35,197 bases of DNA from NCBI GenBank assembly GCA_913048295.1, contig CAJWWK010000021.1, forward strand, positions 1 through 35,197, read 5' to 3'. The notes under the pieces were generated by a model. The model was not told the DNA's origin. It searched no databases and was given only the letters and a program-made list of their open reading frames with translations. A program made the position numbers and the translations under genes. This document shows, in pieces, positions 1-35,197 of this stretch; position 1 is the stretch's first letter; each line of letters begins with the position of its first letter. The stretch is from an uncultured Dehalococcoidia bacterium. Its GTDB lineage: Bacteria; Chloroflexota; Dehalococcoidia; Lucifugimonadales; Lucifugimonadaceae.

Positions 1-521
1 TCGAGGTCCACGAGACCGACCGCGGCGGTGAAGCGACCTATCACGGTCCGGGACAGCTGGTTGGCTACCCGATCGTTGATTTGAGGGCAGTTGGACTGGG
101 CCCCGTCACATACGTGCGCATGCTGGAGCGGTCGATTATCGAAGCGCTGGCCGAAATTGGCGTCCCGGCACACCTGGTCGATGGCGAGACCGGTGTTTGG
201 GTCGGTGGAATACCGAACGAGAAGCGGCGGCCCGGAGTGAACCCAGCTGGAAAGAAGATAGCGGCGATAGGAGTGCGGATCACCGGTGGTGTGTCGATGC
301 ACGGCTTCGCCCTGAACGTATCGACCGACACGAGTTACTTTCGCCACATCATTCCGTGCGGAATGCCCGACCTGGAGATTTCTACCGTGGCAGTGGAGAC
401 AGGTCAGTCGACTTCCGTCGTCGATTGCGCCCGTGTTGTCGCTGACCGACTTGCTGTGAACATGGATCGGGCGCTCATGTGGACCGATCGGGTCGAACTC
501 CCGATCCGCAGTACGAGCTGA
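1..521 (+). CDS. lipB: Octanoyltransferase LipB, 5'-truncated by the window edge
   Basis: LipB transfers the octanoyl group from octanoyl-ACP to lipoyl domains of 2-oxoacid dehydrogenases and the glycine cleavage H protein, in the cytoplasm. The reading frame is open from base 3 and carries the family signature RGGEATYHGPGQLVGYP at the very start of the window, so only a short N-terminal part is missing. Downstream are GGIPNEKR and the catalytic pair, Lys in GKKIAAIG and the acyl-accepting Cys in IIPCG. The usual closing region follows and the gene stops at TGA 519-521. TTG at 81 lies inside the conserved core and is not the true start. No partner gene (lipA) is visible here. Confidence 0.93.
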   Translation, partial: EVHETDRGGEATYHGPGQLVGYPIVDLRAVGLGPVTYVRMLERSIIEALAEIGVPAHLVDGETGVWVGGIPNEKRRPGVNPAGKKIAAIGVRITGGVSMHGFALNVSTDTSYFRHIIPCGMPDLEISTVAVETGQSTSVVDCARVVADRLAVNMDRALMWTDRVELPIRSTS

Positions 522-569
522 ACTCAAAACAGTGCCATATTAAACCGGCAATTTCAGAGCCAATCCACA

Positions 570-740
570 CTACGGCTGGGTGTCGCCCCCAACGCTATCT
601 GACCGCTCCGTGAAAAAGCATTTCAACGCGACCTCGCCACTCTCGGCGGTCAGCGTTTCGTACCCGGCCATCTCGAGGCGGGTCTGGGCAAGTTCGAGGA
701 TATCTGGTTCGTCGTCCGCGACAAGAATCGTAGGTGACAT
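570..740 (-). pseudogene. Truncated response-regulator receiver domain
   Basis: Read from ATG at 740, the 56-residue product begins MSPTILVADDEPDILELA, a textbook start of a CheY-like receiver domain with the acidic DDE pocket. It continues through helix 1 and strand 2 (AGYETLTAESGEVAL). It then ends in TERSDSVGG and a stop, before the strand carrying the phospho-accepting Asp (about residue 53 of a 120-residue domain). The conserved Asp, the Thr/Ser and the Lys are therefore all absent, so the protein cannot act as a normal phosphorelay receiver. The open frame extends upstream to 929 but that part looks non-coding. I read it as the remnant of a gene cut by deletion or insertion. No histidine kinase lies nearby. 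Confidence 0.6.
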
Positions 741-1068
741 AAAAAGTAGATTCAACCTCGCTTGTAGCACGGTATTCCGAGGCTGCGTGAAACCCCCGTT
801 TGAGATCAGATTAGTTTTGAGTAGGGTTTTGATCGTTCGTGTGAACCCTACGTTTGTGTGAGTGTTCGCATATGACCCGGCGTTCGTCGAACAACACTGC
901 CGGGGCGGCTGGGAAATAAATATGGGCAAACCCGATTCGAAGTCATGTCGTATCGTATTTCGATATCTGTAACAACTCGGGATCCACCGCAGCCCAATAC
1001 AATTCCACCCCGACCCGCACCTGAACCTGCTGCTTGCATAACAAACTAAAAATTAACCGGAGATCCTC
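741..1068. other. Intergenic region with an 8-bp inverted repeat
   Basis: No convincing gene. GTAGGGTT at 821-828 and AACCCTAC at 844-851 form a perfect 8-bp inverted repeat around a 15-nt loop. GTTCG-t-CGAAC (882-892) is a shorter palindrome. The region should hold the promoter of the lipoprotein gene at 1069, but I could not pick -10/-35 boxes with confidence. Confidence 0.4.
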
Positions 1069-1071
1069 CTG
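1059..1071 (+). promoter_or_regulatory. Ribosome binding site supporting a CTG start codon
   Basis: GGAG at 1059-1062 is followed by a six-base spacer and CTG at 1069-1071. The frame is closed upstream by TAA at 1054-1056. No ATG, GTG or TTG occurs in this frame between that stop and the lipoprotein signal peptide; the first TTG (1393) lies past the signal peptide and inside the PKD domain. CTG is therefore the best-supported initiation codon. Confidence 0.55.
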
Positions 1072-4029
1072 AACGGCACCGTACAAGCAATAATTCCCGC
1101 GTCCCCCACCGGTATTCCAATCGAGAACCGGCCACATCGCTGGCACAGGTACCGGGCAGTCGTTTTAATCGGAATCGCCCTACTGGCGCTGGCCGGTTGC
1201 GCGGCTCCACCGCCACCGGTAGCCGAATTCAGCACAACGAACGATTCTGGCAATGCGCCGCTCGACGTTTCATTCGTTCTCGGGGAGACGGCCGACGGCG
1301 AGAGTTTTAGCTGGGATTTTGGCGACGGGAGTGGCAGTAGCGAAGCCGAACCGAAGCACATTTTTCAGGATGCGGGAACATTTATCGTCCGATTGACGGT
1401 AATCAAAGACGAACTTTCCGCTACCGCCGAGACGTCCATTTTTGTCGAACCGGGCGAGGCGGGATGGGTTGTGATTGCCGGCGGCACAGAGTCGCTATCC
1501 TCGCTCGACACGACGCAGTTCACGGCGAGCGCATTCGACGCGCTCGGGAACCCCATCGAAAATCCGGATTTGAACTGGCAAACAGATCTTAGCGCTGGCG
1601 ACATCGACGCTGAAGGTCTGTTCACTGCAGGCGTCGAACTAGGGATTTTCGACGCTGCTGTAACAGTTGAATTTGAGCGGCTCGGCACTACGGTCAGCCA
1701 GAAGGTTGGAATCACTGTCGTCGAAGGCCCGATGCACGCAATCACGATCGAGCCGAGTGAACTGGAGGTCGATGTGGGCCGGGTCCAGCCGATCACGGTA
1801 CAGGCAGTGGACGAGGCGGGACACGAACTGGATTCAGCTTTCGTTTTGTTCACCGCATTGCGTGTGGTCGATTCGGTAGATTCAGCGGGCGTTTTTACTG
1901 CTGGCAACGTGGTTTCTGACGAGGGTTCGGAGCTGGTCACAGTCGAGGTGGAACTGGACGATCAGATAATCGAAGCGACGATCACCGGAGTCGTGCGTCC
2001 CGGAATACTCGACCAGGTGCACGTGTTTTCGTTGCCAACGAGCATGGAAGTTGGCGAGTCGGTACAGGTGGTGGCTTTCGCAACAGACCGGTTCGGAAAT
2101 GAACTCGAAGTGGACGAGTTTCGCTGGTCGGTGACCAGTCCTGATATCGGGTCGGTAACCGATTCCGGAATGTTCACTGCGGGCCCGGTGGCCGGAACTT
2201 ATGAAGAAGAAGGGATGACCGTTCGGGGAGTGCTTGGCCAGATCGAGGCCGTAACGACGGCGCCGGTAACGATTAACGCCGGGTCGGCCGCTTCGATCAG
2301 GATTGTCCCGGATGGCGATTCCGTCCCAATCGGGGCAGGGTCGCCTTTCGATGTCGTGGCATATGACGAGCACGGCAACGACCTCGACGTCGCCCAGTCA
2401 GAATTCGAATACGAATACTCGAATGCAGGGCGTGGGACCGAAATCGCGGTGTTTATCGCGGGCTACGAGCTGGGCGATTTTGAGAATGCGATCACCGTCA
2501 GGCTACCGGCCGGTGTTGCTGGGAACCCGGAGGAGTTGGTCGCCAGCTCAGACATCACCGTCAGACAGCGCTCGTCGAACATGGTCGCGATCGAGATCGT
2601 CGATCAGGACGGTGGCAGCATCATGCTGATCGACCTGGAGATCGCGCAGTTCAGGCCCGCCGATATTGATTTCGCCGGCAACGGGGCGGTTGAGTTGTCG
2701 CCGTCGTGGTGGCCTGATGGGTCTCGCCTTGTTTATGTATCCAGCATTTCCGGCTTTCTACAGGTGTACACCCTGGACATTGCGACCCGGGAGATCGTCC
2801 AGCTAACGGATGTCGAGAGCGGTGTGTCGATGGCGGAGATATCGCCTGACGGCAAATCGATCACTTTCGTGCATCTGGGAAGCGATGCCTGGCAACTGTA
2901 TGTCGCACCGATTCCCGAGGACGTGGCGACAAATCCGATTACGCTGGTCGACGCGACCCGTGTCAGCGTGGACGATTTATCGCAGCACATTCTCCCTTAC
3001 TGGTCGCCCGACGGTTCGCAATTACTTGTCTCGATAAACACTCCGGACGATCGCGTGCAGATGGCGCTGTTCGAACCGGTACTGGGCGGTGAAACGGCCA
3101 TTGTTCCGGTGACGATCGACTTGTTCGGCACCGTCGGATTTGGCTGGACGGCCGATGGCAGCGGTGTTCACTTTGGCGTATCGACGCCGACCGGCGCTCT
3201 GGAACTTGGGACTCTCGACCTTGCAACCGGCGTGCCGAGTTTTATCCATTCCACACTCGATTTCCTGGTGGCGACGTGGGCACCCGACGATTCCGAACTG
3301 ATGGCGATCGATTCGCTTATTGGCGCAGCCTGGTTCCTGGATTCGGACAATTCGGGGTTGCGCCGTGCCGTCGATTCCGAGCAGGTTCCGACCCGCATGG
3401 CATGGCGTCCACAGGCGTACGGAGAACCGGTGGCTTTGGCGGAAGATACTGGTTCTGAGGGCCCGTTGGCGATGCTCCAGCCGGGAGACAAGCCCGCGGC
3501 GCCGGTTGGTGCCCTGGATACGGAGTCGAGCTATTCGGCGGTGATTTCAACCGGAGAGGGCGATATCAGCATCGAACTGTTCGATGACCTGGCGCCACTT
3601 GCAGTGGAAAACTTCATAAACCTGGCGCGGACCGGTTTCTACGACGGTTTGGAGTTCCATCGTGTGGCCCCCGGTTTCATTTCCCAGGCCGGGAAGCCCG
3701 GCGACGGTACCGATGGATCCGGATATGTGTTTAACGACGAATTCAGTCGGGAGTTGTCGCACGGAGCAGCCGGGGTGGTATCGATGGCGAACGCAGGTGC
3801 GAACACAAACGGCAGCCAGTTCTTCATAACCCACGATGCGACGATGGAGCTCGATGCGTATGCCGACGGCGTCAAGAAAAACTGTGCCGACGAGGCGGTG
3901 TCCTGCCATACGATTTTTGGGGTTGTTTCGGATGGGTTGGAGATTGTCACGGGGATGGCCGAGCGGGATCCGGCGACCGCGACGACTCCGGGCCTGGTGA
4001 TACTGTCTATAGCGATCGTAGAGCGTTAG
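1069..4029 (+). CDS. Multidomain lipoprotein: PKD, Ig-like repeats, TolB-like propeller, cyclophilin
   Basis: A 986-residue protein if started at CTG. Residues about 25-44 form a lipoprotein signal peptide ending in the lipobox LALAGC (Cys44), so it should be anchored outside the cytoplasmic membrane. A PKD domain follows (WDFGDG near residue 85). Then come four Ig-like repeats marked by FTAG/FIAG near residues 185, 276, 369 and 462, a period of 91-93. Residues about 543-780 carry TolB/PD40 propeller motifs (WWPDGSRL, ISPDGKS, WSPDGSQL). Residues about 821-984 are a cyclophilin peptidyl-prolyl isomerase: FHRVAPGFISQAG holds the catalytic Arg, Phe and Gln, SMANAGANTNGSQFFI is the substrate groove, and HTIFG holds the conserved His. 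The active-site Trp is not seen, and a loop with two Cys (NCADEAVSC) is inserted. Likely role: extracytoplasmic folding or cell-surface binding, by inference only. It stands alone, 77 nt before thrC. Confidence 0.85.
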   Translation: MNGTVQAIIPASPTGIPIENRPHRWHRYRAVVLIGIALLALAGCAAPPPPVAEFSTTNDSGNAPLDVSFVLGETADGESFSWDFGDGSGSSEAEPKHIFQDAGTFIVRLTVIKDELSATAETSIFVEPGEAGWVVIAGGTESLSSLDTTQFTASAFDALGNPIENPDLNWQTDLSAGDIDAEGLFTAGVELGIFDAAVTVEFERLGTTVSQKVGITVVEGPMHAITIEPSELEVDVGRVQPITVQAVDEAGHELDSAFVLFTALRVVDSVDSAGVFTAGNVVSDEGSELVTVEVELDDQIIEATITGVVRPGILDQVHVFSLPTSMEVGESVQVVAFATDRFGNELEVDEFRWSVTSPDIGSVTDSGMFTAGPVAGTYEEEGMTVRGVLGQIEAVTTAPVTINAGSAASIRIVPDGDSVPIGAGSPFDVVAYDEHGNDLDVAQSEFEYEYSNAGRGTEIAVFIAGYELGDFENAITVRLPAGVAGNPEELVASSDITVRQRSSNMVAIEIVDQDGGSIMLIDLEIAQFRPADIDFAGNGAVELSPSWWPDGSRLVYVSSISGFLQVYTLDIATREIVQLTDVESGVSMAEISPDGKSITFVHLGSDAWQLYVAPIPEDVATNPITLVDATRVSVDDLSQHILPYWSPDGSQLLVSINTPDDRVQMALFEPVLGGETAIVPVTIDLFGTVGFGWTADGSGVHFGVSTPTGALELGTLDLATGVPSFIHSTLDFLVATWAPDDSELMAIDSLIGAAWFLDSDNSGLRRAVDSEQVPTRMAWRPQAYGEPVALAEDTGSEGPLAMLQPGDKPAAPVGALDTESSYSAVISTGEGDISIELFDDLAPLAVENFINLARTGFYDGLEFHRVAPGFISQAGKPGDGTDGSGYVFNDEFSRELSHGAAGVVSMANAGANTNGSQFFITHDATMELDAYADGVKKNCADEAVSCHTIFGVVSDGLEIVTGMAERDPATATTPGLVILSIAIVER

Positions 4030-4106
4030 GCCGCGACCGGTTTCTACGACCCGGCTGATCCCGCTATCGATGTACGACCATTAGTAACTTGCGCACGGAG
4101 TTTTGC

Positions 4107-5309
4107 TTGCCAGAACGAACGCAGTTTCGCAGCCGGTTGTCGCACCTTGAGTGTGCATTGACCGGAGAACGGTTTGAACACGATCATCCGCACCGGCTGA
4201 ACCCGGCAAACGGCAAGCCGTTGCTGGCCCGCTACGATCTTGCGAAAGCGGCGGAAACGCTCACGAAATCGGCCATGTCGGGCCGTGAGCCGAGCATGTG
4301 GCGCTATCGCGAGGTTATGCCGGTGATCGACCCGGCGAATATTGTGACGCTGGGGGAGGGCTTCACGCCGCTGCTGCCCGCCGTGCGACTTGGCAAGCAC
4401 CTGGGCATGGGTTCTCTGCTGATCAAGGACGAGGGGGTGAACCCTACCGGTTCATTCAAGGCCCGTGGGCTATCGGCCGCGGTCTCGAAGGCCCTGGAAC
4501 TCGGTAAGATGAAGCTGACGATGCCTTCTGCCGGCAATGCTGCGGGCGCGATGTCGGCCTACGCCGCGGTGGCCGGGATGGAAGCGCATGTTTTCATGCC
4601 GCGTGATGCACCGCAGGCGAACCAGATCGAGTGTGTCGCCTATGGCGCTGAACTCAACCTTGTCGATGGATTTATCACTGACGCCGGTCGCATTTCAGCC
4701 GAAGCAGCCGAGAAACACGGCCTGTTCGATGTATCGACACTCAAGGAGCCTTATCGGGTCGAAGGCAAGAAGACGATGGGTTACGAGATCGTGGAGCAAC
4801 TGGGCTTCGAGGTCCCGGATGTCGTGATCTACCCGACGGGCGGCGGGACGGGAATAATCGGAATATGGAAGGCGCTCGCCGAGATGCAACAACTCGACTG
4901 GATCGGGCCGGAACGCCCGCGGATGATCTGCGTCCAGGCAGAAGGCTGTGCGCCACTGGTTAACGCCTATAAAAACGGCGAGGAGTTTGCCGAGCCGGTC
5001 GCCAACCCCACCACGCTGGCAGCAGGAATGCGGGTTCCGGCCGCGGTGGGCGACTTCCTGGTTGTCCGTGCGGTGCGAGAAAGCGGTGGGACTGCACTGA
5101 CGGTGACCGACGACCAAATGGTCGAGTCGGTCCGGGACATGGCAAGATTTGAGGGCATCTTCCCCGCTCCGGAGGGCGGCGCGACCCTGGCCGCGCTGGA
5201 AAAACTGCTCGATTCGGGCGAAGTAAACCCCGACGACCGTGTTGTGCTGTTGAACACCGGATCGGCCCTGAAGTACCTTGATGTGCTGGGTCCGGCGCTG
5301 GGTTTGTAG
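4107..5309 (+). CDS. thrC: Threonine synthase
   Basis: A PLP-dependent fold-type II enzyme that converts O-phosphohomoserine to threonine in the cytoplasm. The PLP lysine lies in NPTGSFKARG (Lys118 from the chosen start), followed by the substrate loop SAGNAAGAMSAYAA and the phosphate-binding glycine loop YPTGGGTGIIG. The 400-residue length fits the shorter bacterial/archaeal class. TTG at 4107 is chosen because GGAG (4097-4100) sits six bases upstream; an in-frame TTG at 4089 lacks such a site. The N-terminal LECALTGERF segment resembles the zinc-ribbon-like start of this class (usually LECxxCG) but has lost its second Cys. A threonine dehydratase or cysteate synthase is a less likely alternative. 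No other threonine-pathway gene is adjacent. Confidence 0.88.
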   Translation: MPERTQFRSRLSHLECALTGERFEHDHPHRLNPANGKPLLARYDLAKAAETLTKSAMSGREPSMWRYREVMPVIDPANIVTLGEGFTPLLPAVRLGKHLGMGSLLIKDEGVNPTGSFKARGLSAAVSKALELGKMKLTMPSAGNAAGAMSAYAAVAGMEAHVFMPRDAPQANQIECVAYGAELNLVDGFITDAGRISAEAAEKHGLFDVSTLKEPYRVEGKKTMGYEIVEQLGFEVPDVVIYPTGGGTGIIGIWKALAEMQQLDWIGPERPRMICVQAEGCAPLVNAYKNGEEFAEPVANPTTLAAGMRVPAAVGDFLVVRAVRESGGTALTVTDDQMVESVRDMARFEGIFPAPEGGATLAALEKLLDSGEVNPDDRVVLLNTGSALKYLDVLGPALGL

Positions 5310-5328
5310 CCGGGGCGGGGCTGCCGGT

Positions 5329-5943
5329 CTAAACCTTTGGCGAGTCCCAGGTGGTGACGTGGCTGAGGGTGCCGTCGGGGAAGGCCGCAGTGTACTCGTC
5401 AGCGAGCATGCCCAGGATCACCGAGTTGTGACGCGCACCGTCGTGCGGTCGGCTCTGTCGCAACGTACCTTCATGCTGGAACCCGATGTGTTCGAACATT
5501 GCGCGTGCGGCCGTGTTGTATTCCGGTACGTCGACCCATGCACGGTGCAGCCCCAGGTGTTCAAAAATGTGTTCGATCATAGCGATAACCGACGAAGTGC
5601 CGTACCCGTGGTGCCACAGCGATGTCTGGCCGATCAGCACTGATATCTGGGCATCGCCGAGGGCTTCGTCGATCGAGAGTTGACCCTCACCGATATGCTC
5701 TCCCGAGAGCGTGTATATAGAGAAGATGTCGCGGTGGGGTTCGTGGTGAGGGTCGTGGAAAACCGCGTCCCAGGCTTCCTGGTCGGCGTCGATCATTTCC
5801 CTGGGTTCGTAGCCGAGGTGCGCGGCGTCGCCATAGGTATACCGCCCGAACCATGCATCAGCGACTTCGGGGTCGTCCAGCCAGTCGGCAAGGCGTTTTA
5901 CGTCATCACGGTTAACCGGGCGTAACTCAACTAATGAGGGCAT
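5329..5943 (-). CDS. GNAT-family N-acetyltransferase (RimJ/RimL-like)
   Basis: A 204-residue acetyl-CoA-dependent acyltransferase. The order of elements matches the RimJ/RimL branch: ELRPVNRDDVKRLADWL at the N-terminus, a central beta strand with IGEGQLSID, the acetyl-CoA pyrophosphate loop around LWHHGYGTSSV, and the C-terminal signature VPEYNTAARAMFEHIGFQHEG. The start ATG is well supported by AGGAGG about seven bases upstream on the minus strand. It converges with threonine synthase (19 nt gap) and diverges from the SelW-like pair. The substrate cannot be deduced; protein N-termini, amino acids or small amines are all possible. Confidence 0.85.
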   Translation of the reverse strand: MPSLVELRPVNRDDVKRLADWLDDPEVADAWFGRYTYGDAAHLGYEPREMIDADQEAWDAVFHDPHHEPHRDIFSIYTLSGEHIGEGQLSIDEALGDAQISVLIGQTSLWHHGYGTSSVIAMIEHIFEHLGLHRAWVDVPEYNTAARAMFEHIGFQHEGTLRQSRPHDGARHNSVILGMLADEYTAAFPDGTLSHVTTWDSPKV

Positions 5944-6258
5944 TTCTTGTCCTCCTCAATATCGACTTGATCGCCGATATTCACGGTTTAGGGGGCCACG
6001 CGATGGTCACTGAGCACTCACCGGTTCAGGCGCTAGCGCAAGTCATGCATCGGCAAAACGACCAGGGCCGGGTGCCGGAGTATACCGGACGGCGGTTACG
6101 GGAATTCGAGCAGCGCATGGCAAATGGCTGACACATGCCAGTTTTGCGGCATGATTTGCATCGCATGATACGATTTGACCTTCTGGGTGGGAGCCGCCGC
6201 CGCCACACAGGTAACTCGCCCCGCCGCCCGGCATAACAAGCAGATTTGAGGTAGATAG
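5944..6258. other. Divergent intergenic region upstream of the SelW-like pair
   Basis: This spacer separates the minus-strand acetyltransferase from the SelW-like pair and should hold both promoters. The only coding candidate is a 42-codon frame at 6003-6131, listed separately. A hairpin ATGCC/GGCAT (6135-6139, 6148-6152) follows it. TGATACGAT at 6166-6174 resembles an extended -10 box, but I see no matching -35, so I do not call a promoter. Confidence 0.35.
6003..6131 (+). CDS. Possible small protein of 42 residues
   Basis: Not recognised. The frame starts at ATG with a purine-rich AGGGGG about eight bases upstream and ends at TGA. The product is hydrophilic, begins MVTEHSPVQALAQVMHR and ends in a charged helix-like segment YTGRRLREFEQRMANG, which looks more protein-like than most chance frames here. 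It overlaps no other gene and lies 127 nt upstream of the first SelW-like gene. The composition could still arise by chance at this length. No function is proposed. Confidence 0.3.
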   Translation: MVTEHSPVQALAQVMHRQNDQGRVPEYTGRRLREFEQRMANG

Positions 6259-6543
6259 ATGTCCGATCACTGGAAGATGGAAGCTGAGATCGAGTACTGC
6301 GTCCCCTGTGGCTACGCGAACCTTGCCGCGAGCATGGTAAGCGAGCTTTTTCAGGCAGCTGGTCCGGCCCTGGCGATTTCGTTGAAGCCCGGCCACAGCG
6401 GAGCATTTAAGGTAACCGTCGATGGTCGTGTGCTGTGGGACAAGAAGGCCGAAGGTCGATCCCCTCACATTATGGAAATCAAAGCGATGAAGGCAACGGT
6501 TGCCAACATGATCGAGTCTGGCGCTGTAATCCAGACCAGCTAA
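6259..6543 (+). CDS. SelW/Rdx-type thioredoxin-fold protein (Cys form)
   Basis: A 94-residue protein of the Rdx group (SelW/SelT/SelH-like), which adopts a thioredoxin-like fold and is thought to act as a small redox protein. The redox motif CVPC (Cys14, Cys17) follows the first beta strand (AEIEYCVPCGY). The conserved FKVTVDGRVLWDKKAEG strand-turn region comes next, then a C-terminal helix (MKATVANMIES). Start ATG 6259 has GAGGT seven bases upstream. It is 88 nt upstream of a clear paralog whose second redox Cys codon is TGA. The two share AEIEYCVP-x-GY, the VFRVT/AFKVT strand and the KATVANM/KAKVANM helix. It is probably cotranscribed with that gene and ends at the shared terminator. Confidence 0.85.
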   Translation: MSDHWKMEAEIEYCVPCGYANLAASMVSELFQAAGPALAISLKPGHSGAFKVTVDGRVLWDKKAEGRSPHIMEIKAMKATVANMIESGAVIQTS

Positions 6544-6631
6544 ACGGTTCGCTTTGAACAGCCGGCCACGGCAAGCCTGGCCCGGTTGGTGTCAGGTGGG
6601 CAGGGCGTTCAGTTTAAATATGGAGGTTGCT

Positions 6632-6913
6632 ATGGCTGATGTGCCCGCGAAAGTACATGCGGAGATCGAATACTGCGTGCCGTGAGGCTACCACTCTGTG
6701 GCTTTCTGGATGGGAAGCGAACTTTATGTGGCCGGCGGATCGCAGGTGGCGGTGACGTTGACACCCGGCACGGGCGGGGTGTTTAGAGTCACCCTGAACG
6801 GCGAAGTTGTGTGGGACAGGGATGTGCTGGGTCGGTACCCGTCTCTTCCCGATTCCAAGGAACTGAAAGCGAAGGTCGCCAACATGGTCGAGGCAGCGAC
6901 GGCGGCTGTTTAA
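6632..6913 (+). CDS. SelW/Rdx-type selenoprotein, in-frame TGA read as selenocysteine
   Basis: The frame runs from ATG 6632, with GGAGG five bases upstream, to TAA at 6911-6913, with a single internal TGA at 6683-6685. Read as selenocysteine, the 93-residue product has CVPUGY (Cys15, Sec18). This is the CxxU redox motif known for the SelW family, exactly where the upstream paralog has CVPCGY. The rest aligns well with the paralog, including FRVTLNGEVVWDRDVLGRY and LKAKVANMVEA. A bacterial SECIS-like hairpin begins right after the TGA. An alternative is a restart at GTG 6698, but that would remove the first strand and both redox residues. Sec insertion needs selA, selB, selC and selD, none of which is in this window. 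Confidence 0.82.
6686..6718 (+). promoter_or_regulatory. Candidate bacterial SECIS element
   Basis: In the mRNA just after the UGA, GCUUUC (6701-6706) pairs with GGAAGC (6713-6718): six pairs including one U-G, around the loop UGGAUG. The loop begins 21 nt after the UGA and has a G among its first two bases. Both agree with the published general rules for bacterial SECIS elements (distance roughly 16-37 nt, G near the start of the loop). The Cys paralog has GCCGCG and GTAAGC at the equivalent codons and cannot form this stem. Confidence 0.65.
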
Positions 6914-6947
6914 GACCGCCGATTGGCCCGTCAGTGTGATAGTTGAT

Positions 6948-6990
6948 AAGACACCCGGACTTCTACAGTCCGGGTGTCTTTTTGTTTTTT
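6948..6990 (+). terminator. Strong intrinsic terminator after the SelW-like pair
   Basis: ACACCCGGAC (6951-6960) and GTCCGGGTGT (6968-6977) form a perfect 10-bp stem, extendable by AAG/CTT to 13 bp, around the loop TTCTACA. A T-rich tract follows directly (6979-6990). It ends the transcript of the SelW-like genes 34 nt after the stop codon. Confidence 0.92.
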
Positions 6991-7088
6991 ACTAATCGCG
7001 CTAGCGGCTTTACGAAGCCGTTTGTTTCGGTTCAGAATATGTGTGAAAGTTCGATATTTATCCGCCTGAAATCACCGGGAGCACCAGC

Positions 7089-8180
7089 TTGAAAGCAGCC
7101 GTCCTTTTCGAATCGAACAAGCCCATGCCGATCGTGGAGCTCGACCAGTCGGAGCCAAAGTCCGGCGAAGTGCGGGTCAGAATGTCGGCCGCGGGTGTAT
7201 GCGCCTCGGACTATCACGTAATGACAGGGCACAACCCGACCCCGATGCCAATAGTCCTGGGCCATGAGGGTGCAGGCGTTGTCGAGGCTGTAGGGCCGGA
7301 CGTGACGAGCGTGAAAATAGGCGATCGCTGTGTATTGTCGTTCGTTGCGAACTGCGGCCACTGCAGGTCGTGCCGAACGGGACTTTCAAACCTCTGTGAC
7401 ACCAACCGTGAAACTGGAACCCGCCAGTATGACGGCACTTTTCGCCTTCACACCGACGATGGAACTGAGGTTCACCAGTTCGCCAAACTGGGAGTGTTCG
7501 CCGAATCGATAATCGTTCCCCACCAGGCCTGTTACCCGATTCCCGACGACGTACCGATGGAGGTTGCAGCTCTCATCGGCTGCTCGGTCACAACCGGCAT
7601 TGGCGGGGTGATCAACCAGCCGGGCATGCGTGCCGGAATGACCGTTGCTGTAATAGGCGCCGGAGGCGTGGGGCTGAACGCTCTTCAGGGTGCAAGGCTG
7701 ATGAACGCGTCGAAGGTGATTGCAGTCGATATCTTCGATCACAAGCTTGAATTTGCCTACAAGTTCGGGGCGACCGATGTTATTAATTCAAAGGAGCAGG
7801 ATCCGGTTGCGGCGATCCAGGAGATGACCGACGGCGGCGTTGATTTTGCATTCGACACATTCGGTCACAAGATCACGACCGAGCAGGCGTGGGGTGCCAC
7901 CCGCAAGGGCGGCACGACTGTCGTGGTGGGTCTTGCTCCCGACGGCATGACTGCCGAAATCCCGATGATCGATCTGGTCCGCAACCAGAAAACCCTTGTC
8001 GGCAGCTATTACGGCTCGGCCAGTCCGCACGAGACGTTCGGCAAGTTGCTCGACTTCTACCTGCAGGGCCGGATTGAAGTTGACGGGATGGTGACCCGCC
8101 GCCACAAGCTTGAGGACATTAACGAGGCATACGAACTGCTGGCGAAGGGCGAAGACGGCAGGGGAGTGATTATTTTTTAA
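7089..8180 (+). CDS. Zinc-dependent alcohol dehydrogenase, MDR superfamily
   Basis: A 363-residue medium-chain dehydrogenase/reductase, expected to oxidise an alcohol (or reduce an aldehyde) with NAD(P). The GroES-like domain has catalytic zinc ligands Cys38, His59-Glu60 and Cys165. The structural zinc lobe has Cys89, Cys92, Cys95 and Cys103 (CGHCRSCRTGLSNLC). The Rossmann domain has GAGGVG (190-195) and an Asp at the end of strand 2 (AVDIFD), which favours NAD over NADP. Start TTG 7089 has GGGAG seven bases upstream. The gene stands alone between the terminator and the repeat region. The class III-like layout suggests broad alcohol or S-hydroxymethyl thiol substrates, but the real substrate is unknown. 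Confidence 0.9.
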   Translation: MKAAVLFESNKPMPIVELDQSEPKSGEVRVRMSAAGVCASDYHVMTGHNPTPMPIVLGHEGAGVVEAVGPDVTSVKIGDRCVLSFVANCGHCRSCRTGLSNLCDTNRETGTRQYDGTFRLHTDDGTEVHQFAKLGVFAESIIVPHQACYPIPDDVPMEVAALIGCSVTTGIGGVINQPGMRAGMTVAVIGAGGVGLNALQGARLMNASKVIAVDIFDHKLEFAYKFGATDVINSKEQDPVAAIQEMTDGGVDFAFDTFGHKITTEQAWGATRKGGTTVVVGLAPDGMTAEIPMIDLVRNQKTLVGSYYGSASPHETFGKLLDFYLQGRIEVDGMVTRRHKLEDINEAYELLAKGEDGRGVIIF

Positions 8181-8206
8181 GGCTTGGCAAGGTTAGGGCT
8201 TCGGGC

Positions 8207-8242
8207 ATGGCGTTATGCTCCGGGCGTCGTCGGACGACTTGG
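8207..8242 (+). repeat. Hairpin repeat, copy 1
   Basis: Begins ATGGCGTTA and, 19 nt from its first base, forms the hairpin GTCGT-cgg-ACGAC (8226-8238) followed by TT. The other two copies have the same head, the same 19-nt spacing and a 5-3-5 hairpin with a different but still complementary stem. Confidence 0.7.
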
Positions 8243-8260
8243 TCGCGCATCGCAATCTAC

Positions 8261-8290
8261 CCTCCCCTAACCCCTCACTAAGGAGGGGGA
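8261..8290. repeat. GC-rich palindrome linked to hairpin repeat copy 1
   Basis: CCCCTC (8271-8276) and GAGGGG (8283-8288) pair around a six-base loop. The preceding CGCAATCTACCC and the following AAGGAGG-x-GGAC-x-GCGC are shared, with small changes, with the stretch after copy 2. The two units therefore look like a diverged tandem duplication. Confidence 0.5.
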
Positions 8291-8310
8291 CTGCGCAAAG
8301 TGCTCCGGGC

Positions 8311-8347
8311 ATGGGCGTTAGCGCCGGCCGTGCGAGGCGCACTTGCC
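8311..8347 (+). repeat. Hairpin repeat, copy 2
   Basis: Begins ATGGGCGTTAGCGCC. The hairpin GTGCG-agg-CGCAC (8330-8342) again starts 19 nt from the first base and is followed by TT. Its stem sequence differs from copies 1 and 3 but is fully paired. A second, larger stem ACTTGC/GCAAGT (8341-8346, 8363-8368) enclosing GCCAG/CTGGC follows directly. Confidence 0.7.
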
Positions 8348-8390
8348 AGATGACTGGCGTGAGCAAGTCGAGCGCCGCATTCTACCCCAG

Positions 8391-8436
8391 CACGCCCAGA
8401 GGGCACCCGCCTCCCGTAAGGAGGTGGACAGCGCGC
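8391..8436. repeat. GC-rich palindrome linked to hairpin repeat copy 2
   Basis: CCTCC-cgtaa-GGAGG (8410-8424), preceded by CGCCCAGAGGG-x-ACCCG and followed by GGACAGCGC. Nearly the same order of blocks occurs inverted at 34904-34949, so this is a dispersed repeat. Confidence 0.6.
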
Positions 8437-8544
8437 GCAAGGTGTGTGGTAGAGGAGACCTGATCGGGGTTGCGAGACAATCAAATGCACGGGTAGTTGC
8501 GAAGTGTAGAGGCTCTGGTGTGCCCCGCGGAGCTCGTGCCTTGT

Positions 8545-8583
8545 CGCCTAAGTCGGCTTCCGACGCCGGGCGACTAACGCCAT
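8545..8583 (-). repeat. Hairpin repeat, copy 3 (inverted)
   Basis: Read on the minus strand it starts ATGGCGTTAGTCGCCC at 8583. After 19 nt it forms GTCGG-aag-CCGAC (8564-8552) followed by TT. Flanking GTCGCC/GGCGAC (8543-8548, 8569-8574) extends the structure to 11 pairs with an internal loop. With copy 1 it forms terminal inverted repeats around a 377-nt block. Confidence 0.7.
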
Positions 8584-8673
8584 TTGTTCATTTTTTCACT
8601 TGCTGGTAAATCGGGTGACTGCTATCCTCCAAATCGGTCTTTTTTCGTACTCTAATTCAGTGTCTGGCAGTTG

Positions 8674-9078
8674 ATGTTCGAGGATTATTTCAGGCAGTAC
8701 GCGCTGCTCATCATTTTCGCCGCCGCTGCGGTATCTGTTCCCGTTGGGATGATGATGATGAGTTTCATGGCCCAGTCCATCGGGGTCAGGCCGTCCCGAC
8801 CTTCCGCGGTCAAAGAGAGTGCATACGAAGGGGGAATGCCCCCGTTCGGTGGGCGGCCGGCGCGATTTAACTTCCGCTACTACTACTACGCCCTGCTGTT
8901 CGTGATTTTCGACGTCGAAACCATTTTCCTGTTTCCGTGGGCCGTCAAATACGGTGTGCTGTCTCGCCAGTTCGGGTTCGCCGCACTCGGCGCGGTGCTG
9001 GTGTTTCTGGTAGTTGTGACCATCGCGTACGCCTACGCATGGCGAAAACATGCACTGGATTGGGTTTACAACGAATGA
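8674..9078 (+). CDS. nuoA: NADH-quinone oxidoreductase subunit A
   Basis: A 134-residue membrane subunit of complex I with three transmembrane helices (about 8-30, 70-92 and 102-124). The signature Y-E-G-G region followed by [20 protein letters not shown] identifies the family, with the buried acidic residues of FDVET near the quinone tunnel. ATG 8674 is chosen over the adjacent TTG 8671; neither has a strong Shine-Dalgarno site. It opens the nuo operon and overlaps nuoB by four bases (ATGA). Confidence 0.93.
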
Positions 9079-9734
9079 CCGGTCCAATATTGCCAAGATT
9101 AGTTGATCCGTACGGCGCTCCTCCCGGTGCCGACCCCAGAGGCGCGCTCCAGTCGATTACGCTCGATCTGGACCGAACTGAGGGGGACGCGGTCAACCGG
9201 ATGAAAGCGACTCACCTCGAGCCGTTCCCCGATCCCGTACTTGAAGTCCCCGATGAGCTGCAGCGAAGCGTGATCGTCAGCTCTATCGATTACCTGTTGA
9301 ACTGGGCACGTAAATCTTCTGTGTTCCCGTTGCAATCTGGCCTTGCCTGCTGTTCGTTCGAGATGATCAGTTCCGCCATGGCCAGGTTCGACCTCGCCCG
9401 TTTCGGCATGGAGGCGTTCCGTGCCTCGCCCCGGCAGGCCGACCTCCTGATCGTTGCCGGTACGGTCACGTGGAAAATGGCGGTTCCGCTGCGTCGGTTA
9501 TACGACCAGATGGCCGAGCCCCGGTGGGTCATTTCGATGGGCGTGTGCGCCACCTCAGGCGGCCCGTACTACCAGAGTTACTCGGTAGTTCCCGGTGTGA
9601 ACCACATCATGCCGGTCGATGTGTATGTGCCGGGGTGTCCGCCACGACCTGACGCCCTGCTGTACGGAATAATGCAGCTCCACGACAAGATTCGCCGATA
9701 CAGCCTTAAAGGGCAGGTGGCGGGGCAAGCATGA
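9075..9734 (+). CDS. nuoB: NADH-quinone oxidoreductase subunit B
   Basis: The subunit holding cluster N2, the last iron-sulfur centre before quinone. The adjacent cysteines in GLACCSFEM, the Cys of GVCATSGG and the Cys of [11 protein letters not shown] are the four expected [4Fe-4S] ligands. The 219-residue product has about 70 residues before the conserved [14 protein letters not shown] region, a longer N-terminus than the compact bacterial forms. ATG 9075 overlaps the nuoA stop and is preferred to in-frame upstream codons that lie within nuoA. It overlaps nuoC by four bases, so translation of A, B and C is probably coupled. Confidence 0.94.
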
Positions 9735-10300
9735 CCACGCCGTGGAGCGGGGCCGCTCTCGCCGAGGCCATTGAGGCATTTGCACCAGGCTCGACCGATA
9801 AGAGCCACGGTGGCGATGTCTGGTTGAAGCCGGAGGCGGCGTTCATGGTTTGCGAAGGTCTCAAGAGTCGCCCCGAGTTCAAGTTCGATCTCCTGAGCAG
9901 CGTCACCGCGGTCGACTACATCGATCATTTTGAGGTCGTATATCACCTCACATCGCTACCGAAAAACGCTTCGGCAGTGTTGAAAATTCGCGTTGGACTG
10001 GGCAGGACCGATGCAGTTGTCCCGAGTGTGGTGCCCATATGGCGGGGCGCCGATTACCAGGAGCGTGAAGTTTGGGACCTGATGGGCGTTCGCTTTAAGG
10101 GTCACCCGAACCACAAGCGGATCATGTTGTGGGAAGGTTTTCCGGGACATCCCCTGCGCAAGGACTACGTTACTTACGACCAGTCGATCGTCGCGTCGCT
10201 GGCTCCCGATGACGGTGCGTATGCGGCAGGATCTGAAACCGCCGTTGAACTTGGAACTGCCGGGTCTCAGCCGGCCCCCGGAGCCGGAGCCGAAGCCTAG
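9731..10300 (+). CDS. nuoC: NADH-quinone oxidoreductase subunit C
   Basis: The 30-kDa peripheral subunit of complex I (189 residues). It shows [20 protein letters not shown], the hallmark [24 protein letters not shown] segment and the closing GHPLRKDY. It has a short Gly/Ala/Pro-rich tail. The start ATG overlaps nuoB (ATGA) and the stop TAG shares one base with the nuoD start. C and D are separate genes here, not fused as in some enterobacteria. Confidence 0.94.
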
Positions 10301-11412
10301 TGGCGATCAAAACACAGCCGGTCACGGTCAACCTCGGGCCGCAGCACCCGTCGACACACGGCGTGTTTCGATTACGGGTGATGTTCGACGGCGAAGAGAT
10401 CGTCGATGTTGAGCCGGTGTTTGGATACCTGCACCGCGGGTCGGAAAAGCTCGCCGAAGAGCGCACGTACACCCAGATCGTCACGCTGACCGACCGCATG
10501 GACTATGTATCGCCCATGCTTAACAACCAGGCCTACATGCTGGCGGTCGAAAAACTGGCTGGAATAGAGCCGACGCAGCGCGGGGTCTGGCTACGGATGA
10601 TCGCGGCAGAGTTGCAGCGGATTGCCAGCCACCTCGTTGCCACCGGGTTCCTATTGCAGGACCTCGGTGCACTCGGCACCCCCCTTATTTATGCAATGCG
10701 CGAGCGCGAGAACATTCTCGACCTGTTCGAGATGCTCTGCGGCGCGCGGATCACGAACTCGTACCTGAGGCCGGGCGGCGTCTTCATGGACGCCCCTACC
10801 GGATTCTGGCTGGCTCTCGATCGTGAACTCGTCGATATCGTGAACACGCTGGACGAGCTCGAGGAGTATTTGAGCGGGAACGAGATCGTATTCTCCCGAA
10901 CCAAGGGGACTGCTGTCCTCGCACCCGAACTGTTGATCAACGCATCGATAACCGGTCCGATGCTGCGTGCGAGCGGGGTCGACTGGGACCTGCGGCACCG
11001 CAACCCGTACGACTACTACGACAGGATCGAGTTCAAGCGGATTTTGCACACCGCGTCGGACAACTATGCACGGTACTGGGTGAGGGTGCAGGAAGCCCGC
11101 GAGAGCGTGAATATTATTCGGCAGTGCGTCGCTCAGATCGAGCCGGGGCCGGTCCGGCCCTCGTTCGATGACGTGCCACGCCTGATCCGGCCCCCAAAAG
11201 GTGATGCTTACGTCGCGATAGAAGGCTCCAAGGGCGAACTCGGCTTCTACCTCGTGAGCGATGGCGGTATTGCTCCATACCGAATGCATGTGCGTGCGCC
11301 CTCGCTCATTAACCTCACGCTGCTGCGCGACATGCTGATCGGCGGCCTGTTCGGCGACCTTTTCGTCAGCTTCGGCAGCGTCGATTTGAATATGGGGGAG
11401 GTTGACCGCTAG
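10300..11412 (+). CDS. nuoD: NADH-quinone oxidoreductase subunit D
   Basis: The 49-kDa quinone-binding subunit (370 residues), evolutionarily related to NiFe-hydrogenase large subunits. NLGPQHPSTHGV near the N-terminus supplies the His of the quinone site. GYLHRGSEKLAEERTY, DRMDYVSPM and the C-terminal end LFGDLFVSFGSVDLNMGEVDR match the family. The hydrogenase cysteines are absent, as expected for complex I. The GTG start shares its first base with the nuoC stop, and the nuoH start overlaps its own stop in the same way. Confidence 0.95.
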   Translation: MAIKTQPVTVNLGPQHPSTHGVFRLRVMFDGEEIVDVEPVFGYLHRGSEKLAEERTYTQIVTLTDRMDYVSPMLNNQAYMLAVEKLAGIEPTQRGVWLRMIAAELQRIASHLVATGFLLQDLGALGTPLIYAMRERENILDLFEMLCGARITNSYLRPGGVFMDAPTGFWLALDRELVDIVNTLDELEEYLSGNEIVFSRTKGTAVLAPELLINASITGPMLRASGVDWDLRHRNPYDYYDRIEFKRILHTASDNYARYWVRVQEARESVNIIRQCVAQIEPGPVRPSFDDVPRLIRPPKGDAYVAIEGSKGELGFYLVSDGGIAPYRMHVRAPSLINLTLLRDMLIGGLFGDLFVSFGSVDLNMGEVDR

Positions 11413-12743
11413 TGGACCCGGCCTTCCTCGACAATTCGCTCTGGCGCAACATCTACTGCAACCTTGCTGGCGACAGTGCCGGTTGCGCGGCGCGTGAGTA
11501 TTCGGCCGGCATGTTGCCTACTGGAATGGAATGGCTGGCGTTTGCGCTGGCCGCTGCCGCGATTATCGGTCTTTTTGTAAACGGTGTCCTCGGCGGGGTG
11601 ATAGTGCTGATATGGGGCGAGCGTCGGCTGTTCGGCCGGTTCCAGACTCGTACCGGCCCGAACCGGTGGGGTCCGTTCGGGTTGCTCACTCCGGTCGCCG
11701 ACGCGATCAAGACGATGTTCAAAGAAGATGTTGTCCCGAAAGATGCCGACAGAATTCTTTTCAACCTCGCGCCGGTCATGATTGCCGCCCCGGCGCTGCT
11801 GGTTTTTTCGGTGATTCCGTTCGGCGTCGGGACCTACGTCGCCGATCTGAATGTTGGTGTGTTGTTCATCATGGCCGTCACGTCGCTCACCACACTGGCA
11901 GTGCTAACGGCCGCATGGTCGTCGGGGAACCGCATTGCGATTCTCTCGGCGTTCCGTTCGGTGGCCCTGCTCATCAGCTATGAAATACCGATGGCGCTCG
12001 CACTGGTCGGCGTCATCATGCTGGCCGGCTCGATGTCGCTCGGGCAGATCATCGGAGCTCAGTCAATCCCGTTCATCCTGGTGCAGCCGCTCGCGGTGTT
12101 CGTCTTCTTTATCGCCGCGATGGCGGAAATGGCGAGGGCGCCGTTCGACCTGACCGAAGCCGAATCGGAACTGGCGGCCGGGTATTTGAACGACTATGCG
12201 AGCATGAAGTTCGGAATTTTCTTTCTTGCCGAGTTCATGGCCGAGATCAGCACATCGGCGATTATCACAGTGCTGTTCCTGAGTGGTTGGAGGGGCTGGG
12301 AGCCTGTTCCATCGCACCTGTGGTTCGGTGCGAAGTTGATACTGGTCCTGTTCGTAATCATCTGGTTCCGCATGACGCTGCCACGGCTGCGTATCGACCA
12401 GGTGCTGAAACTCGCCTGGAAGGGCCTGTTTGAACTCACATTGATCAATATCATCGTTACTGCGGTGTTGATAGCTATATGGCCGGAGCCGACGACAACG
12501 CGTCTGTGGATCATGGCGGCCGTGAACTGGCCGGTCGCAATAATCTCGATCTGGGCCGTGAGCAAGTTGCTCGGGACATCGGGCTACGACGACACAGAGC
12601 CCGATTCGGACGCGCCGGTGTATCCGGTTGCGACCGAGCAGATACCGGGTTCGGCGGTTCACATTTCAGGCGTTACTGGCCCCGATACGCAAGCTCGTAT
12701 TAGCAGTCCTGCGAACTCGCATATTGAACAGGGGGGCAACTGA
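11412..12743 (+). CDS. nuoH: NADH-quinone oxidoreductase subunit H
   Basis: The membrane subunit that links the quinone chamber to the proton pumps. Eight or more hydrophobic helices are visible. The loop GERRLFGRFQTRTGPNRWG and the acidic segment MARAPFDLTEAESELAAGY are diagnostic. At 443 residues it is longer than the usual 320-350. About 30 residues precede the first helix and a hydrophilic tail of about 55 residues follows the last one (from SKLLGTSGYDDTEPD). The start is GTG, sharing one base with the nuoD stop. The stop shares one base with the nuoI start. Confidence 0.94.
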   Translation: MDPAFLDNSLWRNIYCNLAGDSAGCAAREYSAGMLPTGMEWLAFALAAAAIIGLFVNGVLGGVIVLIWGERRLFGRFQTRTGPNRWGPFGLLTPVADAIKTMFKEDVVPKDADRILFNLAPVMIAAPALLVFSVIPFGVGTYVADLNVGVLFIMAVTSLTTLAVLTAAWSSGNRIAILSAFRSVALLISYEIPMALALVGVIMLAGSMSLGQIIGAQSIPFILVQPLAVFVFFIAAMAEMARAPFDLTEAESELAAGYLNDYASMKFGIFFLAEFMAEISTSAIITVLFLSGWRGWEPVPSHLWFGAKLILVLFVIIWFRMTLPRLRIDQVLKLAWKGLFELTLINIIVTAVLIAIWPEPTTTRLWIMAAVNWPVAIISIWAVSKLLGTSGYDDTEPDSDAPVYPVATEQIPGSAVHISGVTGPDTQARISSPANSHIEQGGN

Positions 12744-13408
12744 TGATCGGACTTGGTCTGCCTCGCGGGTTCCTGGTTACGCTGAAAAATTTCGTCAGGG
12801 CACCTGTAACCGTGCAGTACCCCGACCGTCACGTCGGCCTGTTCGGCGCGGCCAAAGAGGCGGGGATGAACCCGTTCAGGTTCGTGGTCAAAAGGCCGGT
12901 CGACTCGATCAAGGCGATCGCGGGCCTTGCAACCGTGCCGGTGGCACTCGAGCAATCGCCCCGGTTCCGGGGGAACGAATTCACGTTCTATGAAGACCGC
13001 TGTACGGCCTGTGCCAGCTGTGCCAAGTACTGCCCGCTCGGGATTATCGAGATAGTAAGTGTCCCGGGAAAGATCGACGCGCAAGAAGGCGAGAGCTACA
13101 AGCTAGAGGTTTTTGACATCGATATCGGGCGGTGCATGTTCTGCGGCCTCTGCGTCGAGGCATGCCCGTACGACGCCCTCCACATGGGCACGAAGTTCGA
13201 GCGATCGACCTATGTTCGGGACGAGCTGATTGTGACCCTGGATGAGCTGAACGCGGCCGAGAAAAAGCCAAGTTCGTTCTACCGCCCACAATTTGAGGAA
13301 AACGCGTTCGACCCCTATACCGAAACGGTCGACGACCACTACGACGCGGGCCGTCACGAGCGCCCATCGGACGAAGACCTGAAGAAGAAATGGGTCGACG
13401 AACGATGA
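12743..13408 (+). CDS. nuoI: NADH-quinone oxidoreductase subunit I
   Basis: A ferredoxin-like subunit carrying clusters N6a and N6b. Two CxxCxxCxxxCP motifs are complete: Cys87/90/93/97 and Cys131/134/137/141. The N-terminal VTVQYPDR segment is normal, but about 40 extra residues lie between it and the PRFRGNE segment. In the standard protein those two elements are only a few residues apart. The C-terminal tail is acidic and hydrophilic. It sits between nuoH and nuoJ with overlapping start and stop codons. Confidence 0.94.
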   Translation: MIGLGLPRGFLVTLKNFVRAPVTVQYPDRHVGLFGAAKEAGMNPFRFVVKRPVDSIKAIAGLATVPVALEQSPRFRGNEFTFYEDRCTACASCAKYCPLGIIEIVSVPGKIDAQEGESYKLEVFDIDIGRCMFCGLCVEACPYDALHMGTKFERSTYVRDELIVTLDELNAAEKKPSSFYRPQFEENAFDPYTETVDDHYDAGRHERPSDEDLKKKWVDER

Positions 13409-14100
13409 TGGAAGTTTCGACACTGACTAATGTCGCATTCTGGGGCGCTTCAACGATGACGCTGGGGTTCGCCCTGATCGTTGTCACCCAGCGCGACGTT
13501 TTCAGGGCGGCGATTGCGCTCGCGGGTTCGTTTCTGGGCGTTGGAATCCTGTATTTCGTGCTCAGCGCGGAGTTCGTCGGGGTCGTTCAGATCCTCGTCT
13601 ACGTCGGCGCAATTTCGGTATTGATGGCGTTTGCTGTGATGTTCATCCAGGACGTTACCGCGGGCAGTCGACCGGTGCAGGGTCGGCTGGTCGGCGCAAC
13701 CATGGGGGCGCTCATTCTCGCCGCGGTGGCGTTTACGGCAGTGAACACCGAATGGTCGACAATGGACGACATTACCGACCCTATCGCCGTTGCCGCGCTC
13801 ACCGAGGGATATGTCGAGATCGGCACCGGTGACGATACGACGGTCGCTATCACCGCACCGGCGGAAACGACCGAACTGGTGATTGAAAACGGCGGGGTGC
13901 TGGTCGACAGCACGGGTGCCGTGGGCGTTCTGCTCGTTCGCGAATACGTGCTCGCCTTCGAGATCATCGGTTTGCTGCTGGTGGCCGCGCTGATCGGCGG
14001 GTTGCTGTTGATGCGCAACCCCGGGCCCGGCTCAGAGGCCGCGGCAGAGGCAAAGGAAGACGCGGACGCCGAGACAGTGGGATCGGAGGCATCGGTATGA
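13405..14100 (+). CDS. nuoJ: NADH-quinone oxidoreductase subunit J
   Basis: A five-helix membrane subunit (231 residues). ALAGSFLGVGILYFVLSAEFVGVVQILVYVGAISVLMAFAV is split here by description only: the conserved parts are the pi-bulge region around EFVGVVQILVYVGA and the following VLMAFAVMF. A long hydrophilic loop (about residues 110-165, rich in Thr and acidic residues) precedes the last helix. ATG 13405 is preferred because it overlaps the nuoI stop (ATGA); the in-frame ATG 13390 lies further inside nuoI. The stop overlaps nuoK by four bases. Confidence 0.92.
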   Translation: MMEVSTLTNVAFWGASTMTLGFALIVVTQRDVFRAAIALAGSFLGVGILYFVLSAEFVGVVQILVYVGAISVLMAFAVMFIQDVTAGSRPVQGRLVGATMGALILAAVAFTAVNTEWSTMDDITDPIAVAALTEGYVEIGTGDDTTVAITAPAETTELVIENGGVLVDSTGAVGVLLVREYVLAFEIIGLLLVAALIGGLLLMRNPGPGSEAAAEAKEDADAETVGSEASV

Positions 14101-14447
14101 CTGTCGAAAACGTCCTACTCGTCTCAGCCGCGCTATTTGCACTCGGTGCCTACGGTGCCGTATCGCGGAGCAGCCTGATTACGGTAATCATGTCGCTCGA
14201 ACTGATGTTTAACGCAGTTGTCCTTGCCGCAGTCGCGTTCAGCCGCTTCACCCCTTCGGCCGCCTTGCTCAGCGGTGATCCCGTCACTGCCGAGGCCATT
14301 CGTTCAGCGCTCACCGGACATGCGTTTGCAATTTTCGTTATCGCGGTCGCCGCCGGTGAAGCCGCGCTGGCATTCGCGCTTGTTTTTGCCATGTTCAGGG
14401 CACGTGAATCGATAGAAATTACCGATGCGTCTGTGATGAAAAATTAA
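14097..14447 (+). CDS. nuoK: NADH-quinone oxidoreductase subunit K
   Basis: A small MnhC/Mrp-related antiporter-like subunit of complex I, 116 residues with three transmembrane helices. The two buried glutamates needed for proton transfer are present, in VIMSLELMFNAV and in VIAVAAGEAALAFAL. The start ATG overlaps nuoJ by four bases. After its stop the tight packing of the operon breaks, with a 53-nt AT-rich spacer before a small extra gene. Confidence 0.93.
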   Translation: MTVENVLLVSAALFALGAYGAVSRSSLITVIMSLELMFNAVVLAAVAFSRFTPSAALLSGDPVTAEAIRSALTGHAFAIFVIAVAAGEAALAFALVFAMFRARESIEITDASVMKN

Positions 14448-14500
14448 TCGTGGTTTTCATGAATATGAATTAGAAAACTGGAATTCGAATTTAGATAACC

Positions 14501-14695
14501 ATGTGGGTCGACTACAAGAAAACACCGAACCTGATCTCCGCACAGATGTGGAAGGACCTCCTCGAGGGAGAAGGGCTGCCGACGATGATCCTCCCCGAGG
14601 GCGACATCCTCGATTGGGCGGAGGACGCCGCCTTCCGGGTGATGGTGCCGAAGGGTCGGGAACACGTTGCCGACGAAATTTTGAGAAAGCTTTAG
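14501..14695 (+). CDS. Small DUF2007-like protein inside the nuo operon
   Basis: A 64-residue soluble protein placed between nuoK and nuoL in the same orientation, 10 nt before nuoL. The layout recalls the DUF2007 putative signal-transducing fold (ferredoxin-like, PII-related): an N-terminal helix that selects SAQMWKDLLEGEGLPTMI, a middle strand, and the C-terminal FRVMVPKGREHVADEIL. The match is from pattern memory and is only moderate. It has no Cys, no membrane helix and no signal peptide. The operon position suggests a role linked to complex I assembly or regulation, but this is inference. The Shine-Dalgarno site is weak. Confidence 0.7.
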   Translation: MWVDYKKTPNLISAQMWKDLLEGEGLPTMILPEGDILDWAEDAAFRVMVPKGREHVADEILRKL

Positions 14696-14705
14696 CAGGG
14701 ACACT

Positions 14706-16703
14706 GTGCTTACCGAAGGCCTGGCCTGGCTCATAATCGCGCTGCCCGTCATCAGCCTGTTGGTGAACGGTGTGTTCGTTCGCGCCTTCGTTGGCTCCGA
14801 ATCGAAGTACGCCGGTTACATCACCGTGGCCGCAATCGGTGGTTCGTTTGTGCTGTCGATCTGGGCTCTCCTGACGGTGATGTCCGACGGCCCAGTGTTG
14901 TTCGACAAGCGCGACTGGATTGCGATTGGCGGCCTGAACCTGACATTCGGCCTGATCCTCGACCAGCTCACGGTAATCATGCTTGTCGTCGTCAGCGGGG
15001 TGAGCCTGCTTGTCCAGATCTACGGACAGGCCTACATGCACGGCGATAAGAGCTACACCCGCTACTTCGCATACATGTCGCTGTTTACCGCGTCGATGCT
15101 CGGCTTGGTGTTATCGCGAAACATGGTCCAGATGTTTGTCTTCTGGGAGTTGGTCGGTATTTCGTCTTACCTGTTGATCGGCTTCTGGATGGACCGACCG
15201 TCGGCAGCGGCGGCGGCCAAAAAGGCGTTTTTGATGACCCGGTTCGGGGATTTCGGGTTCCTGCTCGGAATCCTGTATCTCTACTCGATCAACCCGGCTT
15301 ACATGGACATCGAGACACTTTACGGCGCGATCCAGGCCGAAGAGATCGCGGTGACGGTCGCGACGTGGGTGGCGCTGGGCCTGTTCGCCGGTGCCGTGGG
15401 CAAGTCGGCGCAGTTCCCGCTGCATTCGTGGCTCCCCGATGCCATGGAGGGTCCGACTTCCGTATCGGCGCTGATCCACTCGGCGACGATGGTCACGGCC
15501 GGCGTCTTCCTGGTCGCACGTTTCTTCCCGCTCTTCGAATACTCCGATGTGATGACGCTGGTCGCCCTCGTCGGCGGTTTTACTGCCGTCTTCGCGGCGA
15601 CGATGGGCCTTGTTGCCAACGACATCAAGCGGGTGCTGGCCTATTCGACTATCAGCCAGCTGGGCTACATGATGCTGGCACTCGGGATCGGCGCCTACGC
15701 CCCGGCGATATTTCACCTGTTCACACACGCCTTCTTCAAGGCGGCACTTTTTCTTGGCGCAGGCTCGGTCCATCACGCAGCCGGCACTTTCAACATGAAA
15801 TACATGGGTGGCCTGAGACGGCACATGCCCTGGACCTACTGGAGCATGATCATTGCCAGCGTGAGCCTTGCCGGGCTGTTCCCGTTCTCGGGGTTCTGGT
15901 CGAAAGACGAAATCCTCGGGCACGCTGCCGAAGTGGGCACCACCACTGCCACAATCGTGCTCGCACTGGGGCTGATTGCTGCGCTGATGACCGCGTTCTA
16001 CATGTTCCGGGCGATATTCCTCACGTTCCACGGCGAGTGGCGCGGCGGGGGAGAGAGGGAAGAGGAGGAAGCGAAAGCGGCAGGCGAGCCCGCGCCGGTC
16101 GGCAACACCCACTCCCATCTCGCCGAGTCGCCCTGGCTGATGATCGGACCGGTCGCACTGCTTGCTGCGCTGGCAATAGTTATCGGCTTCTTCTCGAACC
16201 CGACCGTAGACGTCGGCCCGATCGATAAACATTCGTTCGCACATTTCGTGACAGTTGAAAACGATGCCGTATTCCCGACCGAGCATGCCGCGGTCGAGGC
16301 TGGCTCTGAACCCGAGTTCAATTTCGTGATCGCCGGCGCATCGACGGTACTCGCGCTGGCCGGTGTTGGACTGGCCTACCTGATGTACCTCAGGGGATCG
16401 ATTTCTCCGGCGTCCGTGGGCGCGAGGTTGCAGCCGATCTACAGGCTGATTTTCCGCAAGTACTACGTTGATGAACTGTACGAAGACCAGTTGGTACGCA
16501 GGGGTTTCTACACGTATCTCGCAGATGGAGTGCGCTGGTTCGACGAGCACTGGATCGACAACGCCAATGTCCACCTTTACACCTGGGTTAGCCGAATTGG
16601 CAAAAGCGGCGCACTGGTCCAGAACGGCCAGACGCAGACATATGCCGTTGGCATGGTGATCGGTGTGATCGTGATCGTCGCAGGATTCCTGCTCTGGGGC
16701 TGA
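14706..16703 (+). CDS. nuoL: NADH-quinone oxidoreductase subunit L
   Basis: The largest antiporter-like proton-pumping subunit (665 residues, about 15-16 helices). Diagnostic parts are the helix with FVFWELVGISSYLLIGFW, the pump core QFPLHSWLPDAMEGPTSVSALIHSATMVTAG, the helix KRVLAYSTISQLGYMM, and the C-terminal lateral helix and anchor after about residue 580. A hydrophilic, Glu-rich loop (GGGEREEEEAKAAGE) with His residues lies between the late helices. The start is GTG with CAGGGA just upstream. It is followed by a 69-nt spacer to nuoM, the largest gap in the operon. Confidence 0.95.
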   Translation: MLTEGLAWLIIALPVISLLVNGVFVRAFVGSESKYAGYITVAAIGGSFVLSIWALLTVMSDGPVLFDKRDWIAIGGLNLTFGLILDQLTVIMLVVVSGVSLLVQIYGQAYMHGDKSYTRYFAYMSLFTASMLGLVLSRNMVQMFVFWELVGISSYLLIGFWMDRPSAAAAAKKAFLMTRFGDFGFLLGILYLYSINPAYMDIETLYGAIQAEEIAVTVATWVALGLFAGAVGKSAQFPLHSWLPDAMEGPTSVSALIHSATMVTAGVFLVARFFPLFEYSDVMTLVALVGGFTAVFAATMGLVANDIKRVLAYSTISQLGYMMLALGIGAYAPAIFHLFTHAFFKAALFLGAGSVHHAAGTFNMKYMGGLRRHMPWTYWSMIIASVSLAGLFPFSGFWSKDEILGHAAEVGTTTATIVLALGLIAALMTAFYMFRAIFLTFHGEWRGGGEREEEEAKAAGEPAPVGNTHSHLAESPWLMIGPVALLAALAIVIGFFSNPTVDVGPIDKHSFAHFVTVENDAVFPTEHAAVEAGSEPEFNFVIAGASTVLALAGVGLAYLMYLRGSISPASVGARLQPIYRLIFRKYYVDELYEDQLVRRGFYTYLADGVRWFDEHWIDNANVHLYTWVSRIGKSGALVQNGQTQTYAVGMVIGVIVIVAGFLLWG

Positions 16704-16750
16704 AAAAGCACGTGAAAATTAGCTCAAGAACAACAACTGAATACGAAACA

Positions 16751-16765
16751 CGGCGTGAAGCGCCG
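16751..16765 (+). promoter_or_regulatory. Small hairpin just before nuoM
   Basis: CGGCG-tgaag-CGCCG is a perfect 5-bp stem ending eight bases before the nuoM ATG. No clear Shine-Dalgarno site is visible there, so the hairpin may affect nuoM translation or mRNA processing. It could also be chance in GC-rich DNA. Confidence 0.25.
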
Positions 16766-16772
16766 GTAACCC

Positions 16773-18326
16773 ATGTTTGACGGGTTGCTATCGATAACGG
16801 TGTTCATGCCTGCCGCGGTAGCGGTACTGGTCGCGCTGTTTGCGCGCGGCGAAAAGGCCGATCAGCAGATCCGCTGGATCGCGATCGGCGCGACCGTGGT
16901 CACGTTTGTGCTGACAGTGCTGATATTCGTCGGTTACGACCGCGCCGAAGGCGGCGTGCAGATGGTCGACTACTTCGAGCGCTGGATACCGGTCGACGCC
17001 CTCAGGTCGTCCTACATCATGGGAGTCGATGGCCTCAGCGCCCCGCTGGTGTTGCTGACCGGGATACTCGGCATGGCGGCGTCGTTCGCATCGTGGCGAA
17101 TCAAGACCCGGGTCCGCGAGTATTTTTTGTGGCTTTTGCTGCTGGAAACTGCGGTACTCGGGGTGTTCTTGTCGCTCGACCTGCTCCTGTTCTTCATTTT
17201 CTTCGAGTTTGAGTTGATCCCGATGTACATGCTGATTGCGATCTGGGGCAGCGGTCGGCCTCGATACTCGGCAATGAAGTTTGTGCTGTTCACCCTGGCT
17301 GGCGGTGCGCTAATGCTGGTAGGCATCCTTGCCCTTTACGTGACACCCGGTGTGAACACACTCGCGATGGTTACGATTCCGGAACTAGGGATTACGGGGA
17401 TCCCGGAACTTATCGCCGCGGCCGACCTAGTAATTCCTGCGGCACTGATATTCGGCTTCTTCTTTGTGGCCTTTGCGATCAAGCTGCCGCTCTGGCCGGT
17501 GCACAGCTGGCTCCCCGACGCCCACACCGACGCCCCGACGGCCGTTTCGGTGATGCTGGCCGGTGTACTGCTGAAGATGGCCGGATACGGCCTGCTCAGG
17601 ATAAACCTGGGCTTCTTCCAGGAAACGAAGGGATTTACGATTCACGATGTGGCCGGGCCAATGGCGATACTGGCGGCAGTATCGGTGATTTACGGCGGGA
17701 TAATTACGGTCCGGCAGACCGATATGAAGCGTCTGATCGCCTACAGCTCGGTGAGCCATATGGGCTTTGTGCTACTCGGAATCGCTGCAATAGGCGCCTC
17801 GAAAGCCGACACCTCGGCAGGCGGGCTCAACGGCGCAGCGCTCCAGATGTTCACCCACGGTACGATCACGGGACTGGCTTTCCTCATGGTCGGCCTCTCC
17901 TACGATCGCACGCACACCCGTCACATCCCGCATCTTGGCGGCCTGTGGAAAAAAATGCCGCTCATCGCAATATTCTTCCTGATAGCAGGTTTCGGATCGC
18001 TTGGGCTACCTGCGCTGTCCGGGTTCGTCGCAGAGATCATGGTGTTCCTGGGTACGTTCTCGGTCTGGCCGTGGGCAACCGGGGTGGCCGCGTTCGGCGT
18101 GGTCCTCGCGGCCGGGTACACGCTCTGGATGGTGCAGCGGGTGTTTTTCGGCGCCCGCCCTGCGAACCCCGGCTTATCTGACGAGATTTACGATGGGCTA
18201 GAAGATGCGAGCTGGGTCGATATGGTCCCGGTCATCGCCCTGGCGGCCCCGATCTTCATCATCGGCGTCTGGCCTTCAGTGATTACAGAGGTGTTCGATA
18301 TCGGAATCCAGGCGGTGCTCAGATGA
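16773..18326 (+). CDS. nuoM: NADH-quinone oxidoreductase subunit M
   Basis: An antiporter-like proton-pumping subunit (517 residues, 14 helices expected). The key segments are FFIFFEFELIPMYMLIAIWG, with the essential glutamate of helix 5, KLPLWPVHSWLPDAHTDAPT in the broken helix 7 region, and KRLIAYSSVSHMGFVLLG with the conserved lysine. The length matches the family. The start is the only in-frame ATG near the hydrophobic N-terminus. The stop overlaps nuoN by four bases (ATGA). Confidence 0.95.
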   Translation: MFDGLLSITVFMPAAVAVLVALFARGEKADQQIRWIAIGATVVTFVLTVLIFVGYDRAEGGVQMVDYFERWIPVDALRSSYIMGVDGLSAPLVLLTGILGMAASFASWRIKTRVREYFLWLLLLETAVLGVFLSLDLLLFFIFFEFELIPMYMLIAIWGSGRPRYSAMKFVLFTLAGGALMLVGILALYVTPGVNTLAMVTIPELGITGIPELIAAADLVIPAALIFGFFFVAFAIKLPLWPVHSWLPDAHTDAPTAVSVMLAGVLLKMAGYGLLRINLGFFQETKGFTIHDVAGPMAILAAVSVIYGGIITVRQTDMKRLIAYSSVSHMGFVLLGIAAIGASKADTSAGGLNGAALQMFTHGTITGLAFLMVGLSYDRTHTRHIPHLGGLWKKMPLIAIFFLIAGFGSLGLPALSGFVAEIMVFLGTFSVWPWATGVAAFGVVLAAGYTLWMVQRVFFGARPANPGLSDEIYDGLEDASWVDMVPVIALAAPIFIIGVWPSVITEVFDIGIQAVLR

Positions 18327-19828
18327 TGACCGTTCAGGACTTCTGGTCACTCTCGCCCGAGATATCGATGGCCCTGCTTGCGCTGGTTGTGGTAGCGGTC
18401 GACCTCGTAACGCGCAGCATGGCGAAAGTCTCGGCTATCGCCCTGGTTGGACTTATCGCGCCGCTTGTACTGACGCTGAACCTCTGGTTCGGATGGTTCG
18501 GCGATCCTGCTGCTGGCCCGGCGTTGTTCGGGACGGTCGAAGCAGACCGGTTCTCGCTATTTTTCAACTTTCTGCTGATAACAGTCACGGCGGGCACGGT
18601 CCTCGCATCGACAAGGTACATCGCGTCGGACCGCATGAAGGACTACGGCGGCGAGTTTGTTGCGCTGGTGCTGTTCTCGGTTACCGGGATGATGCTGCTC
18701 GTATCCGCAACGGAGTTGATCACGATCTATGTAGCGCTCGAACTCACCGCGCTGCCGGTGGTAGCGCTCGCAGCGATACACCGCACCAGACAGGCTGTGG
18801 AATCGGGCACCAAGTTCTTCGTGCTTTCCGCGATTTCCAGCGCCATCCTCCTCTACGGCTTCGCTTACATCTACGGCTTCACCGGGAGCACGAACCTCGA
18901 AGTGATAATGGAACGCCTTTCGGTCTTGCCGACACAGGCCGGCGTCCCGTTCGGCTCGTATGCCGTGCTCCTGGCAGTGATCATGATTGTCGCCGGGTTC
19001 GGCTTCAAGATGGCTGTCGTACCGTTCCAGATGTGGGTGCCCGACGTATACGAGGGCGCACCGACCCCGGTCGCCGCGTTCCTGTCGGTCGCATCCAAAT
19101 CGGCGGCCTTCGCGGTCGTCATGCGAATTATGTACACGGCATTCGGTGAGCCCGGGCTGATGCAGGACTGGTCCGGTCTTTTCGCAGTTCTTGCCGCGGT
19201 ATCGATGACGGTCGGTAACCTGCTGGCGATCTCGCAATCAAATATCAAACGTCTGCTCGGTTATTCGACTATTGCGCAGGCCGGGTACATCCTGGTCGGA
19301 CTGGCATCGGTGCCTGCGAACCAGGTAGGGGCAACCTTCGCGGGGGCCGGGGCGCAGGGCGCCCTGTACTACCTTGCCGGCTATGCGTTCACGAACCTTG
19401 CAGTCTTCTTTGCCGTGATCGCGATAACCTCGCGCACCGGAGACGATTCGATCGAGGGTATGAACGGGCTGATCAAGCGTTCGCCGTTGCTCGCGTCGCT
19501 GCTGGTGTTCGGCCTGCTTTCACTGCTGGGAATGCCGCCGACAGTCGGATTTATGGCCAAGGTCGTGGTGTTTGGTTCGGCACTGAACGCGAATCTTGCT
19601 TGGCTTGCGGTGATAGGCGTTGTAAACACGGTTATCGCCGCCTACTACTATCTGCGGGTCATCCGCGCAATCGTGTTTGAGGACCCTGCCGATACCTCGC
19701 CTATCAAGGGCGATGTACCCGTTCTGGTGGCCACCTGTGTTGCTGCCGTTGGAGCCGGGGTGCTCGGATTTGCCCCGTTCATGGTTCTCGAATTCGCCGA
19801 GAGTGCGCTTTCGATTCTTCCCGGTTAG
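18323..19828 (+). CDS. nuoN: NADH-quinone oxidoreductase subunit N
   Basis: The third antiporter-like subunit (501 residues, about 14 helices) and the last gene of the nuo operon. The family is shown by TIYVALELTALPVVALAAI, VPFQMWVPDVYEGAPTPVAA and KRLLGYSTIAQAGYILVG. Start ATG 18323 overlaps the nuoM stop; ATG 18326 directly behind it is also possible. With nuoN the operon is complete for A, B, C, D, H, I, J, K, L, M and N. No nuoE, nuoF or nuoG is present in it. Confidence 0.95.
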   Translation: MMTVQDFWSLSPEISMALLALVVVAVDLVTRSMAKVSAIALVGLIAPLVLTLNLWFGWFGDPAAGPALFGTVEADRFSLFFNFLLITVTAGTVLASTRYIASDRMKDYGGEFVALVLFSVTGMMLLVSATELITIYVALELTALPVVALAAIHRTRQAVESGTKFFVLSAISSAILLYGFAYIYGFTGSTNLEVIMERLSVLPTQAGVPFGSYAVLLAVIMIVAGFGFKMAVVPFQMWVPDVYEGAPTPVAAFLSVASKSAAFAVVMRIMYTAFGEPGLMQDWSGLFAVLAAVSMTVGNLLAISQSNIKRLLGYSTIAQAGYILVGLASVPANQVGATFAGAGAQGALYYLAGYAFTNLAVFFAVIAITSRTGDDSIEGMNGLIKRSPLLASLLVFGLLSLLGMPPTVGFMAKVVVFGSALNANLAWLAVIGVVNTVIAAYYYLRVIRAIVFEDPADTSPIKGDVPVLVATCVAAVGAGVLGFAPFMVLEFAESALSILPG

Positions 19829-19844
19829 ATAATTGAATACTGTG

Positions 19845-19880
19845 GTGACTCCCTCCCCCCGAACAAAAGGGACCGGTCAC
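19845..19880 (+). terminator. Hairpin in the nuoN-nadK spacer
   Basis: GTGAC-TCCCT (19845-19854) pairs with AGGGA (19868-19872) and GTCAC (19876-19880), with a three-base bulge, giving 10 pairs. No T-tract follows, so it may be a weak terminator or an RNA processing/stability structure rather than an intrinsic terminator. Confidence 0.35.
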
Positions 19881-19921
19881 ACCTGCCAGCGGAATTTGAG
19901 ATAGGTTTTTAACTGTCCAAC

Positions 19922-20794
19922 ATGCCACGCTACGAGAAAATAGGAATCGTCCACCACGGATTGCTTGCCGATGCAGGCGAACTGGCGAACGACCTGACCC
20001 TCAAATATGCCGATGGGCACAGCTGGTGGCTCGCCACTCAGGACACCCTCGATGAGTGCGAGGACGATCTCAAGACCACCGATCTGATAATCACGATTGG
20101 CGGCGACGGCACGATCCTCAGAGGTGTGCACGCGGCCGCGGCCCTCGACATCCCGGTGCTGGGCGTAAACATGGGCCGGGTCGGCTTCATGAGCGATGTC
20201 GAGGCAAAAGACGCGCTCGACGAAGTTTCCTGGTATCTCGATGGCAACGCCAGGGTGGAGCGGCGCTACATGCTGAGTGCGACGATCGGGGCCGGGGCGG
20301 GTTCCGATTCGGAGCCGGTGCTTGCGCTAAACGACATTACGGTCGCACGCGGTGCAGTGTTGCGGGTGATCGAGGTGAGTACGGTTATCGATGGCGTGCA
20401 CCTGGCGACGTACAGGGGTGATGGTGTGGTCGTTTCGACTGCGACCGGTTCGACCGGTTACAACCTCGCACTTGGTGGCCCGGTCATGGACCCACAGTCA
20501 CGAGACTTTCTGGTGAAGCCGATCGCAACCCACATGAGCCAGTTTGGCGGCGTAATACTGCAGGAATCGTCGAAGATCGAACTTACCGTCCTGACCGAGC
20601 ATGAAGCGACCCTGAGCGTCGACGGCTTTGTCGACGAGCCGCTGGCTGTCGGCGAGACCGTGACCGTCACGCAGGCGGGCAATTTCGCCTCGTTTCTGCG
20701 GCGCAAGCCCCCCGCCGATTTCTGGGGTGACCTTTCGAGGCGCCTGGGACTTCGAAAAGGTTCCCTCAAAACATCACGCAGCCGACATCGCTAG
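19922..20794 (+). CDS. nadK: NAD kinase (ATP-NAD kinase)
   Basis: Phosphorylates NAD to NADP in the cytoplasm. The 290-residue protein has the catalytic GGDGT motif (residues 60-64), the NMGRVGFM loop, the NAD-binding Asn137-Asp138 (ALNDI) and the glycine-rich TATGSTGY (173-180). The C-terminal beta-rich domain includes the LSVDG turn. The tail is Arg/Lys-rich. It lies 93 nt behind nuoN and just before a Nudix hydrolase that may handle related nucleotides. Confidence 0.95.
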   Translation: MPRYEKIGIVHHGLLADAGELANDLTLKYADGHSWWLATQDTLDECEDDLKTTDLIITIGGDGTILRGVHAAAALDIPVLGVNMGRVGFMSDVEAKDALDEVSWYLDGNARVERRYMLSATIGAGAGSDSEPVLALNDITVARGAVLRVIEVSTVIDGVHLATYRGDGVVVSTATGSTGYNLALGGPVMDPQSRDFLVKPIATHMSQFGGVILQESSKIELTVLTEHEATLSVDGFVDEPLAVGETVTVTQAGNFASFLRRKPPADFWGDLSRRLGLRKGSLKTSRSRHR

Positions 20795-20825
20795 CAACCG
20801 GTATATTCGGTAAAATCAGAACGAA

Positions 20826-21395
20826 TTGGAACCTAAACGCCCAACCACTCTGTCGGTCAGCCGTAAGTACGAGGGAGATCGAATTTCCCTGCGTGTCGTC
20901 ACCGCCCGGTTTGGTGATGGTCCCGAGTTTGACCGTGAGATCGTTGAGCACCCCGGATCTGTGGTGCTGATACCCATCACTGCAGAAGGCAGAGTGATTC
21001 TGATACGGCAATTTCGACAGTCGGCAGAAACGGTCCTGTTGGAAGCGCCTGCCGGAACGATGGAGCGGGGTGAAAACCCGGAATCGACTGCGCGACGGGA
21101 ACTGCGCGAAGAGATTGGATACAGCGCCGGAAAACTAATCCCCATCGGCGGCTCATGGGTCGCGCCGGGATATTCAACTGAGTATTCGCACACTTATATA
21201 GCGACGGAACTGGAGCTTGACCCCCTGCCCGCGGACGACGGCGAGGACATCGTCATCACCGAGATCGACCTCGGCGATGTCCATCGGTTGATTATCGAAG
21301 GCGAACTGGAAGACCAGATGACGATAGCCGCTCTGCTCACCGCGCAGCATGTGTATACGGATTACATCACGACGAGAACGAATCAAGATAAATGA
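20826..21395 (+). CDS. Nudix hydrolase, ADP-ribose pyrophosphatase-like
   Basis: A 189-residue Nudix enzyme expected to split ADP-ribose or a related nucleoside diphosphate. The Nudix box GX5EX7REUXEEXGU is complete from Gly77 (with Glu83, Arg91, Glu92, Glu95 and Glu96). The preceding VLIRQFRQSAETVLLEAPAG is typical of ADP-ribose pyrophosphatases, and the later APGYSTEYSHTYIA fits the substrate region of that group. The start TTG 20826 has no strong ribosome site, but no better codon precedes the conserved domain. It is 31 nt behind nadK, suggesting a shared transcript concerned with NAD(P) metabolism. Confidence 0.88.
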   Translation: MEPKRPTTLSVSRKYEGDRISLRVVTARFGDGPEFDREIVEHPGSVVLIPITAEGRVILIRQFRQSAETVLLEAPAGTMERGENPESTARRELREEIGYSAGKLIPIGGSWVAPGYSTEYSHTYIATELELDPLPADDGEDIVITEIDLGDVHRLIIEGELEDQMTIAALLTAQHVYTDYITTRTNQDK

Positions 21396-21431
21396 GCAAA
21401 CGTAAAAATCACCGCAGTACGAAGGCAAGCC

Positions 21432-23114
21432 ATGTACGAGCATGATGTACTGATTATCGGTGGCGGGCTCGCCGGGCTGAGGGCGGCCGTCGAAGTGACG
21501 CGGGCGGGCGTCGATGTCGCGGTTATCTCGAAAGTGCATCCCGTCCGCAGCCACTCGAACGCCGCGCAGGGCGGCATTAACGCCCCGCTGACCGATCGCG
21601 GGGATGACTGGCAAGGCCACGCCTACGACACGATCAAAGGAAGCGATTTTCTTGCCGATCAGGACGCGGTCGAGATCATGTCGCAAGAGGCCGGCGAGGC
21701 TGTTCTTGAACTTGAACGGATGGGTGTCATCTTCAGCCGTGGCGAAGATGGCAAGCTCGGCACCCGCGCGTTCGGCGGCCAGAAAGTGGCGCGCACGTTC
21801 TTCGTCGGCGCGATCACCGGCTCTGCGATTTTGCATGTCCTGTTCGAGCAGTCGCTAAAGCTGGGACTGAACGTTTACGAGGAGTGGTTCGTCACGAAGT
21901 TGATCATGGAGGACGGAGTCTGCAGGGGCGTGGTGGCGCTCGATATCAAGACCGGCGAAATGCACACGATCAAGGCCAAGGCGGTCATCATGGCGGCCGG
22001 TGGAGCGGGCCGTGTTTTCGAGCCTTCGACAAACGCTTTGATCTGTACCGGTGACGGTCTGGCGCTGGCATACCGGGTCGGTGTCCCGATGATGGACATG
22101 GAGATGATCCAGTACCATCCGACGACCCTCGCCCGCACGGGGATTCTCATGTCAGAGGCTGCCCGCGGTGAAGGAGCACATCTTCTCAATGCCGAGGGCG
22201 AGCGTTTCATGCAGAAGTACGCTCCTGACTACATGGAACTCGCCTCCCGGGACGTCGTTTCACGCGCTGAGCAGACTGAAATCAACGAGGGCAGGGGATT
22301 TGATGGCAACGTGCTGCTCGACCTGACGCATCTGGGCCGTGAGTTTATCGAGCATCGACTTGGTTACCTGCAAGAGGTGTCGGTCGAATTTCTTGGCATC
22401 GACATGGCGGAGAAGCCCGTGCCGGTCCAGCCCGGCATGCACTACATCATGGGCGGCATCAAGACGACCGTCGACGGCGCAACCAACGTCCCCGGTCTGT
22501 ACGCTGCCGGGGAGTGCGCAAACGTCAGCGTCCACGGTGCCAACCGGCTTGGCGCCAACTCACTCCTTGACACCGTCGTCTTTGGCAGGCGATCGGCCGT
22601 TCATGCCCTCGACTACATCAAGGGGGTCGGTCCCGCATCGCGGGCGGAAGAGGACCTGGCACCGGAGAAAGCCCGGTTACAGGCGCTCCTCGACCGACCG
22701 CCGGGCGAACGCATCGCGACGGTCCGGGACGATATGGCCCGCGGGATTACGAAGGGAATCGGCGTTAATCGCGACCAGGCGTCGATGGAAGGCGCACTCG
22801 AAAACCTGGTCAATATCAAGTCCCGCCTTCCAGGTGTTTCGGTCGAAAACAAGGGGAAGGTGTTCAATACCGACCTCATGTTCGCTCTCGAACTCGAATT
22901 CATGGTCGATTGCGCCGACACCATCGTGGCTGGTGCGCTTGCGCGAAAGGAAAGCCGCGGAGCGCACTATCGCACCGATATGACCGAGCGCGACGATGAA
23001 AACTGGTTGAAGCACACGCTTGTCTACAAAGACGATGCGCAGGAGCACGGTACACGTGTCGAAACGTCGCCTGTGACGATCACCCAGTGGGAACCAGTGA
23101 AGAGGGTCTATTAG
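21432..23114 (+). CDS. sdhA: Succinate dehydrogenase/fumarate reductase flavoprotein subunit
   Basis: The FAD-containing catalytic subunit of complex II (560 residues), oxidising succinate to fumarate. The FAD-binding motif IIGGGLAGL is at residues 8-16. His41 in RSHSNAAQGGIN is the residue that covalently binds FAD. Substrate and catalytic segments QYHPTTLARTG, SEAARGEGAHLLN, HYIMGGI and HGANRLGANSL are all intact. A C-terminal FRD/SDH domain is present. It is directly followed by sdhB with no gap, and then by an SdhE-type gene. Confidence 0.95.
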   Translation: MYEHDVLIIGGGLAGLRAAVEVTRAGVDVAVISKVHPVRSHSNAAQGGINAPLTDRGDDWQGHAYDTIKGSDFLADQDAVEIMSQEAGEAVLELERMGVIFSRGEDGKLGTRAFGGQKVARTFFVGAITGSAILHVLFEQSLKLGLNVYEEWFVTKLIMEDGVCRGVVALDIKTGEMHTIKAKAVIMAAGGAGRVFEPSTNALICTGDGLALAYRVGVPMMDMEMIQYHPTTLARTGILMSEAARGEGAHLLNAEGERFMQKYAPDYMELASRDVVSRAEQTEINEGRGFDGNVLLDLTHLGREFIEHRLGYLQEVSVEFLGIDMAEKPVPVQPGMHYIMGGIKTTVDGATNVPGLYAAGECANVSVHGANRLGANSLLDTVVFGRRSAVHALDYIKGVGPASRAEEDLAPEKARLQALLDRPPGERIATVRDDMARGITKGIGVNRDQASMEGALENLVNIKSRLPGVSVENKGKVFNTDLMFALELEFMVDCADTIVAGALARKESRGAHYRTDMTERDDENWLKHTLVYKDDAQEHGTRVETSPVTITQWEPVKRVY

Positions 23115-24074
23115 ATGCAGGTCAATCTGAAAATAAAGAGATTTGATCCTACCGATTCGGGGGGCAAGACCTGGTGGCAGGAATACGAGGTCGATGTACA
23201 CACGGACTCGACGGTGCTGGATGCGCTGATCGAGGTGCGTGAGCAGGAAGACGGCACCCTTGCGATGCGCTGCGCCTGTCGTGCCTCGATTTGCGGATCG
23301 TGCGGAATGCGGGTCAACGGCAACGCCAAGCTGGTCTGCAAGACACGGGTCGAGTCGCTCTCGCCCAACGGCGAGCAGCTGACTATCGAGCCCATGGGCA
23401 ACCAGCACGTGGTTCGCGACCTCGTCGTGTCGCTCGACACGTTCTTCGACCAGATCAACCGGGTCGAGCCGTACCTGCAGCCGAGTTTCGTGCCCGAGCA
23501 GGGCGAGTACACAGCCTCGAACGAGTCGATGGAAAACCTTGTCACGTCGATGAACTGCATCATGTGCGGCATTTGTGTTTCCGATTGCACGGTCCTCGAA
23601 GTCGATTCCAACTTCATCGGTCCGGCCGCGCTGGCCAAGGCCTGGCGGTTTACTGAAGACCCCCGCGATGGGAAGCGTGACGAGCGGCTAAAGGCCCTGA
23701 ACGACGAAGACGGCGGCATCTGGGACTGCACACGCTGCTTGAAGTGCGTTGAGGTCTGCCCGAAGGGCGTTGCGCCGATGGACCGGATCATGGAACTGCG
23801 CGAAGCGGCCATTGAAGCCGGGAACACGAACACTCACGGCTACCACCACTCAGAATCTTTCTACAACTCGGTCAAGAAGAACGGACGGCTCGACGAGACC
23901 CGATTGGCTATCGATTCGGCAGGCATGTTCAACATCCCACGAATGCTCGATCTGGTGCCTATCGGTCTCGCCGCAATGCGGAAAGGCAAGTTGCCATCAC
24001 CGATGCCCCACAAATCTGAAGATCACAAAAAAGTTAGAGAACTGTACGACAGCGTGGAAGGTGAATCGAAATGA
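23115..24074 (+). CDS. sdhB: Succinate dehydrogenase iron-sulfur subunit
   Basis: The electron-transfer subunit of complex II (319 residues, longer than the usual 240-260). The [2Fe-2S] domain has Cys55, Cys60, Cys63 and Cys75. The second domain has Cys148/151/154/158 and Cys205/208/211/215. In the common form the third motif is CHxxxNCxxxCP and yields a [3Fe-4S] centre. Here it reads [14 protein letters not shown], with an extra Cys that would allow a second [4Fe-4S] cluster, as known for archaeal and SdhE-type enzymes. A C-terminal extension of about 70 residues follows. The start abuts the sdhA stop, and the stop overlaps the next gene (ATGA). Confidence 0.94.
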
Positions 24075-24967
24075 AGTACGCCTTTTACCCCGGATGCGTG
24101 GCGCGCGGGGGCGCGCCCGAACTCTACGACTCGGCGCTGGCGGTGATGGAGCGCCTCGGCATCGAGCATGTCGAGTTGACGAAGGCCGCCTGCACCGGTG
24201 CCGGTGTGCTGCAGGAAAAGAACCTGAAGATGGGCGACGTGCTGAACGTGCGGACGTTCGCAATGGCCGAAGAGATGGGCCTGCCGATCATGGTGTTGTG
24301 CTCGACCTGCCAGGGTGTGATGAGCCAGGCGAACCACCGCGTGCAGCGCGATCCCGAGTATCTTGCGGAGATCAACACCCACCTGGCAGCCGAAGGTCTT
24401 GAGTACAAGGGCACGACCACTGTCAAGCACATGCTGTGGGCGCTGATCGAGGATATCGGGCTCGACACGCTGAAGGAGACATTTACCAGGGAACTCACCG
24501 GGATGAACATGGCACCGTTTTACGGCTGCTACATCGTGAGGCCGTCCGAGGCGCTCGGCTTCCTCGACAACCCGGAGCGCGAGACTTCCCTCGAAACGCT
24601 TATCGAACTGGTCGGCGGTAACATAACCGATTTCCCCGGTAAGACGGCATGCTGCGGATTCCCGATTCTTTTCATCAACCAGGCCAACTCGATGAAGATG
24701 GTCGCAAACCACACGGGCACTGCGAAGGACTTGGGTGCCGATGCGATGGTCACGCCGTGCCCGCTATGCCACTTGAACCTGGACGGTTACCAGCCGAAGG
24801 CGCGAAGGCGGGTCCGGGGCGACAAGGCTGACCTGCCGGTGATTCACGTGCCGCAGTTGATCGGGCTGGCGATGGGCATGAGTGAAAAAGAGCTCGGGCT
24901 GCAAAAACACATAGTTTCGACGAAAAAGCTGGTGAAACAGGCCGAGGCGCTGCCCGCGAAGGCGTAG
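24071..24967 (+). CDS. sdhE: CCG-domain (HdrB/SdhE-like) complex II subunit
   Basis: A 298-residue protein of the heterodisulfide-reductase subunit B / SdhE type, which replaces classical membrane anchors in some archaeal and bacterial succinate dehydrogenases. The C-terminal CCG domain is complete: Cys153, Cys194-Cys195 and Cys230-x2-Cys233. The N-terminal one has Cys9, Cys41 and Cys77-x2-Cys80, but Thr42 takes the place of the second Cys of the pair. No transmembrane helix is evident. It overlaps sdhB by four bases, so it is certainly part of the same operon. SdhE here means the CCG subunit, not the flavinylation factor of the same name. Confidence 0.88.
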
Positions 24968-25028
24968 TTGCCCGAGTCCCGTCTCCTTCGCAAGGGGGTA
25001 GTTCAAAATTGTGGCAAAGAAAAATTGG
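24968..25028. other. Short spacer after the sdh operon
   Basis: No gene and no convincing terminator seen between the sdhE-type stop and the converging frameshifted gene. Confidence 0.4.
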
Positions 25029-25463
25029 CTACCATTCCCACTCTGCCACTGACGGGTGAAAATCGACCTGATGATCCGGAATTCCAAGAGATAGACCAGG
25101 GTGTTTTGCATCGTCGTACTGTTCAGCATTACGTCGATCGACCAAAAATATCTTGTCGGGGAAAATAATGTAGTGGTGCGATTCATTCTTGAAATCGGCG
25201 TACCACGAACCCTTGTGCTCACGGTCAGCGATTCTTGTATCTCGTCCGCCATTTTGTCCGCTTCGCCTGCCTCCACTTCCACGGAGTGCAAAGTCCACCG
25301 GGAGAGCCAGGGGGGTGTGCTTCTCTGTGACCGGTTCGACTCTCGTCGAGATAATTGCCACGTTCTCGAGCACGCCGATATTTTCCAGCGACTCTTCGAT
25401 TATCACTCCGTTGAAGTTCCCGAGAGATTCCATATTTTCGACCCTGATGCTATGGCCAGTCAT
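25029..25463 (-). pseudogene. Frameshifted gene for an uncharacterised WYADFKN-type protein
   Basis: The frame from ATG 25463 reads well at its N-terminus (NFNGVIIEESLENIGVLENV) and its C-terminus (GSWYADFKNESHHYIIFPDK, then GLSLGIPDHQVDFHP). The middle, RGSGGRRSGQNGGRDTRI, looks like out-of-frame text. Shifting by one base at the run of six G (25310-25315, C on the coding strand) gives WLSRWTLHSVEVEAGEADKM and ADEIQESL. Returning to the first frame near 25215-25235 restores WYADFKN. From memory this combined pattern belongs to a conserved uncharacterised family of about 145 residues, but I cannot confirm that. Two compensating single-base indels, or sequencing errors, are implied. No function is known to me. 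Confidence 0.55.
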
Positions 25464-25675
25464 AAAGGCTATTCGGAGTTCAGATGTTTACAGTATGAAT
25501 ACAAAATGGCTGTGCCGTGAGCAGATATCGTGAGCATGAGCCCGTCGCCAGAGCCAAGTGACGATGCAGGATGTCACCCATCCTCTAAGTCCGTCTCTAA
25601 ATAATGGAGGAAGAATCGGGCTGTTGGTCCCGAGACCTAGGATCGGTGACACTATGCGCCGCAATCGCGAGACAT
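25464..25675. other. Intergenic spacer
   Basis: Separates two minus-strand genes. I see no coding frame with protein-like composition and no clear terminator. It should contain the promoter of the frameshifted gene. Confidence 0.35.
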
Positions 25676-26302
25676 CTAGTCGTAGTTAACGAAGTGCGCG
25701 CCTTTGAACCAGTCGTTCAGCATGATACTGTGCGCCTCGACTATCCCGCGGATTCGGTCGTCGTTCCAGCCGCGGGCGCCCATCCAGCGCAGCAGGATCC
25801 GCAGGTCCGGCGCTTTCGGATCGTCGGGGAAGTTGAGTAGCTCGGTCTTCAGATCGGGCGCGTTCGCAATGTAGTCGGGCACCGGGCAGCGCTCTTCGAT
25901 CAGCTCCCGTGCCGCAACGACGTCGCCGCCGTTGATGCGCAGCATCCGCTCAAGCCACGTGTCGAACTCCCACGCTACGGCCATCGACCACAATTCATCG
26001 GTCTCCCTGCCTCGTTTCATGCCGGGGAACACACCGATCACGATGGACAGTATTCCGGGGCCTTCGCCAAACCCTTCGGGAAAACTGAGATCGCCAATCG
26101 CATCGAGCGTGGCCGCGTAGGCCGCGGAGACGAAATCGACATACATCGGCCTGAAATCTGCTTCGGGTAGCTCGATCTCGTACTGGTAGTCCGGAGTTGT
26201 CTTTTCGAAATCCCACGCCAGGAACGCGAACTCAAGCGACGACGGGACCGGGGGCTTTGGCCGCCAGTTCAGTGCATCCAGCATTTCAGCTTCAGGTGCC
26301 AT
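25676..26302 (-). CDS. Uncharacterised protein, 208 residues
   Basis: Not recognised. The product is soluble, acidic and rich in Trp, Asp and Glu, with no signal peptide or membrane helix. Segments that look structured include LEFAFLAWDFEKTTPDYQYE, a hydrophobic stretch GILSIVIGVFPGMKRGRETD, and a helical C-terminal half (ELWSMAVAWEFDTWLERML; LRILLRWMGARGW). ATG 26302 is preferred because GGAG lies eight bases upstream on the coding strand; a longer frame begins at 26332 without such a site. It follows malate dehydrogenase on the same strand, separated by a GC-rich hairpin, so it may be transcribed from the same promoter or its own. Confidence 0.75.
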   Translation of the reverse strand: MAPEAEMLDALNWRPKPPVPSSLEFAFLAWDFEKTTPDYQYEIELPEADFRPMYVDFVSAAYAATLDAIGDLSFPEGFGEGPGILSIVIGVFPGMKRGRETDELWSMAVAWEFDTWLERMLRINGGDVVAARELIEERCPVPDYIANAPDLKTELLNFPDDPKAPDLRILLRWMGARGWNDDRIRGIVEAHSIMLNDWFKGAHFVNYD

Positions 26303-26375
26303 TCGTCGTTCTCCAGAGATTTGGTCGTGCACAGAGAGTAACGCATTGAGGTGCGCTGGCGGGGGTTAATTCGTA

Positions 26376-26398
26376 CCCTCTCCCTTTTAGGGAGAGGG
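26376..26398. repeat. Perfect GC-rich palindrome between mdh and the downstream gene
   Basis: CCCTCTCCC-tttta-GGGAGAGGG is a 9-bp perfect hairpin 14 nt past the mdh stop (minus strand). It resembles the palindrome at 31138-31155. It may act as a terminator or mRNA-stabilising structure, although no T-tract follows on the minus strand. Confidence 0.6.
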
Positions 26399-26411
26399 GG
26401 TTGGCAAGCGC

Positions 26412-27341
26412 TTATGCCTTTGCCATTATGTCGACCAGTTCCTGCACTGAGTCGGCCGATGCTTTGAGGGCTGCGGCTTCGGCGTCGGTCAGCTCAACTT
26501 CGAGTATCTCCTCAATGCCGCCGGCACCAAGTTTCACCGGCACGCCAGCGTACAAACCGTCGATTCCATACTCACCTTCGAGGTAGGCGGCACACGGGAG
26601 TATCTCCTTGCGGTCGAGCAGGATCGCTTCGACCATCTGCGCCACCGCCGCCGATGGTGCGTAGTAGGCTGAGCCGGTCTTCAACAGGCCAACGATTTCG
26701 GCACCGCCGTCGCGCGTCCGCTGCACAATCTCTTCAAGGCGACTTGCCTCGATCAGCTGTGCGACCGGCACGCCACCGATAGTAGTCGAACCGATCAGCG
26801 GGACCATCGTATCGCCGTGGCCACCAAGTACGTAGGCCGAAACGTTCGTGACGGAAACCTTGAGTTCCTGCGAAAGGAAAGTGCGGAACCGGGCGGTGTC
26901 GAGAATTCCTGCCATGCCGACCACGCGTTCTTTCGGGAAGCCGCTGACCCTGTAGGCGTGCTGGACCATCGCATCGAGGGGGTTCGAGACGATGATCAGG
27001 ACTGCGTCGGGAGAGCGTTTGGCGACTTCTGCGGTGACGGAGCCGACGATGTTCATGTTGGTCATCAGCAGGTCGTCGCGGCTCATCCCGGGTTTGCGGG
27101 GGATGCCTGCGGTTATCACCACAACGTCGGAGTTCACCGATTCATCGTAGGTGTTCGAGCCGATGATCTGGGCGTCGGTTCCGATTACAGGTCCCGACGA
27201 GAGCATGTCGAGCGCCACGCCCTGCGGCTTGCCTTCAACAATGTCGATCAACACCACGTCGGCATAGCCACTCTCGAAAATACGCTGCGCGGTAGTTGCG
27301 CCAACAAATCCAGCGCCAACAACCGTCACTTTGAATCTCAT
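26412..27341 (-). CDS. mdh: Malate dehydrogenase (LDH-like, NAD-dependent)
   Basis: Interconverts malate and oxaloacetate with NAD in the TCA cycle. The 309-residue protein has GAGFVGA (9-15) and Asp at the end of strand 2 (LIDI), which selects NAD. The substrate loop [12 protein letters not shown] has Arg82 and Arg88; the R-K-P at this place marks malate rather than lactate dehydrogenase. Asp148-x2-Arg151 and His175 of GGHGDTM are the catalytic residues. AAGGA upstream supports the ATG. It is downstream of the MazG-like gene by 85 nt. Complex II, made from the nearby sdh operon, feeds fumarate toward its substrate. Confidence 0.95.
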
Positions 27342-27426
27342 TTTTAGTTCCTTCTCAACCCGTGCTGTTTTTCGTCCAATTTTCGTACTGCGACCTCACA
27401 GGATGAAATAACTCGAAAACAACGAG

Positions 27427-27870
27427 TCACTCCCATTTGTGAGGTTTGCCTTTTCTGGGTAATACTTTGCCCGTATCGGGCCTGATCGCATGGGTTTCGT
27501 TGGTTTTTGCGGCCGACTTTCCGGTCACGCGGTCGAGACCTTCAATGCCGTAACTCCCCATCGCTTCAGCATGCCCCATCGCCACGAATAAAACATCGGC
27601 GTTTTCGTCGGCCACAGCTTCGTCGCCCTCATTTTCCGCAATAGCCTGGGCGAGCTCGGCGATCTCCTCATCGAGAATGCTGGTCCTGTTGGCTACTATC
27701 TCGGTTGCACCCTGATCTTGGAACTGGCCTGAGCCGATCTTAAATCGATTGTGAAAGTCCCAAACCTCACCGGCCATGCGGCTTACCGAATCGACAAACT
27801 CGGCCCGGCCGATCGTGTTGGGCGCGTAGGTTCGCTGGTGGTCGTCAGAGTTGTTCAGAGACTCGTTCAT
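27427..27870 (-). CDS. MazG-like nucleotide pyrophosphohydrolase
   Basis: A 147-residue all-alpha NTP pyrophosphohydrolase-like protein (MazG / HisE / dUTPase superfamily). The metal-binding acidic motif is visible as DEEIAELAQAI (Glu68, Glu69, Glu72) followed by ADENADVLFVAMGHAEAMG (Glu89, Asp92). The start of the domain, DSVSRMAGEVWDFHNRF, fits helix 1. It has a basic C-terminal tail (GKVLPRKGKPHKWE) that is not typical of the minimal domain. Likely role: cleaving non-canonical nucleoside triphosphates, by family analogy. It lies 10 nt after the carboxylase gene and is probably cotranscribed with it. Confidence 0.75.
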   Translation of the reverse strand: MNESLNNSDDHQRTYAPNTIGRAEFVDSVSRMAGEVWDFHNRFKIGSGQFQDQGATEIVANRTSILDEEIAELAQAIAENEGDEAVADENADVLFVAMGHAEAMGSYGIEGLDRVTGKSAAKTNETHAIRPDTGKVLPRKGKPHKWE

Positions 27871-27880
27871 TTGGAGATCG

Positions 27881-29479
27881 CTAGAGCGGAATGTTCCCGT
27901 GCTTTTTCGGTGGCAGGGAGTCGACCTTGTTTTCGAGCATGCGCAGGGCCTTCACCAGCTCGGGACGTGTTTGAGCGGGGTCGATCACGTCGTCGATGTA
28001 GCCGCGGTTGGCCGCGACATAGGGATTTGCGAACCGCTCCCGGTAGTCATCGACCATCTCGGCCCGTTTTGCATCGGAATCTTCGGCATCGGCAATCGCC
28101 CGCCTGCCGATCACGTTCACCGCGCCCTCCGGTCCCATGACTGCGATTTCCGAACCGGGCCACGCGAGGTTCACATCGGAGCGGAGCTCTTTGGAACTCA
28201 TCACGATATATGCGCCGCCATACGCCTTGCGCAGGATGACGGCCATTTTCGGTACGGATGCCTCGACATAGGCATAGAGCAGCTTGGCACCGTGCCGGAT
28301 GATGCCGCCGTACTCCTGCTGGGTTCCGGGCATGAACCCCGGCACATCGACAAAAGTCACGAGGGGGATGTTGAAGGCGTCGCAGAAACGCACGAATCGG
28401 GCGCCCTTGTCGGAAGCGTCAATATCGAGCATCCCGGCCATCTGGTTCGCCTGGTTGGCGACAATCCCGATCACCCGGCCATCGAGTCGGGCCAGCCCCA
28501 CAACGATGTTCGGTGCGAAGTTGTGGTGGACTGGCAGGAAATCGGCGTTATCGACGATTTTTGTGATCACGTCCATCACGTCGTACGGCTGGCTGGCAGC
28601 ATCGGGAACTACATCGCGCAAAGCGGGGTCGGCGCGGTCGGGGGTGTCGGTCGGGTCGACTACCGGGGGGGATTCAGCATTGTTTGAGGGCAGGAATGAA
28701 AGCAGCCTGCGCACGTCGGCGAAACAGGCGTCTTCCGACTCGGCCGTAAAGTGTGCAACGCCACTTTGCGAGGCATGGACCGCCGCACCGCCGAGTTCCT
28801 CGTGCGAAACGTCTTCGCCGGTTACTGACTTCACTACGTCGGGGCCGGTGATGTACATCTGGCCGATTCCTTCGACCATGTAGATGAAATCGGTGAGGGC
28901 GGGGGAGTAGACCGCACCTCCGGCGGCAGGGCCGGCGATGATCGTGATTTGCGGGATCACCCCGGATGCCAGCGTGTTTCGCTTGAAGATCTCGCCGTAA
29001 CCGGCCAGCGAGTCGATGCCTTCCTGGATGCGGGCGCCGCCGGAGTCGTTGATTCCGATGATCGGTGCGCCAGTGCGCATGGCGTGGTCCATCACCTTGG
29101 TAATTTTTCCGGCTGCGACCTGCGAGAGGGAACCGCCCAGCACGGTGAAGTCCTGGGCGTATGCAAAGACGCTTCGGCCATCGATAGTCCCGTAGCCGAT
29201 TACGACTGAATCACCCTCGAACCGCTGCTTGTCGAGTCCGAGGTCGGTCGAACGGTGGGTGACGAACGTGTCGGTCTCGGTAAAGCTGCCTTCGTCGAAC
29301 AGCCTCGCAAGTCGTTCCCTAGCGGTCAGTTTGCCGCGCTTGTGCTGGGCTTCGACCCTGGCTTCACCGCCACCGAGTTGCGCCGCGGTCCGGCGGGCTT
29401 CAAGGGCGTCCAACTTAGAGAGGTGTCCCGACTCGTCTGACGCATCGGACTTGGATTCGGTGGCTATGGGGTACCTCAC
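27881..29479 (-). CDS. pccB: Acyl-CoA (propionyl-CoA) carboxylase carboxyltransferase subunit
   Basis: The biotin-dependent carboxyltransferase beta subunit (532 residues). It moves CO2 from biotin to an acyl-CoA, most often propionyl-CoA to methylmalonyl-CoA; the same fold serves methylmalonyl-CoA decarboxylase. The N-half has GKLTARERLARLFDEGSF, the acyl-CoA loop SGGARIQEG and GPAAGGAVYSPALTDF. The C-half has VDVPGFMPGTQQEYGGIIRHGAKLLYAY, RKAYGGAYIVM and the end KKHGNIPL. The start is uncertain: GTG 29479 gives a 20-residue lead before the usual KLDALEARR beginning, and TTG 29413 is an alternative. No biotin carboxylase or biotin carrier is adjacent. Confidence 0.9.
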   Translation of the reverse strand: MRYPIATESKSDASDESGHLSKLDALEARRTAAQLGGGEARVEAQHKRGKLTARERLARLFDEGSFTETDTFVTHRSTDLGLDKQRFEGDSVVIGYGTIDGRSVFAYAQDFTVLGGSLSQVAAGKITKVMDHAMRTGAPIIGINDSGGARIQEGIDSLAGYGEIFKRNTLASGVIPQITIIAGPAAGGAVYSPALTDFIYMVEGIGQMYITGPDVVKSVTGEDVSHEELGGAAVHASQSGVAHFTAESEDACFADVRRLLSFLPSNNAESPPVVDPTDTPDRADPALRDVVPDAASQPYDVMDVITKIVDNADFLPVHHNFAPNIVVGLARLDGRVIGIVANQANQMAGMLDIDASDKGARFVRFCDAFNIPLVTFVDVPGFMPGTQQEYGGIIRHGAKLLYAYVEASVPKMAVILRKAYGGAYIVMSSKELRSDVNLAWPGSEIAVMGPEGAVNVIGRRAIADAEDSDAKRAEMVDDYRERFANPYVAANRGYIDDVIDPAQTRPELVKALRMLENKVDSLPPKKHGNIPL

Positions 29480-29713
29480 AGGCTCGGGTGGGAGTCGACT
29501 TTTGGTTGGGCCGGGGCCGGAGGGTCGACCGGAATTAGCGCAAGAAACAAACAGTGCTCACAGCGCCCGTAAATATTAACTTACGTGAAGATGCGCAGCA
29601 ACTGTGCCTTGAAGGTCATTTTAGGCCGTCTCAGGTGTTAAAATCGTCACTGGTGTGAGGCAGTCGTTTCTTTTTGGTTTTCAGACTCACGGCAGAGCAA
29701 AAGCTTCGTAAAA
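29480..29713. other. Divergent promoter region between pccB and folP
   Basis: Should hold promoters for both directions. TAAAAT at 29639-29644 is a good -10 candidate toward folP, but no -35 box is found at the normal distance (TTGAAG at 29609 is 24 nt away). No hairpin of note. Confidence 0.3.
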
Positions 29714-30595
29714 GTGTCTTTTATTCAACAGGTATCCCTCTCAGCGCTCCGCATCGGAAACCATGAGTTTGTGTGGGGAAGTCGTACCTACATCATGGGT
29801 GTAGTGAACGTGACCCCCGATTCATTTTCTGGCGATGGTGTTCTTTCCGCTGCCCGGGGGGCGGGCGGAGTCGGTGAAGCGGTGGAACAGGCCCTGCGTG
29901 TGGAAGACGAGGGTGCCGACATCATTGACGTGGGCGGCGAATCGTCGAGACCCCCCGGCGTGTATCAGGGAGCAATATCCATCTCCACCGATGAGGAAAT
30001 CGACCGGGTCGTACCGGTTATCGAGGCACTTTCGGGCCGAGTGAGCACTCCCATCTCCATCGACACCCGTAAAGCGGCGGTTGCAGCCGCTGCGATCGAG
30101 GTGGGGGCCGTACTTGCTAACGATGTGTCGATGCTGGGCGATCCCGAAATGGCGAGCGTGATCTCTGGTGCCGGTGTCGGGGTGGTCGTGAGTCACATCA
30201 GGCCCGGCGGGCACCGGGGCGATGTGGTCGCCGATGTTCTTGACGATCTCGGGTCGGCTGTCGAACTGCTTACTGGCGCTGGTGTCGACCGTACCAGCAT
30301 CGTTGCAGATCCCGGAATCGGGTTTGCCAAGACGGCTGCTCAGTCGGTCGAACTGATGCGTAATATCTCCCGTCTCCGAACTGACCTTGCCCTGCCGCTA
30401 CTCGTTGGTTCGTCTCGCAAGTCGTTCATCGGGTCGGTGACCGGCGAACCGCTCGAAAATCGTGAGTTCGGTACCGCTGCTACCGTTGCGCTGGCGATTC
30501 AGCGTGGGGTCGATATCGTTCGAGTCCACGATGTGAAAAACATGGCGAGCGTGGTCAGGATGAGCGATGCCATCGTGAGGGGGCGGGATGACTGA
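29714..30595 (+). CDS. folP: Dihydropteroate synthase
   Basis: Joins p-aminobenzoate to 6-hydroxymethyl-dihydropterin pyrophosphate in folate synthesis. All signature loops are present in order: MGVVNVTPDSFSGDG, IIDVGGESSRPPG, SIDTRKA, the Asn-Asp of ANDVSMLG, DPGIGFAKT, LLVGSSRKSFIG and RVHDV near the C-terminus (293 residues). The GTG start has a weak ribosome site, but the first good ATG lies inside the conserved loop 1, so an upstream start is needed. It overlaps folK by eight bases and forms a two-gene folate operon. Confidence 0.95.
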   Translation: MSFIQQVSLSALRIGNHEFVWGSRTYIMGVVNVTPDSFSGDGVLSAARGAGGVGEAVEQALRVEDEGADIIDVGGESSRPPGVYQGAISISTDEEIDRVVPVIEALSGRVSTPISIDTRKAAVAAAAIEVGAVLANDVSMLGDPEMASVISGAGVGVVVSHIRPGGHRGDVVADVLDDLGSAVELLTGAGVDRTSIVADPGIGFAKTAAQSVELMRNISRLRTDLALPLLVGSSRKSFIGSVTGEPLENREFGTAATVALAIQRGVDIVRVHDVKNMASVVRMSDAIVRGRDD

Positions 30596-31097
30596 TTCGC
30601 CGAAATTGCCAGGCGGGTTCGTAACCGCGTACATTGGTCTCGGAAGCAACCTCGGCGACAGGTCGAAAAACCTGTCGGGGGCCGTCGAACGGCTCTCACG
30701 TATCGGCACTGCCGGCGCGATCAGCGTGATCTACGAAACGAAACCGTGGGGAGTCGATGGCTATCAGCCCAGATACCTCAATCAGGTAGTGGCTGTAAGC
30801 ACGACGCTCGACCCGCTCGAAGTCGTGACCGAGCTACTGAGCATCGAGCATTCGCTCGGTCGCAGCCGCCAGGAGAAGAACGCATCCCGCACGCTGGACC
30901 TGGACCTGCTGCTGCATGGCACCTCCATCGTCGACGCCAGTGGCGTTTCGGTCCCGCACCCGCGGCTCCACGAGAGGGCGTTTGTGCTAGTTCCGCTGGC
31001 CGAGATAGCCCCGGAGGTCGTTCACCCGGTGCTGAACCGTACGATGTTCGAACTCGCGGAAGACGCCGACCGGTCTGGCGTTTCGCTGATGCGGTAA
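30588..31097 (+). CDS. folK: 6-hydroxymethyl-dihydropterin pyrophosphokinase
   Basis: HPPK transfers pyrophosphate from ATP to hydroxymethyl-dihydropterin, making the FolP substrate. The 169-residue product has YIGLGSNLGDR at the N-terminus, YETKPWGV, the magnesium- and ATP-binding RTLDLDLLLHG, and PHPRLHERAFVLVPLAEIAPE. Translation is probably coupled to folP through the overlap. It ends 71 nt before a convergent gene, with a GC-rich palindrome between. Confidence 0.95.
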   Translation: MTDSPKLPGGFVTAYIGLGSNLGDRSKNLSGAVERLSRIGTAGAISVIYETKPWGVDGYQPRYLNQVVAVSTTLDPLEVVTELLSIEHSLGRSRQEKNASRTLDLDLLLHGTSIVDASGVSVPHPRLHERAFVLVPLAEIAPEVVHPVLNRTMFELAEDADRSGVSLMR

Positions 31098-31137
31098 GGG
31101 CGTGAATGTAGCAGCAGTGGCTTTCCCCTCACCCCAG

Positions 31138-31155
31138 CCCTCTCCGGGGAGAGGG
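31138..31155. repeat. GC-rich palindrome between convergent genes
   Basis: CCCTCTC-cggg-GAGAGGG, preceded by CCCCTCACCCCAG, lies between the converging folK and CopD-like genes. It has the same core (CCCTCTCC) as the palindrome at 26376-26398. It may serve as a bidirectional terminator, although T-tracts are lacking. Confidence 0.55.
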
Positions 31156-31168
31156 GGCAGTTGGCCCA

Positions 31169-31660
31169 CTAACTGCTGCTGGTCGTTTCGTACAGGACCC
31201 GCATCAGTGACGCCAGCAGGAATACGACAACGCCCAAGAACACCATGGCGTTGTAGCCGACGAGCCACGAGAGCCTTGCGGCAAGCCCGGTCGGATTGTC
31301 GGACGGCCTGAAATCCGTCTGCCTGAAGTCCCACACGAGATAGAACATCCAGAGGGCCAGGGCCAGCTTAACGCCAAGCACGATGAACCAGCCCGGCGAA
31401 GCGTCGTCGCCAGTGAGCCGGTCGAACATCAGTACGAGCCCCGACACGATGATGGCAATGACGGAAATATCGACCAGTTCGCGATATACCTGGCCGATGG
31501 ACCGCAAAACAGGTTGGACAAGATCGGGGTTTGCCTTCTCGACAGGACGCAGCACGAACGCGAAAAATGCGCTTCCACCTATCCATGTGACAGCACCGAT
31601 CGCGTGGACCCAGCGCACGATCAGCATGAACCAGTCGCCTGCGGCTATTTCTCCAAACAT
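31169..31660 (-). CDS. CopD-like four-helix membrane protein
   Basis: A 163-residue integral membrane protein with four hydrophobic segments (about 10-32, 62-82, 92-110 and 132-155). The first helix has RWVHAIGAVTWIGGSAFFAF, with a His and Trp pattern typical of the CopD / putative copper-export superfamily and related haem-type membrane proteins. The later FRQTDFRPSD loop and the C-terminal helix fit the same fold. Next on the same strand, upstream, is a TlpA-like thioredoxin lipoprotein. The pair may have a role in metal or redox handling at the membrane, but this is inference. Confidence 0.7.
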   Translation of the reverse strand: MFGEIAAGDWFMLIVRWVHAIGAVTWIGGSAFFAFVLRPVEKANPDLVQPVLRSIGQVYRELVDISVIAIIVSGLVLMFDRLTGDDASPGWFIVLGVKLALALWMFYLVWDFRQTDFRPSDNPTGLAARLSWLVGYNAMVFLGVVVFLLASLMRVLYETTSSS

Positions 31661-31721
31661 GGGGCGATTATGTCATTAGCCCCGAGCGACTGAATGGCAT
31701 CCGGAGCGGGGTGCTGACGAG

Positions 31722-32285
31722 TTATCCGGCGACCAGAATCTCGAGCTGCTCTGCCAGGTCCTCGGCGCTGATGCCACCGGTCCAGCGGCGGGAGATGTCG
31801 TGTTTCTTGTCGAGGAACATCGTGGTTGGGAACTGGAAAACTTCGTATGCGAACTGGATCGTCGAGCCCGTGTCGGGCAGTGTGGGGTAGGTAATTCCGA
31901 GATCTTCGAGGAACTCTGCGCCACTTGCGGGCGAGTCGACACCAAGCTGCTGAATGCCGATGAAAGCTACCCGATCGGCGTACTCCTCATACGCGGCCTG
32001 GAGATCGGGCAGTTCGGCTTTGCACGGCGGGCACGATGGGAACCAGAAGTTCACCAGCACCGGTTTGCCTTCGTTCAGTTCGAGACTGAACTCCCCGTGG
32101 GCAAACGTTTCGCCCGTTACTGGAGGTGCGTTTCCTACGGTTTCGGTCGAACCACCCGCTCCGACCTGGGCTACCGATCCTGAAGAGTTATCGGTTCCGC
32201 AGGCGATGGCTGCTATTGCGACCAGCCCGATCAGGGCCAGCAGCCAGAGTCGCTTTATGGTTCGGGCTTGTGGGTTGCGTTTCAT
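31722..32285 (-). CDS. TlpA/ResA-like thioredoxin lipoprotein
   Basis: A membrane-anchored extracytoplasmic thioredoxin-fold protein (187 residues). MKRNPQARTIKRLW is a basic n-region, followed by a hydrophobic helix and a lipobox ending in Cys29 (AAIAC). A Ser/Gly-rich linker leads to the domain. The redox motif is CPPC (Cys85, Cys88) in NFWFPSCPPCKAELPDL, with the cis-Pro region FPTTMFLD. It should reduce or isomerise disulfides, for example in cytochrome maturation. ATG 32285 is chosen for a proper signal peptide; ATG 32309 would add eight residues. It lies 61 nt from the CopD-like gene. Confidence 0.88.
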   Translation of the reverse strand: MKRNPQARTIKRLWLLALIGLVAIAAIACGTDNSSGSVAQVGAGGSTETVGNAPPVTGETFAHGEFSLELNEGKPVLVNFWFPSCPPCKAELPDLQAAYEEYADRVAFIGIQQLGVDSPASGAEFLEDLGITYPTLPDTGSTIQFAYEVFQFPTTMFLDKKHDISRRWTGGISAEDLAEQLEILVAG

Positions 32286-32442
32286 CGGTCGGGCGACTCC
32301 GGTTGGCATGCGTCGTGCAGTCAGTGTTCTTGGGCGGTATTAATATGATGTATCTCGTTGCTGCATCGGCGCGGCATTGTGAGATTCGTTAAGTTTTACG
32401 CTCGTTATCGGCCAACGGTTCCCAGCAAACGGGGCCTCGGCC

Positions 32443-33783
32443 TCAGCCTTGCGAATCATTTCGCATCAGGTCCAGTTGATCCCGGATCGCCGTTTCGAGA
32501 TTGTCGACCGGCACCCGCACCTGTTCCATCGTGTCCCGATTGCGGATGGTCACGGCGTCGTCATCTTCGACCGTTTCGAAGTCGACAGTCACACACAAAG
32601 GTGTGCCGATTTCGTCCTGTCGACGATATCGGCGGCCGATGCTCTGTGAATCGTCGTACTGGGTGTTGAAATGCGGACGTAGAACGTCATAAACGCGTCG
32701 CGCCGTCGGTACGAGCCGGTCATTCCGCGATAGCGGGAGCACGGCGACCTGGTACGGCGCGATATCGGGGTGGAACCGCAGAACAACGCGTTTATCCTTG
32801 CCTTCGCCCTCTTCGTCGTAAGCGTCGGCCAGGAACGCCAGCGCTGCTCGATCTGCGCCCATCGCGGGCTCAACTACAAATGGGACGAATCGCTTCTTCT
32901 GCTGGTCGTCGAAGTAGGAAAGATCCTTCCCGCTCTTTTCAGCATGGGCCTTCAGATCGAAATCTGTGCGATTTGAAATAGTTTCAAGCTCATCCCAGCC
33001 CCACGGAAACACGTACTCAACGTCCGCCGAGGCCTTTGAGTAGTGAGGCAACTCGTCTGGTTCGTGATTGCGGAGCCTGAGTTTTTCGCTCCGGATGCCA
33101 TGGGAGGTGAAAAAAACCATCGACCAGTTCATCCAGTATTCGTGCCACTCGTCATCGGTACCCGGCTCGCAAAAGTACTCCATCTCCATCTGCTCGAACT
33201 CACGGGTTCGGAATGTGAAGTTTCCGGGAGTAATTTCGTTGCGAAATGACTTGCCGATCTGCGCTATGCCAAATGGGATTTTCTTTCGAGATGTCGTCTG
33301 GACGTTCTCAAAATTCACGAAAATGGCCTGGGCAGTTTCAGGACGGAGATAGACGACTGCAGCGCTGTCCTCGACGGGGCCGAGAAACGTCTTGAACATC
33401 AGATTGAACTGGCGTGGTTCGCCGAATGCACCGCCGCAGTTGGGGCATGTATCACCTTCGAGTTTGTCCTCTCGGAATCTGCGATGGCAGTCCTGGCACT
33501 CAACAAGCGGGTCGGTGAAGCTGTCGACGTGACCTGATGCCACCCAGATGTCGGGGTGCATCAGGATTGATGCGTCCATGCCGACAACGTCGTCGCGCTC
33601 GCGCACCATCGACTTCCACCAGGCGTCTTTTACATTGCGTTTCAGTTCGACGCCGACCGGGCCGTAGTCCCAGACGCTGGAGAGTCCGCCGTAAATTTCG
33701 GAACTCTGGAATACGAAACCGCGTCGCTTTGAAAGTGAAACGAGGGTCTCGAGGGTCGTGCCGTTCAGTGTGCGCTGGGTCAA
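32443..33783 (-). CDS. glyS: Glycyl-tRNA synthetase, alpha2 type
   Basis: Charges tRNA-Gly with glycine. This is the eukaryote/archaea-like homodimer class, found in many Gram-positives and Chloroflexi, not the alpha2beta2 type. The 446-residue class II enzyme has [17 protein letters not shown] near the N-terminus, a zinc site with Cys96, Cys99, Cys113 and Cys116, motif 2 ([11 protein letters not shown]) and motif 3 ([15 protein letters not shown]). The C-terminal anticodon-binding domain is [12 protein letters not shown] onward. TTG 33783 is chosen because GGAG lies eight bases upstream and the longer frame to 33828 runs into the leader hairpin. The leader has an attenuator-like terminator. 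Confidence 0.93.
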
Positions 33784-33972
33784 ATGAGTTGCTCCTGCAG
33801 TCCGCACCGGGCGGGCGCGTCTACACAAAAAAACACGCCCGCAGGCTGCGGACGCACTGGTTCAAGTTTACAGTTCAGCCCGCCGATTGCGACGACGAAA
33901 GACCGCGAGGTCTATTATTTGCCGACCACGATCAAAAACACAGGAAAGAGACACTCGGGGAGTACCGAAAAG
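33784..33972. other. Divergent leader and promoter region between glyS and the SDR gene
   Basis: Contains the glyS leader structures described for the terminator entry. I looked for T-box elements (the conserved GGUGG-N-ACCGCG-type bulge) and did not find them. No tRNA-like fold or small gene is visible. Confidence 0.5.
33827..33856 (-). terminator. glyS: Intrinsic terminator in the glyS leader (candidate attenuator)
   Basis: On the minus strand TGCGTCCGCA (33856-33847) pairs with TGCGGGCGTG (33843-33834): ten pairs with three wobbles around a GCC loop, followed at once by seven T (33833-33827). No minus-strand gene ends upstream, since the neighbour is divergent, so a terminator here acts on the glyS leader, 44 nt before the start codon. 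Both arms can pair elsewhere instead: the first with GTCCGCA at 33800-33806 and the second with GCGGGCG at 33811-33817 (plus-strand readings). Confidence 0.6.
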
Positions 33973-34815
33973 ATGGCAAGCACGATAGCGGGGCAACTTG
34001 AAAACAGAGTTGCGATGATTACCGGCGCGGGCCGCGGTATCGGGGTTGGTATTGCGGGCGTGCTGGTGAGCCGGGGGGCTGCCGTTGCAGTATGCGATCT
34101 TGATGGCGGGGCTGCACAGGAGACTGCGGAAGCGATCAACGCGAAGGGCGGGAAGGCAATAGCCGGCGCGGTCGATGTAACCGATCCCGGATCGCTCGAA
34201 CACTTTGCGGGTCGGACTATTTCCGAGTTGGGCGGTATCGATATCTGTGTTCCGAACGCGGGCGTGATAGGCGGTCCCGGCTTTTCCGAGCGGGTCGACT
34301 TCACGAAGCAGGACTGGGACATGACCTTCGCGGTCAACGTACAGGGACTGACCAACACGACGGAGGCCGTGAAAGAGCACATGAAGGCCCGTGAGCAGGG
34401 CAAGATCGTGATTATCGCTTCGCACGGCGGCCGCAAGCCGCGGGGCATCGGCGACAAGGGCCGCGGCACTGCCCAGCAGCCGTATCTTGTATCGAAGGCG
34501 GCGGCGATCCAGTTCACCCACTTGCTGGCGATCGAGCTCGGGTCGTTCAATATCAACGTGAACGCGGTCTGCCCGGGAAGGCTGTGGACCCCGATGTGGG
34601 AGGCGATCGCGATCAACCACAAGGAGCTCAACCCGGACTACGCCGAACTGACGCCGCACGAGATTTTTATCGACCAGATCAAGAAGACGATGCCGCTTGG
34701 TCGTCCGCAGAAACCCGAAGATATCGGCAAGACGGTGGCCTTTCTGGCATCGGACGAATCGTCGGAAATCACGGGTCAGGCGATCAACGTAAACGGCGGA
34801 GCGGCAATGGACTAG
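33973..34815 (+). CDS. Short-chain dehydrogenase/reductase
   Basis: A 280-residue NAD(P)-dependent oxidoreductase of the classical SDR family. The cofactor motif TGAGRGIG is at 17-24 and Asp42 (CDLDGG) after strand 2 points to NAD. NAG is at 95-97. The catalytic triad is Ser150, Tyr171 and Lys175 (YLVSK). The C-terminal FLASDESSEITGQAINVNGG is typical. A helix-rich insertion before the last strands (residues about 215-245) shapes the substrate pocket. ATG 33973 has GGGGAG ten bases upstream; the open frame extends further but without protein-like content. The substrate is unknown. It is divergent from glyS and followed by repeat DNA. Confidence 0.9.
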   Translation: MASTIAGQLENRVAMITGAGRGIGVGIAGVLVSRGAAVAVCDLDGGAAQETAEAINAKGGKAIAGAVDVTDPGSLEHFAGRTISELGGIDICVPNAGVIGGPGFSERVDFTKQDWDMTFAVNVQGLTNTTEAVKEHMKAREQGKIVIIASHGGRKPRGIGDKGRGTAQQPYLVSKAAAIQFTHLLAIELGSFNINVNAVCPGRLWTPMWEAIAINHKELNPDYAELTPHEIFIDQIKKTMPLGRPQKPEDIGKTVAFLASDESSEITGQAINVNGGAAMD

Positions 34816-35121
34816 GGTGGTGCCATGGGGTGCCACTGGCACGTTCTCTCCGGCAGGGTAGGGATTGGCCGAATCGCCCAGGTAGAGCCGGAGTTGAGTT
34901 GGTGCTGTCCGCCCCTCCCTCGCAGGGAGGCGGGTACCCTCTGGGCGCGAGGATCGGTGCAAGTGTGAAACGCCATAAACCCTGGAGTTCGATATGACGA
35001 TCATAGGGTTCGTCCGTGACGCAGGTTTAACGAATATTGAGGATGTACAGTTTTCCGTCTTTGTATTGACCTGCACTCGTTCCTCGTGCGACAAACAATA
35101 CCTTGTTGTACCACCCGCCAG
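34816..35121. other. Intergenic region with dispersed repeat
   Basis: Apart from the inverted repeat unit at 34904-34976 I see no gene. Antisense frames here are Arg-rich and lack family motifs. The right end passes into a transposase-like fragment. Confidence 0.5.
34904..34976 (-). repeat. Dispersed repeat, fourth copy
   Basis: Read on the minus strand it begins ATGGCGTTTCACACTTGC (34976), then has CGCGCCCAGAGGG-x-ACCCGCCTCCC and a stem CCTCCCT-gcg-AGGGAGG (34930-34914), then GGACAGC. The order of blocks matches 8311-8436 (ATGG-GCGTT head, CGCCCAGAGGG, palindrome, GGACAGC), but with the 5-3-5 hairpin lost. Confidence 0.6.
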
Positions 35122-35197
35122 TACCTCGTGAACGGGGAGATCTTTTATTCACTCAAGGAGGTGCAGATACTGACAGAACAATGGAGAAGGGAGTACA
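35122..35197 (+). mobile_element. IS3-type transposase C-terminal fragment, cut by the window edge
   Basis: The plus-strand frame reads YLVNGEIFYSLKEVQILTEQ and then WRREY to the last base. This closely resembles the region just before the C-terminal NxxRPHSSLGY end of IS3-family (rve integrase) transposases, where NGEIFYxLxEAQxLIEQWRxxYN is common. The frame is open back to 35041, but that part has no transposase features, so only a 3' piece of the element appears to be present. Codons such as AGA, AGG and ATA and the lower GC differ from the neighbours and suit imported DNA. An independent CTG-started gene was considered and rejected. Confidence 0.55.

Follow-up and report, generated by a model that had tools for sequence, protein, structure and literature searches.

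A predicted SelW-like selenoprotein gene of a SAR202 bacterium in tandem with its cysteine paralog

The eukaryotic proteins SelW, SelT and SelH carry a CxxU redox motif, and the eukaryotic SECIS element is located in the 3' UTR. In the bacterial model, the SECIS (bSECIS) is a hairpin 16-37 nt after UGA, with a loop of 3-9 nt and G among the first two loop positions (PMC13188914). According to marine surveys, SelW-like proteins are a prominent group: they form the most abundant family, with 48 genes, in the Sargasso Sea survey (PMC1088965), they top the GOS family table with 427 sequences (PMC2398784), and they account for 11.3% of selenoprotein genes in a survey from 2021 (PMC9402790). According to a comparative study from 2006, Cys homologs of SelW-like are very few or absent in organisms that use selenocysteine (Sec) (PMC1794560). 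Within the SAR202 group, Ca. Lucifugimonas marina JH1073 is a cultivated strain; the main text of the paper describing it contains no word beginning with seleni- or seleno- (PMC10444878). Our search for open-licence papers on SAR202 and selenoproteins found none.

Here we describe a gene in the window, that is, the whole analysed stretch of 35,197 nucleotides, which we assign to the bacterial SelW-like selenoproteins with a probability of about 0.96. The gene (6632-6913, forward strand) runs from ATG at 6632 to TAA at 6911-6913, and its 94 codons would specify 93 residues, including one Sec. Its single in-frame TGA, codon 18 (6683-6685, forward strand), stands in the context TGC GTG CCG TGA GGC TAC, predicted to be read as C-V-P-U-G-Y. 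Sec would thereby occupy the second redox position of a CxxU motif near the N-terminus (CVPU, residues 15-18). A putative ribosome binding site, ATGGAGGT, is read from the sequence at 6620-6627 on the same strand, 5' of the ATG, with GGAGG at 6622-6626; GGAG also precedes the start codon in 14 of 15 orthologous loci, the exception being L044. The frame contains an in-frame GTG at 6698. Gene callers that take TGA as a stop would be expected to miss genes of this type or to cut them.

Upstream lies a tandem paralog of 94 amino acids (6259-6543, forward strand), with the motif CVPC encoded by TGC GTC CCC TGT GGC TAC, TGT standing where the other gene has TGA. The two proteins can be aligned on each side of the TGA. 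An in-frame TGA that matches Cys in homologs and has conserved flanks is a recognised sign of a selenoprotein, and the window gene displays it. Both products belong to the Rdx family: the Cys paralog and the Sec protein score 65.6 and 66.1 bits against Pfam Rdx (PF10262, curated cut-off 22.6), and 46.3 and 46.0 against TIGR02174 CXXU_selWTH (cut-off 34.2). The sequence-only reading had reported the 94-codon frame with its ribosome site and one internal TGA, the similarity to the paralog on both sides of it, its position at the second redox Cys and the membership in the SelW family; sequence, alignment and profile scores bear out all of these. As family and motif suggest, the product would act in thiol/selenol redox chemistry through a Cys-Sec pair. 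These two genes are the only Rdx matches listed in the genome.

The neighbours of the pair are ordinary. A scan of nine frames, one of them without a match, identified on the upstream side a cyclophilin/PD40 protein, a PLP enzyme and an acetyltransferase, and on the downstream side a zinc alcohol dehydrogenase together with NADH dehydrogenase subunits. A hairpin resembling an intrinsic terminator, by pattern match, follows the pair (6948-6980, forward strand; 14 pairs and a T tail). It is the richest in pairs among five terminator-like sites in 6000-7100, where shuffled sequences contain 1.1.

If the TGA were a true stop, the locus would be either a pseudogene or the source of only a short peptide and a fragment starting at GTG 6698. 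A scan of relatives' contigs yielded 17 loci, and the match is the Sec copy in 15 of them. In all 15 the active-site codon is TGA and the upstream neighbour has TGT or TGC; with the window included, all 16 intact close orthologs have TGA. At the other two loci (L047 and L048) the matches are Cys copies, whose codon is not TGA. A profile search of these loci for a further Rdx frame found none, and G099 and G075, apparently their genomes, have one stop-free Rdx match each. One of the 15 loci, L032 (contig SMWD01000133.1), encodes a SelW protein 92% identical to that of the window and comes from a MAG titled Gammaproteobacteria; the contig probably stems from a SAR202 bacterium and was mis-binned.

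The frame after the TGA is under purifying selection. Over codons 31-88 of the 16 orthologs, mean dN is 0.155 and mean dS 1.79 (72 of 120 pairs computable, dS near saturation), giving dN/dS of about 0.09. An in-frame TGA at all 15 orthologous loci, followed by codons with these dN and dS values, is more than chance would give. Decay of the downstream frame had been named beforehand as an observation that would speak against Sec. The orthologs do not show it; decay was found in one lineage, and this is what a true stop has in its favour. In G105, from the same genus, L100 (about 1837-2110) is a remnant of the Sec copy that has lost the first motif Cys and has a broken frame. It adjoins an intact Cys copy, and SelA is retained in that genome.

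Rdx rows from wider samples were read through stops. For the 69 genomes of the order sample 82 Rdx rows were listed, of which 69 contain a single stop, always TGA, and 13 contain none; in the family sample (61 genomes, 67 rows) 27 rows have one TGA and 40 have no stop. TAA or TAG is absent from all 149 rows read in this way. The samples overlap and are not independent sets, as G003/G095, G016/G099 and G017/G075 share SelA-search coordinates. In the 188 frames from which the active-site codon was read, representing 158 unique rows, the codon is TGA in 102, TGT in 27 and TGC in 26, with three rows unregistered. These frames were split at TAA and TAG, and the absence of those codons rests on the read-through rows instead; one TGA row (the second copy in G020) and seven family Cys rows without a locus were not fetched. 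L074 entered as TGT by mis-registration and is really CVPU. The unregistered rows are L100 and L064 with L187, the latter two being one gene that has lost both active-site positions. This gene belongs to a tandem Rdx pair in G037 (C10 near 159865-160432) in reverse order, with the TGA copy first and SLSD in place of CxxC in the second. The proposed comparison of the TGA column among homologs thus gave TGA in 16 of 16 orthologs and, family-wide, only TGA, TGC or TGT among registered codons. Against the constant TGA in intact orthologs, the low dN/dS after it, the 149 rows with one TGA or no stop, and the synonymous conservation directly after the TGA described below, we consider a true stop very improbable.

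The window's assembly, from an uncultured marine member of the Chloroflexota, comprises 2.43 Mb in 110 contigs and is 89% complete. The genome is congeneric with the SAR202 isolate Ca. Lucifugimonas marina and closely related to it, since the SelA coordinates of G095, a complete genome of the window's genus drawn from the family sample, coincide with those in the genome of locus L034, Ca. Lucifugimonas marina JH1073. Strain JH1073 itself has the Sec/Cys pair at L034.

A search for the Sec machinery, suggested by the sequence-only reading, which had named its absence as evidence against Sec, found selA (508 bits), selB (323 bits) and selD (362 bits) in the window's genome, all above curated cut-offs, together with a tRNA-Sec that is incomplete at a contig end. 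Contig C36 opens with this tRNA gene, which is cut at its 5' end so that the first 5 bases are missing. It scores 45.3 in a plain search, where the cut-off is 47, and 50.8 bits in cmscan with truncation allowed. Its 93 remaining bases are all identical to the Ca. Lucifugimonas marina gene, which ARAGORN reports as tRNA-SeC with anticodon TCA and which scores 66.4 bits with Rfam. The SelD match (L025, C10:15984-16913, minus strand) itself contains one in-frame TGA, in the motif CAGUAGK, and is likely a second selenoprotein of this genome.

The tRNA-Sec cut-off is weak when used alone, as it is passed by the tRNA-Ser(GCT) of the window's genome, the top raw match there, and by 5 of 14 control genomes. 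The other candidates checked in the window's genome were Ser, Leu, Trp, Arg and His tRNAs. Above-cut-off matches to selB, selA and selD occur in 2, 1 and 2 of the 14 controls, respectively. With three of the four machinery queries, weak matches turn up in every control genome, and for this reason only those above the cut-off were counted. A tRNA-Sec above 65 bits is present in 13 of the 15 ortholog genomes, and ARAGORN confirmed it in the four of these that were fetched; G006 and G012 are the two without. The best candidates of G006, G012 and G016 proved to be tRNA-Ser.

SelA and TGA-containing Rdx genes tend to occur together (counts that ignore relatedness). In the order sample both are present in 48 genomes, TGA-Rdx only in 2, SelA only in 10 and neither in 9 (Fisher 6e-5), so that SelA is above cut-off in 48 of 50 genomes with TGA-Rdx versus 10 of 19 without. 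The corresponding counts in the family sample are 25, 2, 15 and 19 (Fisher 9e-5), or 25 of 27 versus 15 of 34. SelA without TGA-Rdx is expected, because SelA also serves other selenoproteins. The four genomes with TGA-Rdx and no SelA above cut-off (G041, G043, G107 and G128) are MAGs 74-82% complete, and G107 has a partial SelA match. Among the relatives scanned, all 15 genomes that carry the Sec copy have SelA above cut-off, and neither of the two that lack it does (L047, L048). The L032 MAG is a weak member of this count, because both its SelA and its tRNA-Sec are found on a single contig, C70, which may come from another organism. Sec use is common across the window's order as sampled here, with SelA above cut-off in 58 and TGA-Rdx in 50 of 69 genomes.

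Downstream of the TGA, the window gene contains a bSECIS-type hairpin, GCUUUCU-GGAU-GGGAAGC (6701-6718, forward strand). It agrees with the bacterial model: the loop GGAU begins with G, 22 nt after the TGA. In all 16 orthologs the V codon just 5' of the stem is GTG, and the A and F codons of the stem are GCT and TTC. Synonymous identity among the 16 Sec genes is 0.826 at codons +4 to +12, versus 0.498 in the codons preceding the TGA and 0.458 further on, from +13. Matching stretches of the 16 Cys paralogs give 0.499, 0.610 and 0.474, respectively.

Folding was compared with synonymous resampling in genes reduced at 85% identity (63 of 102 TGA genes and 29 of 52 Cys genes, the mis-registered L074 dropped). 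Constrained hairpins average -6.46 kcal/mol in the TGA genes versus -3.21 after resampling (Wilcoxon p 4e-11), whereas the Cys genes give -2.18 versus -2.07 (p 0.86). Codon usage was pooled over genomes, an imperfect background for which the Cys genes serve as control. Of the two groups, only the TGA genes show a hairpin signal that exceeds resampling. Gene by gene, the best hairpin does not reach -4 kcal/mol in 13 of the 63 TGA genes, and significance at 0.05 is attained by only 11.

Covariation points in the same direction, measured against shuffles that ignore relatedness. In the 53 of 63 TGA genes with TGGAT at the loop, 244 of 318 cells are paired versus 192.7 (sd 4.2) after shuffling; in the 29 Cys genes 76 of 174 are paired, which is the shuffled level (76.7). 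Cells changed on both sides number 51 in the commonest register and 1 to 27 in slid registers. A register slid by 3 comes near in pairing (0.717 versus 0.767) but has only 1 such cell. Over all 63 TGA genes the commonest register is still the best, with 0.741 paired and 57 cells changed on both sides, the next-best values being 0.698 for pairing and 36 for such cells. The window hairpin is shifted by one base relative to the common register, whose two outer pairs are each formed in only 23 of 53 genes. Free RNAalifold of the 16 close orthologs chose a different helix, overlapping the TGA, and the window's own 42-nt fold is no better than shuffles (z -0.78); these two kinds of folding did not by themselves establish a SECIS.

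The same results bear on the idea that the TGA is decoded as an amino acid other than Sec, by a variant code or by insertion of Cys at UGA. A Cys product could be active too, and beyond this we found no specific support for it. The presence of selA, selB, selD and tRNA-Sec, the SECIS-type signal in TGA genes and its absence from Cys genes, the restriction of registered codons to TGA and Cys codons, and the way TGA-Rdx tracks SelA all argue for Sec, and leave decoding as another residue with hardly any probability. The identity of the window gene as a SelW-like selenoprotein is, at the level of sequence, strongly supported by the in-frame TGA at CxxU, the SECIS-type hairpin downstream, the genomic Sec machinery and purifying selection after the TGA; the machinery, the TGA column and this selection likewise support the initial proposal that the TGA encodes Sec. 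By analogy with the E. coli system, SelB bearing Sec-tRNA-Sec would bind the hairpin and place Sec at the UGA.

The history of the pair was approached with an Rdx tree of 112 rows and 84 columns, in which the active-site column was masked and a midpoint root served for drawing only; L074, L138, the three unregistered rows and near-copies were left out. The Cys copies of the window's family fall within a starred fork (97) comprising 46 Sec and 15 Cys rows, so that the Cys copy is nested among predicted Sec proteins. The Sec/Cys label changes 4 times in the tree, and Sec is the state of 90 of the 112 rows. Read most simply, the Cys copy derives from a Sec ancestor by duplication; Sec was probably replaced by Cys in the duplicate, which would then have no need of selenium. 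The opposite course, with Sec arising from Cys after duplication, gains some room from the short alignment, the 51 of 109 inner branches that are open and the midpoint root, which keep the direction from being firm. Given the fork and the prevalence of Sec, we regard it as unlikely. The Cys Rdx protein of L067 (G051, same order, other family) groups with the Cys copies of the window's family, possibly through transfer or mis-binning.

Several genomes of the family have the Cys copy only and no SelA above cut-off (for example G045, G075 and G109, of 1.3-1.4 Mb), and others have the Cys copy only with SelA present (for example G110 and G125). We tentatively suggest that the pair may represent selenium-dependent isoforms, in which a Cys copy derived from the Sec gene is kept where the Sec copy, and sometimes SelA, is absent, as a selenium-independent backup in SAR202. 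The pair and its Cys-only relatives would offer a natural comparison of the benefit of selenium.

The window selenoprotein belongs to a family already known from the ocean; the less expected feature is the tandem Cys/Sec pair, an arrangement that we did not meet in print in the open-licence literature, as far as the sources reach. Solved Rdx structures (PDB IDs: 2ojl, 2fa8, 2oka and 2p0g) match the window protein in sequence over most of its length (E 1e-13 to 2e-8); they are separate proteins, likened to it by sequence alone. The eukaryotic SelW, SelT and SelH share the CxxU motif with it, whereas the window hairpin lies inside the coding sequence. The main texts of the two marine metagenome papers on SelW-like proteins do not contain the word "Chloroflexi", and we met no tandem Cys/Sec pair there (PMC1088965, PMC2398784). 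The proteins they describe share with the window CxxU, a bacterial SECIS after the UGA and the SelW family, while the side-by-side Cys copy departs from the few or no Cys homologs stated in the comparative study (PMC1794560).
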